A stretch of 64,000 nt of DNA from Stappia sp. 28M-7 (lineage in GTDB: Bacteria > Pseudomonadota > Alphaproteobacteria > Rhizobiales > Stappiaceae): assembly GCF_014252955.1 (NCBI RefSeq), contig NZ_JACMIA010000001.1, forward strand, positions 1,550,001 to 1,614,000, given 5' to 3'. The position numbers and the translations under genes were made by a program. Below are positions 1 through 64,000 of this stretch, one piece after another. The notes under the pieces are model-generated. The model saw only the letters and a list, made by a program, of their open reading frames with translations. It made no database searches and was not told the origin of the DNA. Each line of letters starts with the position of its first letter. Position 1 is the stretch's first letter.

Positions 1-216
1 CATCAAAGCGCCGCGCACGCGTTCTTCGATCCGGGCGAGATCGCCCAGGTATCGAGAATTGATCACTTGGCTGACCGTGGGCTGGCTGTAGCCGATGCGC
101 TTGGCCGCGCCGGCCAGTCCCTCACGGTCTGCCAGTGCTGCCAGCTCCCGCACCCAATCGGGCAAGGACTCCCCCCAGGCGGCGCCCGCCTTGGCGATCA
201 TGGCGACGGGTGTCAT
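1..216 (-). CDS. Small helix-turn-helix protein of the Mu-like early operon (C-terminus beyond the window)
   Basis: The reading frame starts at the ATG at 216, inside an ATGA overlap with the stop codon of the upstream gene, and stays open to the window edge (72 codons). Residues around 30-50 read like a helix-turn-helix, with GAAKRIGYSQPTVSQVINS giving the helix, turn and recognition helix of an XRE-type DNA-binding fold. Short HTH proteins of this kind occur after the B gene in transposable phages of alphaproteobacteria. The role is probably regulatory, but nothing here identifies a target. The C-terminus is outside the window, so length and any extra domain are unknown. Confidence 0.6.
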   Translation of the reverse strand, partial: MTPVAMIAKAGAAWGESLPDWVRELAALADREGLAGAAKRIGYSQPTVSQVINSRYLGDLARIEERVRGALM

Positions 217-854
217 GACGTGACCTCCTCGGCCACTACCTCGGCCGGGCCGTGGAGAGCATCGGTGTTGGGGTCGTAGACCACATGCGTGCGCAGCAGC
301 TTCGGCGCCAGCGGACCGCTCGCCATCGAGGGCTTGAGCCGCCACTTCGCGCGGTGCGGGCCGACGCTCTCCTGCAGGACGGTCAGATATCCGGCGGCGG
401 CGAGGTGCTTGATGTAGCTTTGAGCGGTCGGCACCGGCACCGAAACTTCGTCGGTGGAGGCGAAGGCTGCCAATTCCCGCAAGGTGAACCCGTCGCGCAG
501 CAGATTGCGCATCGTGTTCCACATGAGCTGATTGGCGCGGACCGGCACACGCGAACCGTCCCGACGCAACCGGGGCGCCTCCTGGTGGCGTTGGACGAGA
601 CGGTAGATCCGGCGGCCCCGCCGCCGTCCGCGGGCGGGTTCGCTTCCCGCATCTGCGAGAATGCCCGCCAGTGTGAGCCGGCGCAGATAGTCGGTAATAC
701 CGTAATCGGCCGGATCGCAGCAGCGCTGGTCTACATCGTGGTGCGTGAACGTGTCGCCATTGCGCGTAAGGTCGAGGATGACGGACCACACGTGGTCGAT
801 GCCGCGCAGCACCGGCCGACCGTTGATCGTCTTGAGCTTGAGGATCGCCGACAT
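213..854 (-). CDS. Uncharacterised 213-aa protein of the Mu-like early operon
   Basis: The gene starts in a TGATG overlap with the end of the B-type ATPase gene and ends in an ATGA overlap with the next HTH gene, so it is translationally coupled within the early operon. I do not recognise the family. Residues about 105-160, with SYIKHLAAAGYLTVLQ near the end, resemble a winged-helix DNA-binding segment. An arginine-rich stretch (GRRRGRRIYR) lies near residue 77. Its position directly after B is where transposable phages carry early accessory functions. A DNA-binding role is a guess from composition and context. Confidence 0.65.
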   Translation of the reverse strand: MSAILKLKTINGRPVLRGIDHVWSVILDLTRNGDTFTHHDVDQRCCDPADYGITDYLRRLTLAGILADAGSEPARGRRRGRRIYRLVQRHQEAPRLRRDGSRVPVRANQLMWNTMRNLLRDGFTLRELAAFASTDEVSVPVPTAQSYIKHLAAAGYLTVLQESVGPHRAKWRLKPSMASGPLAPKLLRTHVVYDPNTDALHGPAEVVAEEVTS

Positions 855-1612
855 CAGCCGCGCCCTCCCGCCCGCCGGATGGGTGTCTCGCCGGTGAAGA
901 TCCGCCCCTCGTAGTCGGCGCGGGATACGGCACCTTTGCCGCGATTGCGCGCCCAGGCATGGATTTCGTGCAGCGTCGTGGCGATGCGGCGGGCACGGCC
1001 GGCCGTCTTAGCGCGGATATCTTCGAGCAGGTCGTCACCGATCTCGACCTGCGGGCACAGGATGCGGGCCAGTTCCGCCGTGTCTTCGAGGTCGCAGGGC
1101 TGCGCCAGCTGCCAGTCGAGCACCCGGTTGTGCACCCGCTCGAAGGCTTCGAGCTTGCGTGGCAGCAGCTCCTCGCCGATCAGAACGACGGGCACCTGGG
1201 TCGTTTCGTGGATGTCGCGGACGTATTCGATCATCTTGCCATCCACGAGCTTGTCGGCCTCGTCGATGATCAAGGGGCGGTTGGGTGCATCTCCCAGCCG
1301 GCGGATGATCTCGTCCATCATCTGCGCCACGGTGCCGCGCGGCCGGGGCTGCCCCGCCTCCTGCAGGATGGCTTCGCAGAGCGGCTTTGCCCGCCAGTAG
1401 TGGCGCACCTCGACGTAGATTGCGGCGGTCTTGTTCATGGCGTACTGCGCGGCCACCGACTTTCCGTACCCGCTGTCACCGCTGAAAACGCCGATCCCCG
1501 GCAGTCCCACCATGCGCGAGCGCAGCGCCTCGATCATCATCATCAGGGTTGCAACGTTCTTCAGCGGCGCGATGGACCCGCCCGTCTTGACCGTGTGCTC
1601 GTTTGCCGTCAT
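854..1612 (-). CDS. Transposition ATPase, Mu B-like (AAA family)
   Basis: This 252-aa protein has a Walker A motif GDSGYGKS at residues 45-52 and a Walker B motif RPLIIDEAD at about 113-121, as in the MuB/TniB-like AAA ATPases. In Mu, B binds target DNA in an ATP-dependent manner and delivers it to the transposase. It lies 63 bp downstream of the A-type transposase gene on the same strand, the canonical A-B order. An AAGGA ribosome-binding site precedes the ATG. The intervening gap contains a run of eight A residues and a repeated GGAGCCCC. The function is confident from motif plus context. Target immunity cannot be judged from sequence. Confidence 0.9.
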   Translation of the reverse strand: MTANEHTVKTGGSIAPLKNVATLMMMIEALRSRMVGLPGIGVFSGDSGYGKSVAAQYAMNKTAAIYVEVRHYWRAKPLCEAILQEAGQPRPRGTVAQMMDEIIRRLGDAPNRPLIIDEADKLVDGKMIEYVRDIHETTQVPVVLIGEELLPRKLEAFERVHNRVLDWQLAQPCDLEDTAELARILCPQVEIGDDLLEDIRAKTAGRARRIATTLHEIHAWARNRGKGAVSRADYEGRIFTGETPIRRAGGRG

Positions 1613-1675
1613 GTTTCTGTCCTTCGTAATTGCTTGGGGCTCCGGTTCGCCGGGGCTCCTTTTTTTTGGGCGGGC

Positions 1676-3907
1676 CTAGCCGCCGAAATCCTCGTGCAGG
1701 GCCTGCAGGGCGCGGTATTCCGGCCCGGACCTGTAGCCCCCGAGCCACATCGCATCCTCTGTACTGATGGCCTCGCCGGCCTCGACACGCGCCATCAGGT
1801 CTTGCGCCCGGCGAAACCGGAGCTGCGGCGTTTCCTGGCGACGGATGGGGGTGACAGCCGGAGCAGCGGCGGCGGGTGCCGCCATCTCCTTGCGCATTTC
1901 GTCGAGCAGCTCCGCAGCGCGCTTCGGCTGCACGGGCGCTTCCTTGGGAGCGACAGCGTCGAGGGCGGCGGCGATGGCCGGCGTCGAGTGTTCCACTTCG
2001 CGCTTGGGCAGCGGAACGACGTTGGCGCTCTCGCGGGCAAGGGCGTCGGCCTTCTCCCGGTAGAGCCGCAGCGTCCGCTCGATCCCCGACGGCCCCTTCC
2101 TGATGCCCCGCAGTTCGGCTTTCGCTTCCCGCTCGCGGTCGGCGAGCAGCTGCCGAGCAACTTCCTTCTCGGCCTGCACGAATGCCGGTCGGTTGATGTC
2201 CCGCAGTTCGGGGCAAATGGCAGTGTCGAGAAACTGCCCATCCGATGCTGAGAAGACGTAGACCTTGCCCATGTCGATGGGATCGAGGCGGACGATCACG
2301 TCGGTGCCGGGCAGAATGCGGCCGGACAGGTAGTATTGGTGATCGATCCTGATCCCCTGGGCAGTCATCCGGCGGCGACCGTCCTTGCCGGCGAGCGGCA
2401 TCAGCAGGACATCGAGGGCGCGCTCGTCCACACGGGCAATCGGCGCATTCGAGGTGGCGGCCGCCTGAGCCGGTGTCAGCCCCTTCAAAGCGCCCTTGAA
2501 GCCGCCGTGAGGCCGCGCGTGATAGTAGACCTCAAGCCACTCGTCGACATGCGCCTGCACTTCTGCGGCCGATAGCTCGACCCCGAACAGTTCGGCGTCG
2601 TCTGTCCCCAGGCGCTGCCCGAACGCCTTGCGCTCTTCGATGGCTTTGCGCTCGGCCACGTCGTGCCCGACATAGCCGGGCAGCTGCGTTGCGAAGTTGT
2701 GCTGAAACGTCTTGATGACGCGCTCGACATGCGCCTTTTCGGTCGGGCTGTATGCGGCCGAAACGTCGACATCGATGTCGAGGTCATCGAACAGCTGGAC
2801 GGTGGCGCGAGCCTTGAAGTCGGAGCCGTTGTCCGTTTTGACCGTCTTGGGCACGCCCCATGCAATGAGTGCTTTGCGGATCAGCAGGCCGACCGCCGAG
2901 GCGCGCGGTGTCTTCGACAGGGTGATGACCACCCGCCGCGTGGCGATGTCGATGCAGGCATACATCGAGTGCCGGCCGTCGATGCACAGGACGTCGACCG
3001 GTGACGCATCGATCTGCCAGAGCTGGTTCGGCTCCCTGACCCAGCGATAGGCACCCGTTCCGCGCAGCGCCATGGTCGACCGGTACCGGTCGGGGTTGGT
3101 GTTCTTGGTGATCACGACCTTTTCGGCCGCGCGCAACTCTTTGATGAAATGCTGGAATGTCCGCACCGGCGGAAGCGGTTTGATCTCGCCGTGCCGATCC
3201 GTGATCTCGGCGCCGAACTCATCCTCGCAATAGTCCCGGATTGTCTCTGCCGACAAAGCCGGGTTCTGGATGATCCATGCCAGCACGAAGGCCCGCATTC
3301 GGCCGCCCTCGGCCGTGGCCAGCAGCCCCTTGCCCTTGCGCGCCTGGGCGGGATCGTGTCCGAGCGCGGCGCTCCCGGCGCTCGTCAGCTGCGAGCGCCA
3401 CCGCATCAGCGTGCGGGCCGAGACATGCTTGACCACCCCCGCCGCCCATTCGGGCAGCGGCACGCGGCCGGCGTTGTACATGTCGGCAAACAGGCTGTCG
3501 GTACCGAGGGCGCCAAGGTCGAGCATCTGCCGGAAGCGATCCGCCAGGCGCAGGATGTACACCCGCGCGTCCCGTGTGAGGCGTGCCCTGTCGGTGAGGT
3601 GCTCTCCGCCCAGCGGGCGGGCGTCGCCGCCACCCTTGACCGTCAGCGCCGGGCCGATCTGGCGCGACAGATACCCAAGGCGCACGTCGAGCGGCAGGAG
3701 GTCGAGGTGGTATCGGGTGATTGTGCCGCCCCGTCCGGTCTCGGTTCTCACCAGCGCGTGGTGTCGGTGCCACCCTTCGCGCTCAATCATTCGGTCAATG
3801 CTTCGACGGTCGACCGGGAGACCGGGTAGATCGCCAGATGATGAGGCTTCGGCCAACTCGCGTGCCGTGAACCACAGCTGGATCTGGGTCGGGCTGTGCG
3901 CGTTCAT
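1676..3907 (-). CDS. DDE transposase, Mu A-like
   Basis: This 743-aa protein is the phage integrase-transposase. The N-terminal 75 residues match a Mu-type DNA-binding domain (FTARELAE...RSIDRMIEREGWHRH). The catalytic rve-type core carries the triad D300 (WQID), D359 (KTDNGSDF) and E395 (HVERVIKTF). A Mu-type C-terminal beta-barrel and an alanine-rich tail follow. In the family it binds the phage ends, assembles the transpososome and catalyses strand transfer. It starts 3 bp after the preceding early gene and is followed by the B ATPase. Length and layout are complete, with no frameshift, so it is probably functional. Confidence 0.95.
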   Translation of the reverse strand: MNAHSPTQIQLWFTARELAEASSSGDLPGLPVDRRSIDRMIEREGWHRHHALVRTETGRGGTITRYHLDLLPLDVRLGYLSRQIGPALTVKGGGDARPLGGEHLTDRARLTRDARVYILRLADRFRQMLDLGALGTDSLFADMYNAGRVPLPEWAAGVVKHVSARTLMRWRSQLTSAGSAALGHDPAQARKGKGLLATAEGGRMRAFVLAWIIQNPALSAETIRDYCEDEFGAEITDRHGEIKPLPPVRTFQHFIKELRAAEKVVITKNTNPDRYRSTMALRGTGAYRWVREPNQLWQIDASPVDVLCIDGRHSMYACIDIATRRVVITLSKTPRASAVGLLIRKALIAWGVPKTVKTDNGSDFKARATVQLFDDLDIDVDVSAAYSPTEKAHVERVIKTFQHNFATQLPGYVGHDVAERKAIEERKAFGQRLGTDDAELFGVELSAAEVQAHVDEWLEVYYHARPHGGFKGALKGLTPAQAAATSNAPIARVDERALDVLLMPLAGKDGRRRMTAQGIRIDHQYYLSGRILPGTDVIVRLDPIDMGKVYVFSASDGQFLDTAICPELRDINRPAFVQAEKEVARQLLADREREAKAELRGIRKGPSGIERTLRLYREKADALARESANVVPLPKREVEHSTPAIAAALDAVAPKEAPVQPKRAAELLDEMRKEMAAPAAAAPAVTPIRRQETPQLRFRRAQDLMARVEAGEAISTEDAMWLGGYRSGPEYRALQALHEDFGG

Positions 3908-3910
3908 CGC

Positions 3911-4366
3911 TCAGATCGCTCCCCATTTGGCCTTCTCAGCGGCCTTGAATCTCTGGATTTTTGCCTCGGCTTCTTCAGCCAGATGCACGTTGATGAGCGC
4001 GCTGTAGCGGGTATCGACGACCACTTTTCCGAAGCGCCCGGCCACGAAGCCGAGAAGGTCTGTGCAGCCGGTCACTTCGATCAGCGCGATGAACCGCTCT
4101 AGCGTGATGCGATGTGCTTCCGCGCCTTCCGACGCGTAATTCGCAAGCATGTTTTCCGAGACCGCATAGCCAAGCTCTGCGGTCATCGCGGCAGCGATCT
4201 CAGGCCGCGAAAGGGACGATGACTTGAGGGCGAGCGCGACGGCCTGGCTGATTTGCGAGGCCAGCCGCGAACCGCGAATGGCGCCGGGCTCAAACCCGGC
4301 GGCCACCTTCGGCGGTTCCCAGGAGAACAGGTCCCCCGTCAGGTCGTCTTTGCGCGCCTTCACCAT
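3911..4366 (-). CDS. Uncharacterised 151-aa early protein of the Mu-like prophage
   Basis: The start codon overlaps the stop of the ParB-like gene (TGATG), and the stop lies 3 bp before the transposase gene, so it is an integral early-operon gene. I do not recognise a named family. The first 30 residues include DLFSWEPP. The centre (residues about 35-110) is helical and has the spacing of a helix-turn-helix: SRPEIAAAMTAELGYAVS followed by ENMLANYASEG. The C-terminus is a charged helix rich in Ala, Glu and Lys. A DNA-binding role in transposition control is possible but unproven. Confidence 0.65.
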   Translation of the reverse strand: MVKARKDDLTGDLFSWEPPKVAAGFEPGAIRGSRLASQISQAVALALKSSSLSRPEIAAAMTAELGYAVSENMLANYASEGAEAHRITLERFIALIEVTGCTDLLGFVAGRFGKVVVDTRYSALINVHLAEEAEAKIQRFKAAEKAKWGAI

Positions 4367-5229
4367 CAGAGCGCACCTTCCTCTTTCAGCATGTCGAGGA
4401 TCTCGGCTTGATGGGCGCGCACGAAGGCGCGGCGCTGCCGAACGGGAAACCGCCGCCAGCTGTCCGAAAAGGACCGGAACGCCTTCTCGGCCGGGTCTTC
4501 GGGCTTGCGTCCTTCGATCATGGCGACCGCGCCGGCCACCGAACCCGCCATCGGCGGCTCGCTGAGCACGTGATCCAGAACGGCGGGACGCATCTCCTCG
4601 GGCAGATCGGCCAACGCCATCAGTTCGCTTTGGCTGTCGGCGAGTTTGGTGAGCGCCACTCGCTCGCGGGTGTACCCGTCAAGCGACGCGATCTTGAGGC
4701 ATCGCCAGACCGTGACCTTGCTGAGGCCAAGCGCCCGTTGCGCCGCCTCGCCGAAAGACGCTGCGAACCGCTCGGCGGCAGCAGCCACCGGGTCGGCGAC
4801 GATCAAAGTTTCATCGTGAAACTTTGATGCCGCCCGCCGGTTTCCGCCGCGCTTCACCGCGCCCTGGGCCTGTTCGTAGATCTCGCGCCAGGCGGCCACA
4901 TCCAGCGCCCTGTCCAGCGCCGAGAGCTCCCGGCGCATCAGGTTCTCGGCGATCTCCGCAAGCCGCAAGGCGGCCTCGTCGGCGAACGCATCCGCCGGCT
5001 TCACGTCGGCCCGGACACTTTTCCACTTGAGCAGCTTCGCCGCGCCGAGCCGGTGGGCTCCCGCGATCAGCCGGAAACGCTTACCCGCCTCGACCACGAG
5101 GATCGGGATGCGAAGCCCTTGGCCGTCGATATCGGCGGCAAGCGCGGCCACCCAATCCGGGTCGACCTTACGCCGGCCGGCGGGCACGTCGATCTGTGCG
5201 AGCGGGATCTCGCGCGGAGCGTCGCTCAC
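4366..5229 (-). CDS. ParB N-terminal-domain (ParB/Srx-type) protein
   Basis: This 287-aa protein has the ParB N-terminal fold. The opening IPLAQIDVPAGRRKVDP segment is followed by AGAHRLGAAKLLKW, the ParB-like GxxR box, then an ENLMRRELSALDRALDVA helical stretch. In classical ParB this fold binds CTP and loads onto DNA. In transposable phages, ParB-domain proteins sit in the early region with unproven roles. The start is a GTG inside a GTGA overlap with the small membrane protein gene. The 151-aa gene follows with a TGATG overlap. No phage-borne ParA partner is visible, which argues against a partition role. Confidence 0.8.
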   Translation of the reverse strand: MSDAPREIPLAQIDVPAGRRKVDPDWVAALAADIDGQGLRIPILVVEAGKRFRLIAGAHRLGAAKLLKWKSVRADVKPADAFADEAALRLAEIAENLMRRELSALDRALDVAAWREIYEQAQGAVKRGGNRRAASKFHDETLIVADPVAAAAERFAASFGEAAQRALGLSKVTVWRCLKIASLDGYTRERVALTKLADSQSELMALADLPEEMRPAVLDHVLSEPPMAGSVAGAVAMIEGRKPEDPAEKAFRSFSDSWRRFPVRQRRAFVRAHQAEILDMLKEEGAL

Positions 5230-5381
5230 CCCATCCTCCAGACCAGCACGAGATCCGATGCGGCTTCCACGAAGAAGAGGAAGGCGGCGACCGAGAAGGA
5301 CAGGACGGCGAGAGCCATCACGTCCTGGGCGTCTGAAAAGGTGTCAAGGATGACGCGAAGCGCTGACAGAACCGGGCGCAT
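5226..5381 (-). CDS. 51-aa single-span membrane protein in the early operon
   Basis: This is a short gene, below usual annotation cut-offs. It starts at the ATG at 5381 in a TAATG overlap with the ner-like gene and stops in a GTGA overlap with the ParB-like gene. The overlaps at both ends argue that it is real. The protein begins MRPVLSALRVILDTFSD and has one hydrophobic segment at about residues 20-46 (VMALAVLSFSVAAFLFF), ending in VWRMG. I do not recognise a family. A membrane microprotein between two DNA-binding proteins suggests an accessory host-interaction role, which is speculation. Confidence 0.6.
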   Translation of the reverse strand: MRPVLSALRVILDTFSDAQDVMALAVLSFSVAAFLFFVEAASDLVLVWRMG

Positions 5382-5680
5382 TACGCGGCCACCCTGTCAG
5401 AGCTTCCGGGGGTTTTCTGACTCGCCTTGCTCGGACGCTCTCTGCTATCAAAGATCCGATTGGCAGTGATGGGATAGCGGTCGGGCCACACCACCTCCAC
5501 GGGATCCCCGAGAAAGTCGGCGATCAGTTTTTCGTTGGGGCGATTCCAGCGGGTCCAAACAGTTCGGAAGGTGTTCGGGTTTCGACCGTTTTCAATCGCA
5601 AACTCGGTGAGCTTGACGCCCCTGCGTCGAAACTCGGCGAGGATCGAATGCCTGTCCCACTTGGGCTGGGCTTTCGCCAT
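5381..5680 (-). CDS. ner: Ner-like transcriptional regulator (Nlp family)
   Basis: The residues PKWDRHSILAEFRRRG and the following NGRNPNTFRTVWTRWNRPNEKLIADFLG match the Ner/Nlp helix-turn-helix family, ending in the typical VVWPDRYP. In Mu, Ner is the first gene of the early transcript and shuts down early and repressor promoters. I chose the ATG at 5680 because AGGAG lies 8 bp upstream; a GTG at 5716 would add 12 residues without a better site. It diverges from the repressor gene. The last residues form a polar tail, and the stop overlaps the next start. Confidence in the family is high. Confidence 0.85.
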   Translation of the reverse strand: MAKAQPKWDRHSILAEFRRRGVKLTEFAIENGRNPNTFRTVWTRWNRPNEKLIADFLGDPVEVVWPDRYPITANRIFDSRERPSKASQKTPGSSDRVAA

Positions 5681-5697
5681 GGCTGCTACTCCTACTG

Positions 5698-5725
5698 AAA
5701 GCGGGTGTTGGCGCACCCGCTTTTT
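5698..5725. terminator. Terminator-like hairpin in the early leader
   Basis: Ten-base arms AAAGCGGGTG and CACCCGCTTT flank a 6-nt loop and are followed on the + strand by TTTTTG. It has the form of an intrinsic terminator for rightward transcripts. On the minus strand it is a leader hairpin 10 bases before the ner ribosome-binding site. It may stop antisense transcription or tune ner translation. Confidence 0.5.
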
Positions 5726-5781
5726 GTTGACGGTGTGTCATCAATTGCGGGTCGCCGAAGCGGGCCGCTAACAATAGGTAT

Positions 5782-5817
5782 AGCGATTCGTCGCCATGTA
5801 GCAAGCGAGATATCGCT
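5782..5817. promoter_or_regulatory. Pair of repressor/Ner operator-like palindromes
   Basis: Two near-identical sites of the form AGCGA-N4-TCGCT stand at 5782-5795 (last base C) and 5804-5817 (perfect). They are spaced 22 bp apart, two DNA turns. They lie between the divergent ner and repressor genes, 28 bp before the repressor ATG. This is where the switch operators of a Mu-like phage would be. The assignment is from symmetry and position only. Confidence 0.55.
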
Positions 5818-5844
5818 ATGCTTGGCTGCGTTCGCTCGTGCGCG

Positions 5845-6327
5845 ATGGATACAATTGGCGAACGCGTAAAAGAGGCCGCACAGGTCGTTGGCGGGCTTAA
5901 TGCACTCGCCAAGATCATTGAGATTCCCAGGCGGACAGTCGGTGACCAGATCAGCGGCAAGTATGAGGTGAAGCTGTCGTTTATTGTCGCCGTAGCCAGG
6001 GCGACCGGCTATTCGGTCGCTTGGCTTGCAACCGGTGAAGGCGAGAAACTGGGCGAGCCGAATGATGCTGCCGCAACTATCGACGCGGCAGTCTTTCGCC
6101 AGGTCGGCCGGCTTGTGGCGAGGGTGCACCAGGAAGAGGGCGTGAGGCTGCCCCCGGACGCCGCGCTGGATGAGCAAGCGGATGCCTATAACGCCCTGAT
6201 AACGCGTGCTGAGGACCCTGCCGATCCGGCAGAGCTAGAGGCGCTCTTGCCTTGGCTGGAGGCGCGGTTGCGGAAGAAGCTGCAGACAGCGGCGGCTGAG
6301 CCGGGCACTGGTAAACGTCCGGCTTGA
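5845..6327 (+). CDS. XRE-family phage repressor
   Basis: This is a 160-aa protein starting MDTIGERVKEAAQVVGGLNALAKI, with an XRE/lambda-type helix-turn-helix at residues about 15-60 (IPRRTVGDQISGKYEVKLSFIVAVARATG). A variable charged C-terminal half follows, which would serve oligomerisation. The upstream frame extends to 5818, but the ATG at 5845 gives the normal repressor N-terminus. It diverges from ner and the early operon, so it is the likely lysogeny repressor. No peptidase catalytic site of the LexA/CI type is visible, suggesting that induction does not use RecA-dependent self-cleavage. Confidence 0.8.
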   Translation: MDTIGERVKEAAQVVGGLNALAKIIEIPRRTVGDQISGKYEVKLSFIVAVARATGYSVAWLATGEGEKLGEPNDAAATIDAAVFRQVGRLVARVHQEEGVRLPPDAALDEQADAYNALITRAEDPADPAELEALLPWLEARLRKKLQTAAAEPGTGKRPA

Positions 6328-6438
6328 TGGTAGTGCAGACTACAGGTTGATCCCCATAGTCTCTTCTATCTATTTCAGAAATTGCAATCGTCGTACAAAT
6401 ACGATCACTGGTAGCAGTGGAATTCTGGGGTGGAACAA

Positions 6439-6813
6439 ATGATGAAACGCGCTGCGTTGGTTCTTATGCTGATGGCGGGTGGCTGTCAGACGCCATCAAA
6501 GCCGATGGAGGTTCTCACGCCTCACAAGCTAAGTGCCGCGGAGACTACCGCGATCCATGACGGCGTTAGAAGAGTTCTGAAAGATCCGGAGTCCGCCCGC
6601 TTTGGAACAATCGTTGCGGGCGCCAACGCGGACGGGGTTGTCACGGCATGCGGCTGGGTCAATGCCAAAAACAGCTTCGGCGGCTACACCGGCGAAAAGC
6701 CCTTCCTTGGCATCCTGACTGATGGGGGCTTTGTCACCGCTGCAGTGGGCGGTGACAGCACCGATGTGGCTGTTACGATGACGATGTGCAGCCGGTCGGG
6801 CCTGATGCTTTAA
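6439..6813 (+). CDS. Small lipoprotein, probable prophage cargo
   Basis: This is a 124-aa protein with a short lipoprotein signal (MMKRAALVLMLMAGGC). The lipobox MAGGC places the lipidated Cys near residue 16. The mature part has conserved-looking residues DGVRRVLKDPESARFG and TACGWVNAKNSFGGYTGEKPF. This pattern occurs in small exported proteins of proteobacteria, but I know no function for it. It lies between the repressor gene and the predicted prophage end, a position where transposable phages can carry genes expressed in the lysogen. The start may be the ATG at 6439 or 6442, or a GTG at 6430. Confidence 0.65.
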   Translation: MMKRAALVLMLMAGGCQTPSKPMEVLTPHKLSAAETTAIHDGVRRVLKDPESARFGTIVAGANADGVVTACGWVNAKNSFGGYTGEKPFLGILTDGGFVTAAVGGDSTDVAVTMTMCSRSGLML

Positions 6814-6827
6814 GCCGAAATTGAAAC

Positions 6828-6942
6828 GCCCCACTTTCTGAACTAGGCCTGCAGCCTGAGTGGGCTAGGAATTGGCAGTTTTCTGCGCTGTTGAGCGAAG
6901 TGGGGCGGGGCGTTGCAGTTGCCATTCCTGCGCCCCACTTTC
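6828..6942. repeat. Three copies of a GCCCCACTT motif near the prophage end
   Basis: GCCCCACTTTC occurs at 6828-6838 and 6932-6942 on the + strand, and as GAAGTGGGGC on the opposite orientation at 6897-6906. The three copies lie in a non-coding stretch between the lipoprotein stop and the predicted junction. They may bind a phage protein. No function is known to me. Confidence 0.45.
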
Positions 6943-7189
6943 GAAGGGCCGACTGGCAGATCTCTGCCATTCTCAGCGTGGCGGCGTCGACATCGCCAAG
7001 CCTTCTCGTCTCGAATTGCCAAGCGGTCTTGCGCGGCCGATCCGGTCGGGAGCACACGGCGCACCGCCGCCCGACCCCGTCAAACCCCGCACAACTCCTT
7101 GAGTTTCCATGGGGGTTCGGTATGTTTCCGGTGGTTCACGGGTCTCCCCGGATCTCCCCGTCAATTGTCAACTGGTCTTGCGGGTTACA
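6870..7189. promoter_or_regulatory. Putative transposase-binding sites and prophage terminus
   Basis: Two 20-bp sites match at 17 positions: AATTGCCAAGCGGTCTTGCG at 7014-7033 and AATTGTCAACTGGTCTTGCG at 7163-7182, 149 bp apart. A weaker relative stands at 6870-6887. The outermost site is followed by GGTTACA. Read on the minus strand this gives a terminal TGTA, with the site starting a few bases inside, the arrangement of the Mu L1 site. Non-coding DNA fills the rest of 6814-7189. These are proposed attL-proximal sites; the match to Mu is in architecture, not sequence. Confidence 0.55.
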
Positions 7190-7548
7190 CCTCTTGCGGG
7201 AATTGCGGCGGTTGCGGAGGCTGATGCAAAATTTCGGGTTTTTGAGACCGGATTTTGCAAAATCCTTCTCGAATTTCTGTCGGTTGTATCGCGCGGGACG
7301 CTGCGTTCATTGCAAGTCAATTTTCGCGTATCCGGATTTTCTTCCGTAGAGATACGTGAAATTTCGGATGACGAACCTGGTCATGATGATTCGTTTTTGC
7401 GAAACGTCTTTAGATGTGTCGGGAAAACTTCCAATCACCCAAAGTAGTATCCGTATTTATTCGGTGAAATTAGTGCTCTGTAAACTGAATCGAGTCATCC
7501 TTTTTAACGCGTCGGGGGTTTTTTGGCGTGAAATCGAAAGGATGACCC
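7190..7548. other. Host intergenic region upstream of the globin sensor
   Basis: This 359-bp stretch has no convincing gene and is more AT-rich than its surroundings from about 7220 on. It contains a perfect 16-bp palindrome, GGATTTTGCAAAATCC, at 7250-7265, and a related TGCAAAATTTCGG at 7225-7237. The promoter of the downstream sensor gene should lie here, so the prophage junction would be about 360 bp upstream of that gene. Confidence 0.5.
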
Positions 7549-8973
7549 ATGTCGGGAGCGGCAAGCAGGTATTCGGGAACGCGCCTGGAGTTCGCACGGA
7601 TAGATGAAGCAACCAGGAAGACCTTGCGGGACCTTTGGACCGTGGTCGAGCCGAACCTGGATGGTATTCTTGCCGGATTCTACAAGCATCTCGTAATGGA
7701 GCCCTCGCTCAGGGAGCTCCTGGGAAATCGTCAGGCGGCCCTGGAGTCTGCTCAGAAGACGCACTGGCAGCGCCTGTTCAGTGCGAAATTCGACGAAGAC
7801 TACGAAAGCAGTATCAACCGGATCGGCCGCGCGCATAGCCGCATCGGCCTAGAGCCGCGCTGGTACATCGCCGGATATCAGTTTGTTCTCAACGAGTTGA
7901 CCGCCGTGGTGCTGAAGCGGCACCGCTTCTCGGTCACCAAGGCGCAGGGCGCTTTGCAGGCGCTCAACAAGGCCGTCCTGCTGGATCTCGACTACGCCAT
8001 CTCCACCTATCAGCAGATCCTGATGGAAGAGCAGGAGGCGCGCACCCGCTGTCTGTCCGAGGCGATCGACCGCTTCAAGGACAAGGTCGAGGCCTCGCTG
8101 GCCACCGTCGACAAGGCGGCCGACACGATGCAGAAGCGCGCCGACACGCTGTCGTCGGTCGCCGGCGCTGCGTCCCATGAGGCCATTTCCGCCTCTGCCG
8201 CATCCGAGCAGACTTCCACCAGCGTCCAGACGGTCGCCTCGGCGGCCGAGGAACTGGCCAGTTCCATCGAAGAGATCGCCCGGCAGGTCACCGGTGCGTC
8301 CGATGTCGCGCGTCGCGCGAACGTGGTCACCGACAGCGCCTCGCGCGAGGTCGGCCTGCTCTCGGTCACGGCCCAGAAGATCGGCGACGTCATCGGCCTG
8401 ATCCAGGCGATTGCCGAACAGACCAACCTGCTGGCGCTCAATGCCACCATCGAGGCGGCCCGGGCCGGTGATGCGGGGCGGGGCTTTGCCATCGTCGCGC
8501 AGGAAGTCAAGAATCTCGCTGGCCAGACCTCCAGGGCGACGGAAGACATCGCTCAGCAGATCGCCGAGATACAGAGTGCGACGACGCGGGCGGTCGACAC
8601 GATCAGCTCCATCGCCTCGACCGTCGGCGAGATCGACACGCTGACGGCGACGATTGCCGCTGCGATCGAGGAGCAGGGCGCGGCGACCCGCGAGATCTCG
8701 ATGAACGTTCAGCACGCGGCCCAGGGCACGGTCACCTTGACCCGCAATGTGACCGGCGTGACCGCGGCCATCGACAAGACGGAAGATGCCGCGCGCGACT
8801 TCCTGGTCGTCTCTGGAGACCTGCGCGGCCAGTCCGACCAGATCTCCGGGCAGATCCGCGATTTCTTCAGCGAAATCCGCCAGACGACCGAAAGCGGTGC
8901 CGCCAAGGGCAAGCACACGGCAGCATCGGGGGCGGGCTCCGGCCGGGCGGCCGATACACGCCGCTACGCCTAA
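7549..8973 (+). CDS. Globin-coupled methyl-accepting chemotaxis protein
   Basis: This is a 474-aa soluble sensor without transmembrane segments. Residues 10-165 form a sensor-globin domain with the proximal histidine at H96 ([18 protein letters not shown]), as in HemAT-type oxygen sensors. Residues about 190-450 are an MCP signalling coiled coil with the conserved hairpin tip [18 protein letters not shown]. Haem-bound oxygen (or another gas) is expected to alter CheA activity. No che genes are nearby, so it must feed a distant array. The C-terminal 25 residues are low complexity and lack a clear CheR-tethering pentapeptide. The upstream region carries a 16-bp palindrome. Confidence 0.92.
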
Positions 8974-9919
8974 TCGGCCCGGCCTGCGGGGCGCCAGATC
9001 GGCACAGGGGCAGGGCGCCCCTGTCGCCGAGGGAGGCAAACCGCACTCGAACGGATTGGCAAGCAGACCTGTTGAAACGAAGGTGCCCGCCCGTCCTCGG
9101 GCAGGCGCGAACGGCTTCGATTGCGACGAAACCGACCGTCCGTGGACAGGCGCGAACGGCTTCGATTGAGACGAAACCGACCGTCCGTGGACAGGCGCGA
9201 ACGGCCCCGACTGAAACGAAACCGCCCGTTCGCGTGCAGGCGCGAACGGGCGGGAACGTTTGAAAGCCCTGGACTAGGTCTTCTCGTATATTTTGTGCCG
9301 CCAGGCCTAATAACTTTGACGCCAAGGCGTCGTTGAAAATCACGATGCCGGTTCGGATCCGGCAGGAGTTCTCTCAATTCCGGCCCGCGATCTGCGCTCC
9401 GGCGGCCCCTTGAGGCCGGTCTTGACTGCCCAGTCTCCCGATCAGGGCCGAAAACTGGCCAAGGTCGGGAAAAGCGGGCCGGATCGTCCTGCGACCCGGC
9501 CCCAGTTAGGTCACGTGCGATCCGCAGCCTGAAAAGCTCCGGGCGGCCCGCTGTGACTTGTGACGTCCGTCCGGCAGGGCGAACTGCCGTTCCGGGCCGC
9601 GCCGAAGGCGCGTCGGAGAGAGGTCACAAGGGCACTCGTCAAACTCGATTCCGTCAATTCCACCCGAAGTCGGCCGGCGGTTACGCGGATCCTCCCACGG
9701 GCCCGCAACCTCTATGTCCGGTCCCGCATCACGCGCCCGCACGGCCATCAACCGGGTGGCATGGAATTCCGCCCGAATACCGGTAAAGCCGGCTGCGCGA
9801 ACCCCCATCCAATTGATTTTCCGATACAACACCAGCTAGCGTTATCTCTGCGTGATTTTTCTGCAAAGGGCGTGAAGCGACGGAGCGGAAGCGACCAAAC
9901 GAAAGTCGGGGGCTGACAC
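8974..9919. other. Long intergenic region with tandem repeats and hairpins
   Basis: This 946-bp region has no supported gene. It holds a hairpin at 9004-9024 (ACAGGGG/CCCCTGT) just after the sensor gene and a tandem repeat at 9074-9252. Two small inverted repeats lie near 9320-9353 (GACGCC/GGCGTC and TGCCGG/CCGGCA). A 51-codon frame at 9761-9916 starts ATGGAATTC and stops 3 bp before the YcaO gene. It has no good ribosome-binding site, and I regard it as a possible leader ORF only. Confidence 0.6.
9074..9252. repeat. Tandem repeat, about four copies of a 45-bp unit
   Basis: Copies containing ACGAAACCGACCGTCC and CAGGCGCGAACGG recur with an exact 45-bp step at 9125, 9170 and 9215, preceded by a diverged 49-bp copy from about 9076. 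Because 45 is a multiple of three and the unit lacks stops, several frames stay open across it on both strands. There is no start signal or neighbouring gene that supports translation, so I treat it as a non-coding minisatellite. Confidence 0.75.
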
Positions 9920-11293
9920 ATGCGGGAGGAGACCCGTCGGGCACTGGCCCTTGCGGCCGAACACCTGGAGAGGCGCGATGACCTGCCCGATCCCTCGGGA
10001 CCGGCTGGTCATTTCCTCGCCTATCTGGCGGAAGGCGCAACGGAAGGGCTGTCCGGCGACCGCGACCTTGCCCGCCTGATCGGCGTTGCCGCCCGCCTGG
10101 AGCGCCTGTTCGAATTGTCCCTTCCGGATGCCCCGGGCCTCTATTGCTTCGGAGCCGAGGTGGTGCCGAGCGTTTTCGGGGCGGCCATGGGCGCTCGCGG
10201 CTCCGTGTCCGGCGTCGGTGAGACACGGCTTGAGGCGTTTCGCGCCTGTGTCGGCGAAGCGGTCGAGTATCTCTCGCAGTTCGAACCTGCGCCGGCCGCG
10301 CCTTTCGAGCCGCGCGAAGGCGCGGAGACGCCTTTGGCCGATCAGGACTTCTGGAGCGAGGCGGAGAGCCTTGCGCTCGGTCTGGTGCCGTCACAGGAGC
10401 CGAGCGATGCAAGCGGCGGGCGCCTGCGTGCGCTGGATGAGCATGTCGTGGCCGCCGACCTCACAACCGGGCGACAGGGCCCGCTTCCGGCCGAGCTGTG
10501 CTGGCGCCGGCGCGACCGCGATACGCTGCCGTTCGCCCGAGGGCTTGGCGTTGCCGCCGGCCGCAGCTTTCGCGAGGCCTGCCGGCATGCGGCGCTGGAA
10601 TGGATCGAACGCGACGCGGTCGCCCTGTGGTGGCGCGGCGGCCGCCGCGGGCGGGCCATCCCGGTCGAAACGCTGTGTGCTCCTGCTGTCGCCGGTCGGA
10701 TCGCCCGGTGGCGAGGCGGAAGCGAGGCGCGGCTCAGCTGGTTCCTCGATCTCACCGGCGATCTCGGCGTGCCGGTGGCTGCGGCCCTGTCCGTCGACCG
10801 GCAGGGCAAGCGCTTCGCCTATGGCTTTGCAGCCCGGAAAAACCTTTCCTCGGCCCTGCTTGCCGCGTTCACAGAGCTGGCGCAGGTGGAACTGGCCGAT
10901 CGGGTGGTGGACGCCAAGCTCGCCGAGGCGGACGAGAAACGGCTGAACGACACGGATCGGTTGCACCTTGCCCGGCGCAGTCTCGTGAAGCCCGACTGGG
11001 AGGCGCTGCAGCCGGCCGAAGCGCCGGCATCCGGCAACCGGCAGGGCAGTGGAAATGCGGATGGCCCCCCCGAAAGTTTCGGGGATATTGAGCCGCTTTC
11101 AGCTCTCGCCAAACGAAATTTTCGTGCAGTGGCAATTGACCTTACCCGTGTCGATCCGGGTATAAGCGTTGTACGCGTGCTGGTTCCGGGATTGCAACCT
11201 GATCCGGCCACGCTGGTCACGCCGCGGCTCGAGCGGCAGCGGGCACTCCATTCCTCAGCCGGTTTTCCCGGTGATCGTGTCCGGCTCTACTGA
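9920..11293 (+). CDS. YcaO-domain protein (ATP-dependent peptide-backbone modification enzyme)
   Basis: This 457-aa protein fits the YcaO superfamily, which activates backbone amides with ATP to make azolines, thioamides or related groups. Motifs seen are GVGETRLEAFRACVGEAVEY with E113 and E116, LEWIERDAVALWW with E227/E230/R231, and FAARKNLSSALLAAFTELAQ with E319 and Q322. The C-terminal VVRVLVPGLQPDP segment is also typical. One oddity is that the first motif ends EAVEY where most family members have Arg, and there is no proline-rich C-terminus. No E1-like or TfuA partner gene is adjacent. It is followed 77 bp later by a SARP-type regulator, probably in one operon. The substrate is unknown; the convergent 120-aa protein is a candidate. 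Confidence 0.85.
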   Translation: MREETRRALALAAEHLERRDDLPDPSGPAGHFLAYLAEGATEGLSGDRDLARLIGVAARLERLFELSLPDAPGLYCFGAEVVPSVFGAAMGARGSVSGVGETRLEAFRACVGEAVEYLSQFEPAPAAPFEPREGAETPLADQDFWSEAESLALGLVPSQEPSDASGGRLRALDEHVVAADLTTGRQGPLPAELCWRRRDRDTLPFARGLGVAAGRSFREACRHAALEWIERDAVALWWRGGRRGRAIPVETLCAPAVAGRIARWRGGSEARLSWFLDLTGDLGVPVAAALSVDRQGKRFAYGFAARKNLSSALLAAFTELAQVELADRVVDAKLAEADEKRLNDTDRLHLARRSLVKPDWEALQPAEAPASGNRQGSGNADGPPESFGDIEPLSALAKRNFRAVAIDLTRVDPGISVVRVLVPGLQPDPATLVTPRLERQRALHSSAGFPGDRVRLY

Positions 11294-11370
11294 ATGCCTT
11301 TTCTTTCAAACCTTTTCCAGATTTCGGGGTGTGGGAAAACGGGGCGAGATCCTGCGGGATCTGACGTGGC

Positions 11371-13494
11371 ATGCAGGGGCGGAGTGACGTGGAGGACATA
11401 GGCAATCGCGAGGTCGCGGAACACGGGCAGGGCGCCGGCTCTGGACGCTCCCGTCTTCACGTTGCCGTATTGGGCGTGCCGCGTTTCCTGGTCGACGGCA
11501 AGCCGGTTGCGTTCCGCTCACGGAAGGCGGAGGGCCTGCTGGTCCGCCTGTGCCTGACCAGCGACGGCCGTCTGTCCCGTGAAATGGCCGCCAACCTGTT
11601 CTGGCAGGACAGTTCCGAACATCACTCCCGCTCGTCGTTGCGTCAGACGCTGCTGATCCTGCGCCGGGCGCTGGAGGATGCCGGGTTCGACGGTCTCGAC
11701 AGCGACAAGATGAACATCTGGCTGGATCTTGGCCGGGTCACGCTCGACATGGAGGAACTCGCCGGCGATGGGGGCGAGGTTCCGGCGCGGCTGCTGGTCG
11801 AAAAGCGTCTGTCCGAGCGCCTCTTCGAAGGCGGGGAGATGCTGGCCGAGCCCTTCCACAACTGGCTGCGCCTGCGCCGTCAGCAGCTTCACGACCAGTT
11901 GCGGGCGCTGCTGGAGCCTATGGTGCGCCTCGACAGCGGCAACTGGAAGCGGATGGAGCAGGCGGCCGTGGCGCTGCTTAATCTCGACCCGACGCATGAG
12001 CCGGCCTGCCGTGCCTTCATCACCGCCCGTGCAGTGCAGGGCGACTATACGGGCGCGCTGCGGGCCTACGAGGACCTTTGGAACGTGCTGGAGGACGAGT
12101 TCGACACTCAGCCTTCCAACGAGACCCAATCGCTGATCGTCGATATCAAGCTCGGCAAGTTTTCCGACTGGCTGCGCCGCGAGCGCATGCGTCTCGCCGA
12201 GGAAGCCGCTCAGCGCGCTCCCGCCTCGCCTGCGGTCGAAAAAGTTGACGGCAACCGCTCGCCGGTGGTGGTGCAGCACGTCAATCCGGTGATCGTGGTC
12301 GACCAGATCCTTCAGATCACCGAAGCTCATGAAGACATTCGACTGGCCAAGGTGTTCCGCCACGACCTGATTTCGCGTCTCGTCCGCTTTCGCGAGTGGT
12401 CCGTCGCCGACGATGTGACGGAAGAGCTGTCGCGCTCCGCGGCGCCCATCTACCGGGTGTCGATCAGCGCCATGCGGGCCGAACGTTCAGTATCCTATTC
12501 CGTGACGGTGAAGAACTCGCGCACCAACGCCTATGTCTGGGGGCGGAACTCGGCCGTCGATATCGGCGAGCTGTTCGCTCGCCAGTCGATGTTGGTCGCC
12601 GAGATCGCCATGGCGATGAACGTCAACATCTCGGCCGAGCGGCTGGCCAACATGTCGCGCATCCCGGATGCGTCGCTGGACCAGTATGACCGCCTGCTGA
12701 TGGGCCAGAGGCTCCATTACACCTGGAAGATCGAGGACTCCCATCGCGCCGAGGCGATCCTGGACCGGCTGATCGAGGACAATCCCCGCTTCGGCCCTGC
12801 CTATTCGAGCCTGGCGCAGATCATCAATTCCCGCCACATCGTCTTTCCCGGCCAGGCGCAGACGCCGGAGACGCTCGAGCGCTCCGCCGGGTTGGCACGC
12901 ATGGCGCTGGCGCTCGATCCCTTCGACTCGCGCGGCTATCTGTGCGCCGCCTGGACGCTGGCGCTGCAGCGGCGCTTCGAGCAGGCGGAGGCGCAGCATC
13001 GCCAGGCTCTGGAGCTCAACGACAACGACCCCTGGACGGCGTTGTCCGCCGCACACGGGCTTGCCTATTACGGCCATCGCCAGGAAGCCCTGGCCATCGC
13101 CTATCGCCACCGCGAGAACGGCCTGCTGACCTCACCCTTGCACTGGAGCTATTTCGTCGGCATCACCTGCCTGTGCGGCGACCATGCGGCTTCCATCGCG
13201 GCTTTTCGCTATCTCAGCGATGGCTATCTCGGCGTCGAGGCCTGGTATGTCGCCGCGCTCGCGCTGACCGGCGAGGAAGAGGAGGCCCGCGCTCAGGCGA
13301 GCCATCTCAAGCAGCGGGTGACTGACCGCTGGGTGCTGCCGCAGCCGCCGGATGATGACGATATCGCCCGCTGGATCGGCAATTGCTTCCCGATCTCCTC
13401 GCCGCGCACCTGGGACGAGATCCATCAAGGCCTGTCGTCCGCCGGGATCGTGTTGCCGGCCGATCTTGCTCCCGAGGGCGCTACCCGCCGGTGA
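11371..13494 (+). CDS. SARP/BTAD-type transcriptional regulator with TPR tail
   Basis: This 707-aa protein has an OmpR-like winged helix at residues about 30-115 (RSRKAEGLLVRLCL; REMAANLFWQDSSEHH) and a BTAD domain to about residue 265. A central region of unclear type runs to about 450, and TPR-like repeats follow at about 465-650 (ALALDPFDSRGYLCAAWTL; RQALELNDNDPW). SARP proteins commonly activate natural-product or peptide loci. It lies 77 bp after the YcaO gene and converges on the 120-aa gene. GTG at 11389 has a better GGCGGAG ribosome-binding site and could be the true start. No kinase or cyclase domain is present. Control of the YcaO locus is inferred from adjacency. Confidence 0.85.
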   Translation: MQGRSDVEDIGNREVAEHGQGAGSGRSRLHVAVLGVPRFLVDGKPVAFRSRKAEGLLVRLCLTSDGRLSREMAANLFWQDSSEHHSRSSLRQTLLILRRALEDAGFDGLDSDKMNIWLDLGRVTLDMEELAGDGGEVPARLLVEKRLSERLFEGGEMLAEPFHNWLRLRRQQLHDQLRALLEPMVRLDSGNWKRMEQAAVALLNLDPTHEPACRAFITARAVQGDYTGALRAYEDLWNVLEDEFDTQPSNETQSLIVDIKLGKFSDWLRRERMRLAEEAAQRAPASPAVEKVDGNRSPVVVQHVNPVIVVDQILQITEAHEDIRLAKVFRHDLISRLVRFREWSVADDVTEELSRSAAPIYRVSISAMRAERSVSYSVTVKNSRTNAYVWGRNSAVDIGELFARQSMLVAEIAMAMNVNISAERLANMSRIPDASLDQYDRLLMGQRLHYTWKIEDSHRAEAILDRLIEDNPRFGPAYSSLAQIINSRHIVFPGQAQTPETLERSAGLARMALALDPFDSRGYLCAAWTLALQRRFEQAEAQHRQALELNDNDPWTALSAAHGLAYYGHRQEALAIAYRHRENGLLTSPLHWSYFVGITCLCGDHAASIAAFRYLSDGYLGVEAWYVAALALTGEEEEARAQASHLKQRVTDRWVLPQPPDDDDIARWIGNCFPISSPRTWDEIHQGLSSAGIVLPADLAPEGATRR

Positions 13495-13538
13495 GCCAAT
13501 GCCGGACGCTGGACGAACTGCGGCAGTTTGCGGGTAAC

Positions 13539-13600
13539 GTGAAAAGGGCCGCGAAACATCGCGGCGAGCGTGAAAAAGGGCCGCGAAACATCGCGGCCCT
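13539..13600 (-). terminator. Duplicated intrinsic terminators
   Basis: Two direct copies of a hairpin unit (13548-13565 and 13577-13600) lie just after the minus-strand gene that stops at 13627. The nearer one has 9-bp arms AGGGCCGCG/CGCGGCCCT around a 6-nt loop followed on the minus strand by TTTTTC. The farther one has 6-bp arms GCCGCG/CGCGGC followed by CCTTTTC. Together they give strong termination and also separate the convergent regulator gene. Confidence 0.8.
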
Positions 13601-13626
13601 CCGAACTCTCCTGAAGGCGAAAAACC

Positions 13627-13989
13627 TCAGGTGCACACGGCAATCGTGTAGTCGGCAACGCGACTGAGATAGAAGTCGTGCTCGTTCATCTCGTCCTTGC
13701 GGGCGTAGAAATCCGGCAGCGGATAGGCCTTCGCCGAGACATCCCCGTATTTGGCCAGCGACTCTTCGGTCATGCGCCGCGGCGGCAGGCGAAGGAGCAG
13801 GACTTCCTCGCAGGCCTGGATCATTTGCAGGGCCTTGTAGGTATCGGGAATCGTGGCGATGCCCTTGGTGGCCTGCTTCAGGGCTTCCAGCGTCTCCGGC
13901 CAAGGCTTCGCGCCCGTGGCGTATTCGGTGATCAGCTGGCCGAACGCCTGGTAATCGTGGATCTCGACCTTTTTGAGTTCGTCAGTCAT
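13627..13989 (-). CDS. Unrecognised 120-aa protein ending in Cys-Thr; candidate YcaO substrate
   Basis: The chosen start (MTDELKKVEIHDYQ) has GGGG 10 bp upstream; an ATG four codons earlier is possible. The protein is soluble and helical, with no signal peptide, and two cysteines: one in MIQACEEVLLL and one as the penultimate residue (DYTIAVCT). I do not recognise its family. It is monocistronic, has an AT-rich upstream region, ends in duplicated strong terminators and converges on the SARP gene of the YcaO operon. A precursor-like role with a C-terminal Cys-Thr core is attractive but rests only on context. A small metabolic or regulatory protein is equally possible. Confidence 0.7.
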   Translation of the reverse strand: MTDELKKVEIHDYQAFGQLITEYATGAKPWPETLEALKQATKGIATIPDTYKALQMIQACEEVLLLRLPPRRMTEESLAKYGDVSAKAYPLPDFYARKDEMNEHDFYLSRVADYTIAVCT

Positions 13990-14282
13990 GTATTGCCCCA
14001 TAAAATATGTTGGCTAAGGAAAACGCCAGTTGGCCGCTCCGGTCTTCCTTCCGCGATAAAGCTGCCCCTTCGACGAAAGACCGGGCTTTTGAAAAATTAC
14101 TTTGCGGCGCACTGGCGCACGAAAGTCATGCAAATCACTTCATGACATCTGAAATTAGATGTTGAGTGAGGCGAGTCGTCAAGATGTTTCGGGGAAGAAA
14201 TGATCTTCCGCAACTTAAGCGATAAAAAATCTATTTCTGATTTTCTTTATTTATCATACAACCCTGAGTATATCAGATTGAG
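13990..14282. other. AT-rich region upstream of the 120-aa gene
   Basis: This stretch of nearly 300 bp holds the promoter region of the leftward 120-aa gene. It has a strongly AT-rich core at 14210-14282 and an inverted repeat ACATCT/AGATGT at 14145-14162 with a 6-nt spacer. No gene is seen. The composition contrasts with the GC-rich neighbours and fits a regulated promoter. Confidence 0.45.
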
Positions 14283-16826
14283 TCAACTTTCTTTCACGAG
14301 GTTTTCTGCGGCTTCTTCGCTCGCAAGCGCGTCGTCTTCAACTGCGGTGGCGTTCATCTGCCGGCGCTGTGCCGCCATGTTCGCCATGTGCTGCTTCAGC
14401 GTCGGATCCTTGTCGGTCAGGCTGCGGAAGTCGGTCCTGGACAGGACGAGCAGGTTGCAATAGCCGAGCGCACGCACATCGGCGGTGCGCGGCTGGCCGG
14501 TCAACAGCGCGATCTCGCCGAACACGTCGCCACGACCAAGGCGCACGCGCACATGCTCGGTGATCACCTCGACCGCGCCGGAGGAGATGAAGTAGGCCGT
14601 GTCGCCGCGCTCACCCTTTCGGATCAGCAGCTCGCCGGGCACGGCAAAGAGCGGCCGCATCAGCCGGGAAATCGCGCGGATACGGTCCTCGCTGAGGTCG
14701 CGGAACAGCGGCAGCTGCGCGGTCAGCTCCTCCGTGCGCATCCCCATGTCCAGCTTCGGCCGCGAGTCGGCCGTCTCCCGATTCTCGTTCACGCCCTGCG
14801 ACAGGTTGGAATAGAGTTCGGTGCCGATGAGGTTCTGCGCGTAGAGCGAGCGGTAAGCGTCTTCCTCCAGCCGCAGCGCGGCCTTCTGCAGAAAGCGCTG
14901 GTCGAGGCTGTCGGCATAGTCGGGATACTGCAGCCGCAACGCCTCAAGCGCGGTGGTCGTCGCCTCGCGGCGGCCGAGCAGGATCTCCGTCAGGATTTCG
15001 ACCACGCGGCGGCCCAGCAGCGGCTCGATCTTCTCGTTGGTGAAGGCGATCAGCTCATCCAGCACGATCCGGTTCAGCAGCAGCATCTCGTAACGGTCGC
15101 CGAGCAGGCGGGCGAGCCAGCGGTCGTATTTGACGTTCCGCTGGAGCCACTGGGCAAGCCGCATGGTGCGCGGAAAGGCGAGGGCCTGCCGCGCGGCGCG
15201 GTTGTACTCGATGCGGCCGCCGGCGCGGGCCCGGTCGGCGATGCGGCCGATGCGGGCCAGCAGCTCCTCGGCGGTGTGGATCGAGGCGGTGCGCTCGCGA
15301 AGATGACGCAGCACGATCTCGCGTTCTCGGTTGGAGATCGACACGAGGCCCACCGTGACGCGGTCGCGGTCGAGGATCTCGTCCATGCCACCGTCGAGGC
15401 CTTGCGCCTCGATCAGCCGCTCGCGGTAGCGTCGATCGGTCTCTTCCGCTGCCGCCGGTGCGATGTGGTATTCCGAAATCGCGCGGGCCACGCCTTCGCG
15501 CACATTGGCAAGCGCAAGGGCCAGCACCTGGGCCCGCATCGCAGCGTCCAGCGGCGGCAGCTTGTCGAGGCCGAACACCTTGATCAGGGGCTTCAGCGTC
15601 GTGCCGTATACCAGCAGCGTGAACAGCACGAAGCCGGTGGCGAGTACGGCGACGAAGCGCTTTATCTGCGGGTCGATGGCAAGGTTCTCGGTAACGCCGA
15701 GCGCCAGCGTCAAGGTGATCGCCCCGCGCATTCCGCCCCACAGCATGACCGTCTTGAACGGCGTGCTGACGGGCTGGGACAGCTGCAGCAGGCTCATCAG
15801 TGGCAGCAGGCCGAACAGCACCACGGCGCGGGCGGCAAGCGCGGCCGCCACGACGATGGCCAGGAGGGCGATGTCGTACCAGCCGACGTCCACGAGCAGC
15901 TTCGGGATCAGGATCGAGGCCAGCATGAAGATCAGCGACGAGGCCCAGAAGGCGATCTGGTCCCACACGTCGTTGAGATAGGTCCAGCCGTCGGGGGTGA
16001 CGCGCGAGGGGCCGGCGAGATTGATGACGATGCCGGCCACGACGACGGCAACGACACCGGATACGCCGATGAAGTTTTCCGCGATGATGTAGACCAGATA
16101 GGGCATGGCGACGCTGAGCGTCACTTGGGCGAGGCGGAAGTCGCGCACCAGCGGGAGCAGGCGCACCAGCACCTGGCCGCCGATATAGCCGAGCGCCATG
16201 CCGCCGGAAAAGCTCCACAGGAACAGCTCGACGCCGTCGGCGAGCGTGGGGGCCGAGCCGCCCGTCATCGCGCCGAGCAGAATGACGAACAGGGCGATCG
16301 CGGCCGCGTCGTTGAGCAGGCTTTCTCCCTCCACCAGGCGGCCGAGGCGCGCCGGCGCACCGATGTCGCGGAAGATCGCGACGACCGCGACCGGGTCGGT
16401 GGTGGCGACAATGGCGCCAAGCAGCAGGCAGGCGACCAGCGGCACCGTGGTGAAGGGCGCGAGCGCGAACCCGATGAAGGCGGTCGCGACCACGACGGCG
16501 ACCACGGCCATCACGAAGATGACGCCTGCGTCGTCCGCCATGCGGCGCACATCGAGCGTCAGCGTCGTCTGGAACAGCAGCACCGGCAGGAACAGGTGAA
16601 GAATGCCCTGCGAGTTCAGCGGCAGGTTCACGAAGACGGACGCGATCTGATTGAACGCGTCGGTGCTGGGCGTGTAGAGCAGCCAGCCCGACAGGACGCC
16701 GATTGCGGTGCCGACAAGCGCCAACAACACGGACGGGGCCACCTTCAGCCGCCGCGCAAGCGGCTGGATGAGAGAGATGACGACGAGGAGGCCGGCGATG
16801 GCTGCGATGAAGAGGGGCGCTTGCAT
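14283..16826 (-). CDS. CPA1-type sodium/proton antiporter with C-terminal cyclic-nucleotide-binding domain
   Basis: This is an 847-aa inner-membrane protein. Residues about 1-410 form the antiporter core with many membrane spans, including the conserved ATTDPVAVVAIFRDIGAP and EGESLLNDAAAIALF segments. A long cytoplasmic helical region follows. Residues about 725-825 form a cyclic-nucleotide-binding domain whose phosphate cassette FGEIALLTGQPRTADVRA is intact. The family exchanges Na+ or K+ for H+ in pH and ion homeostasis; the tail suggests gating by cAMP or cGMP. The start at 16826 follows AGAGGGG closely; an ATG at 16846 is an alternative. Confidence 0.88.
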   Translation of the reverse strand: MQAPLFIAAIAGLLVVISLIQPLARRLKVAPSVLLALVGTAIGVLSGWLLYTPSTDAFNQIASVFVNLPLNSQGILHLFLPVLLFQTTLTLDVRRMADDAGVIFVMAVVAVVVATAFIGFALAPFTTVPLVACLLLGAIVATTDPVAVVAIFRDIGAPARLGRLVEGESLLNDAAAIALFVILLGAMTGGSAPTLADGVELFLWSFSGGMALGYIGGQVLVRLLPLVRDFRLAQVTLSVAMPYLVYIIAENFIGVSGVVAVVVAGIVINLAGPSRVTPDGWTYLNDVWDQIAFWASSLIFMLASILIPKLLVDVGWYDIALLAIVVAAALAARAVVLFGLLPLMSLLQLSQPVSTPFKTVMLWGGMRGAITLTLALGVTENLAIDPQIKRFVAVLATGFVLFTLLVYGTTLKPLIKVFGLDKLPPLDAAMRAQVLALALANVREGVARAISEYHIAPAAAEETDRRYRERLIEAQGLDGGMDEILDRDRVTVGLVSISNREREIVLRHLRERTASIHTAEELLARIGRIADRARAGGRIEYNRAARQALAFPRTMRLAQWLQRNVKYDRWLARLLGDRYEMLLLNRIVLDELIAFTNEKIEPLLGRRVVEILTEILLGRREATTTALEALRLQYPDYADSLDQRFLQKAALRLEEDAYRSLYAQNLIGTELYSNLSQGVNENRETADSRPKLDMGMRTEELTAQLPLFRDLSEDRIRAISRLMRPLFAVPGELLIRKGERGDTAYFISSGAVEVITEHVRVRLGRGDVFGEIALLTGQPRTADVRALGYCNLLVLSRTDFRSLTDKDPTLKQHMANMAAQRRQMNATAVEDDALASEEAAENLVKES

Positions 16827-16911
16827 GTCCCCTCTATCTTGCCACATTTCGACAATGACGCGACCGTTTCGCGTCGTCCTCCGAAATTTTCGGTGTTGAT
16901 TGTGCGGCTGG

Positions 16912-17841
16912 TCAGGTGGCCGGGGCGGGTTTGCGCGACTTTCGCTCGGAAAGCGCGATGCCGACCAGAACCAGGCACAGCGCGGCGGCGTGGTACAGGT
17001 GGAACGGCTCGCCGAGCAGGCTGACGGCCAGCAGCGACGAGAAGATCGGCACCAGGTTGATGAACACCCCGGCGCGTCCCGGCCCAACCAGTTCCACCCC
17101 GCGCATGAAGAAGATCTGCGACAGGCAGGACGGGAAGATCGAGATATAGGCGATCACCAGCCAACCCTTGGGCGTTGGCCATTGCAGCGCGCCCTGCGCC
17201 ACTTCCATGGCGAACAGAGGCACGGAGGTGACCGCGGCGACCACTGCCAGCACGGTGAAGAAGACCATGCCGGAAACCGGCGGGCGCTTGCGCAGCAGCA
17301 CGGCGTAAAGCGAGTAGAGCAGACAGGCGACGATCATCAGCGCGTCGCCGATATTCACCTCGAGCCCCGCCAGGCGCGACAGGTCACCCTGCGCGGCGAT
17401 GAAGGCGACACCGGCCATGGTGACCAGCACGCCGAGCGCCTGCAGCGGCCGGATCGGCGTGCGCAGGATCACCAGCGCGCCGAGCAGCACGAACATCGGC
17501 ATGGAGCCCTGGATGATGCCGAGGTTGACGGCGGTCGTGCTGTGGGCGGCGATGTAGAACAGCGCGTTGAAGGCCGTGAAGCCGAACATGCCCATGGCGA
17601 TGAGAATCGGCAGGTGCCGCCGCAGCGTCGGCCATTCGGCCCGGACCTGCCGCCCGTACAGCACCAGCAGCAGGCCCGAGACGGCGATCCAGCGCAGCAG
17701 CACGACGGCCATCGGCGAGACCTCGCCGATGGCGAGCCGACCGGCAATGGTGTTGCCGCCCCAGAACAGGGTGGTCAGCACCAGCAGCAGGATCGGCTGG
17801 TTGAAAAAGCGCGTGAGCAGGGGCGAGCCGGATTGCGACAT
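16912..17841 (-). CDS. EamA/DMT-family transporter
   Basis: This 309-aa protein has ten predicted membrane spans arranged as two EamA repeats (LLVLTTLFWGGNTIAGRLA in the first; LVPIFSSLLAVSLLGEPFH in the second). Members export metabolites or amino acids across the inner membrane; the substrate cannot be read from sequence. The frame is open far upstream, but the ATG at 17841 (MSQSGSPLLTRFF) starts at the normal family N-terminus. It diverges from malate synthase. Confidence 0.88.
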   Translation of the reverse strand: MSQSGSPLLTRFFNQPILLLVLTTLFWGGNTIAGRLAIGEVSPMAVVLLRWIAVSGLLLVLYGRQVRAEWPTLRRHLPILIAMGMFGFTAFNALFYIAAHSTTAVNLGIIQGSMPMFVLLGALVILRTPIRPLQALGVLVTMAGVAFIAAQGDLSRLAGLEVNIGDALMIVACLLYSLYAVLLRKRPPVSGMVFFTVLAVVAAVTSVPLFAMEVAQGALQWPTPKGWLVIAYISIFPSCLSQIFFMRGVELVGPGRAGVFINLVPIFSSLLAVSLLGEPFHLYHAAALCLVLVGIALSERKSRKPAPAT

Positions 17842-18319
17842 GGGGCCATGGGTCCGCGCCGGAGCAGGACGCGCGCCGGCCGTCTTGCCGGGGCATTCCG
17901 TCGTCCGGACTTGCTGGGGTGGCCCGCACCATGGGCGTGTCTCGCCGGCGCGGGATCGAAGAAACAGCTCTATCGTATGACGAATTGCACCAGTCGATGC
18001 AAGCCACGCGGGCGGGACCGGGCATTGCACCAGACGCAGGGCTGCCCTGCAGTGGAGATTGTTTCCCCTGAGGATCAAGTCTTTTCGATTTGTGCAAGAT
18101 TGACCGGGAAAGGGTCCCTGCGGTTTGATGAGGATCGAACCGTTCCGTTCGGATTTCATCCGTCAGACCGCGCCTCATCAGCGCTTGCCCGGTGTCTCTG
18201 CATCGTCTTTTGTGAAGACCGTGCTGCCCGCGCAAGCCGGAGATGGCCGCGACGGACGCATCCGACAGAGCGCTGCAACAGTCACACCAAGAAACGTCGA
18301 CCAGGGAGTGCCGACCGCC
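17842..18319. other. Divergent promoter region between the EamA gene and malate synthase
   Basis: This 478-bp region lies between divergent starts. Long open frames cross it on both strands but have no family match and only extend the flanking genes. I see no strong hairpin or recognisable operator apart from a GCAGGGC/GCCCTGC inverted repeat near 18035. It should carry both promoters. Confidence 0.4.
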
Positions 18320-20500
18320 ATGGACCGTATCGAGATTGCCGGCCTGAAGATCGCCCCGGAACTGCGGGATTTTGTCGAGCAGGAGGCCCTGCCGGGCACC
18401 GGCGTGACGGCGGACGCGTTCTGGAAGGGCCTGTCGGCCATCGTGCACGACATGGCGCCGGAGAATCGCGACCTGCTGGCCCGCCGCGATGCGTTGCAGG
18501 CCAAGATCGACGACTGGCACCGCGCCCATCCCGGCCCGGTCGACCTTGCGGCCTACAAGGCCTTTCTCAAGGAGATCGGCTATCTGGTGGACGAAGGCCC
18601 CGCCTTCTCGGTGACGACGCAGAATGTCGACCCGGAAATCGCCTCCATCGCCGGCCCGCAGCTGGTGGTGCCGATCACCAATGCCCGTTACGCGTTGAAC
18701 GCGGCCAATGCCCGCTGGGGTTCGCTCTATGATGCGCTCTACGGCACGGATGCCATTCCCGAAACCGGCGGCGCAGAGAAGGGCAAGGGCTACAACCCGA
18801 AGCGTGGCGAGAAGGTCATCGCCCGGGCGAAAGCCTTTCTCGACGAGGCCGCGCCCCTCGACGGCGCCAAGTGGGCCGACTTGACCGATGTCGAGGCCGG
18901 CGCGGAGCTCAAGCTCTCGACGGCGTCGGGCCCGGTCCGTCTCAAGCGCCCGGACCAGTATGCCGGCCATGCCGAAGGCGAGGGCGGCTGGCGCCACGTG
19001 CTCCTGAAGAACAACGGCCTTGGTATCGAGATCCTGTTCAACCGTGGCTGGGACATCGGCAAGACCGATCCCGCCGGCATGGCCGCGGTCAACCTCGAGG
19101 CGGCGGTGTCGACCATCATGGACTGCGAGGATTCGGTCGCGGCCGTCGATGCGCAGGACAAGGTTGTCGCCTACCGCAACTGGCTCGGCCTCATGAAGGG
19201 CGATCTGAAGGAAACGTTCCAGAAGGGCGGCGAAACGATCGAGCGCAAGCTCTACGGCGATTTCACCTACACGACGCCGGAGGGCGCACCGCTGCTCGTG
19301 AAATGCCGCTCGCTGATGCTGGTGCGCAATGTCGGTCACCTCATGACCACGCCGGCGATTCTCGACCGCGACGGCAAGGAGGTGCCGGAAGGCATCCTCG
19401 ACGGCATGATGACCGCTCTGATCGCCATGCACGACATCGGCACGGGCGGCCCGTCCGGCGGCGGGCGGCGGATGAACTCGCGCGCCGGCTCGCTCTACAT
19501 CGTCAAGCCGAAGATGCACGGCCCCGACGAGGTCGCCTTCGCCAACCGGCTGTTCGGCCGGATCGAGCAGGCGCTGGGCCTTGCCGCCGACACGCTGAAG
19601 ATGGGCATCATGGACGAGGAGCGACGCACGACCGTGAACCTCAAGGAGTGCATCCGCGCGGCGTCCTCGCGCGTGTGCTTCATCAATACCGGCTTCCTCG
19701 ACCGCACCGGCGACGAGATGCACACCTCGATGGAAGCCGGCCCGATGATCCGCAAGGGCGACATGAAGCAGGCCGCCTGGATCCAGGCCTATGAGAACTG
19801 GAACGTCGACGTCGGCCTCGAATGCGGCCTGCCGGGCCACGCCCAGATCGGCAAGGGCATGTGGGCGATGCCGGACCTGATGAAGGCGATGCTGGAGCAG
19901 AAGGTCGGCCATCCGAAGTCCGGCGCCAACACGGCCTGGGTGCCGTCGCCGACCGCCGCGACCCTGCATGCGCTGCACTACCATGTGGTCGATGTCGCTG
20001 CCCGCCAGCAGGAACTGAAGGCCCGCGGCCGCGCCAGCCTCGACGATATCCTGTCGATCCCGGTTGCCGAGCGGCCGAACTGGTCGGCCGAGGAGATCCA
20101 GGCCGAGCTCGACAACAACGCGCAGGGCATCCTCGGCTACGTGGTGCGCTGGGTCGACCAGGGCGTCGGCTGCTCCAAGGTGCCCGACATCAACAATGTC
20201 GGCCTGATGGAAGATCGGGCGACGCTGCGCATCTCGTCCCAGCATATCGCCAACTGGCTGCGCCACGGCGTTTGCAGCGAGGCACAGGTGATGGAGACGA
20301 TGAAGCGCATGGCGAAGGTCGTCGACGGCCAGAATGCAGGCGATCCGCTCTACACGCCGATGGCCGCGGACTTCGACGGCTCGATCGCCTTCAAGGCCGC
20401 ATGCGACCTGGTGTTCAAGGGCCGCGAGCAGCCCTCCGGCTATACCGAGCCGATCCTGCATGCCCGCCGCCTGGAGGTGAAGGCCGCCGCCCGCGGCTGA
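18320..20500 (+). CDS. glcB: Malate synthase G
   Basis: This 726-aa protein has the length of isoform G, which is longer than isoform A. It condenses glyoxylate with acetyl-CoA to malate in the glyoxylate cycle. Diagnostic segments are [51 protein letters not shown] and the C-terminal AANWLRH-like region. The start [15 protein letters not shown] was chosen over a frame that extends 65 codons upstream without similarity. It is a single gene with its own strong terminator. No isocitrate lyase gene is in the window. Confidence 0.96.
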
Positions 20501-20526
20501 CGCTGGCACCAGGGCGAAACGAACAA

Positions 20527-20559
20527 AGCCTCCCGGCTGTCCGGCCGGGAGGCTTTTTC
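20527..20559 (+). terminator. Intrinsic terminator of glcB
   Basis: Eleven-base arms AGCCTCCCGGC/GCCGGGAGGCT around a 6-nt loop are followed by TTTTT. It lies 27 bp after the glcB stop and also separates the convergent kinase gene. Confidence 0.92.
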
Positions 20560-20594
20560 TTTGCGGGTCGGTCGGGGATTCGCGCCCGGCGGCC

Positions 20595-22076
20595 TTACCG
20601 GCGGCCGGGACGGTCGTCCATCGGCAGCGCGATCCGTGCTTCCAGGCCGCCCTCGGGATGGTTGGCGAGGGTCAGCGTGCCGCCATGTGCATGCACGATG
20701 GAGCGGGCGATGGAGAGGCCGAGGCCGATGCCGCCCGTTTCCTCCGACCGGGATTCCTCCAGTCGCACGAAAGGCTCGAACACGTCCTTCAGCCGTTCCT
20801 CCGGAATGCCCGGGCCGTGGTCGCGTACGGTTATGATCGCCTGTCCGCCTTCCGTCGCCAGAGCCAGTTCCGCATCGCCGCCGTAGCGAACGGCATTGTC
20901 GATGAGGTTGCGCAGCGCCCGTTTCAGGCTGAACGGCCGGCACGAGACGACGCAGCGCGTCTGCGGCGGGTCGAAGGCGACGGGGCGGCCGATATCGCGG
21001 TAATCCTCGGCGATTGCGTCGATGAAGTCGCCGAGATCGGTCGGCGCGCCGACCTCTCGTGACGCCTCGTCGCGGGCGAAGGCCAGAGCCGCCTCGACCA
21101 TGCGCTGCATCTCGTCGAGCGTCTCGATCATCTTCTCCCGGTTCTCGTCGTCGTCGATGAACTCGGCGCGGATCCTGAGCGAGGTGATCGGTGTGCGCAG
21201 GTCATGGCTGATGGCGCCGAGCATGCGGGTGCGGTCGCGCACGAAGCGGGTCAGGCGGTCCTGCATCACGTTGAAGGCCCGGATCGTGCCGCGCACCTCG
21301 GAAGGACCGCTTTCGGGCAGCGGCTCCACATCCTCGCCGCGCCCCAGCCGGCCGGCGGCGGCCGCCAGTTCGCGCAAGGGGCGGGTGAGGCGGCTGACGG
21401 TCACGCCGATGACCAGCACGATGGCGCCGGCCATCAGGGCGACGGTGACGAAGACCGGAAGCAGCGTGTTGCGCGGTACGCGGAAGCGGCTGGCTCCATT
21501 GAGCCAGCGCCCGTCCGACAGCTGTACGGAGAGCGTCAGCGATACCGGCGCGGCGCGCCAGTTGCTGTGATGGAAGGGCGCCCGGTATTCGCGCGTCCGC
21601 TTGCTCGCCTGCGGCTCCGCCGGCCGGTCCTCCGCCTCGTCCTCGCCCTCGCTGTCGCCGACATCGATCCGCCGGCGCGACGGCGGGGCGTGGGAGACCT
21701 CGCGCCGCGAGACGTCGACCCGGATCGTCTTGCCGGCATTCAGCTCCTCGCCGAGCATCGCGGCGATCCGCTTGTCGGTCTTGCCGCGGCCGGCCTCGGC
21801 AAGGGCAGGGGCGTCGTCGATCCAGTACCAGAGGAAGCGGCTGGAGATCGCCCGCAGCATGTCCGGATGCTGGCTTTCCGGTGCGGCCTCGACCAGCCGC
21901 ACCAGGGAGACCGTGCGCGAGACGATGGTATTGCGGGCAAGCTCCACCAGTGCCACCCGGCGCTCTCCGGCGAAGAGCCACAAGGTGATGACCTGGGCCA
22001 GCACCACCGCGATCAGCAGCAGCGCGACGAGCTGTCCGGCGAGCGAGCGCGGCCAGGGGCGAAAGCGAGGCGTCAT
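20595..22076 (-). CDS. Sensor histidine kinase
   Basis: This 493-aa inner-membrane kinase has two membrane spans (about 13-35 and about 205-230). They flank a large periplasmic loop with an acidic, low-complexity stretch (DVGDSEGEDEAEDRPAE), then a HAMP domain, a HisKA box with the phospho-acceptor in ISHDLRTPITSLR, and an HATPase_c domain (NLIDNAVRYGG, DHGPGIP, GIGLGLSI). The start ATG at 22076 overlaps the response-regulator stop (ATGA), so the pair is co-translated. The ligand is unknown. The acidic loop and the divergent EF-hand gene hint at a divalent-cation signal; that is inference. Confidence 0.92.
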   Translation of the reverse strand: MTPRFRPWPRSLAGQLVALLLIAVVLAQVITLWLFAGERRVALVELARNTIVSRTVSLVRLVEAAPESQHPDMLRAISSRFLWYWIDDAPALAEAGRGKTDKRIAAMLGEELNAGKTIRVDVSRREVSHAPPSRRRIDVGDSEGEDEAEDRPAEPQASKRTREYRAPFHHSNWRAAPVSLTLSVQLSDGRWLNGASRFRVPRNTLLPVFVTVALMAGAIVLVIGVTVSRLTRPLRELAAAAGRLGRGEDVEPLPESGPSEVRGTIRAFNVMQDRLTRFVRDRTRMLGAISHDLRTPITSLRIRAEFIDDDENREKMIETLDEMQRMVEAALAFARDEASREVGAPTDLGDFIDAIAEDYRDIGRPVAFDPPQTRCVVSCRPFSLKRALRNLIDNAVRYGGDAELALATEGGQAIITVRDHGPGIPEERLKDVFEPFVRLEESRSEETGGIGLGLSIARSIVHAHGGTLTLANHPEGGLEARIALPMDDRPGRR

Positions 22077-22801
22077 GCGAGCAGGTCCTCGACCTCGGCG
22101 GTGAATGTGTACCCGCCGCCCCACACGGTCTTGATCAGCTCCGGGTTTTTCGGGTCGGGCTCGATCTTGCGGCGCAGGCGGCTGACCTGGTTGTCGATGG
22201 ATCGGTCGAAGGCGGCCGGGCTGCGGCCGGAGGTGATGTCGAGCAACTGGTCGCGCGACAGCACCATGCGCGGCCGCTTCAGGAAGGCGATCAAGAGCTG
22301 GAACTCGCCGGTCGACAGCGGCACGGCAATGCCGTCTTCACCCGTCAGCAGGCGCTTGGGCACATCGAGCCGCCAGCCGGCGAAGGCGAGCGTCTCCGCC
22401 TCGATCGGGTCGCGTTGCCTGGGCACCTGGGAGGAGCGGCGCAGCACGGCGCGGATGCGGGCCAGGAGCTCGCGCGGGTTGAACGGCTTGGTCACATAGT
22501 CGTCGGCGCCGATCTCCAGCCCGACGATGCGGTCGGTGTCCTCGGCCATCGCCGTGAGCAGGATCACCGGCATGGTGCCGCTCTCCACCAGCGATCGGCA
22601 GAGCGACAGACCGTCCTCGCCGGGCATCATGATGTCGAGCACGACGAGATCGACGGCCGCGGCTTTCAGGAACTTGCGCGCCTGGGCGGCATTTTCCGCG
22701 ACCGAGGCCCGAAGCCCGTTCTTGCGCAGATAGCGCGCCAGCGACTCGCGAATGTCGCGGTGGTCGTCGACGACGAGAATGTGTGGCCCGCTTTCGCTCA
22801 T
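22073..22801 (-). CDS. OmpR-family response regulator
   Basis: This 242-aa protein has a receiver domain with phospho-acceptor D56 (VVLDIMMPGEDG), switch residues in LLTAMAED and the conserved Lys in YVTKPFNP. An OmpR winged helix follows, with LSTGEFQLLIAFLKRP and DNQVSRLRRKIE. It is the first gene of a two-gene operon with the histidine kinase. Upstream, 199 bp separate it from the divergent EF-hand gene, a likely target besides its own operon. Confidence 0.94.
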   Translation of the reverse strand: MSESGPHILVVDDHRDIRESLARYLRKNGLRASVAENAAQARKFLKAAAVDLVVLDIMMPGEDGLSLCRSLVESGTMPVILLTAMAEDTDRIVGLEIGADDYVTKPFNPRELLARIRAVLRRSSQVPRQRDPIEAETLAFAGWRLDVPKRLLTGEDGIAVPLSTGEFQLLIAFLKRPRMVLSRDQLLDITSGRSPAAFDRSIDNQVSRLRRKIEPDPKNPELIKTVWGGGYTFTAEVEDLLA

Positions 22802-23000
22802 GATCGCTTTCGCCTCGAATGTCTCCCTCGCATTCTAGATATCGTCGCAGGCGCGGGCAGGGAAACCGCAATTGTATCCAGATGTAACGGGTGCGCGACC
22901 CGTCACAGCTTGCGACACAAAGGCGGTGTTGCGGGCACATTTCAGCGACAACCGACCGCTAGACCGGTGTCATCGCAGTGACCGACAAGGAGATGACGCG

Positions 23001-23909
23001 ATGACGACTTTCAAGAAGATCACGCTGGCCGCCCTCGCCGCGGCGCTGGTCGGAACCACCGCCATGCCCGCCTTTGCCGACCGTGACGGTGGCAAGCACG
23101 GCTGGGGGCGCGACGGCGGCAAGCCGGGCTGGCACCAGTCCCATCGTGGCGGCAAGAACGGCTGGCATCATGGTGGCCGCGGCAACATGGCCCGCATGTT
23201 CATGGAGCGCTTCGACACCGATGGCGACGGCAAGGTGACCCAGGCCGAGATCGACGCCAAGGTGGAAGCGACCTTCACGGCCGCCGACACCAATGGCGAC
23301 GGCAAGGTCACGCTGGACGAGTTCAAGGTCGCTTACCAGAACGAGTTCAGCGAGCGCCGCGTTCGCGCCTTCCAGCGTCTCGACCGTGACGGCGACGGCA
23401 AGATCACCGAGGACGAGTACAATGGCCGTATGGAGCGGATGATCTCCCGCATGGAGCAGCGCGCCGGCGACGACGACAACAAGAAGGGCCGCGGCGGTCC
23501 GCGTGGTCATGGCCGGATGATGGAGCGCTTCGATGCGGACGGCGACGGCAACGTCACCGGCGACGAGATTCGCGCCGCCCGGGCGGATGCCTTTGCCAAG
23601 GCCGACGCCGATGGCGACAAGACGTTGACGCTCGAGGAGTTCGGCACGATCTGGGCCGAGCGGATGGACAGCCGCATGGTGCGGGCCTTCCAGCGTCTCG
23701 ATCGTGACGGCGACCTTGCCATCACCCGCGAGGAAGCGGCACGTCCCTTCGCCGGCCTCGTAGCCCGCATGGACCGCAACGGCGACGGCGCGCTCTCGCG
23801 TGAAGACCGTCCGCGCGGCGGCAAGCGCTGGCATGGCGAGATGCATCGCGGCATGAAGGGCGAAGGTCGCGGCGAGCGCGGCGAAGGCCCGCGTGGCGGC
23901 AACGACTGA
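23001..23909 (+). CDS. Secreted EF-hand protein with seven calcium-binding loops
   Basis: This is a 302-aa exported protein with a Sec signal (MTTFKKITLAALAAALVG...AFA) and a Gly/His/Lys/Trp-rich stretch. EF-hand loops follow at about residues 72-83, 96-107, 128-139, 178-189, 202-213, 234-245 and 258-269. Most keep the D-x-D-G-D-G pattern; the loops at 202 and 234 lack the sixth-position Gly. The C-terminus is basic and Gly-rich. It should bind Ca2+ in the periplasm. It diverges from a two-component operon, suggesting co-regulation. An AAGGAGA site precedes the ATG. Its role as buffer, sensor or scaffold is unknown. Confidence 0.9.
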   Translation: MTTFKKITLAALAAALVGTTAMPAFADRDGGKHGWGRDGGKPGWHQSHRGGKNGWHHGGRGNMARMFMERFDTDGDGKVTQAEIDAKVEATFTAADTNGDGKVTLDEFKVAYQNEFSERRVRAFQRLDRDGDGKITEDEYNGRMERMISRMEQRAGDDDNKKGRGGPRGHGRMMERFDADGDGNVTGDEIRAARADAFAKADADGDKTLTLEEFGTIWAERMDSRMVRAFQRLDRDGDLAITREEAARPFAGLVARMDRNGDGALSREDRPRGGKRWHGEMHRGMKGEGRGERGEGPRGGND

Positions 23910-24573
23910 GAGGCCGGCGTACGCGCAAGACCTCTTCGCTGATCTGTACAAGCGGCGGGACCTCGTGTCCCGCCGTTCGCGTTGGCGCAAGGAGCGAGGG
24001 CGGTCTCCGAAACGCACCGATTCCCCTGCGGCGCCCGGCGTTTGGCCGCTCTGTTGTGGCCTTGCGGCGGGCGGCCTGTGGCTGCTATCGGAAAAACTCA
24101 CAGGGAAATGCGGAAATGCATAGGGGATGCGCAAAAAATGCACCTGCTCGGGGGATTTTTCCCTTGATTAAGACAGGTTCCTGATTCATATCTCCCCTTG
24201 CCCAAATTCGCACGTGCCCGTGGTCGTCCAACCGAAAGGTGGCAGTCGCTCAAAAGGGCCCGGACCTGTCCGGAATAGAGCGACAAAACGGATGGCTTAA
24301 AGCAACGACGTAAGAGGGCTTTTTTGGTCTCTGCCGGGTTTCCAAGTCCCGGGGTCACTGAAGAGGCACTTGTTACATCATTGCCGGCCGTGCGGTTCGG
24401 GACACCCGATCCAATCCAAGGCAGCAATCGCGGAACGGCGACACGCTTGCGCACATGCACGCGTTGAACCCGACCGTTGCATATGGCGTCCGTTTTCTCC
24501 CCGTCTCCAAAGCGGGCGGGAGGCGCGATCGCATATGCACCTGTACCGGAATTCGGACTTGCGGGTGAATGCC
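23910..24573. promoter_or_regulatory. Long leader of the ornithine decarboxylase gene, probable speF-type RNA element
   Basis: This 664-bp region has no ordinary gene. Alphaproteobacterial ornithine decarboxylase genes often carry a conserved structured leader (the speF RNA family in Rfam). The 24180-24573 part has hairpins such as CCGGG/CCCGG near 24340-24360 and an 8-bp stem TGCATATG (24478-24485) with CATATGCA (24532-24539), close to the start. A 37-codon frame at 24455-24568 (MHALNPTVAYGVRF...) stops 5 nt before the decarboxylase ATG. Assignment to speF is from family context; I cannot run a covariance model. Confidence 0.5.
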
Positions 24574-25707
24574 ATGACCGAGCGCATCAAGAACTTCCTC
24601 CGGCAGCGACGAGGCGACGGGCCTTGCGTCGTCGTCGATCTCGACATCGTCCAGGACAACTATCTCGCGTTCGAGCGGGCCCTGCCGGACACCCGCGTCT
24701 TCTACGCGGTGAAGGCGAACCCGGCTCCCGAGATCCTGTCGCTGCTCGCCAGCCTCGGCTCCTCCTTCGACTGCGCCTCGGTGCCGGAGATCGAGATGGC
24801 CCTGGCCGCCGGCGCAGGCCCCGACCGCATTTCCTTCGGCAACACCATCAAGAAGGAGCGCGATGTCGCGCGTGCCTTCGAGCTGGGCGTGCGCCTGTTC
24901 GCCGTCGACTGCGAGGCCGAGGTCGAGAAGATCTCCCGCGCCGCTCCCGGTGCGCAGGTGTTCTGCCGCATCCTGTGCGATGGCGCCGGCGCCGACTGGC
25001 CGCTGTCGCGCAAGTTCGGCTGCGCGCCCTCCATGGCGCCGCAGGTGCTCGAGCATGCTCATCGTCTGGGCCTGGTTGCGCATGGCGTGTCGTTCCACGT
25101 CGGCTCGCAGCAGGCGAATGTCGAGGCCTGGGACACGGCCCTGGGCTCTGCCGCCGCGATCTTCCGCGAGATGGCCGAGCGCGGCATCGTGCTGTCGATG
25201 GTCAACCTGGGTGGCGGTTTCCCCGCGCGCTACCTCAAGGACGTCCCGGGCGTGCCGCGCTACGGCGAGGCCATCCTGCGCGGCCTGGCCAAGCATTTCG
25301 GCAATCGCATCCCGCAGACGATCATCGAGCCGGGCCGCGGCATGGTCGGCGATGCCGGCATGATCGAGGCCGAGGTGGTCCTGATCTCGAAGAAGTCCGA
25401 GGCCGAGGACGAGATCCGTTGGGTCTACCTCGACATCGGCAAGTTCAACGGCCTGGCCGAGACCATGGACGAGGCGATCCGCTATCCGATCCGCACGGAC
25501 AAGGATGACGACCGCAAGACCCCGTGCGTGCTCGCCGGCCCGACCTGCGACAGCGTCGACGTGCTTTACGAAAAGGCTCCGTACGAGCTCCCCGTCAGCC
25601 TGTCGATCGGCGACAAGGTGTTGATCGAGGCGTGCGGCGCCTACACCACCACCTATTCGGCGGTGGCATTCAATGGCTTCGAGCCTCTGCGCTCCTACGT
25701 CATCTGA
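24574..25707 (+). CDS. Ornithine (or lysine/ornithine) decarboxylase, alanine-racemase fold
   Basis: This 377-aa PLP enzyme makes putrescine from ornithine. The pyridoxal Lys is in FYAVKANPAPE. HVGSQ, GGGFPARY, EPGRGMVG and the C-terminal CGAYTTTYSAVAFNGF are typical of fold-III decarboxylases. I chose the ATG at 24574 (MTERIKNFLRQRRGDGPC), which gives the standard length; an in-frame ATG at 24535 adds 13 residues. It lies behind a long structured leader and is followed 147 bp later by homospermidine synthase, together a putrescine-to-homospermidine route. The choice between ODC and a dual Lys/Orn enzyme cannot be settled here. Confidence 0.92.
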   Translation: MTERIKNFLRQRRGDGPCVVVDLDIVQDNYLAFERALPDTRVFYAVKANPAPEILSLLASLGSSFDCASVPEIEMALAAGAGPDRISFGNTIKKERDVARAFELGVRLFAVDCEAEVEKISRAAPGAQVFCRILCDGAGADWPLSRKFGCAPSMAPQVLEHAHRLGLVAHGVSFHVGSQQANVEAWDTALGSAAAIFREMAERGIVLSMVNLGGGFPARYLKDVPGVPRYGEAILRGLAKHFGNRIPQTIIEPGRGMVGDAGMIEAEVVLISKKSEAEDEIRWVYLDIGKFNGLAETMDEAIRYPIRTDKDDDRKTPCVLAGPTCDSVDVLYEKAPYELPVSLSIGDKVLIEACGAYTTTYSAVAFNGFEPLRSYVI

Positions 25708-25753
25708 CGGTCATCCAGAATCACATCTATAGAGATCCCGAATAACTCCGAAC

Positions 25754-25779
25754 CGGCCGGTCGCGAAGGCGACCGGCCG
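25754..25779 (+). other. Strong hairpin between ornithine decarboxylase and homospermidine synthase
   Basis: Eleven-base arms CGGCCGGTCGC/GCGACCGGCCG close a 4-nt loop, with no U-run after it. It may be a partial terminator or an RNA-stability element that sets the ratio of the two polyamine enzymes. Confidence 0.55.
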
Positions 25780-25854
25780 ACGTTATGGTCGAGCCATGGC
25801 GAGCCTTGCCCGCTGCCCGCCATGCCGACAGTTGTAAGCAAAAGGACACCCGCC

Positions 25855-27369
25855 ATGACCGAAACGAAGATGCCGGCGGCGAAGAAGACCGCCAAGTCCG
25901 CCCCGGCGACCCAGTCGGCCGCCAGCTCTGCTGCGGCGGAGAAGTCCTGGCCCGTGCACGGCACGATTTCCGGCCCGATCGTGATGATCGGCTTCGGCTC
26001 CATCGGCAAGGGCACCCTGCCGCTGATCGAGCGCCATTTCCGCTTCGACGCCTCGCGCGTGACGGTGATCGATCCGGTCGACGCCGACCGCAAGCTGGTC
26101 GACGACCGTGGCTACAAGTTCCTCAAGGAAGCGATCACCAAGGACAACTACCGCGATGTCCTGTCGCCGCTGCTCACCGAGGGCGAGGGCCAGGGCTTTT
26201 GCGTCAACCTGTCGGTCGACACGTCCTCGCTGGATCTGATGAAGCTCTGCCGCGAGCTGGGCGTCCTGTATATCGACACCGTCGTCGAGCCTTGGCTCGG
26301 CTTCTATTTCGACGAGAACGCCGACAACGCCTCGCGTACCAACTACGCGCTGCGCGAGACCGTGCGCCGCGAGAAGAAGAAGAACCCGGGCGGCACCACG
26401 GCCGTGTCCTGCTGCGGCGCCAACCCCGGCATGGTCTCCTGGTTCGTCAAGCAGGCGCTGGTCGACATCGCCCGCGATACCGGTACCAAGTTCGAGGAGC
26501 CGACCAACCGCAAGGGTTGGGCGAAGCTGATGAAGAAGGTCGGCGTCAAGGGCGTGCACATCGCCGAGCGCGACACCCAGCGCGCCAAGAAGCCGAAGCC
26601 GATGGGCGCATTCTGGAACACCTGGTCGGTCGAGGGCTTCCTCTCCGAGGGCTTCCAGCCGTCCGAGCTGGGTTGGGGCACGCACGAGAAGTGGATGCCG
26701 AAGAACGCCCGCAAGCACAAGAAGGGCTGCAAGGCTGCGATCTACCTGGAGCAGCCGGGCGCAAACACCCGCGTGCGCACCTGGTGCCCGACGCCGGGCG
26801 CCCAGTACGGCTTCCTCGTCACGCATAACGAGTCGATCTCCATCGCCGACTTCTTCACGCTGAAGGAGGACGGCAAGGTCGTCTACCGTCCGACCTGCCA
26901 CTACGCCTATCACCCGGCCAACGACGCGGTGCTGTCGCTGCACGAACTGTTCGGCGCCGCCGGCAAGATGCAGGAGACCCTGCATGTGCTGGGCGAGGAC
27001 GAGATCATCGACGGCATCGACGAACTCGGCGTGCTGCTCTACGGCCACGAGAAGAACGCCTACTGGTACGGCTCGCAGCTCTCCATCGAGGAGACCCGCG
27101 AAATCGCCCCCTACCAGAACGCAACGGGCCTGCAGGTGACCTCGGCCGTGCTCGCCGGCATGGTCTGGGCGCTGGAGAACCCGAACGAGGGCATCGTCGA
27201 GGCCGACGAGATGGACTATCGCCGTTGCCTCGAGGTCCAGCGGCCGTATCTCGGCCCGGTCAAGGGCTACTACACCGACTGGACGCCGCTCACCGATCGC
27301 CCGGGCTTTTTCCCGGAGGATCTCGACGAGAGCGATCCCTGGCAGTTCCGCAACATCCTGGTGCGCTGA
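25855..27369 (+). CDS. hss: Homospermidine synthase
   Basis: This 504-aa NAD-dependent enzyme joins two putrescine units into sym-homospermidine, a polyamine characteristic of alphaproteobacteria. A nucleotide-binding segment (IVMIGFGSIGKGTLPLIERHF) is followed by the family stretches VSCCGANPGMVSWFVK, GAFWNTWSVEGFLSEG and YHPANDAVLSLHELFG. The first 30 residues are Ala/Lys-rich and poorly conserved. The start at 25855 has AAAGGA upstream; an ATG 11 codons earlier is less likely. It is paired with ornithine decarboxylase upstream, which supplies its substrate. Confidence 0.95.
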   Translation: MTETKMPAAKKTAKSAPATQSAASSAAAEKSWPVHGTISGPIVMIGFGSIGKGTLPLIERHFRFDASRVTVIDPVDADRKLVDDRGYKFLKEAITKDNYRDVLSPLLTEGEGQGFCVNLSVDTSSLDLMKLCRELGVLYIDTVVEPWLGFYFDENADNASRTNYALRETVRREKKKNPGGTTAVSCCGANPGMVSWFVKQALVDIARDTGTKFEEPTNRKGWAKLMKKVGVKGVHIAERDTQRAKKPKPMGAFWNTWSVEGFLSEGFQPSELGWGTHEKWMPKNARKHKKGCKAAIYLEQPGANTRVRTWCPTPGAQYGFLVTHNESISIADFFTLKEDGKVVYRPTCHYAYHPANDAVLSLHELFGAAGKMQETLHVLGEDEIIDGIDELGVLLYGHEKNAYWYGSQLSIEETREIAPYQNATGLQVTSAVLAGMVWALENPNEGIVEADEMDYRRCLEVQRPYLGPVKGYYTDWTPLTDRPGFFPEDLDESDPWQFRNILVR

Positions 27370-27395
27370 GCTCGTATCACCATCCGGACGTCCCG

Positions 27396-27440
27396 ACGGC
27401 CCGTGCCGATCTTCCCTAGCGGGAGGCCGGCGCGGGCCGT
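27396..27440 (+). terminator. Terminator-like hairpin after hss
   Basis: Arms ACGGCCCGTGCCG and CGGCGCGGGCCGT (one G-U pair) enclose an inner CCC/GGG stem. It lies 27 bp after the hss stop. The U-run is poor, so it may be Rho-assisted or only a stability element. Confidence 0.5.
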
Positions 27441-27521
27441 TCGCGCATCCTCACTCGACGCAGCCGCCGCGAATGGCTACAACCCCCGGACAAAGTCGCC
27501 ATGTGGGAACGCAAGCACGCC

Positions 27522-28745
27522 ATGAAGCCGACCAATCCTGTCTTCACCGGACTGCCGACGACGATCTTCGAGACCATGTCCCGGCTCGCCATCGCCAATG
27601 GAGCGATCAATCTGGGCCAGGGCTTTCCGGATGTGGACGGGCCGCAGGACGTGCGCCAGGCCGCAGCCGATGCGCTGATGGCCGGCCCGAACCAGTACCC
27701 GCCGATGCTGGGCCTGCCGGAGCTGCGTCAGGCGGTCGCCGCCTCCACCAAGCGCTTCTACGATCTCGACGTCGACTGGCAGAGCGAGGTCATGGTCACC
27801 TCAGGCGCGACCGAAGCGCTGGCCGACGTGCTGCTGGCCCTTCTGGAGCCGGGCGACGAGGTCATCCTGATCGAGCCGCTCTATGACTGCTATCTGCCGC
27901 TGGTGAAGCGGGCGGGCGGCATTCCGGTGCGCCTGCGCGTGACCCCGCCGCAGTGGAAGCTCGACCTCGGCAAGCTGGCCGATGCCTTCACCGAGAACAC
28001 CAAGGCGATCCTCATCAACAACCCGATGAACCCGGCCGGCAAGGTGTTCGGGGAAGAGGAACTGGCCGCGATCGCACGTCTTTGCATCGAGCACGGCGTC
28101 TACGCGATCTGCGATGAGGTCTACGAGCATTTGCTGTTCGACGGCCGCCAGCACTTGCCGCTGATGGCGTTTCCGGGCATGCGCGAGCGTGCGGTGCGCA
28201 TCGGCTCCGCCGGCAAGACCTTCTCGCTGACCGGCTGGAAGGTCGGCTATGTCACGGCTGCGCCGAACCTGCTCGATCCGATCGCCAAGGCGCACCAGTT
28301 CGTCACCTTCACGACGCCGCCGAACCTGCAGAAGGCGGTGGCCTATGGCCTTGGCAAGGAAGACAGCTACTTCCTGACCCTGCGCGACGAGATGCAGGCC
28401 AAACGCGACCGCTTCGCCAGCGGGCTCGCGGCACTCGGCTTCGGCGTGCTGCCGTGCGAGGGCACCTACTTCCTGACCTGCGACGTCTCGACCCTCGGCC
28501 TGCAGGGCACGGATGTCGATATCTGCCGCCAGCTGGTGGAAGAGGCGGGCGTTGCCGCTGTGCCGGTCTCCGCCTTCTACGTCGCCGATGCGCCGACCAA
28601 TTTCGTGCGCTTCTGCTTCTGCAAGAAGGACGAGGTGCTGGACGGGGCGCTGGAACGGCTGGACGCTTTCCTCTCGGCCCGCGGCAGCGTCTCTGCCGTC
28701 CTGTCGGCGCCGGGTTCCCTCCAGGTGGCCGCCGAAAGGGCTTGA
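27522..28745 (+). CDS. Class I/II PLP-dependent aminotransferase
   Basis: This 407-aa fold-I aminotransferase has the substrate/PLP motifs GQGFPDVDGP, TSGATEALADVLLALLEPGDEV, NNPMNPAGKVF and CDEVYEHLLFDG, and the Schiff-base lysine in SAGKTFSLTGWKVGYV. The pattern fits the methionine/kynurenine/succinyldiaminopimelate aminotransferase group; the exact amino donor is not determinable. It ends 5 bp before the asparaginase gene, so the two are likely co-transcribed, linking it to amino-acid catabolism. An ATG at 27501 would add seven residues; neither start has a clear ribosome-binding site. Confidence 0.88.
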   Translation: MKPTNPVFTGLPTTIFETMSRLAIANGAINLGQGFPDVDGPQDVRQAAADALMAGPNQYPPMLGLPELRQAVAASTKRFYDLDVDWQSEVMVTSGATEALADVLLALLEPGDEVILIEPLYDCYLPLVKRAGGIPVRLRVTPPQWKLDLGKLADAFTENTKAILINNPMNPAGKVFGEEELAAIARLCIEHGVYAICDEVYEHLLFDGRQHLPLMAFPGMRERAVRIGSAGKTFSLTGWKVGYVTAAPNLLDPIAKAHQFVTFTTPPNLQKAVAYGLGKEDSYFLTLRDEMQAKRDRFASGLAALGFGVLPCEGTYFLTCDVSTLGLQGTDVDICRQLVEEAGVAAVPVSAFYVADAPTNFVRFCFCKKDEVLDGALERLDAFLSARGSVSAVLSAPGSLQVAAERA

Positions 28746-28750
28746 GCGAG

Positions 28751-29776
28751 ATGGAAAACCCGGTGCTGGTTGAAGTGCTGCGCGGTGATGCGGTGGAAAG
28801 CCGCCATCGCGGCGCCCTTGCGGTGGTCGATGCTGCGGGCCATGTGGTCGCGGCGCTCGGCGATCATCAGCGTCCGGTCTTCCCGCGCTCGGCCATCAAG
28901 GTTCTCCAGGCCCTGCCTCTGGTGGAATCGGGAGCTGCTGAAGCGCTCGATTTCAACGATGCCGAGCTTGCGCTCGCCTGTTCCTCGCACAATGGCGAGG
29001 AGGTGCATGTCAACGCGGCACGGGTGATGCTGATGAAGGCCGGCCTCGACGAGGACGCGCTGGAATGCGGCAGTCAGTGGCCGCGGCGAATGGAGGACGT
29101 TGCCGTCCTTCACCGGGCGGATGCCTCGCCTTGCCCGCTGCACAACAACTGCTCGGGCAAGCATGCCGGCTTCCTCGGCCTTGCCCGCACGCTCGGCGTG
29201 CCCACCCGCGGGTATGTCGAGCCGGACCATCCGGTACAGCTGGAGGTGCGGGCCGCCATCGAGCAGATGGCCGGCATCGACCTGTCCGCGATGCCGCGCG
29301 GCACGGACGGATGCTCGATCCCCGCTTATGCGATGCCGATGGCGCCGCTGGCGCGCGCCTTTGCCTGTCTGGGGACCGGCGAGGGGCTTGAGCCCTTGCG
29401 CGCACAGGCGGTGGAACGGCTCTACAATGCCTGTGTCGACCATCCGTTCATGATCGCCGGTACGGGTCGCTTTTGCACCGAAGTGATGGGCGCGCTCGGC
29501 GGCCGGGTCTTCGTGAAAACCGGCGCCGAAGGTGTCTTCACCGCGGCGATCCCCGAGCTCGGCTTCGGCATTGCGCTGAAATGCGATGACGGTGCGACGC
29601 GCGCGGCCGAGACGATGATGGCCGCTGTCATCGACGCCCTCCTGGAACTCGACGAGGACGAGGCGAAAGCCCTGCGCCCCTGGCTCGCGCCGCCGCTGGC
29701 CAACTGGAACGGCAGGCCCGTCGGCAGCATTCGTGCCGTGGCAGAAGCCTTCGCGCCGCTGAGAAGCCTCGCCTGA
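28751..29776 (+). CDS. L-asparaginase, Rhizobium-type (asparaginase_II family)
   Basis: This 341-aa protein matches the Rhizobium etli-type asparaginases, which are unrelated to the E. coli enzymes. The expected active-site residues are present: S47 and K50 (PRSAIK), S79 (CSSHNGE), and the zinc-linked C134/K137 (NNCSGKHAG) and C188 (GTDGCSIPAYAMP). It hydrolyses asparagine to aspartate and ammonia in the cytoplasm. It is the second gene of a pair with an aminotransferase, 5 bp downstream, consistent with joint amino-acid use. The length is normal and no motif is broken. Confidence 0.9.
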   Translation: MENPVLVEVLRGDAVESRHRGALAVVDAAGHVVAALGDHQRPVFPRSAIKVLQALPLVESGAAEALDFNDAELALACSSHNGEEVHVNAARVMLMKAGLDEDALECGSQWPRRMEDVAVLHRADASPCPLHNNCSGKHAGFLGLARTLGVPTRGYVEPDHPVQLEVRAAIEQMAGIDLSAMPRGTDGCSIPAYAMPMAPLARAFACLGTGEGLEPLRAQAVERLYNACVDHPFMIAGTGRFCTEVMGALGGRVFVKTGAEGVFTAAIPELGFGIALKCDDGATRAAETMMAAVIDALLELDEDEAKALRPWLAPPLANWNGRPVGSIRAVAEAFAPLRSLA

Positions 29777-29819
29777 CGACGAGTGCCGGCTGAGCCGCGC
29801 TGACCGGCCGCCGCCGGTC

Positions 29820-31265
29820 CTACCGCACCATGTTGCCCTGGATGGCGAGATGGCCGAAGCCGTCGGCTGCGCCCGGCCGCGTCAGGTCGCCGGTGACCGC
29901 TTCCTTCCAGCGATGGCCGACGATGGCGCCACCCGGTGTGCCGGAGAAGATGTTCCCGGAAATCAGCGCGGCTCCGGCTCCCTCGACCACCGTCACGGCC
30001 GCGCCCACCGGGCAGTCGCGGATGACGTTTGAGGCGATGCTGACGTCGCGCAGATACGGCCCCCAGCCCATGTGCAGGCCGAAGCGCGCGGCCTTTTCCA
30101 CCACATTGCCGGTGACAGCCGTGTCGGCCTCGACAGCGATACCGATGCCGAAGCCCTGCACTTCCGCCGGATAGGGGCCGGTATCGACGATGTTGCGGAC
30201 AATATTTCCCGAGCAGGTGGCAAGCCGGCCGCCATCCAGGAAATTGGCGATGGAAATGCCGATGGCGCCGCCGTCGACCAGGTTGTCGGCGATCACCGCT
30301 CCCTGAAAGGCAAACTCCGAATAGATCGCGGTCTCGCCCGAACGCAGGCACGAATTGCCCTCGATCAGCACATTGGAACCGCTGTTGGAGCGGATCGCCG
30401 AGAAGGCGCAATCGGCGATGCGGTTGCCGCGCACGACGACGCCATGGGCACGGAAGATGTTGATGCCGTTGCCGTTCTGCCCGGTGCCACCGTCGCGGGC
30501 AGAGATCCGCTCCACCCGATTGCCGGAGACGATGCTGCCGTCCTCTCCCTCGCTCCAGCGATGCACCAGAATGCCGGCATTGGCACAGTCATGGACATGA
30601 TTGTCGGTGATCGACAGGCCGCGCGCCTCGATGGAGCGCAGACCGGCCGTGCGGGCCCCGGAAATCGTGTTCCCGACGACGCGCCCGCCGCAGCGGTCCA
30701 GTGCGAGGCCGGCCTGCGAGCTGCCTGTGATGGTACAGCCTTCGATCAGGAGGTCGTCGACATCGGCAAAGTGAAGCAGGGCAGGCGTGTATTCGCCGAG
30801 CAGCCGGTTGTCGCCGTCGAAATGGATCCCCTCCATGCCGATGGTGCCGGGCCCTTGCGCGAACAGGAGATGGCCACCGCCCTGATAGTCGAGGCGGGTC
30901 TGGCCGGGCAGGCCGACAAGGCGGGTACCGGGGGGAAGGCGCAGGTTGGCGACCGTATAGCGTCCACCGGGCAGGAACAGCGCCCGTCCGCGCTCGGCCG
31001 CCGCATCGATGGCCTGCTGCATCAGGCTGCTCTGGTCGTCAGCCGCGCCGGGGCGGATGCCGAATTCGCTCGCCTCGATGGTACCGCGCAGGTCCGCGAC
31101 GCGTACTGCTGCGGCAGCCGGCCTTGCGGCGTGCGGCAGGAGAAGAGGTGAAACGAGACCGGCAAGCGCCAGCCCGCCGCGCAACAGCCCGCGCCGTGTC
31201 GGCCCGGATTGCGCGCGACCTTGCGCCTCAAACGGCGATGCCATGTGCTGCCTGTCTCGTTTCAT
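29820..31265 (-). CDS. Tat-exported right-handed beta-helix protein (TIGR03808-like)
   Basis: This is a 481-aa exported protein. A twin-arginine signal (TRRGLLRGGLALAGLVSPLL) is followed by a short region ([37 protein letters not shown]) like that of pectate-lyase-type proteins, then many N-I-I/G-N type coils (GNTISGA, GNRVERIS, GNRIADCA, GNIVRNIV). This matches a Tat-translocated repeat family of alphaproteobacteria with no known activity. The start at 31265 has GGGGAGAG at a suitable distance; an ATG at 31244 is possible. Carbohydrate binding or cleavage is plausible from the fold, not shown. Confidence 0.85.
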   Translation of the reverse strand: MKRDRQHMASPFEAQGRAQSGPTRRGLLRGGLALAGLVSPLLLPHAARPAAAAVRVADLRGTIEASEFGIRPGAADDQSSLMQQAIDAAAERGRALFLPGGRYTVANLRLPPGTRLVGLPGQTRLDYQGGGHLLFAQGPGTIGMEGIHFDGDNRLLGEYTPALLHFADVDDLLIEGCTITGSSQAGLALDRCGGRVVGNTISGARTAGLRSIEARGLSITDNHVHDCANAGILVHRWSEGEDGSIVSGNRVERISARDGGTGQNGNGINIFRAHGVVVRGNRIADCAFSAIRSNSGSNVLIEGNSCLRSGETAIYSEFAFQGAVIADNLVDGGAIGISIANFLDGGRLATCSGNIVRNIVDTGPYPAEVQGFGIGIAVEADTAVTGNVVEKAARFGLHMGWGPYLRDVSIASNVIRDCPVGAAVTVVEGAGAALISGNIFSGTPGGAIVGHRWKEAVTGDLTRPGAADGFGHLAIQGNMVR

Positions 31266-31363
31266 GCCTATCCACTCTCCCCGCCGCATTCAACGCAAAC
31301 GGCGTGCCGGAACACCCGTCCCGAAACGGGACGGTGCTCGCGGTTCCGATAGGAGGGGGAAGG

Positions 31364-31945
31364 TCAGGCGCGACCGGGCGTCCAGATGATCCGCTGCAGC
31401 ACCGCTTCGCGGAGCTGGTCGCTGGGCGCGAGCTGATCGAACGGGCCGGGATATTGCGGGATCGCGTAGACGAGCGTGACGTTGCTGGTGCCGCGCGCCT
31501 TGCAGATCGCCATGCCGCGCCACAGGTTGCGGCCGACCCGGCAATCGCCGCGCGAGGTGCCGATATCGGCAAAGCTCATGCCGATGCGCTCGCCGTTGGG
31601 GCCCTGCAGGTGGTGGGTCACGCCGTGCATCTCGCGCAGCTTGCCGTTGCTGCCCTTGTAGAAGTGCAGAACCTGGAAGCCCTCGGCGTTGTAGGCACCG
31701 ATGGCCCACTCGGTCTTGTCCTCGGTCGCGGCCTGGAAGCCTTCCGTGGTGAAGCCGGGCAGGGCAGCGGCGATGGCCTTTTCCGAATAGGGCGTGTCTG
31801 CGGTGATGCCGCCGGCGCCGGCTTCGGTGATCTGGACCTGCGGGCCTGGCGTGCGGATCGAGCCGACGGTGTCGCCATCGAGCGTCGGCGAGCAGGCGGC
31901 AAGCAGAGGCAGGAGAAGGAAGAGGGCGGAACGTGAAAGTCTCAT
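31364..31945 (-). CDS. DUF1131-family lipoprotein (YfeY-like)
   Basis: This 193-aa lipoprotein has a short signal and lipobox LLAACS (lipidated Cys at about residue 18). The mature domain has YSEKAIAAALPGF, HHLQGPNGERIGMSFADIGT and CRVGRNLWRGMAICKA, as in DUF1131 proteins, known in enterobacteria as RpoE-regulated lipoproteins. The function is unknown; outer-membrane location is expected. It lies 98 bp upstream of the Tat-exported gene on the same strand and may be co-transcribed with it. Confidence 0.82.
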   Translation of the reverse strand: MRLSRSALFLLLPLLAACSPTLDGDTVGSIRTPGPQVQITEAGAGGITADTPYSEKAIAAALPGFTTEGFQAATEDKTEWAIGAYNAEGFQVLHFYKGSNGKLREMHGVTHHLQGPNGERIGMSFADIGTSRGDCRVGRNLWRGMAICKARGTSNVTLVYAIPQYPGPFDQLAPSDQLREAVLQRIIWTPGRA

Positions 31946-32571
31946 CGTGAATCGGATCTCCTCGACTGTGCCCGGCCCGGCAGATAGCACTCATGAGCCT
32001 GGCAAGGAACCCCTGAGGGGGCGGTGTTTTGTCCCCTCCACCACGCGCGGTACCCCTGATGAGATTGCCCTTCGCGGAATTGACAGTAATGGATGCGGCG
32101 ATCCGGCACGGTTTTTCGCCGCTCGGTCGTGAGGCGACTTGAAAAGGTTGAAATCGCAATGAATTGCGGAGACGCCTCGACGCTTTTCTTTCGTTGCAGT
32201 AAAAACTATTGGTAACAGAGGGTTGCAGAACTCCGGCGTTCCATGGTCTGATTGGAGTACTAGGGGTCAGCTGCCCTGTCAGGATTCGTAAGACCGTGGT
32301 CGGACGCCCCTCCGGGGAGGGGGAGGGCGCCGGCACAGTGCGGTTTTTGGTTCGTTTCGCGTCAGGAGCCTCGCTGGGGCGGGGAAATTCTGACAGGGAA
32401 GGAGCGCCTGCAGGGTGGTGGTACGCCTGTTAGTTTGACGGGCTTGCGGAGCGGGAAATGCGCGCTCGGCGGGTGTCGGCCCTCAAACTGGCACAATTTG
32501 CGAGTGTATGCATGGGTGAAGATGCCAAGCCGCGAGCCGGCGAGGCTCTTAGGACGAAAGGCAGGGAAGAG
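31946..32571. other. Divergent intergenic region upstream of the LuxR-type gene
   Basis: This is about 626 bp between a leftward lipoprotein gene and a rightward LuxR gene. The frame of the LuxR gene stays open upstream to 32458, with a possible ATG at 32512. I see no other gene. The 32130-32260 part is comparatively AT-rich and is the best place for promoters. Confidence 0.4.
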
Positions 32572-33273
32572 ATGGCCGACCCGATGGAGACGCAGTCCAA
32601 GGCGGCGGCGATTGCCGAAGCACAGACGGGCAAGCATGTTCTCGACATCGTCGAGGCTCAGCTGCGCAAGCTGGGGGCGACACATATCCTGGTGACCGGG
32701 CTGCCGATGCCGAACCGGCCGATCGATGGCCTGGTCCACCGCTTCCGCTGGGCGGACGAGCGTGCCGGCGGCATCGAGCGCAGCGACCTCGACACCGAGG
32801 ACGGCGCGCTGATGCTGGGTCTGATGCGCAACCGGGCATTCCTTTGGGATGTGACGGTGGGCGACATGGAGCACTCCGAGCTCTTTGCGTCGCTCGGCGG
32901 TGAAACCCGCGTGGTGGTGGTGCCGGTGACGGAGACGCATCCGTTCCAGGCCGTGGTTATGGGCGGCGGCGCTCATTTGGAGGCGGGCTCGGTCGAGCTC
33001 TCCAATCTCGAGCTGATCTGCAACACTGCCTTCCGCCGGCTGATCGATCTCGGTGTGCTGTCGACGCAGCGCCCTGGCGACCTTTCGGCGCGCGAGCGGC
33101 GTGTGCTGGAGCTCACCGCGCTCGGCAAGACTGCGAGCGATATCGCCGGTTTGCTCGACATCTCGCAGCGGACGGTGCACGCGCATCTGCAGAACGCCAG
33201 CGCCAAGCTCAACGCATCCAACAAGACCCATACCGTGGTCGAGGCCTTGCGCTACGGCCAGATCCGGCTCTGA
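32572..33273 (+). CDS. LuxR-family transcriptional regulator with autoinducer-binding-like domain
   Basis: This 233-aa protein has a C-terminal GerE/LuxR helix-turn-helix (LSARERRVLELTALGKTASDIAGLLDISQRTVHAHLQNA). Its N-terminal half is shaped like an autoinducer-binding domain (DGLVHRFRWADERAG; RVVVVPVTETHPFQAVVMGGG). No luxI-type synthase is present, so it would be an orphan receptor or respond to something else. The start at 32572 has GGGAAGAG upstream; an ATG at 32512 is an alternative. It is a single gene followed by a bidirectional terminator. Confidence 0.85.
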   Translation: MADPMETQSKAAAIAEAQTGKHVLDIVEAQLRKLGATHILVTGLPMPNRPIDGLVHRFRWADERAGGIERSDLDTEDGALMLGLMRNRAFLWDVTVGDMEHSELFASLGGETRVVVVPVTETHPFQAVVMGGGAHLEAGSVELSNLELICNTAFRRLIDLGVLSTQRPGDLSARERRVLELTALGKTASDIAGLLDISQRTVHAHLQNASAKLNASNKTHTVVEALRYGQIRL

Positions 33274-33319
33274 CCGGAGGCGGACGGGACGCCGGCGGAA
33301 AGCCGGCAGCAGAAACGAA

Positions 33320-33354
33320 AACGGCCACCTGGACGATTAGTCCGGGTGGCCGTT
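33320..33354. terminator. Bidirectional terminator between luxR-type and LOG genes
   Basis: Ten-base arms AACGGCCACC/GGTGGCCGTT with an inner GGAC/GTCC stem. On the minus strand it is followed by TTTCGTTTC, so it best serves the leftward LOG gene, and it also ends the LuxR transcript. Confidence 0.8.
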
Positions 33355-33405
33355 GTCATTTGGTGTCCACGTCGCCTGCCGCCGCCGAGGGCGGCGGGCG
33401 CCGGG

Positions 33406-33987
33406 TCAGGTTTCGTCGCGCTTGATCCACTTCGGCGTTGCCGGCGGCTCGTAGCGCTCGAACCTGGCGAGCAGCTCCGCCGGGTCGTTGGCCACCAGCA
33501 CCATGTCGCGCATCACCGGTTTCACGAACTCCTCGTCCCGCTGCAGGTCGAGGAAGTCGAGGAGCCCGTCATAGAAGCCGTCGACATTCAGGAAGCCGCA
33601 GGGCTTGCGGTGATAGCCGAGCTGCCCCCAGGTCCAGATCTCGAACAGCTCCTCCAGCGTGCCTGCACCGCCCGGCAGGGCGATGAACCCGTCGGAGAAG
33701 TCGGCCATCATCGCCTTGCGTTCGTGCATGGAGGCGACGATGTGCAGCTCGCTGAGACCGGCATGGGCGAGCTCCTTCTCCTGCAGGGAGAGCGGCAGCA
33801 CGCCGATGACCTCGCCGCCGGCCGCCAGGGCACCATCGGCGACCGCGCCCATCAGCCCGACCTTCGCCCCGCCATAGACGAGGCGCCGGCCGGAGCGGGC
33901 AATGGCCGCGCCGGTGGCGACGGCGGCCTCGCGATAGGCGGGCTTGGCTCCCATGCTGGAGCCGCAGAAAACGCAGATAGACTTCAT
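33406..33987 (-). CDS. LOG-family nucleoside-5'-monophosphate phosphoribohydrolase
   Basis: This 193-aa Rossmann-fold enzyme has the LOG signature PGGAGTLEE at residues 105-113 and the preceding SMHERK catalytic segment at 86-91. Members release the base from cytokinin nucleotides or from nucleoside monophosphates such as AMP. The ATG is 9 bp after the stop of the M20 peptidase gene, so the two form an operon. In bacteria this enzyme is often mis-annotated as lysine decarboxylase. Confidence 0.92.
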   Translation of the reverse strand: MKSICVFCGSSMGAKPAYREAAVATGAAIARSGRRLVYGGAKVGLMGAVADGALAAGGEVIGVLPLSLQEKELAHAGLSELHIVASMHERKAMMADFSDGFIALPGGAGTLEELFEIWTWGQLGYHRKPCGFLNVDGFYDGLLDFLDLQRDEEFVKPVMRDMVLVANDPAELLARFERYEPPATPKWIKRDET

Positions 33988-33995
33988 TGCTGCAA

Positions 33996-35387
33996 TCAGC
34001 CCTTCGCCAGTTCGTCGAGCACGCGGGCCCAGGAGCGGATGCCCTTGTGATAGCTGGTCATCTCGTACTTCTCGTTGGGCGAGTGCACGCGGTCGTCATC
34101 CAGCCCGAAGCCGATCAGCAGCGAGTCCATGCCGAGCATGGTCTTGAAGTCGCCGACGATCGGAATGGACCCACCGCAGCCGATAAGCGCCGCCTCGCGG
34201 CCCCATTCGTCGGACAGCGCCTTGCGGCCCTTGGCCAGGGCCGGGCTGTCGAAGGGCAGGCGCAGGGCCGGGCTGCCGCCGTGCTTGTGGAAGGTGACGG
34301 TGCAGTCTGCCGGGAGCTTTGCTTCCACATAGGCGCGGAAGGCGGCCCGCACCTTCTCCGGATCCTGGTCGCCGACCAGTCGGAACGAGATCTTGGCATG
34401 GGCCTGTGAAGCGATGACGGTCTTGAAGCCGGCACCGTTGTAGCCGCCCCAAACGCCGTTGATCTCGCAGGTCGGGCGCGTCCAGATCTGCTCAAGAGCG
34501 GTGCGGTCCTGTTCGCCCGCCGGATACTTCAGATCGACGCCGCCGAGGAAGGCCTCGTGGTCGAAGCCGAGCTTGTCCCACAGCGCGCGCACGTCCTCGG
34601 GCATCTCGATGACGCCGTCATAGAAGCCGGGCAGGGTCACCTTGCCGGTTTCGTCGTGCAGGCCGGCGAGAATGTCGGCCAGCACATGCAGCGGGTTGCG
34701 GGCGGCACCGCCATACATGCCTGAATGCAGGTCCTTGTCGGCGGCGGTGATGGTGATCTCTTCCCCGACGAGACCGCGCAGCATGGTGGTGATGCCGGGG
34801 GTCTGGCGATCCCACATGCCGGTGTCGCAGACCAGCGCGAGGTCGCAGGCGAGCTCGTCCTTGTTGGCGGTCAGGAACGGATGGAGCGACGGCGAACCGG
34901 ACTCCTCCTCGCCCTCCAGCAGCACGGAGACGGAGACCGGCAGCCCGCCGGTCTCGGCGATCCACGCGCGGGCGGCCTCGACGAAGGTCATCAACTGGCC
35001 CTTGTCGTCCGCGGAGCCGCGGGCAACGATCATCTTCGAGCCGTCCGGGCGGGTCACGACGGCCGGTTCGAACGGATCGCGCTCCCAAAGGTCGAGCGGA
35101 TCGACCGGCTGGACGTCGTAATGGCCGTAGAACAGCACATGGGGGCCTGCCTTGCCGTCTTCCTTGCGGTGGCCGACGACCATCGGGTGACCGTTGGTGT
35201 CGCGCACGCTCGCCGGGATCCCGATGGCCGTCAGTTCGTTCGCCAGCCAATCCGCTGCCTGTCGGCAATCGTTCTTGAAGGCCGGGTCGGTGGAAATGCT
35301 CTTGATGCGAACGAGGTCGAAGAGACGGGCGAGCGAGTCGTCGAAATCGGAGTCGATTCGAGACAGGACCCGGTCGAGATCGGACAT
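33996..35387 (-). CDS. M20-family dipeptidase
   Basis: This 463-aa metallopeptidase of the ArgE/DapE/ACY1/CPG2 group has zinc-ligand and catalytic residues H89 and D91 (YGHYDVQP), D127 (GSADDKGQ) and E160/E161 (LLEGEEESGSPS). It hydrolyses dipeptides or N-acylated amino acids in the cytoplasm. The start at 35387 has GGAG 8 bp upstream; a longer frame reaches into the insertion sequence and is not used. It heads the operon with LOG. The IS256 element lies 163 bp upstream and could have changed its promoter. Confidence 0.92.
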   Translation of the reverse strand: MSDLDRVLSRIDSDFDDSLARLFDLVRIKSISTDPAFKNDCRQAADWLANELTAIGIPASVRDTNGHPMVVGHRKEDGKAGPHVLFYGHYDVQPVDPLDLWERDPFEPAVVTRPDGSKMIVARGSADDKGQLMTFVEAARAWIAETGGLPVSVSVLLEGEEESGSPSLHPFLTANKDELACDLALVCDTGMWDRQTPGITTMLRGLVGEEITITAADKDLHSGMYGGAARNPLHVLADILAGLHDETGKVTLPGFYDGVIEMPEDVRALWDKLGFDHEAFLGGVDLKYPAGEQDRTALEQIWTRPTCEINGVWGGYNGAGFKTVIASQAHAKISFRLVGDQDPEKVRAAFRAYVEAKLPADCTVTFHKHGGSPALRLPFDSPALAKGRKALSDEWGREAALIGCGGSIPIVGDFKTMLGMDSLLIGFGLDDDRVHSPNEKYEMTSYHKGIRSWARVLDELAKG

Positions 35388-35497
35388 GGTAGGGCTCCGC
35401 TGCGAGAGGATGCCCGCGGGCCGACAGACCATGGCAAGGACTGCGGCCGGCGCGCTGGTGAGGGAACCCAGCATGGACACAGATCGGCGGTCAAGGC

Positions 35498-35537
35498 AAG
35501 GCGCGGCGCGGTCCCGGATCGGGACCCGCCGCGCCTT
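35498..35537. terminator. Large hairpin upstream of the M20 gene
   Basis: Outer arms AAGGCGCGGCG/CGCCGCGCCTT and an inner GGTCCC/GGGACC stem make a 17-bp hairpin with one bulge. It has no clear U-run on either strand. It could terminate the leftward transcript arriving from the barrel-protein gene that the insertion sequence now splits off. Confidence 0.45.
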
Positions 35538-35550
35538 GGGGCCGGGGAGG

Positions 35551-36927
35551 GTCACGTCCGTCAAGCTGGTGTAAATTCCTGGATGGCCTGAGGGCATGAT
35601 CAGGCGGCTTTCGTGGTTATGCTGAGAATGGGGTCGATCTCCTCCTTGTCGATCTCGGCGAAGGCCTCGACCATCATGTAGCGGCTCGAGGTCTGCCATT
35701 CGTCGTTGGCTTCGAAGAGCACGGCGCCGATCAGGCGCATGATTGAGGCCTCGTTGGGGAAGATCCCGACGACATCGGAGCGCCGCTTTACCTCCTTGTT
35801 CAGGCGCTCGATCGGGTTGGTGCTGTGCAGCTTGGTCCTGTGCTGGCGCGGGAAGGACATGTAGGCCAGCACGTCATGCTCGCTGGCGTCCATGAGATCG
35901 GCCAGCTTGGGCCAGCGCGGGCGCAGTTGTTCGGCAACCTTGCGCCAGGTTTCGCCCGCATGGGCGCGGTCGGGCTGGTCGAAAGCCTGGCGGATCGCGG
36001 CGGCGACAACGGTGTGTTGGCCGCGCGAGACGTGGGCGAGAGCATTCCTGATCCAGTGAACGCGGCATCGCTGCCAGGTCGCTTCGAACACCCGGGCAAT
36101 GGCTGCCTTGAGGCCGGTGTGGGCATCGCTGATCACCAGCTTGACCCCACTCAGCCCCCGGGCGCGGAGGGAACGCAGAAACTCGGTCCAGAAGGTCTCG
36201 GCCTCTGAGGGCCCAATGCCCAAGCCGATGATTTCCCTTCGGCCCTCGGTGTTGGCCGCCACCGCAATTATGGCCGCGACCGGCACGATGCGCCCGCCTT
36301 GGCGGACCTTGAGATAGGTGGCGTCGAGCCAGACATAGGGCCAGTCGCCGGTGAGCGGCCGGTTCAGGAACTCCCCGACCCTGTCATCGATATCCTTGCA
36401 GAGCTTCGAGACCGTGCTCTTCGATATCCCGCTGAGCCCCATGGCCTGCACCAGCTCGTCGACGCGGCGGGTGGAGACGCCGCCGATCCAAGCCTCCTGG
36501 ATCACCGCCACCAGCGCCTGCTCGGAGGTCTTGCGGGCCTCGAGGAAGCCCGGGAAATAGCTGCCCTGCCGCAGCTTCGGCACCCGCAGGTTCAGCGTGC
36601 CCAAACGGGTATCGAGAGCGCGCTCTCGATACCCGTTGCGCCAGGTCGTGCGTTCACCGCTGCGTTCATGCCGGCCGGCGCCGATGATGCCTTCCACATC
36701 GGTCTCCATGATCAGTTGCAGCACGGCTTCGGCAATGCCGCGCAAGAAGTCGCCCTGATCGTGCTTGGCCAGAAGCTCGGACAGGTCCATGTTCGTCTTG
36801 GTCATCGGGGTCTCCGTAGGGGCCGTGGTTGAAGTCGCCAAACTCCACCTCGAACATACACCTCGATGGCCACCTGGGATCACACCGCCGACGGCGATGA
36901 AATTACACCAGCTCCTCGGACGCTAAC
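35551..36927. mobile_element. IS256-family insertion sequence, complete
   Basis: The element is 1,377 bp. The left end GTCACGTCCGTCAAGCTGG and the reverse complement of the right end, GTTAGCGTCCGAGGAGCTGG, form imperfect inverted repeats that continue as TGTAAATTC and TGTAATTTC. CCGGGGAGG flanks both sides (35542-35550 and 36928-36936) as a 9-bp target duplication, typical of IS256. One or two bases of the boundary are ambiguous because the flank and the end share Gs. The transposase is intact, so it may be active. Confidence 0.9.
35600..36805 (-). CDS. IS256-family transposase
   Basis: This 401-aa DDE transposase of the mutator/IS256 type has D161 (VWLDATYLKVR), D227 (LVISDAHTGLKAAI) and E333 (STNPIERLNKEVKRR), with the usual N-terminal MTKTNMDLSELLAKHD and the GNGYRERALDTRLG-like region. 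The start at 36805 gives the normal length; the frame is open 26 codons further upstream within the element. No frameshift or stop interrupts it. Confidence 0.96.
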   Translation of the reverse strand: MTKTNMDLSELLAKHDQGDFLRGIAEAVLQLIMETDVEGIIGAGRHERSGERTTWRNGYRERALDTRLGTLNLRVPKLRQGSYFPGFLEARKTSEQALVAVIQEAWIGGVSTRRVDELVQAMGLSGISKSTVSKLCKDIDDRVGEFLNRPLTGDWPYVWLDATYLKVRQGGRIVPVAAIIAVAANTEGRREIIGLGIGPSEAETFWTEFLRSLRARGLSGVKLVISDAHTGLKAAIARVFEATWQRCRVHWIRNALAHVSRGQHTVVAAAIRQAFDQPDRAHAGETWRKVAEQLRPRWPKLADLMDASEHDVLAYMSFPRQHRTKLHSTNPIERLNKEVKRRSDVVGIFPNEASIMRLIGAVLFEANDEWQTSSRYMMVEAFAEIDKEEIDPILSITTKAA

Positions 36928-36934
36928 CCGGGGA

Positions 36935-36976
36935 GGCGGCCGCTTGTGGAAAGGCCGCCGCGCGGATGGCGCGGCG
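36935..36976. terminator. Overlapping hairpins after the barrel-protein gene
   Basis: GGCGGCC (36935-36941) pairs with GGCCGCC (36953-36959), and CGCCGCGC (36956-36963) pairs with GCGCGGCG (36969-36976). The two stems compete. They lie 17 bp beyond the leftward stop codon, fitting a termination region into which the insertion sequence transposed. Confidence 0.45.
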
Positions 36977-36992
36977 GCGTGTTGTCGGCGTC

Positions 36993-39185
36993 CTAGTAGT
37001 TGTTGACGGGCGCGCATGCTCCCGTGACATCGGCATTGGTGAGTGCCTCGCCATTCAGTACGAAAGCACTGCCGGGCGACTGCGTCAGGCTCGTCGGCAT
37101 GAAGGGCGAGCGGCCGCAGGCCTCGGGCGTTCCGGTGACCGTTACGGAGCCGTTGAGGTTCTCGAAGTCGCCCATCATCCAGAAGCCTGCCCGGCCCGCC
37201 TGGTCGATCTCTACCTTGTCGAAGGTGAGTGCGTCGGAGGGGTTCAGCATCTGCATCAGCTGGATGCCGATGACATCGACATTGGAAATCGAGATGTCGG
37301 TGAAGCTGGAGTCGCGGATGCCCATGATCATCATGCCGCTGTTGGTGGCCCCATTGATGGTCAGGTTCTGGAAGTCGTAGCCGTGGTTGGACTCCGAGCC
37401 GACGATGATCGACCAGTCGCCGCTGAACGAGCTGATGTTGATGCCGCTGCGCACGCCGAGGCTCGGCAGCGCGCCGATGCCGGTCAGCACGGAGTTGCGG
37501 TAGCCGATCTCGCCGGAGGCGACGAAGGCGGCACCGTCCGCAGTGGTTTGGGCGATGTCGACCGCATCGAGATCGGCGCGGTGGACATAGTGGAACACCA
37601 GGCCTTCCTTCGCCGTGTTCGAGATGTCGACATTCGCGAAGGTGAGGTCCTGCGAGACATTCGCGAAGATGCCCATGCCCACCCGATCGGCGGTCACGTT
37701 CTCGACCGTGACGTGGCTCGCCCGGTTAAGGCGGATGCCGACGCCGACCTCGGTGTCTTCCGGGCTGAAGTTGCTGAAACCGTCCGCCGTGTCGAAGGCG
37801 ATTTCCGACAGGGCGACGCGGGCCACAGTGAGGTCCGAACCGTTCTGGAAGTTGATGCCGGTGCCGGCCACGTTCGAGATGCGCAGGTCCGTAAGCGTCA
37901 CTCGGCTGGCGCCGTCGGATGCAACCGCGGTGCGGCCGCCAGACAGCGAGAAGCCGGAGAGGACCGTATCGTCCGCCATCGCGAAGAGGTCGCGTGACGC
38001 GTCGATGCCGTGAAGGCGGGTGTCGCCCACCCGCAAGGTGCGGCCGGTGAGCGGATTGCGCACGTCGAACGCGCCGGCGATCCGCTGGTTGGCGGCAAGG
38101 GTGATGGTGTCGTCGATCTCGATGACCGTGCCGTTGCCGTTGACGAACACCTGCTGGCCGGGGGTAGCGGCCTCGATGGCCTGGCCGACATTGCCGTTCG
38201 CCGGGTCGATCACCACCAGGTTGTCGAGCGTCGCGCCCGTGCGGGCATCGACGCCCGTTACCTCGGCTCCAAACGCTCCGGCCTGGGTTACCACGTCCAC
38301 GTCGCGAACCACCGTCTCGGTCATCCGCCGCTGAAGCGCGGTCAGGCGCGTGCCGCGCTCTTCCTCGCCGATCGCGCGCTGCAGGGGCAGGCGCAGCCGG
38401 GCGCCGAAGAAGCCCTGCGAGCCGCGCGGACTGTCGTACTGGTACTCGGCGAGCAGGCTGACGCGGCTGCCCTCGAACAGGACATCGTTCATCCGGTATT
38501 CGGCGCGCACACGCGGCCCCCAGACGGTTTCCGCCTTGTCTTCCCAGAAGGCGTAGCCGCCGCCATGCAGCCAGAATTCGTCGCGCCCGTCGCCCAGCAG
38601 GTTGAGGCCGGTGAGGACGCCCGCCTCGATATCGAGGCCGCGCATGGCGCGTTCCTCACCGCCGCGCACGGTGATCGAGCTCGGGCCGACCCGCGCAGTG
38701 TCATGGGAGGCGAGCTGGTGTGTCGTCTTGCCGACCGGCAGATAGGCATTGGCGCGCAGGTTGAAATGCTCGGTCATCAGCTCGGCGCCGAGCGTCACCT
38801 GCAGGAAATGGTTGTTGTACTGGGATCGGCGGTAGTCGAGGAAACCGTAAGCACCGACGATCCAGCGATTGTCGATGATCTGGCGGATGCCGAGACCGGC
38901 ATTGACCTCCTGCGAGCCGGAGGCGCCGAACGTGCCGCGAATGTCGGTGTAGATCAGCCGATCGAAGGTCTGGTACAGCGGGACGAAGAGGGTCGTCTCT
39001 CCGGTGCTGGAGCGACCAGTCGTGCCCGCCTTGCCGCCGACTTCCAGATGCGGCCCCCACAAGGGCGCGCCCACCCCTGCAGGATCAACCTGCTGGGCAT
39101 CGGCAATCGCCGGGGCGAGAAGAAGACCGCAAAGCGCAGTGGACAGCGCAGTGGCGCGCAGGAGCTTCGATCTGCTTGACGTCAT
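36993..39185 (-). CDS. Inverse-autotransporter-type beta-barrel fused to a beta-helix passenger
   Basis: This is a 730-aa outer-membrane protein. A Sec signal (about 1-30) is followed by a barrel region at about 45-275 with the invasin/intimin-like pattern: LFVPLYQTFDRLIYTDIRG, NAGLGIRQI, WIVGAYGFLDYRRS, ITVRGGEERAMRGLDIEAG and EYQYDSPRGSQGF. A linker follows, and residues about 310-720 form right-handed beta-helix coils (TGINFQNGSDLTVARVAL; VGMGIFANVSQDLTFANV; NSGMMIMGIRDSSFTDI). Inverse autotransporters usually expose Ig-like domains; a beta-helix passenger is less usual. No LysM or Ig repeats are seen. Adhesion or glycan binding is inferred. It is monocistronic, with a 347-bp upstream region. 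Confidence 0.82.
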   Translation of the reverse strand: MTSSRSKLLRATALSTALCGLLLAPAIADAQQVDPAGVGAPLWGPHLEVGGKAGTTGRSSTGETTLFVPLYQTFDRLIYTDIRGTFGASGSQEVNAGLGIRQIIDNRWIVGAYGFLDYRRSQYNNHFLQVTLGAELMTEHFNLRANAYLPVGKTTHQLASHDTARVGPSSITVRGGEERAMRGLDIEAGVLTGLNLLGDGRDEFWLHGGGYAFWEDKAETVWGPRVRAEYRMNDVLFEGSRVSLLAEYQYDSPRGSQGFFGARLRLPLQRAIGEEERGTRLTALQRRMTETVVRDVDVVTQAGAFGAEVTGVDARTGATLDNLVVIDPANGNVGQAIEAATPGQQVFVNGNGTVIEIDDTITLAANQRIAGAFDVRNPLTGRTLRVGDTRLHGIDASRDLFAMADDTVLSGFSLSGGRTAVASDGASRVTLTDLRISNVAGTGINFQNGSDLTVARVALSEIAFDTADGFSNFSPEDTEVGVGIRLNRASHVTVENVTADRVGMGIFANVSQDLTFANVDISNTAKEGLVFHYVHRADLDAVDIAQTTADGAAFVASGEIGYRNSVLTGIGALPSLGVRSGINISSFSGDWSIIVGSESNHGYDFQNLTINGATNSGMMIMGIRDSSFTDISISNVDVIGIQLMQMLNPSDALTFDKVEIDQAGRAGFWMMGDFENLNGSVTVTGTPEACGRSPFMPTSLTQSPGSAFVLNGEALTNADVTGACAPVNNY

Positions 39186-39532
39186 GCCTAACCTTTTCCC
39201 GGACAGGCGGACGCGCGGCGCCGGACGCGCATGCCCGGTCGCAGCGCGAAATGTCCGCGCGGTCTCTTGTTGGATATTTGGGGACGGGTTCAGCCTGGCT
39301 GCGTGTGCTTGCTCGGGCGAACCGGATCTCGGGAGCCGCCTGTCGGGTGGCTCGATGGGGCAGGCATAGGACCTGCAAAAACATGAGTCAATTATTCATA
39401 TTATGCCAACAAAGGCCTCCGGCTTTTTACCGAAGGCAAGCCGCTGATTGCCGTCGCGGCGAGGCCGGCCCCGCCGCCGGCGGGCCGAAAAAGGATCTGT
39501 GGAGAGTTCCGGGCCCGGACCGGAGCGAGGGC
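39186..39532. other. Intergenic region upstream of the barrel-helix gene
   Basis: This 347-bp region has an AT-rich patch around 39385-39410 (CAATTATTCATATTATG) that could hold the leftward promoter, and an imperfect stem GCCTCCGG/CCGAAGGC near 39416-39436. No gene is seen. Confidence 0.4.
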
Positions 39533-41089
39533 CTAGAAGCCCCGCTTGATCGAGCCCAGGACGCCGCGTGCCAGCGCCCGGCCGAGTGCCGAGCCCAGCG
39601 AACGCACGACCGATTTCACGGCAGCGTCTGCCACGCTGTCGGAGCGCGAGCGGCTGGACCGGGTCCGGCTGCGGCTGGGTGCCGGGGTGGGCGAGGTGCC
39701 GAAGTCGGGGATCTCGAAGCCGGAACGGGTGCGACGGGGCGAGCCGCGCCGCTCGATCTCCTGCTCCTCGCGCGCCTTCTGGCGCTCTTCCATCCGGGCT
39801 GCCTCTTCGGCCCGGCGCTTGAGCACTTCGAAGGCGGAATCGCGATCCACGGTCTCGTCGTAGAGATGGCCGACAGGGCTCATCGTGATGATCTCGCGGC
39901 GCTCGCTCGCGGTGAGCGGCCCAAGCCGCGAGGAGGGCGGCCGCACCAGAGTGCGCTGGACGATGGAAGGAACGCCTTTGCCTTCCAGCACCGAGACCAG
40001 CGCCTCGCCGACGCCCAGCTCCATGATGGTGCGCTCGGTGTCGAGATCCGGGTTGGGGCGGAAGGTTTCCGCCGCCGCGCGAACGGCCTTCTGTTCGCGC
40101 GGGGTGTAGGCTCGCAGGGCATGCTGCACCCGGTTGCCGAGCTGTGCCAGAACCGTGTCCGGCACGTCGAGCGGGTTCTGGGTGACGAAATAGACACCGA
40201 CGCCCTTGGAGCGGATCAGCCGTACCACCTGCTCGACCTTTTCCAGCAGCGCCTTGGGCGCCTCGGAAAACAGCAGATGTGCCTCGTCGAAGAAGAAGAC
40301 CAGCCGCGGCTTTTCCGGGTCGCCCACCTCGGGCAGTTCCTCGAACAGCTCGGACAGCAGCCACAGAAGGAAGGTGGCGTAGAGGCGCGGCGCGCCCATC
40401 AGCTTATCGGCGGCCAGCACCGAGACGACGCCGCGCCCGTCGCGCGTGGTGCGCATCATGTCGCGGATATCGAGCGCTGGTTCGCCGAAGAAGGCATCGC
40501 CGCCCTGGCGCTCGAGCATCAGCAACTGACGCTGGATCGCACCGACCGAGGCCTTCGAGACGTTGCCGTAGACGCGCGACAGCTCCGAAGCCCGCTCGGA
40601 GACATGCGCCAGAAGCGCCTGGAGGTCCTTCAGGTCGAGCAGCAGCAGGCCCTCGTCGTCCGCCAGTTCGAAGGCAACGTTGAGGACGCCTTCCTGCGTC
40701 GGATTGAGGTCCATCAGGCGGGCGAGGAGCAGCGGCCCCATCTCGGAGACTGTGGCGCGGATCGGATGTCCCTGTTCGCCGAACAGGTCCCAGAAGATCG
40801 TGGGGAAGTCTTCGTAGATGTAATCGCCCGTGAAGCCGATCTGTGCGGCACGCTTTTCCAGGAAGTCCTTCCTCTCGCCGCTGGCGGCGATACCGGACAG
40901 GTCGCCCTTCACATCGGCACAGAAAACCGGGACGCCTGCATTGGAAAAGCCCTCGGCGAGGATCTGCAGCGAGACGGTCTTGCCGGTGCCCGTGGCGCCG
41001 GTGATCAGGCCGTGCCGGTTGGCAAGCTTCAGCGTCAGATATTCCGGCTTGCCCGATCCGCCGATGAAGATCTTGTCTGCGTCCTGCAC
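39533..41089 (-). CDS. HerA-like ATPase (helicase HerA-like C-terminal / DUF853 family)
   Basis: This 518-aa P-loop ATPase of the HerA-FtsK group has Walker A GATGTGKT at about residue 31-38 and Walker [16 protein letters not shown] Gln/Asn sensor [15 protein letters not shown] and an arginine-rich stretch [19 protein letters not shown] follow. The C-terminal 100 residues are charged and Ser/Arg-rich. The family is widespread and its physiological role unresolved; DNA translocation is suspected from HerA. No NurA nuclease is adjacent, so classic HerA-NurA end resection is unlikely. Confidence 0.88.
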
Positions 41090-41238
41090 TGCGTGCGCCT
41101 CCGCTGCCGCCGTCGGCCCCTCCGACGCTTCGAAAAACCATGTAACCCGCAGATCGCGCTGTGTATAGCGGTTGTCGCGGTGCGCGCTCTCGTGCCAAAT
41201 TACCGGCCAGACGCCCGATGATTCCTCTGGGGGGACAC

Positions 41239-41640
41239 ATGGACGAACTTGTCAGCCGGATTGCTGCGGCTGCTGGCATCAGCGAAGACCTCGCCCGTCA
41301 GGCGATCGGTATCATCCTCAACTTTCTCGATCGCGACGGCCCGCAGGATGCGGTGGCCCGGATCGTCGATGCCCTGCCGGGCGCTTCTCAGCTGATGGCC
41401 GAGCAGGGCGGCGGCGGTGGCGGCGGGCTGCTCGGCAGCCTTGCCGGAAAGCTCGGTGGCAGCATCGGCGGCGGAATGGGAGCGATGGCGGCCCTCAACG
41501 AGCTGACCAATGCGGGGCTCGACATGGGCGAGGTGCAGACCGTCACCCGCGAACTGGTGCAGGCCGCGCGCGAACACGCAGGCGCCGATGTGGTCGATCG
41601 TGTGGTTTCCTCGATCCCCGGCCTCGGCCAGGTGCTCTGA
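41239..41640 (+). CDS. Small helical protein with Gly-rich centre (DUF2780/DUF2267-like)
   Basis: This 133-aa protein starts [24 protein letters not shown] and has [25 protein letters not shown] in its middle, listed here as two parts of a Gly-rich linker. A C-terminal helix follows: [13 protein letters not shown]. It resembles small domain families found beside DNA-associated proteins in alphaproteobacteria. I cannot assign a function. GGGGGGAC precedes the start. It is divergent from the HerA-like gene and followed by the DUF4332 gene. Confidence 0.7.
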
Positions 41641-41713
41641 GCTGGCCGTGCTGTGCCGCGACCGGTTGTCTTGAAGCCCGGCTGCTGGTGCCGGGCAAGT
41701 CTGGAGGTGCGAG

Positions 41714-42121
41714 ATGTCCTATTCCATTGACGAGATTGAGGGTATCGGCCCGGTTTATGCGGAGAAGCTGCAGGCGGTCGGTATCAAGACTACCGATGCT
41801 TATCTGGAGCGGGCGAAGGATCCCAAGGGCCGCAAGGCGCTGGCCGAAGAGACCGGGATCGATGACAAGCGCATTCTCAAGTGGGCCAACATGGCCGACC
41901 TGATGCGCATCAGCGGCGTTGGCGAGGAATATTCCGAGCTTCTCGAGGCCGCTGGCGTCGACACGGTCAAGGAGCTCAAGCACCGGGTCCCGGCCAATCT
42001 CCATGCCAAGATGAAGGAAGTGAACGAGGCCAAGAAGCTCGTTCGTCAGCTTCCCAGCGAGTCCGGCGTGGAGAAGTGGGTGGCGCAGGCTAAGGAACTG
42101 CCGGCGATCATGACCTACTGA
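41714..42121 (+). CDS. DUF4332 helix-hairpin-helix protein
   Basis: This 135-aa protein has two helix-hairpin-helix units: IEGIGPVYAEKLQAVGIKTT at the N-terminus and MRISGVGEEYSELLEAAGVDT in the middle, separated by helices (ETGIDDKRILKWANMADL). This is the DUF4332 layout, which predicts non-specific DNA binding. The function is unknown. It follows the 133-aa gene by 73 bp on the same strand and ends at a strong terminator. Confidence 0.88.
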   Translation: MSYSIDEIEGIGPVYAEKLQAVGIKTTDAYLERAKDPKGRKALAEETGIDDKRILKWANMADLMRISGVGEEYSELLEAAGVDTVKELKHRVPANLHAKMKEVNEAKKLVRQLPSESGVEKWVAQAKELPAIMTY

Positions 42122-42144
42122 CGGACCTCGATCCGGCAGATTTC

Positions 42145-42179
42145 AAACGCTCCGGTCCTTCGTGGGCCGGAGCGTTTTT
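42145..42179 (+). terminator. Intrinsic terminator
   Basis: Arms AAACGCTCCGG/CCGGAGCGTTT with a loop of 11 nt and a following TTTTT. It lies 24 bp after the DUF4332 stop. Confidence 0.92.
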
Positions 42180-42222
42180 CGTTTCCGCCAAGGAGCGGCT
42201 CTGCTGAGCCCGCCCAGGGCGC

Positions 42223-42903
42223 TCAGGCCAGGGCCAGCAGGCCCTGCAGATCGGCCAGAACGGCCACCGGCGGCAGGTCGGAATACTCGTCGGCGGCACC
42301 GGTGCGGTTGATCCACACGCCGCGGAACCCGAAGGCGGTGGCGCCTGCGATGTCCCAGCGGTTGGACGACTGGAACGACACCGCCTCGGGATAGATGCGG
42401 AAGTGGTTGGTCACCAGCTCGTAGACGTCCTGCCTGGTCTTGTAGGTCTTCAGCAGGTCGGTGGAGAACACTTCGTCGAGCAGGTCCTCGATCCCAGCGG
42501 CCCGAACGGCAGCCTCCAGCATCGCCGGCGAGCCGTTGGACAGGATCGCCAGCCGGTTGCCGTCGTCCTTGAGGCGCTTCAGAACGGTGGGGACTTCCTG
42601 GTAGCAGTCGAGCTTCCAATAGGCGTCGAGCAGCCGCTGGCGCAGGTCCGCATCGCTCTTTCCCGTCATCGCCATCGCCGTGTCCAGCGCCTGCTCGGTC
42701 AATGACCAGAAATCCAGGTAGCGGCCCATCAGAGCGCGTGTCCAGGAATATTCGAGCTGCTTCTGCCGCCACAGCGTCGACAGGCTTACAGCCTCCGGGC
42801 CGAGATCGCCGGCATGGCGGCGCACCGCCGCGTGCACGTCGAACAGCGTGCCGTAGGCGTCGAAGACATAGGCGGAGACAGGGCGAGTCGCGGAATGGGA
42901 CAT
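42223..42903 (-). CDS. Haloacid dehalogenase, type II (L-2-HAD)
   Basis: This 226-aa HAD-superfamily hydrolase has the nucleophile D15 in VFDAYGTLFDVHAA, then LSNGS, K in LLKTYKTRQDVYEL and SSNRWDIAGATAFG, the set that marks L-2-haloacid dehalogenases. It would convert L-2-haloacids such as 2-chloropropionate into D-2-hydroxyacids in the cytoplasm. The start at 42903 fits the family; the frame is open 21 codons further up. Marine and soil Hyphomicrobiales commonly carry it. No transporter or regulator is adjacent. Confidence 0.9.
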   Translation of the reverse strand: MSHSATRPVSAYVFDAYGTLFDVHAAVRRHAGDLGPEAVSLSTLWRQKQLEYSWTRALMGRYLDFWSLTEQALDTAMAMTGKSDADLRQRLLDAYWKLDCYQEVPTVLKRLKDDGNRLAILSNGSPAMLEAAVRAAGIEDLLDEVFSTDLLKTYKTRQDVYELVTNHFRIYPEAVSFQSSNRWDIAGATAFGFRGVWINRTGAADEYSDLPPVAVLADLQGLLALA

Positions 42904-43273
42904 GGGCTTGGGGCCTTGGCGGGTGGGGCGCCCGGCATCGGGAGCCCTCTGGCGGCGCTGCCGCAATTTTGTTCAGCTGCCAAGCAAACAGCCAACCCGG
43001 CCCGAGGTCAAGGCTTCTTGTGCGCCGCACAAGAAGCCGGCTCAGGACGTCTCATGGGTTCGTCGGGGTGGTCCGTGCGGAAGCGAGCGAAAGGCAGCCC
43101 GCTGCGCAACATCATTCCCTAAATTTGGCGTAGCTGGATCGATTTGGACGGTGGCGCGGTGTGTGCGGAACATTTCGGTCCTTTTCCCGCGCGCGTGCGG
43201 GAGGGCCTTGACCTTCGCCGGCGAAGGGCGTTCGATCCCCACCAATCGCGCCAAGACGGATCGGGAGCAGAAG
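42904..43273. other. Divergent promoter region of dehalogenase and aminotransferase genes
   Basis: This 370-bp region carries the promoters of both divergent genes. GAAGCC repeats as an inverted pair around the TTGTGCGCCGCACAAG palindrome at about 43018-43033. No gene or riboswitch is recognised. Confidence 0.4.
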
Positions 43274-44131
43274 ATGAGCGAATGGTCGCAAACCTGGAAC
43301 TGGATCGACGGTAACTGGATCGAGGGCAATGCCCCGATCATGGGTACGCGTACCCACGCTTCATGGCTGGGCTCGTCGGTGTTCGACGGCGCGCGCGCCT
43401 TTGAAGGCGTGACGCCGGACCTCGATCTCCACTGTCAGCGCCTCAACGATTCCGCGGTTGCCCTTGGCCTCAACCCGGTGATGAAGGCCGGCGAGATGAT
43501 GGAGCTGACGCAGGACGGCCTGTCCCGTTTCGCCCCCAATACGCCGGTCTATGTGAAGCCGATGTACTGGGCGGAAGGCGACGGCATCGGCACCATCGCC
43601 GGCGATGCGGCCTCCACCCGCTTCGCGCTCTGCCTGTTCGAGGCGGCTCTCGCGCCGAAGGATGCGGCGATCTCGCTGACCCTGTCGCCGTTCCGCCGCC
43701 CGACGCTGGAGACCATGCCGGTCAATGCGAAGGCCGGCTGCCTTTACCCGAACAACGCACGGGCCATCGTCGAGGCCAAGTCCCGCGGCTTCGACAATGC
43801 CATCGTGCTGGACATGCTCGGCAACGTCGCGGAGCTGACCACGGCCAACGTGTTCATGGTCAAGGACGGCGCCGTCCATACGCCGGCCTGGAACGGTACG
43901 TTCCTCAATGGCATCACCCGCCAGCGTATCATCAAGCTGCTGCGCGACGCCGGCACCGAGGTCTACGAGCGTACGCTCGGCTATGGCGACTTCCTGGATG
44001 CCGACGAGATCTTCTCGACCGGTAACTACAACAAGGTGGTTCCGGTCAAGCGGATCGAGGATCGCGAGCTGCAGCCGGGCCCGGTCGCTCAGCGCGCTCG
44101 CGACCTCTATTGGGAATTCGCCCACGGCTGA
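43274..44131 (+). CDS. Branched-chain amino acid aminotransferase (class IV)
   Basis: This 285-aa fold-IV PLP enzyme has the Schiff-base lysine K153 in NAKAGCLYPNN and the PLP-phosphate loop E187 in GNVAELTTANVF. The N-terminus GTRTHASWLGSSVFDGARAFEG is typical. It transfers the amino group of Leu/Ile/Val to 2-oxoglutarate. A shorter relative such as D-amino-acid aminotransferase is less likely given SxVFDGARAF. GGGAG precedes the start. It stands alone. Confidence 0.88.
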   Translation: MSEWSQTWNWIDGNWIEGNAPIMGTRTHASWLGSSVFDGARAFEGVTPDLDLHCQRLNDSAVALGLNPVMKAGEMMELTQDGLSRFAPNTPVYVKPMYWAEGDGIGTIAGDAASTRFALCLFEAALAPKDAAISLTLSPFRRPTLETMPVNAKAGCLYPNNARAIVEAKSRGFDNAIVLDMLGNVAELTTANVFMVKDGAVHTPAWNGTFLNGITRQRIIKLLRDAGTEVYERTLGYGDFLDADEIFSTGNYNKVVPVKRIEDRELQPGPVAQRARDLYWEFAHG

Positions 44132-44194
44132 GCGGTTCGTGTGAACCGGACGGAATGATTGGAGCGGCGGTACGGCGAGGGTTGTGCCGCCGTT

Positions 44195-45394
44195 TCATTT
44201 TGCCTGGACGCGCGCCGGTCGCGGTCCCGACAGCGGGCCGACCAGCAGCGCTGCCAGCACCAGAAGGGCGGCGGCGGCCATCGACGGCCAGTAGAAGCTG
44301 CCCGTGGCATCGGCGATCAGGCCCGCCAGCGTCGGGCCGACCATCTGGCCGGTGCCGAAGCAGGCAGTCATCAGCGCCATCACCTTGCGCGGGTCCCCGC
44401 CGGCAAGGCGCCGTCCCTCGATCAGTCCCAGCGACGTGATGCCCATGAACGTGCCGCCGAGCAGGACGGCGGCCAGCGCCATGCCGGCGAGGCCGGAGAA
44501 TGTCACGCTGGCGGCAACGCCGATGGCCTCTGCCAGGCAGGCGAGCGAGAAGGCCCAGGCCCCTCCCAGCCAGGCCGAGACCCGGCCCCAGACCCAGACG
44601 GATCCGGCCGCGGCCAGCCCCACCGCTGCCCAGGCGGGCGCCTCGAACGGGGCCAGCGTTTCCGACTGGCGCAGGATCGAGGTCAGGAAGGTGGCGGTTA
44701 CCACATAGCCGATGCCGAACAGCGCATAGGCGATGGCGAGGCGCACAAGGGCAGGCGAGATGCGGGCGCGTGCAGGCGCTGCACTTGCCGCGGGCGAGGC
44801 GGTCATGCGCGGCGCCCGCGCCACCACGAAGAGAATGGCGCCCATGCTCAGCACTGCCGACACCAGGCCGCAGGCGGCCCACAGGCCCTGCCAGCCCGCG
44901 CCTTCGCGGGCCAGCCAGCCGACTGTCGCCGCCGACAGGGCGATGCCGATGCCGACGCCGGAGAAGAAGAACTGGGCGAGTTCGCCGCGCCCGGCCGCTG
45001 CCAGCCGGTCCAGCACCAGTGTGGAGCTGAACACCAGCACGCCGGCACTGGCGATGCCGCCGAAAAACCGCACCAGCGCGAGCCAGACGAGGCCGCCGTC
45101 GACCGCCATCAAGGCGGACGTCGCCGCGCTGCCGGCCAGGCTGAGCAGGAAGCCCGTGCCGATCTTGTCCTTGCTGACCGCCATCACGGCCAATGCGCCG
45201 ATCAGATAGCCGAGATAATTGGCCGAAGCGATGAGTCCCGCCTGCGAGGCAGACAGCGGGATGGCTTCGCTCATGAAGGGCAGCACCGGCGTCAGCGCGA
45301 AGCGGCCGATGCCCATGGCGGCCGCCAAGGCGCAGAAACCGCCGAACGCGAGCAACACGGGGGAGGGGGCGGTGGTGCGTGGCTTGGCAATCAT
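44195..45394 (-). CDS. YbfB/YjiJ-type MFS transporter
   Basis: This 399-aa protein has 12 predicted membrane spans in the YbfB/YjiJ branch of the major facilitator superfamily, with GIGRFALTPVLPFM near the N-terminus and GIALSAATVGWLA and TACFGTGQMVGPTLAG further on. Substrate unknown. The start at 45394 matches the family; the frame is open upstream. It converges on the aminotransferase gene and is divergent from sodB. Confidence 0.87.
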   Translation of the reverse strand: MIAKPRTTAPSPVLLAFGGFCALAAAMGIGRFALTPVLPFMSEAIPLSASQAGLIASANYLGYLIGALAVMAVSKDKIGTGFLLSLAGSAATSALMAVDGGLVWLALVRFFGGIASAGVLVFSSTLVLDRLAAAGRGELAQFFFSGVGIGIALSAATVGWLAREGAGWQGLWAACGLVSAVLSMGAILFVVARAPRMTASPAASAAPARARISPALVRLAIAYALFGIGYVVTATFLTSILRQSETLAPFEAPAWAAVGLAAAGSVWVWGRVSAWLGGAWAFSLACLAEAIGVAASVTFSGLAGMALAAVLLGGTFMGITSLGLIEGRRLAGGDPRKVMALMTACFGTGQMVGPTLAGLIADATGSFYWPSMAAAALLVLAALLVGPLSGPRPARVQAK

Positions 45395-45810
45395 GCGGGG
45401 AAGAGCCTTGCGAAGCTTGGCAGGGAGGCGGGAGGCAAACCTAGCGCGTGAGACGCCGGGCCGGGAGGGGAAATCTGTCTGAGCGGCGAGAAAGCGGTGA
45501 GCGGGCGGTAACCGTGGAGGGCCCTGCGGCAACTGACGATGGAGAGGTCGGGAGGTGTCAGGGCTTTGGGAAAAAGGCGCATATGCCCGTTGCCGATTGA
45601 AGGTCGGGTGCCTATTTTGCCTTGTGTGACAGGCAGCCGACGCGATTTGCGGAAGGTTGCCCGCAACCCGGACCGACCGTCATCCGGCTGTCGGACCGAA
45701 TGTCTTACAACCCACGCAGGCCGTCGCGGCAACGGCGCCCCGGCTTCCGCCTGCGAGTGTCGGCCGTCTGGCCGGCATCATTCTTTCGCCCCCGCCCTGA
45801 GGAGGTTTCC
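45395..45810. other. Divergent region upstream of sodB
   Basis: This 416-bp region contains the sodB and MFS promoters. TGCCT (45610) and AGGCA (45631) form a small inverted repeat. I recognise no Fur or OxyR site with confidence, and no small gene. Confidence 0.4.
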
Positions 45811-46410
45811 ATGGCTTTTGAACTCCCGGACCTGCCCTATGCCTACGACGCGCTTGGCCCCTATATGTCGGCCGAGACGCTCGAGTATCACCACGACAAG
45901 CACCACATGGCCTATGTGACCAACGGCAACAACCTGCTGAAGGATTCCGGCCTTGAGGGCAAGTCGCTGGAGGACGTGGTCAAGGAGAGCTTCGGCAAGA
46001 ACGCCGGTCTCTTCAACAATGCGGGCCAGCACTACAACCACATCCATTTCTGGAAGTGGATGAAGCCGAATGGCGGCGGCAACAAGCTGCCGGGCGGCCT
46101 GGCTTCGCGCATCGACTCCGACCTCGGCGGCTTCGACAAGTTCCGCGCGGACTTCATTGCCGCCGGCACCACGCAGTTCGGCTCCGGCTGGGCCTGGCTG
46201 GTGTTGAAGGACGGCAAGCTGGCCGTCACGAAGACCCCGAACGGCGAGAACCCGCTGGTGCACGGCGCAGTGCCGCTGCTGGGCGTCGATGTATGGGAGC
46301 ACTCCTACTATATCGACTACCGCAACGCGCGCCCGAAGTACCTCGAGGCCTTCGTCGACAACCTGGTCAACTGGGACTATGTCGACGAGCTGTTCCAGGC
46401 CGCGTCGTAA
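45811..46410 (+). CDS. sodB: Superoxide dismutase, iron type (Fe/Mn family)
   Basis: This 199-aa cytoplasmic enzyme dismutates superoxide. Metal ligands are H27, H77 (AGQHYNHIHFW), D160 and H164 (GVDVWEHSYY). Gln73 in the NNAGQ position corresponds to the active-site Gln of iron enzymes, so I favour iron use, though cambialistic activity is possible. A TGAGGAGG ribosome-binding site precedes the ATG. It ends with a strong terminator. Confidence 0.95.
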   Translation: MAFELPDLPYAYDALGPYMSAETLEYHHDKHHMAYVTNGNNLLKDSGLEGKSLEDVVKESFGKNAGLFNNAGQHYNHIHFWKWMKPNGGGNKLPGGLASRIDSDLGGFDKFRADFIAAGTTQFGSGWAWLVLKDGKLAVTKTPNGENPLVHGAVPLLGVDVWEHSYYIDYRNARPKYLEAFVDNLVNWDYVDELFQAAS

Positions 46411-46436
46411 GGCTTTACGCTCCGGCTCAAACGAAG

Positions 46437-46466
46437 AAGGCGGGTCCTCGCGGACCCGCCTTTTTT
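46437..46466 (+). terminator. Intrinsic terminator of sodB
   Basis: Arms AAGGCGGGTCC/GGACCCGCCTT around a 4-nt loop, followed by TTTTTT. Confidence 0.95.
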
Positions 46467-46500
46467 GTATCCCGGCCGGAACTTGCGGCTGTCGGCTGGT

Positions 46501-46872
46501 TCAGCGCCGGCTGCACTGGGCAGTGAAGACCAGCGTGAGATACCCGGAAATGTGGTTCAGGAACGCCCGGCACTCGGCCTCCGTCTGGAAGCAGCCTTCG
46601 CGCGAGAACTGGATGGTCCTCAGGTCGACGCTCTTGCGGCCGCCGACGATGCCGCGCCACGGTCCGGCGGACGGATTGCGGCAGTCGGCGCGCGACCCAT
46701 AGGTGCTCGGCACATAGTCTTCGTCATAGGTGGGGGCAAAGAGCAGGTCGCCGATGAAGCCGGCCTGTGCGGGCACAGCCTGGGACAGCGCGAGCGTCGC
46801 GGCCAGCGTCAGCGCGGCGGCGCGGCCGGCCATGGATCCGGTCTTGCGGAACGAGGCACTTGAAGCGGACAT
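46501..46872 (-). CDS. Small exported protein, unknown function
   Basis: This 123-aa protein has an N-terminal signal (about residues 1-37, ending AVPAQAGF). The mature part carries three cysteines and the stretches YVPSTYGSRADCRNPSAGPW, GRKSVDLRTIQFSREGCFQT and LTLVFTAQCSRR. It resembles short secreted proteins of Hyphomicrobiales, but I know no family name. GAGGAG precedes the ATG. It is convergent with sodB. Confidence 0.7.
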   Translation of the reverse strand: MSASSASFRKTGSMAGRAAALTLAATLALSQAVPAQAGFIGDLLFAPTYDEDYVPSTYGSRADCRNPSAGPWRGIVGGRKSVDLRTIQFSREGCFQTEAECRAFLNHISGYLTLVFTAQCSRR

Positions 46873-47040
46873 GAGGCTCCTCGACGGGTTGTTCTGTTGG
46901 TTTTCGGGCAGTTGGCGCGTGGCCTGGACAGGTCCCGGATTGCCCGCCATCTGGCGGAAGGACTGGGGCGGAATCATGGTAGCTCGGCCACGAACGCGAG
47001 CCTGTGAAGGCCGTTCTAGCCACTTTTCGTTTAAGGCGGG

Positions 47041-47871
47041 TTACGCGCCAGCGCCCAAACCAAGCCCCTGATCGGCATGGCCATCGAGCCCAGCGAGGAA
47101 GCCAGCGATCATTGCGACGGTCTGTGCTTCGGCCTCGCGGTGGGGATTGTGACCGATGCCGGGCAGCAGCACGGCGCGCCCGCGTCCCTCGGCGATGCGG
47201 CCGGGATGGGCGGGCGAGCCGAACTCATCCGCATCCCCGTGGATGGCGAGCAGCGGGCAGGCGACCTTGTCCAGCGCCTTGTCCTGCGTCCAGCCGGCGA
47301 AATCCGGCGACAGCCAGGTTTCGGTCCAGGCGTCCACCACCCAGCGCGCCTTGTCGTCGTGGTAGCGAGCAAGCCGCGCCAGTTCTTCCGGCTGTTGAAA
47401 CGTAGCGCGCGCGACGCGGATGCCGTCCAGCGTGCGATCCTCAATGAAGGCCTGCGCGCCCATCGTGATGACGGCAAGGCAGGTCTCGCGATATCGGCCG
47501 GCGGTCTCCACAGCCATTCCGCCGCCGACGCTGTGACCGCAGGCGATGAACTGCGTAAAGCCGAAAGCCTCGCGCAGGAGCGGGAGGGTGTCGCGTCCCT
47601 CCGCCTCGATGAAGTCCGCGGGCAGCGCTCCGGGGAAGGCGTCCGAGCGTCCGAAGCCGAGCCGGTCATAGGCGATCACCGGACGACCTGTCGCCACGGC
47701 AAGCGCTCGCGGAAAGCTGCGCCACAGATCGACGGCGCCGAGGGAGTCGTGAAACAGCACGATCGGCGGCGGCGCATCGTGGAGAGAGGCCTTTTCCCAC
47801 CACATCCGGGCGAAGATCGCGCCGCGGCCGGTCTCGATCCGCAGGTCGTGGGCAAGAGTTGGATCTGTCAT
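47041..47871 (-). CDS. Alpha/beta-hydrolase-fold protein
   Basis: This 276-aa hydrolase has the nucleophile elbow GHSVGGG, an oxyanion segment LFHDSLGAVDLWRSFP, an acid near GDADEFG and a catalytic His in PGIGHNPHRE. The substrate is not predictable; esterase or lactonase activity is typical. The start at 47871 (MTDPTLAHDL) is one of two nearby ATGs. It stands alone, with the small exported gene 168 bp downstream. Confidence 0.8.
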   Translation of the reverse strand: MTDPTLAHDLRIETGRGAIFARMWWEKASLHDAPPPIVLFHDSLGAVDLWRSFPRALAVATGRPVIAYDRLGFGRSDAFPGALPADFIEAEGRDTLPLLREAFGFTQFIACGHSVGGGMAVETAGRYRETCLAVITMGAQAFIEDRTLDGIRVARATFQQPEELARLARYHDDKARWVVDAWTETWLSPDFAGWTQDKALDKVACPLLAIHGDADEFGSPAHPGRIAEGRGRAVLLPGIGHNPHREAEAQTVAMIAGFLAGLDGHADQGLGLGAGA

Positions 47872-48106
47872 GGCAGGCATCGCAGTGGGGGAGGGGGAAC
47901 GGAGCGTGCCCCGCACATAGCCGAGGTGTGTGAACCTGTCCACGCCTTGCCTCTGGGTTCCTGCTCCAGGACCGCCAACCTGTCGCAGGCCGGCACCTTG
48001 CCGGATGTAGATGCGATCCATTATATTCGGATAATAGAAATTAAAAGGGTTTGACTGTCGGGGGCGTGGACGCCTTCCGGTCCGAGCATGAGAAAAGGGG
48101 TCGCTT

Positions 48107-48313
48107 ATGTCGATGATCACCACCAATGTCGGCAGTGCCGACCGGATCGCCCGCATCGTCGTCGGCGTGGCGCTGATTGCCTTCGCCCTGTTCGGTCCGG
48201 CGGAGATCACCTGGAAGTGGATCGGCTGGATCGGCGTCGTGCCGCTGCTGACCGCATTTCTGAAATGGTGCCCGGCCTATACGCTGTTCGGCGTCAACAC
48301 CTGCGGCCGCTAG
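48107..48313 (+). CDS. DUF2892 membrane protein
   Basis: This 68-aa protein has two hydrophobic segments (IVVGVALIAFALFG and IGWIGVVPLLTAFLKWCPAYTLFG) and the CPAYTLFGVNTC ending seen in DUF2892 proteins. These occur alone or attached to rhodanese domains and may handle sulfur or thiols in the membrane. The stop TAG overlaps the stop of the convergent sulfotransferase gene on a shared CTAG. Confidence 0.87.
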   Translation: MSMITTNVGSADRIARIVVGVALIAFALFGPAEITWKWIGWIGVVPLLTAFLKWCPAYTLFGVNTCGR

Positions 48314-49077
48314 GGCTGTCGGGCCTCAAGGTCTGCCCGCAGCCGCACCACCCAGTCCCGGCTCTTCGCATCGGCCAGCCGGGCGACGTCCGGCACGGCA
48401 GTGTTTGCCGGAGACGGGTCGAGGCCGAGGGCATCGAGCACAAGACGCAGCGTTGCCGGCGGGTCGGCCGAAAGGGCCTCATAGGTAAGTCGCAGCGGCG
48501 CGATGCCCTGGTCCGCGAACCAGTTTTCCCAGTCGCGATCCGCCGTTGCCATTGTGTCGTGAGTGCTGCGCAGCAGCTCCGTGTCGTAGACCGGTTCGCG
48601 CGGCGGCGACAGGCGTTCCAGCTCCGTACCGTCCGAGGCCCTGTGCCACAGGCCGCTCTGCTGCGCCTTCACGTAGGACACCGCCTGCGCCGCCTTGTCC
48701 AGACGGGTCAGGTGAATGAACAGCGTACGGCCGAAGGCCGCTTCGAGGCGCGCATGGTCGCTCGGGCGGCTAGGGTGCAGGATCGCGAGCTTGTCGCGGA
48801 AGAAGGTGAAGCTGTGCCGCTGCAGACGGACCCCGAAGACGTCGGTCCCGCCGCGCCCCTCGTCGAGGGCGGCGGCGAATATCTCGGCGAGAACCTCGTG
48901 TTCGTCGCGGTCGGTATCGGCGGAAAGCTCGAAGCGCTCCAGCCAGTCGTCCAGCGATGGCTCATGGAAGAGCGAACTCGGCCGACCGGCGATGCCTGTC
49001 GCGGCCAGAAGCCGGCACAGCAGCGTGCTGCCGCTGCGCGGCGAGGTACAGATCACGTAGGACTGGAAAGGCGTCAT
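48310..49077 (-). CDS. Stf0-type sulfotransferase
   Basis: This 255-aa protein has the PAPS-binding loop SPRSGSTLLCRLLAATG and the downstream LFIHLTRLDKAAQAVSYVKA, as in Stf0 (trehalose 2-sulfotransferase) proteins. It would move sulfate from PAPS to a sugar or lipid acceptor in the cytoplasm. The start MTPFQSYVICTSPRSG is normal; the frame is open further upstream. No sulfate-activation genes are nearby. The acceptor is unknown. Confidence 0.85.
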   Translation of the reverse strand: MTPFQSYVICTSPRSGSTLLCRLLAATGIAGRPSSLFHEPSLDDWLERFELSADTDRDEHEVLAEIFAAALDEGRGGTDVFGVRLQRHSFTFFRDKLAILHPSRPSDHARLEAAFGRTLFIHLTRLDKAAQAVSYVKAQQSGLWHRASDGTELERLSPPREPVYDTELLRSTHDTMATADRDWENWFADQGIAPLRLTYEALSADPPATLRLVLDALGLDPSPANTAVPDVARLADAKSRDWVVRLRADLEARQP

Positions 49078-49162
49078 CTGGCGAAAGGCAGGTCGAATGC
49101 GGGAGAAGGACTTTTGCCGCCTTTCGTGACCGCAGTGTGACGTGCCGTGCTCGCACCCCCGT

Positions 49163-49723
49163 CTATCTGCGGAAAGTGAGATCGACGGTGCCGACGGTGA
49201 TGCCGTATTTGCGCACATCGGCGGTGTTGCGCACGGTGCGCGCGTCGACCCGTGTAAGCGTGTCGCAGAAGCGCACGGCCACCGGTCCATCCGCGGTGGT
49301 CAGTTCCGCGGCATAGTCGAAGCGGATGCTTGCTCCGCCGGCGGTGATCGTCACCGGGTTCAGCACGTCGGACCGCGTGCCGATATAGCGGTTTTCCGCC
49401 ACCTTCTGGAAGAACCAGACCTTGGTATCGCGCTCGCCATCGGCGAAGCGGAAGTCTTCGCGCAGGCGCAAGGTAAAGGTCTTCGGGTTCCAACTGCCGT
49501 GGGTCACCACGGTGAAGGGGCGGCGGATACCGGCGATCCGGCTCTCGAACACGCCTTCTCCGACCGTGCGGCCTCGGAAATACTCTTCAAGAACCAGCGG
49601 TTTGTCGGCTGCGCGCGCAGAACCGGCAGCCAGCATCGGCAGCAGAAGCACTAAGGCAAGAACCGCCGCGACGGCGGAAATGTTGGCGCGAGCCGCCTCG
49701 CGGCAGAAGATCAGCGCGGGCAT
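49163..49723 (-). CDS. DUF3833 exported protein
   Basis: This 186-aa protein has a signal segment (about 1-38) and a DUF3833 core: YFRGRTVGEGVFESRIAGI, WNPKTFTLREDF-like and GERDTKVWFFQKVAENRYIG. Members are periplasmic or lipid-associated proteins of unknown role, often near fatty-acid or lipid genes. A GGAGG site precedes the ATG. It lies 85 bp upstream of the sulfotransferase on the same strand. Confidence 0.85.
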   Translation of the reverse strand: MPALIFCREAARANISAVAAVLALVLLLPMLAAGSARAADKPLVLEEYFRGRTVGEGVFESRIAGIRRPFTVVTHGSWNPKTFTLRLREDFRFADGERDTKVWFFQKVAENRYIGTRSDVLNPVTITAGGASIRFDYAAELTTADGPVAVRFCDTLTRVDARTVRNTADVRKYGITVGTVDLTFRR

Positions 49724-49806
49724 GGAAACCTCCGTAGTCGGCTGCAGGGCGGCAACCTGCCGCCCTTGATGCCGTTTACGGTGTCATGCCCGCGCCGGAT
49801 CGCTGT

Positions 49807-51954
49807 TTAGCCTGTCGCGCCCGCCACCTTCAGCGCGAAGGCATAGACGAGGGCCACTTCCTTGAGCCGGTCGAACCGGCCCGAGGCGCCGCCGTGACCG
49901 GCTTCCATGTTGGTTTTGAGGAAGAGCGCTGCCTCGTTGCTGCGCCGCTCACGCAGACGCGCAACCCACTTGGCCGGCTCCCAATAGGTGACGCGCGGGT
50001 CGGTCAGTCCGCCGACCGCCAGGATCGGCGGATAGGCCTGCGCCGCGACATTGTCGTAAGGCGAGTAGGCGGCAATCGTCCGGTAATCGTCCGGCGAGGC
50101 GATCGGATTGCCCCATTCCGGCCATTCGGGCGGCGTCAGCGGCAGCGTGTCGTCGAGCATGGTGTTGAGCACGTCGACGAAGGGCACCTCGGCGATGATG
50201 CCGCCGAAGGCCTCTGGCGCCATGTTGACCACCGCGCCCATCAGCATGCCGCCGGCCGAACCGCCCTGCGCGACGATCCGGTCGGGCGAGGTGAACCCCT
50301 CGTCGGCCAGATGGCGGGCGGCGGCGATGAAGTCGGTGAATGTGTTCATCTTGGCCTGCCGGCGGCCATCCCGGTACCAGCGGAAGCCCTTGTCCTTGCC
50401 GCCGCGGACATGCGCGATGGCATAGACGAAGCCGCGATCGACGAGCGACAGGCAGTTGGTGTTGAAGCTCGCCGGGATGGTGATGCCGTAGGAGCCGTAG
50501 CCGTAGAGCAGGCAGGGCGCGCTGCCGTCCAGCGGCGTGTCCTTGCGGTAGAGCAGCGACACCGGCACCGTCTCGCCGTCGCCGGCCGGCACCTGCAGGC
50601 GCCGCGTCACATAGGCATCCGGGTCATGGCCGGACGGCACTTCCTGCGTCTTGCGCAGCGTGCGCTCGCGCGTCTCCATGTCGTAGTCGAACACCTGCGC
50701 CGGCGTCGTCATCGACGAGTAGGAAAAGCGGATGCGGTTGGTATTGAACTCGTAGCCGTCGGTGAGGCCGAGCGAATAGGCCTCCTCGTCGAAGGCGATG
50801 GCATGCTCCAAACCGTCGGCGACGCGGCGCACGACGATGCGCGGCAGCCCGTCTTCCCGCTCCAGCCGCACCATGTGCTTGGCATAGCAGGTGAAGGAGA
50901 GGATCAGCCGGCCCTCGCGATGCGGCACCACATCCTGCCAGGCTTCCGGGCCGGCGCCCGCGCGCAAGGCGGCGAGCGGCAGGCTCATGATGCGGAAGTC
51001 TTCGGCGCCGCCATGATTGGTCAGCAGCAGCAGCGTGTCGCCGCCGTCGTCTTCCACCGAATACTCGGTGCCGGTTGCGCGCGGGGCGACCGTGAGGGGG
51101 GCTTCCAGCGGGGCATCGGCCGGGATCAGGCGGACCTCGGACGTCTCGTGGTCGTGAATGTCGATGGTCAGGAAGCGGCCTGACTGGGTCTTGCCGATGC
51201 CCATGAAGAAGCCCGGATCGGCCTCCTCGTAGACCAGCACGTCACCAGCCGGATCCGTCCCGACCTCATGGCGGAACAGCCTGGAGGGCCGGTGATTGTC
51301 GTCGAGGCGCACATAGAAGAGATAGCGGCCGCAGGCGGACCAGACGCCGCCGCCGCCCGTGTCCTCGATCCGCTGGTCGAGATCGCGCCCGCTGGCGAGA
51401 TCCCGCACGAGCAGGGTGTAGAACTCCGAGCCCTTGTCGTCGAAGGCCCAGGCAAGGCGCGAATGATCGGGCGAGTGCGACGCGCCGCCGAGGCGGAAAT
51501 AGGCCTTGCCGCTCGCTTCCTTGTCGCCGTCGATCAGGATTTCCTCGGCCTCGCCGCCGCGCTCGGCTGTCTCGCGCGCCATCCGGACGAGGCGCGGATG
51601 CTGTCCGCCGGCCACATAGGCAAAGCCGTAGGCATAGGGCCCGTCGGCCATCGGCACGCTGCTGTCGTCTTCCTTGATCCGCCCCTTCATCTCGGAGAAC
51701 AGCGTCTCCTGCAGGCCCTTCGTGTCGGCCATGCCGGCTTCCAGGTGGGCGTTCTCCGCTTCCAGATAGGCGCGGATGGCGGGGTCGAGCGTGTCGGGTG
51801 CCCGCATCACCTCCTGCCAGTTCTCCGCCCGGAGCCAGTGGTAGGGGTCCTCCCTGACGATGCCGTGGGTGGTCAGGGTGAGGGGGCGCTGTTCCGCGCG
51901 CGGCGCCGGCGCAGCCGCGGCATCGGAAAGGGGGCTATTGGGTGTCTTCAACAT
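49807..51954 (-). CDS. ptrB: Oligopeptidase B (prolyl oligopeptidase family, S9A)
   Basis: This 715-aa serine peptidase has an N-terminal seven-bladed propeller and a C-terminal hydrolase domain. The nucleophile is in AQGGSAGGMLMGAV, Asp in the GGLTDPRVTYWEP region, and His in NMEAGHGGASGR. HGIVREDPYHWLRA at residue about 30 is the typical start. It cleaves small peptides after basic residues. The start at 51954 gives the usual length. It is divergent from clpS. Confidence 0.93.
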   Translation of the reverse strand: MLKTPNSPLSDAAAAPAPRAEQRPLTLTTHGIVREDPYHWLRAENWQEVMRAPDTLDPAIRAYLEAENAHLEAGMADTKGLQETLFSEMKGRIKEDDSSVPMADGPYAYGFAYVAGGQHPRLVRMARETAERGGEAEEILIDGDKEASGKAYFRLGGASHSPDHSRLAWAFDDKGSEFYTLLVRDLASGRDLDQRIEDTGGGGVWSACGRYLFYVRLDDNHRPSRLFRHEVGTDPAGDVLVYEEADPGFFMGIGKTQSGRFLTIDIHDHETSEVRLIPADAPLEAPLTVAPRATGTEYSVEDDGGDTLLLLTNHGGAEDFRIMSLPLAALRAGAGPEAWQDVVPHREGRLILSFTCYAKHMVRLEREDGLPRIVVRRVADGLEHAIAFDEEAYSLGLTDGYEFNTNRIRFSYSSMTTPAQVFDYDMETRERTLRKTQEVPSGHDPDAYVTRRLQVPAGDGETVPVSLLYRKDTPLDGSAPCLLYGYGSYGITIPASFNTNCLSLVDRGFVYAIAHVRGGKDKGFRWYRDGRRQAKMNTFTDFIAAARHLADEGFTSPDRIVAQGGSAGGMLMGAVVNMAPEAFGGIIAEVPFVDVLNTMLDDTLPLTPPEWPEWGNPIASPDDYRTIAAYSPYDNVAAQAYPPILAVGGLTDPRVTYWEPAKWVARLRERRSNEAALFLKTNMEAGHGGASGRFDRLKEVALVYAFALKVAGATG

Positions 51955-52074
51955 GGAGCGGAGGTAGGCGCTTTCATGGGTCTTGGCAAGGTGGCAGCGT
52001 GCTGCGAAACGGGGGCGCGCGTCATTCCGAGTGACCGGTGCACAAGCGTGCCCATGTGTGATAAAAGCGCGCCC

Positions 52075-52380
52075 ATGAGCGACAGGTCCACAACGCTGCA
52101 GCCGTCCGCGAAGACGCGGACGGAGCGCCCGCGCCTTTACAAGGTGCTGCTTCTCAACGACGACTTCACGCCGCGCGAATTCGTCGTGGCGGTGCTCGCC
52201 TCCGAATTCCGGATGAGCGAGGACGAGGCGGTGCGGGTGATGATCACCGCCCATCAGCAGGGCGTGTGCGTCGTTGCCGTCTTCCCGCGCGATGTCGCCG
52301 AGACCAAGGCGACCCGTGCGACCGAGGCCGGGCGTGCTAACGGCTTTCCGCTGCGCTTCGAGACCGAGCCGGAGACCTGA
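52075..52380 (+). CDS. clpS: ATP-dependent Clp protease adaptor ClpS
   Basis: This 101-aa adaptor delivers N-degron substrates to ClpAP. The core LYKVLLLNDDFTPREFVV and ITAHQQGVCVVAVFPRDVAETK, with the hydrophobic pocket residues around NDD and H, are present. Alphaproteobacteria often carry two forms; the shape (no long N-terminal linker) suggests the ClpS2 type. No clpA is next to it, so this is a stand-alone copy. An alternative ATG lies 7 codons upstream. Confidence 0.9.
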   Translation: MSDRSTTLQPSAKTRTERPRLYKVLLLNDDFTPREFVVAVLASEFRMSEDEAVRVMITAHQQGVCVVAVFPRDVAETKATRATEAGRANGFPLRFETEPET

Positions 52381-52384
52381 CCCG

Positions 52385-53113
52385 TCAGTTGGAGCGCAGG
52401 TAGAGCCGGTCGCTGGACAGGTCGAGCACCATCCGGTAGCCCAGTTCCTCCAGCCGGCGATGAGTCTCGCGGCCGTCCGGCGCACCGGCGAAATAGCCCT
52501 TGCTGAATTCCATGTAGATCAGCGTCGGCCGCGCGGAGCCAAGGCTCGACAGCACGGCGGCTTCCGCACCTTCGATATCCATGTGCAGCAGGTCGATGGC
52601 GGCGATGCCGAGCCCGGCGCACAGCGTGTCGAAGCGACGTCCCTCCACCTGCGTCGCCGCCTGCTGCGCCACATGCGAAAAGCGGCTGCGATAGGTGTCG
52701 GTATGGGCGTAGATCGAACCCTGGCCGAACACTTCACCGTCGATGGTCGCCGGGTGCCAGTCGACCGGCCCGTCCGTGGCACAGGCGGCGTAATTCAGCA
52801 CTTCCACCCGTTCGCCGGCGAGATTGCCGCTGACCAGCGCGAAACGCTGCGGGTCGGCCTCCACCGTCACCACCCGGCAATCGGGAAAGGCGCGGGAAAA
52901 GCGGAAGGCATCGCCGCCGTCGAAAGAGCCGAGATCGATGATCGCCTTCGGCGAGATGCCGAGTTCGCCGAACCAGGCCGGGTTGAACCGCGAGTGGTAG
53001 AGTGTACGGGCGCCGCCGGCAGCCATCACCTCGTCATGCCCGTCTATCAGCGGCGGAGACATCAGTCCGGCACGGCGGGCGCGGAAGCGATTGGCAAGTT
53101 TGCGAAGGCTCAC
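52385..53113 (-). CDS. FkbM-family methyltransferase
   Basis: This 242-aa S-adenosylmethionine-dependent enzyme has AIIDLGSFDGGDAFRFSRAFP (SAM loop), VVTVEADPQRFALVSGNLA and LLHMDIEGAEAAVLSS. It probably O-methylates a sugar or small molecule. The start is a GTG at 53113 with AGGAG 8 bp upstream; a TTG at 53131 would be longer. The gene is only 4 bp from the convergent clpS stop. No glycan cluster surrounds it. Confidence 0.85.
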   Translation of the reverse strand: MSLRKLANRFRARRAGLMSPPLIDGHDEVMAAGGARTLYHSRFNPAWFGELGISPKAIIDLGSFDGGDAFRFSRAFPDCRVVTVEADPQRFALVSGNLAGERVEVLNYAACATDGPVDWHPATIDGEVFGQGSIYAHTDTYRSRFSHVAQQAATQVEGRRFDTLCAGLGIAAIDLLHMDIEGAEAAVLSSLGSARPTLIYMEFSKGYFAGAPDGRETHRRLEELGYRMVLDLSSDRLYLRSN

Positions 53114-53246
53114 GCAGCGGACTCCTGACAAGGGGTTCCTGCGTTCTATAGCGCATGTGGCCGGGCGGCGACATGATGAATCGGCCCGCGCCAGTACCGC
53201 ATGCGTCGGATTCTGAAAGGATTTTCGGCTCCCGCACGCCGCCTGG

Positions 53247-53561
53247 TCATTGCGGCGGGCAGACGACGTCCCCTGCGCGCACTGCCCCCACGCCGTCGAT
53301 GGTCACGTCTGACGAGCCCACGACAACGCATCCTTCTGCCGGTGCGACGAACCGCACGGCCGGCTCGCCTTCCACGAAGACGCCCGGGACCGGCTCGAAC
53401 AGACCCGGCGGGCACGCGGCCACGTCCGACAGGCGCAGTGCCGGGCGGCCGTTGATCATCACCGACGAGGCACCCGTTACGGCACAGGCCGGCATGTCCT
53501 GCGCCACGGCTGGCAGGGCGGGGGGTAGCAGTGCGAGAGCCAACGCGATCCGTATCGTCAT
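53247..53561 (-). CDS. Exported PAAR-like protein
   Basis: This 104-aa protein has a Sec signal (MTIRIALALALLPPALPAVA) and a mature domain of three PAAR-like strands: SSVMINGRPALRLSDVAACP, GVFVEGEPAVRFVAP and SDVTIDGVGAVRAGDVVCPP, with cysteines between. PAAR proteins cap type VI secretion spikes, but those lack signal peptides. This one would be periplasmic, or a cell-surface relative. No tss genes are in the window. The resemblance is from motif reading and is uncertain. Confidence 0.6.
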   Translation of the reverse strand: MTIRIALALALLPPALPAVAQDMPACAVTGASSVMINGRPALRLSDVAACPPGLFEPVPGVFVEGEPAVRFVAPAEGCVVVGSSDVTIDGVGAVRAGDVVCPPQ

Positions 53562-53703
53562 GTGGCGACTTTGTGGTGCCCCCTTACGATGGTCGAACAT
53601 ACCGCTGTCCTCGAAAGTGCCATGTGCGCGTCGCGTGACGATCAGCCCTGTGAGGCTGCCGCGACGACGCCGCTCCCCGCGCAATCATCGATCCACGGCC
53701 TAG

Positions 53704-54083
53704 GGTTCAGACTCAATCATAGCCAGAATGCGACGAGTGTTGCGAGTGCGACAGCGGACAGGAAGTTCCTGGCGAGTTTGTCGTAGCGGGTTGCGACGCG
53801 GCGGAAGTCTTTCAGGCGGCAGAAGGCGTTTTTGATGAGATGGCGGCTCTTGTAACGCTTGGCGTCGTAGCGGAGCTTACGTTTGCGATTTGAGCGGCCT
53901 GAGATCACACGGCGGTCATCGACGCGCCGCGCGCCACCCTTGTTCCTCGGCAACAACGGCTCGATTACCGCCCATTGCTCATCGAAAAGCCAAAACAAGC
54001 GATCTCCAAACCTCCAATCCCGTGATTGGAAGCCTTGATTCTGATTTGCTACATCAAATCAACCAGATCAATGGGTTTTGACC
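53704..54083. mobile_element. Internally deleted IS5/IS427-type element bounded by CTAG
   Basis: CTAG stands at 53700-53703 and 54084-54087. Inside, the left end GGGTTCAGACTCAAT and the reverse complement of the right end, GGGTCAAAACCCATT, form imperfect inverted repeats. The 380-bp interior holds a shortened transposase frame. IS427-group elements target TA-containing sites such as CTAG. The element is too short to be autonomous. Confidence 0.65.
53717..53998 (-). pseudogene. Truncated IS5-family transposase (internal deletion)
   Basis: The 93-codon frame joins an N-terminal part (MFWLFDEQWAVIEPLLPRNK) directly to a C-terminal part (YKSRHLIKNAFCRLKDFRRV; LARNFLSAVALATLVAFW). The catalytic core between them, including the first Asp residues, is missing. 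The join around residues 33-37 keeps the frame, so the remnant still looks open. It is a deletion derivative, not a working transposase. Confidence 0.85.
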
Positions 54084-54129
54084 CTAGTCGCTTTGATTGT
54101 TTTGGTTCAATTGAATCGCGTATTGGCGA

Positions 54130-54531
54130 CTACCTGTCGGTCGTGCGCTCGGTGACCTCGCACCTGTCCGGGTTGCGGGCGTTCTTGCGGCACTTGTCCA
54201 TCGCGACCTTATCGGCGCGGGCCTGCGTACGCTCGCCGACGCTCCAGCCGCAGCCCCTCATGCCGGTAATGGAGAAGGCACGGCCCTTCGCAAAGGCCGA
54301 ATATTTTACCTGCTTGTACTTCATGCGGAAGCGCTTGAGACTGAAGGTGCAGCCGTAAAGGGCGCGCTGGGTCGGGTCGACGCCCGGAAAGTCGGGGTCG
54401 TTCCAAGATTTGGCAGAGGACGAATTCTGCGCCATGGCGCTGCCCGTCGAAATCGGCGTCATGAACGGCCCGCAGGCAACGACAAGTGCCGCAATGACGA
54501 GCGTCGGGATGGTCCTTGATGTCTGCTTCAT
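54130..54531 (-). CDS. Small exported Cys-rich protein, unknown function
   Basis: This 133-aa protein has a signal peptide (TLVIAALVVACGPFM...SAMA). The mature part has YGCTFSLKRFRMKYKQVKYS, ITGMRGCGWSVGERTQARAD and MDKCRKNARNPDRCEVTERT, with paired cysteines spaced like many short periplasmic proteins of Hyphomicrobiales. The LVVAC near residue 20 could be read as a lipobox, but the following signal-like segment makes Sec processing more likely. Function unknown. It lies beside the CTAG-bounded element. Confidence 0.7.
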   Translation of the reverse strand: MKQTSRTIPTLVIAALVVACGPFMTPISTGSAMAQNSSSAKSWNDPDFPGVDPTQRALYGCTFSLKRFRMKYKQVKYSAFAKGRAFSITGMRGCGWSVGERTQARADKVAMDKCRKNARNPDRCEVTERTTDR

Positions 54532-54712
54532 GGAAGTCTCTTGTGAATTCAATGATATGAATGGAAGAGAGTTTCAATGCAAACGGCCCTGCAAGTAAAG
54601 CGGGAAAATGAGCCGCATTCAGTCAGGCGAGACGGTCCAAGGCCCTTGCCGGCCTGAAAGTCGCCTTTGCAGGCTGAAAGGGGGGGGCGGGCGCTTCGTG
54701 CGCCCACACGCC

Positions 54713-57562
<2,850 letters not shown>

Positions 57563-57680
57563 GGCGGCAATATGGTCCCAAAGCCGCGTTTGGGAAACCC
57601 CGTGTTCCGGCTTTGTCCGCCGGAAACCCGCACCATGCTGACACAACGGTGTCAGGAGCGCGGAGCGGCTGGGGGAGATC

Positions 57681-58457
57681 TCAGCGCTTGGGCGCGGTCA
57701 GCGAGACCATGGCACCTTGCGGGTCGAGGCAATTGATGATCCAGGAGCCGCCGGGCACCTCTATCGGGCCGTTGACCACCTGGCCGCCAGCGGCCTTGAT
57801 CCGCTCGGCGGCCGCGTCGATCGCCTCGACGTTGATATAGTAGTTCCAGAAGGGCATCGGCATGTGGGGCATCTTGGTCATGATGCCGCCGGTGCTGCGG
57901 CCGTCGACAGCGAAGCACTGGTAGGTGCCCATGGCGCCCATGTCGACCGCCATGTCCTTCTCCCAGCCGAACATTTTTGAGTAGAAGGCGAAGGCCGAGT
58001 CGCCGTCGCCGGCATAGAGCTCGCTCCAACTGAATGTGCCTGGCGAGCCGGCGGGGGGCGCTGGCGGCATCGAGCCGTCCATTGGGTTGGGCTTGAACAG
58101 GCAGACTACCGCACCCTGCGGATCCGCCAGGACGGCAAAGCGGCCGATATTGGGGATGTTCTGAGGCTCGACGATGACCGATCCGCCTTCGGCGGTGAAG
58201 GCGCGCGCCTTGGCGTCGATATCCTCGACCGCGATATAGCCCGACCAGTTCGGCGGCACCTTGCGGTCGAGCATTTCCTGGGTGAGCTGTATCATGCCCG
58301 CCACGCCCATGTCGAAGCCGGGGACCTTGAACAGGATGTAGTCGAACCCGGCGGCGCCGGTGACCTCGGCTTCCCAGCCCGCTACCGCGCCGTAGAAGGC
58401 CTTGGCGGCTTCGATGTCGGTGGTCAGCAGCTCGTACCAGACGAAATTGCCCTGCAT
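57681..58457 (-). CDS. Two-domain VOC (glyoxalase-like) protein
   Basis: This 258-aa protein is made of two VOC domains (about 1-125 and 140-258), each starting with a similar element: [19 protein letters not shown] and [19 protein letters not shown]. Members bind a metal and a small ligand; CFP-30B-like proteins belong here. Enzyme activity is not predictable. GAGGACAGG precedes the ATG. A GTTGATATCAAC palindrome lies 50 bp upstream and may be its operator. Confidence 0.88.
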
Positions 58458-58506
58458 CGTCCTGTCCTCCGTCGTTCGAGTCGGGCTTGTTGTGCTCCTT
58501 AATTAG

Positions 58507-58518
58507 GTTGATATCAAC
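58507..58518. promoter_or_regulatory. Perfect palindrome GTTGATATCAAC upstream of the VOC gene
   Basis: This 12-bp perfect palindrome lies in an AT-rich promoter stretch 50 bp before the VOC start. It has the shape of an ArsR/MarR/TetR-type operator. The regulator is not known. Confidence 0.5.
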
Positions 58519-58580
58519 ATTGATGTGTCGCGACAAGGCCTGCCCTCACGGCCGGTTTGCATGTCACGGTTCACTGCCGT

Positions 58581-58883
58581 TCATTGTCCCTCCCTATTGT
58601 GTCCGTCATTGTGGCCGAGGTTCATGTCCGGCCAGACGAGGTCGCGCACGCGCGCCTTCAGGACCTTCGCTTCCGGAAAGCCGCCATCGGCCTTGCGGTC
58701 CCAGACGGTCGCCCCGTCGCAGGTGATAGTGAAGGTTCCGCCGGTGCCGGGCACCAGCGTCACGGAGCCGACCTCCTCGGAGAAGGTCGAGAGCAGTTCC
58801 TGCGCCATCCATGCGGCACGCAGCATCCAGTTGCACTGGCGGCAATAGGTGATCGTCAGGGCGGGCTTTGGCGTGTCGGTCAT
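58581..58883 (-). CDS. SelT/SelW/SelH-family thioredoxin-like protein
   Basis: This 100-aa protein has the redox motif CRQC at residues 14-17 near the N-terminus (LTITYCRQCNWMLRAAWMAQ) and the family end TVWDRKADGGFPEAKVLK. In some organisms the second position is selenocysteine; here it is cysteine. It is a probable oxidoreductase in the cytoplasm. It is a single gene. Confidence 0.87.
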   Translation of the reverse strand: MTDTPKPALTITYCRQCNWMLRAAWMAQELLSTFSEEVGSVTLVPGTGGTFTITCDGATVWDRKADGGFPEAKVLKARVRDLVWPDMNLGHNDGHNREGQ

Positions 58884-59054
58884 ATGTGTCCGGTGAGGTT
58901 CAGGGATGGGAGAGGGGCGGCGGGATAGGCTCCGCCGGCTCGTGCGGCGGTCCCTTTGGCCGCGGCTCTGGCTGGCGCAATTATCGCTCTGGGCGAAGCG
59001 GGAGCAAGCCCGACCTGTCCGGAACTGTCCCACAACTGGAGCGGCGCGCGCCCT

Positions 59055-59393
59055 TCAGCCTTCCAGATCCCGCTTCAGCCAGGCGAGGAAGTCGCGGATC
59101 GCCGCCTCGTCGCGGCGGCAATAGGACCATTTTCCCTGCCGCCGGACGGTGAGGAACCCCGCCTGCCGCAACAGGTCGAGATGCCGGCTGGCGGTCGGCT
59201 GGGCGATCCCTAGAGCCTCCGCGATCAGCGTCATGCAGACGCCGAAAGCGACCGGATCCGCCGAAGCCTGACCGGAGAAATGCGCCGCCGGATCCTGCAA
59301 CAGGCGCAGGATCGTCATGCGCACGTCGCTGGAAATCGCCCGCAACTGGGCCTCGCGCAAGGCATCTGCCGGGGCAGGGGTTGCATCATTCAT
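59055..59393 (-). CDS. ArsR-family transcriptional regulator
   Basis: This 112-aa winged helix has LREAQLRAISSDVRMTILRLLQ, then EALGIAQPTASRHLDLLRQAGFLTVRRQGKW, the ArsR recognition region. No vicinal-Cys metal site is present, so it likely senses an organic ligand or redox change rather than arsenite. It diverges from an alpha/beta hydrolase gene with a 34-bp dyad between them. I chose the ATG at 59393; a start at 59405 would overlap the dyad. Confidence 0.87.
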   Translation of the reverse strand: MNDATPAPADALREAQLRAISSDVRMTILRLLQDPAAHFSGQASADPVAFGVCMTLIAEALGIAQPTASRHLDLLRQAGFLTVRRQGKWSYCRRDEAAIRDFLAWLKRDLEG

Positions 59394-59400
59394 GCGCCTT

Positions 59401-59434
59401 ATCATATAGTCATTTCGCTAAATGTAAATATGAT
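59401..59434. promoter_or_regulatory. 34-bp dyad, probable ArsR operator
   Basis: The sequence begins ATCATAT and ends ATATGAT, with an inner CATTT/AAATG pair. The two 17-bp halves match at 13 positions. It sits in the 65-bp gap between the divergent ArsR and hydrolase genes, so it would control both. Confidence 0.7.
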
Positions 59435-59458
59435 GCAATGACCAGGGAGGGCCGGTTG

Positions 59459-60280
59459 ATGCGTCTCGATCTGCCGAACACCACCATCGTCGATGGCTCC
59501 GCGATCCGCTGGGGACGTGCGGGCGAGGGGCCGCCGCTCGTCGCCATCCACGGCACGCCGTTCTCGTCTCAGGTCTGGCGGCGCATCGTGCCGCATCTGG
59601 CGCCGCATTGGACGGTGTACTGGTTCGACCTTGCCGGCTATGGCCGCTCGGAGATGCGCGAGGGACAGGATGTCTCGCTCGGCGTGCAGAACCTGGTTCT
59701 CGCCGCGCTTCTGCAGGAGTGGGGGCTGGAGCGGCCGCATGTGCTGGCCCATGATTTCGGCGGCGCGACGGCTCTGCGCGGACACTTTCTCGACGGACTT
59801 TCCTACGCCTCTCTGACCATCTTCGATGCGGTGGCGCTGGCCCCCTGGGGTTCGCCCTTCGTCCGTCATGTGCGCCAGCACGAGGCCGCCTTTGCCGGCA
59901 TGCCGGCCTACATGCACGAGGCGCTCGTCGCCGCCTATCTGCAGACCTCGGCCCACCGGGGGCTCTATGAGGAGGCGATGCGCATCTATGCAGAACCCTG
60001 GACGGGAGAGCGGGGCCAGCCGGCCTTCTACCGGCAGATCGCCCAGATGGACCAGTGCTACACCGACGAGGTGGAGAGCCTCTATCGTCCGCTCGACTGC
60101 CCCGTCACGGTGCTGTGGGGCGAAGAGGACGGCTGGATCCCGCTGGACAAGGGGCGCGACCTTGCCGGGCGCATCTCCGACCGGCCTCTGGTCGTGATAC
60201 CCGAGGCCGGCCATCTGGTGCAGGAGGACTGTCCGGAAGCCATCGTTGCGGCGATGCTGCGACAGCTGCCGGCCGCCTGA
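59459..60280 (+). CDS. Alpha/beta hydrolase, dehalogenase/epoxide-hydrolase-like
   Basis: This 273-aa protein has an HGTPFSSQVWRR oxyanion segment, then HDFGGATALRG at the nucleophile position, where Asp takes the place of Ser as in haloalkane dehalogenases and epoxide hydrolases. A WGEEDGWIP acid loop and EAGHLVQED with the catalytic His follow. GGGAGG precedes the ATG at 59459. It diverges from an ArsR regulator and shares its operator, so it is probably induced by its substrate. The substrate is unknown. Confidence 0.85.
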   Translation: MRLDLPNTTIVDGSAIRWGRAGEGPPLVAIHGTPFSSQVWRRIVPHLAPHWTVYWFDLAGYGRSEMREGQDVSLGVQNLVLAALLQEWGLERPHVLAHDFGGATALRGHFLDGLSYASLTIFDAVALAPWGSPFVRHVRQHEAAFAGMPAYMHEALVAAYLQTSAHRGLYEEAMRIYAEPWTGERGQPAFYRQIAQMDQCYTDEVESLYRPLDCPVTVLWGEEDGWIPLDKGRDLAGRISDRPLVVIPEAGHLVQEDCPEAIVAAMLRQLPAA

Positions 60281-60286
60281 CGCGCG

Positions 60287-60703
60287 TCAGGCCTCGTCTT
60301 CGTCGAGATGCAGCGCCGTGCCGTTCATGCAATAGCGCAAGCCCGTCGGCGGCGGGCCGTCCGGAAAGACGTGACCGAGATGGCCGTCGCAGGTACCGCA
60401 GCGCACTTCCGTGCGCACCATGAAATGCGAGCGATCCTCGTATTCGCGCACCGCGTCCGGCGTCACCGGCTCGAAGAAGCTCGGCCAGCCGCAGCCTGCG
60501 TCGAACTTGGTGTCGGAGCGGAAGAGGGGCGTGCCGCATCCCGCGCAGGAATAGAGCCCGCCGCGAAACACATTCCAGTAAGGGCCGGTGAAGGGGCGCT
60601 CGGTGCCGGCCCTTCGCAGCACATGAAACTGTTCCGGTGTCAGTTCGGCCTGCCACTCCTCGTCGCTCTTCTCGAGTTTCTTGTGCTCTGTCGCGTTCGA
60701 CAT
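60287..60703 (-). CDS. msrB: Peptide methionine-(R)-S-oxide reductase
   Basis: This 138-aa enzyme repairs oxidised methionine. The zinc site uses C53/C56 (SCAGC) and C102/C105 (RCGTC), and the catalytic residue is C125 in [11 protein letters not shown]71 in DAGCGWPSF is a candidate resolving cysteine. Length and motifs are normal. It is convergent with the hydrolase gene. Confidence 0.95.
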
Positions 60704-60940
60704 GTGCGGACTCCGTTAATGAAGTGACAACCCCGACAAGCAGAAATAGGAACCGCCAGCCCCTGCGACAATAGGCTTTGTGATCGGGTCCGAAAACTGT
60801 AAGGCCCCGGCCCTAAATCGCTTGCCCGGCCTGTTGTGCTGGTTATATGTGAGGCAAATCTTCATGAACACTGGCGTAGCATGGGCTGATTCGTCAGATC
60901 ACCCGGCTGTTGGGCCCGTTTCATATCTTTGGGGAGGAAC

Positions 60941-63327
<2,387 letters not shown>

Positions 63328-63331
<4 letters not shown>

Positions 63332-63747
63332 AGACGGTCATCTTCCGCACCATTGCTCCCTATCTGGCGGCGCTGATGGTGCTTTTCTCCATATTCGTGC
63401 TGTTGCGGGGCCACAATGAGCCCGGCGGCGGCTTCATCGGCGGGCTGATCGCCGCCTCGGCCTTTGCGATCTACGGCATTGCCTGCGGCGTCGCTGCCGT
63501 GCGCCGGGCCATCACGTTCCACCCGATGAGCATCTCCGCCTCCGGCCTCTTCCTCGCCGGTCTGTCGGGCCTGCCCTCGCTGTTCACGGGCCAGCCCTTC
63601 ATGACCAGCCAGTGGTGGTATGTCCACATGCTCGGCGTCGAGGTGCCGCTGTCCACGCCGCTGTTCTTCGACATCGGTGTCTATCTCGTGGTCGTCGGCT
63701 CGATCTCCTCGATTGCCCTGGCCCTCGAAGAACGGGAGAGCGACTGA
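63328..63747 (+). CDS. mrpB: Na+/H+ antiporter subunit B (MrpB/MnhB)
   Basis: This 139-aa membrane protein has [22 protein letters not shown] and [18 protein letters not shown], typical of MrpB. The GTG start overlaps the mrpA stop (GTGA), and its stop overlaps mrpC (TGATG), so all three are translationally coupled. It is a structural subunit of the Mrp complex. Confidence 0.94.
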
Positions 63748-64000
63748 TGGAAGCCGCCTTTGCCATCCTTATCGGCTTGTTCTTCACGGTTGCAGTCTAT
63801 CTGCTGATGTCGCGTCAGCTGGTGCGCGTGCTGCTTGGCATCGCCATCCTCGGCAATGCGGTGAACTTGTTGATCTTTACCTCCGGCCGCTTGCTGCGCG
63901 AAGTGCCGCCGGTCATCCCGGAGGCCCTCCAGGTTCCGGAGGGAACGATCGCCAATCCGCTGCCCCAGGCGCTGATCCTGACGGCGATCGTGATCTCCTT
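63747..64000 (+). CDS. mrpC: Na+/H+ antiporter subunit C (MrpC/MnhC), cut by the window edge
   Basis: The 84 visible codons start [20 protein letters not shown] and include RVLLGIAILGNAVNLLIF and NPLPQALILTAIVIS, matching MrpC (NuoK-like). The rest lies beyond the right edge. The remaining mrpDEFG genes would be expected next. Confidence 0.93.
   Translation, partial: MEAAFAILIGLFFTVAVYLLMSRQLVRVLLGIAILGNAVNLLIFTSGRLLREVPPVIPEALQVPEGTIANPLPQALILTAIVIS

Follow-up and report, generated by a model that had tools for sequence, protein, structure and literature searches.

The window, a 64,000-nt stretch of the Stappia sp. 28M-7 genome, carries a YcaO gene, a gene for a BTAD/TPR regulator that starts exactly 77 bp past the YcaO stop, and a convergent gene for a 120-aa protein, P0003, that ends in IAVCT. 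What does this YcaO act on? Most knowledge of YcaO enzymes comes from antibiotic-like peptides and two thioamidations with a housekeeping role. The initial annotation of the window had described the three genes and proposed P0003 as the substrate, with a leader and a C-terminal core. Open reading frames and domain matches confirm the arrangement (Table 1). All three frames are conserved as proteins in relatives, with dN/dS of 0.03-0.37 over all tested pairs, and are therefore genes.

Table 1 Features of the YcaO/P0003 locus in the window
Feature	Position (nt)	Strand	Evidence or remark
YcaO-domain enzyme, 457 aa	9920-11293	+	PF02624 E 4e-38; subfamily HMM E 5e-142
BTAD/TPR (SARP-like) transcription regulator, 707 aa	11371-13494	+	BTAD PF03704 E 3e-12; TPR_17 over cut-off
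Small protein P0003, 120 aa, candidate YcaO substrate	13627-13989	-	ends DYTIAVCT
Codons of RVADYTIAVCT, C-terminal motif of P0003	13630-13662	-	top-conserved 10-residue window
Cys119 codon of P0003	13633-13635	-	Cys119 invariant in alignment
Predicted tail AVCT of P0003	13630-13641	-	beyond last helix 103-116 (AlphaFold2 model)
Two tandem intrinsic terminators, P0003 gene	13534-13604	-	24-nt direct repeat; hairpins and U runs
Haem peroxidase site in relatives, gene lost in the window's clade	13990-14282	.	comparison with relatives

The regulator contains a BTAD domain; its N-terminal winged-helix part has no Pfam match. It probably controls expression of the locus. The duplicated terminators described for the P0003 gene are real. 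A 24-nt direct repeat (13542-13565 and 13574-13597) forms two hairpins on the minus strand (-23.5 and -14.0 kcal/mol; z -5.1 and -3.0), followed on their 3' sides by UUUUU and UUUU. They were not picked up by a simple scan and were shown by repeat and folding analysis. Upstream of YcaO lie a protoglobin-MCP chemoreceptor gene (7549-8973) and, after it, a 45-bp tandem array of 3.6 copies (9087-9249). Searches for plasmid and Rfam matches gave none. The same genome contains a second YcaO (G000:C1:1382088-1383056) in a separate azole-peptide-like cluster (L030:4826-12280) with an ABC transporter, a thiopeptide-type biosynthesis protein (TIGR03891) and a SagB-like dehydrogenase. This cluster is ordinary-looking and forms no part of the finding reported here.

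The window YcaO scores 131.9 bits against PF02624 (gathering cut-off 25.7). Residues 2-457 of its AlphaFold2 model (pLDDT 88.8) superpose on LynD 290-775 with Z 29.6, and the predicted fold matches all solved YcaOs at Z 20-30. Across 42 YcaO sequences E113, E227, E230, R231, E319 and E324 are invariant and Q322 is nearly so; as in other members of the YcaO family, these residues would be the ATP/Mg ligands. By sequence profile the nearest solved relatives are LynD and TruD (LynD E 3e-46). MusD, like the archaeal and E. coli enzymes, is more distant; the E. coli YcaO is a marginal match with the same profile (E 0.00096) and not a close relative. Structure comparison leaves LynD, the archaeal YcaOs and MusD nearly tied as nearest.

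A C-terminal PxPxP marks azoline-forming YcaOs. It is found in 0 of the 42 sequences. The model covers only residues 290-775 of LynD, and a fused RRE or E1-like domain is absent. Since both the RRE/E1-like part and PxPxP are missing, we do not class the enzyme as a standard TOMM cyclodehydratase. Likewise, no RRE or E1-like/ocin-ThiF neighbour and no TfuA, protease or exporter recurs around the loci examined, in agreement with the reported lack of such genes beside the window YcaO. More distant YcaOs adjoin BTAD-type regulators at four loci (L205-L208), one of which (L205) also adjoins a haem peroxidase; the association between YcaO and BTAD proteins may be older than the P0003-linked subfamily.

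The initial annotation had suggested asking whether YcaO and the small protein co-occur. They do so almost without exception: even unlinked pairs occur together, and joint losses are seen. Within the genus, both genes are present in nine genomes and neither in five. Among the 87 genomes of the family, YcaO (E<=1e-20) occurs in 14 and P0003 was found by direct search in 13. In the fourteenth genome (G042) a divergent small gene, whose product ends in RLADYCIDLCM, occupies the convergent position where one would be expected; with it the small protein is found in 14/14 genomes that have YcaO. In the order (397 genomes), the family-level P0003 alignment finds the small protein in 24, discounting one weak match (G199; E 0.008, internal stop) that we treated as chance; all 24 carry a full-length subfamily YcaO at E<1e-60. 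Five further order genomes have a subfamily YcaO. Three of these (G135, G227, G409) have a more divergent small gene near YcaO, and in the other two (G092, G124) no small protein is detectable. The order therefore contains 27 genomes with both genes, two with YcaO only and none with the small protein only, counts that represent related genomes and not phylogenetically independent events. In one metagenome-assembled genome (L157) a divergent small gene is present, but a YcaO was not found.

The pairing also holds where the two genes are apart. In G296 YcaO lies 1.3 Mb from the small gene. Three fetched loci (L136, L147, L123) lack YcaO, yet each genome has one elsewhere: in that of L136 it lies just past the fetched stretch, in those of L147 and L123 on another contig or at a large distance. 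Conversely, four loci of the Stappia group that keep the regulator (L098, L099, L105, L106) have no small gene, and their genomes contain no matching YcaO; one of the four keeps the peroxidase described below. The YcaO/small-protein family is sparse but widespread in alphaproteobacteria, with representatives in Stappia, many Bradyrhizobium, Inquilinus, Roseomonas, Stella, Hyphomicrobium and others. The co-occurrence shows that YcaO and P0003 are coupled; it does not show catalysis.

P0003 belongs to an alphaproteobacterial family without Pfam, NCBIfam or PDB match: neither P0003 nor 55 relatives gave a relevant Pfam or NCBIfam hit, and a fold look-up of P0003 in the PDB returned nothing significant. 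It is strongly constrained, with dN/dS of 0.03-0.10 against its three nearest relatives. Its AlphaFold2 model (pLDDT 89.3) is a compact, mainly helical domain in which about 116 residues are predicted to fold, leaving the four residues AVCT outside the helices. Such a predicted fold does not support the leader and core of a typical RiPP. One feature of RiPP precursors, a gene-encoded substrate linked to its modifying enzyme, is found: the small gene adjoins YcaO/regulator in 46 of the 53 complete loci.

Comparison of the C-termini, proposed earlier as a way to find variable last residues, revealed conservation instead. Among 55 aligned family sequences, residues 110-119 rank first in conservation among 111 windows of 10 residues, which leads us to reject a variable C-terminal core. 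R110, Y114 and C119 are invariant, position 113 is D or E, and only residues flanking the Cys (117, 118 and 120) vary. The consensus is ...R[IV]xDY[TS][IV]xxCx-end. The penultimate Cys is present in all 60 distinct sequences, which came from profiles that themselves include the C-terminal motif, and is the sole Cys in 41. Two very divergent proteins located by peroxidase adjacency rather than by sequence end in ITKCR and LRRCR. Tandem duplicated small-protein genes with intact tails occur in two loci (L059:9417-10342, L140:8117-9033). The proposal that P0003 is a YcaO substrate thus survives as a dedicated partner, on the strength of the co-occurrence and the invariant tail Cys, and is not supported in its leader/core form.

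The locus had been thought minimal or reliant on distant partners. In fact the locus usually includes a neighbouring haem peroxidase gene, which the window's clade has lost. A narrowed regulator alignment, scanned against one genome per species, identified 67 named loci, whose titles place nearly all of them clearly in the alphaproteobacteria. Fifty-three have room on both sides, and 39 of these contain YcaO, regulator, small gene and haem peroxidase; seven lack the peroxidase only, three lack a nearby YcaO only and four are otherwise partial. One layout is shared by 38 of the 39 four-gene loci, in which the YcaO-regulator pair and the pair of small gene and peroxidase are transcribed towards each other. 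In nearly all loci the peroxidase gene immediately precedes the small gene and has the same orientation. No fifth recurring gene family emerged around 28 representative loci, where the other large clusters shadowed the four families, on the antisense strand or out of frame. Two genomes carry second, divergent copies (G369, L199:7985-14673; G287, L200:8362-14455), with YcaO, peroxidase and small protein on one strand, the regulator convergent, and small-protein tails RICDYVISHCA/G.

The partner peroxidase is a distant member of the peroxidase-cyclooxygenase (animal-type) superfamily. All 22 partners searched match PF03098 at E<0.01 (best 4e-18), and the distal Gln, His and Arg and proximal His motifs are retained, with Q121, H125, R234 and H348 (L151 numbering) kept in 54/54 sequences. 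In contrast to the solved members of the superfamily, of which lactoperoxidase (E 1e-4) and myeloperoxidase are nearest, these very distant proteins are tied to a YcaO and a Cys-tail protein. A shared Tat export route was considered and dropped, as a Tat-like signal is present in 1 of 57 partners. One locus without a BTAD regulator (L068:9227-16580) combines the small Cys-tail protein, haem peroxidase and YcaO with a vanadium bromoperoxidase (E 1e-89 to solved enzymes) and a protein of about 409-450 aa; another (L069:2818-9405, L204) is laid out similarly. This richer variant hints at halogenation.

In five Stappia relatives (L078, L079, L081-L083) the peroxidase gene lies between a Na+/H+ antiporter gene and the small gene. 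Genome-wide searches found no match to the Stappia peroxidase in the window's genome or in five others (G000, G074, G075, G080, G081, G084), with three positive controls matching (G082, G085, G086). G076 has a broken copy, and tblastn detected no remnant at the corresponding site of the window. The P0003 gene, described as monocistronic, is so in the window. In most relatives it is preceded by the peroxidase gene, and the monocistronic form is therefore a secondary state of the window's clade. YcaO, regulator and small gene are under purifying selection there despite the loss. S. stellulata (L099/G085) shows the opposite state, with peroxidase and regulator kept and YcaO and small protein gone. 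Because losses run in both directions, YcaO tracks the small protein and not the peroxidase. The losses disfavour the peroxidase as the YcaO target; it could not be the target in the window's clade, but could be in other lineages.

We infer that YcaO and P0003 are, with good probability, an enzyme-substrate pair in which the backbone is modified at the penultimate Cys and the peroxidase acts downstream. P0003 would be a compact helical carrier domain presenting a short C-terminal tail, ...IxxCx. As no RRE or E1-like partner was seen, YcaO would probably recognise P0003 through its folded domain and the conserved R-x-x-D-Y helix face, which would stand in for a classical leader. With ATP, YcaO would then phosphorylate and thereby activate the tail backbone amide next to the invariant Cys; with LynD and TruD as the nearest solved relatives, a thiazoline would be the likeliest product. 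In most relatives the haem peroxidase of the same operon would probably oxidise or halogenate the modified small protein, at its tail or at the conserved Tyr, or make some other use of the product. In the window's clade the pair would go on alone after loss of the peroxidase. Points that speak against this reading are the absence of PxPxP and of an RRE or E1-like partner, and the three genomes in which one gene was found without the other (G092, G124, L157).

Such a pair would resemble several known systems in part. With the cyanobactin heterocyclases LynD and TruD it shares the YcaO fold, the closest sequence match and Cys as the likely target. Unlike them, the window YcaO lacks the fused RRE/E1-like domain and PxPxP, and there is no variable-core precursor, protease or exporter; the substrate is predicted to be folded, with one fixed Cys. 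MprC/MprE7 is a YcaO pathway with a nitrile-hydratase-like (proteusin) leader (PMC12455567), a long folded domain read by protein-protein contacts, and C-terminal residues are modified, as would be the case for the proposed pair. The P0003 tail, in contrast, is four residues long and fixed, and whereas MprC uses an RRE, the window YcaO has none. No Pfam or NCBIfam match (55 members) and no PDB fold match links the P0003 family to the nitrile-hydratase-like leader, which does not by itself prove a different fold. The YcaOs responsible for glycine thioamidation of McrA (PMC5589413) and thioamidation of uL16 in E. coli (PMC13063428) likewise are standalone enzymes, each acting at a single fixed position of a folded protein and yielding no natural product. 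They differ in YcaO subfamily and in targeting core-cell proteins, whereas here the small protein is dedicated and a haem peroxidase is the partner.

It is possible, although we hold it to be the less probable outcome, that YcaO modifies the small protein by another chemistry, such as ATP-dependent trimming of the tail, thioamide formation, or a C-terminal amidine or lactone. MusD (PDB 7u58), a YcaO with ATP-dependent peptidase activity according to the entry title, is among the closest solved structures (Z 28.1), has a related fold and illustrates a possible outcome at a C-terminal site; it belongs to a cyanobactin-type pathway and has an extra N-terminal part, which the window YcaO lacks. 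The tail forms the very end of P0003, a natural place for trimming, and the absence of PxPxP also fits a different product. Against this, the nearest enzymes by sequence are LynD and TruD and not the archaeal or E. coli YcaOs, a TfuA neighbour does not recur, and the invariance of the Cys is best matched by heterocyclisation.

More tentatively, the small protein may carry a C-terminal heterocycle, made by YcaO from the penultimate Cys, as a cofactor or redox carrier for the co-encoded animal-type haem peroxidase. It would then be a stable protein and not a natural-product precursor, and the window's clade would keep the YcaO half of the system.

It is unlikely that the small protein is mainly an accessory subunit, chaperone or adaptor of the peroxidase, with YcaO modifying the peroxidase or something else. 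The position of the peroxidase gene directly before the small gene would suit such a role, as would the recurrence of this pair beside a vanadium bromoperoxidase in L068. However, the window's clade maintains YcaO and small protein under purifying selection with no peroxidase genome-wide, and S. stellulata keeps a peroxidase without either. That YcaO modifies an unrelated cellular protein, the small protein being a mere neighbour under shared regulation, is very improbable: standalone YcaOs can have housekeeping targets, as E. coli YcaO has in uL16 (PMC13063428), but that enzyme is a marginal sequence match (E 1e-3), unlinked YcaO/small-protein pairs co-occur and are lost jointly, the small-protein family is found almost only with this YcaO, and a subfamily present in about 29 of 397 order genomes is too sparse for the housekeeping role that the initial annotation had offered as its alternative.

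We found no open-access description of a YcaO linked with a haem peroxidase, a haloperoxidase, Bradyrhizobium, a SARP regulator or such a small protein, a search that cannot prove the system unpublished. On the preferred reading, of YcaO and P0003 as enzyme and substrate, the locus appears to encode a so far undescribed system for protein modification, which pairs a YcaO with one small protein of predicted fold that has a single invariant tail Cys, mostly together with a haem peroxidase. If true, it would define a class of YcaO substrates recognised without an RRE, might provide a protein-bound heterocycle cofactor, and would give bacterial animal-type peroxidases a role. There is a real chance that the locus encodes a peptide-derived cofactor system, which would then be of a new kind.
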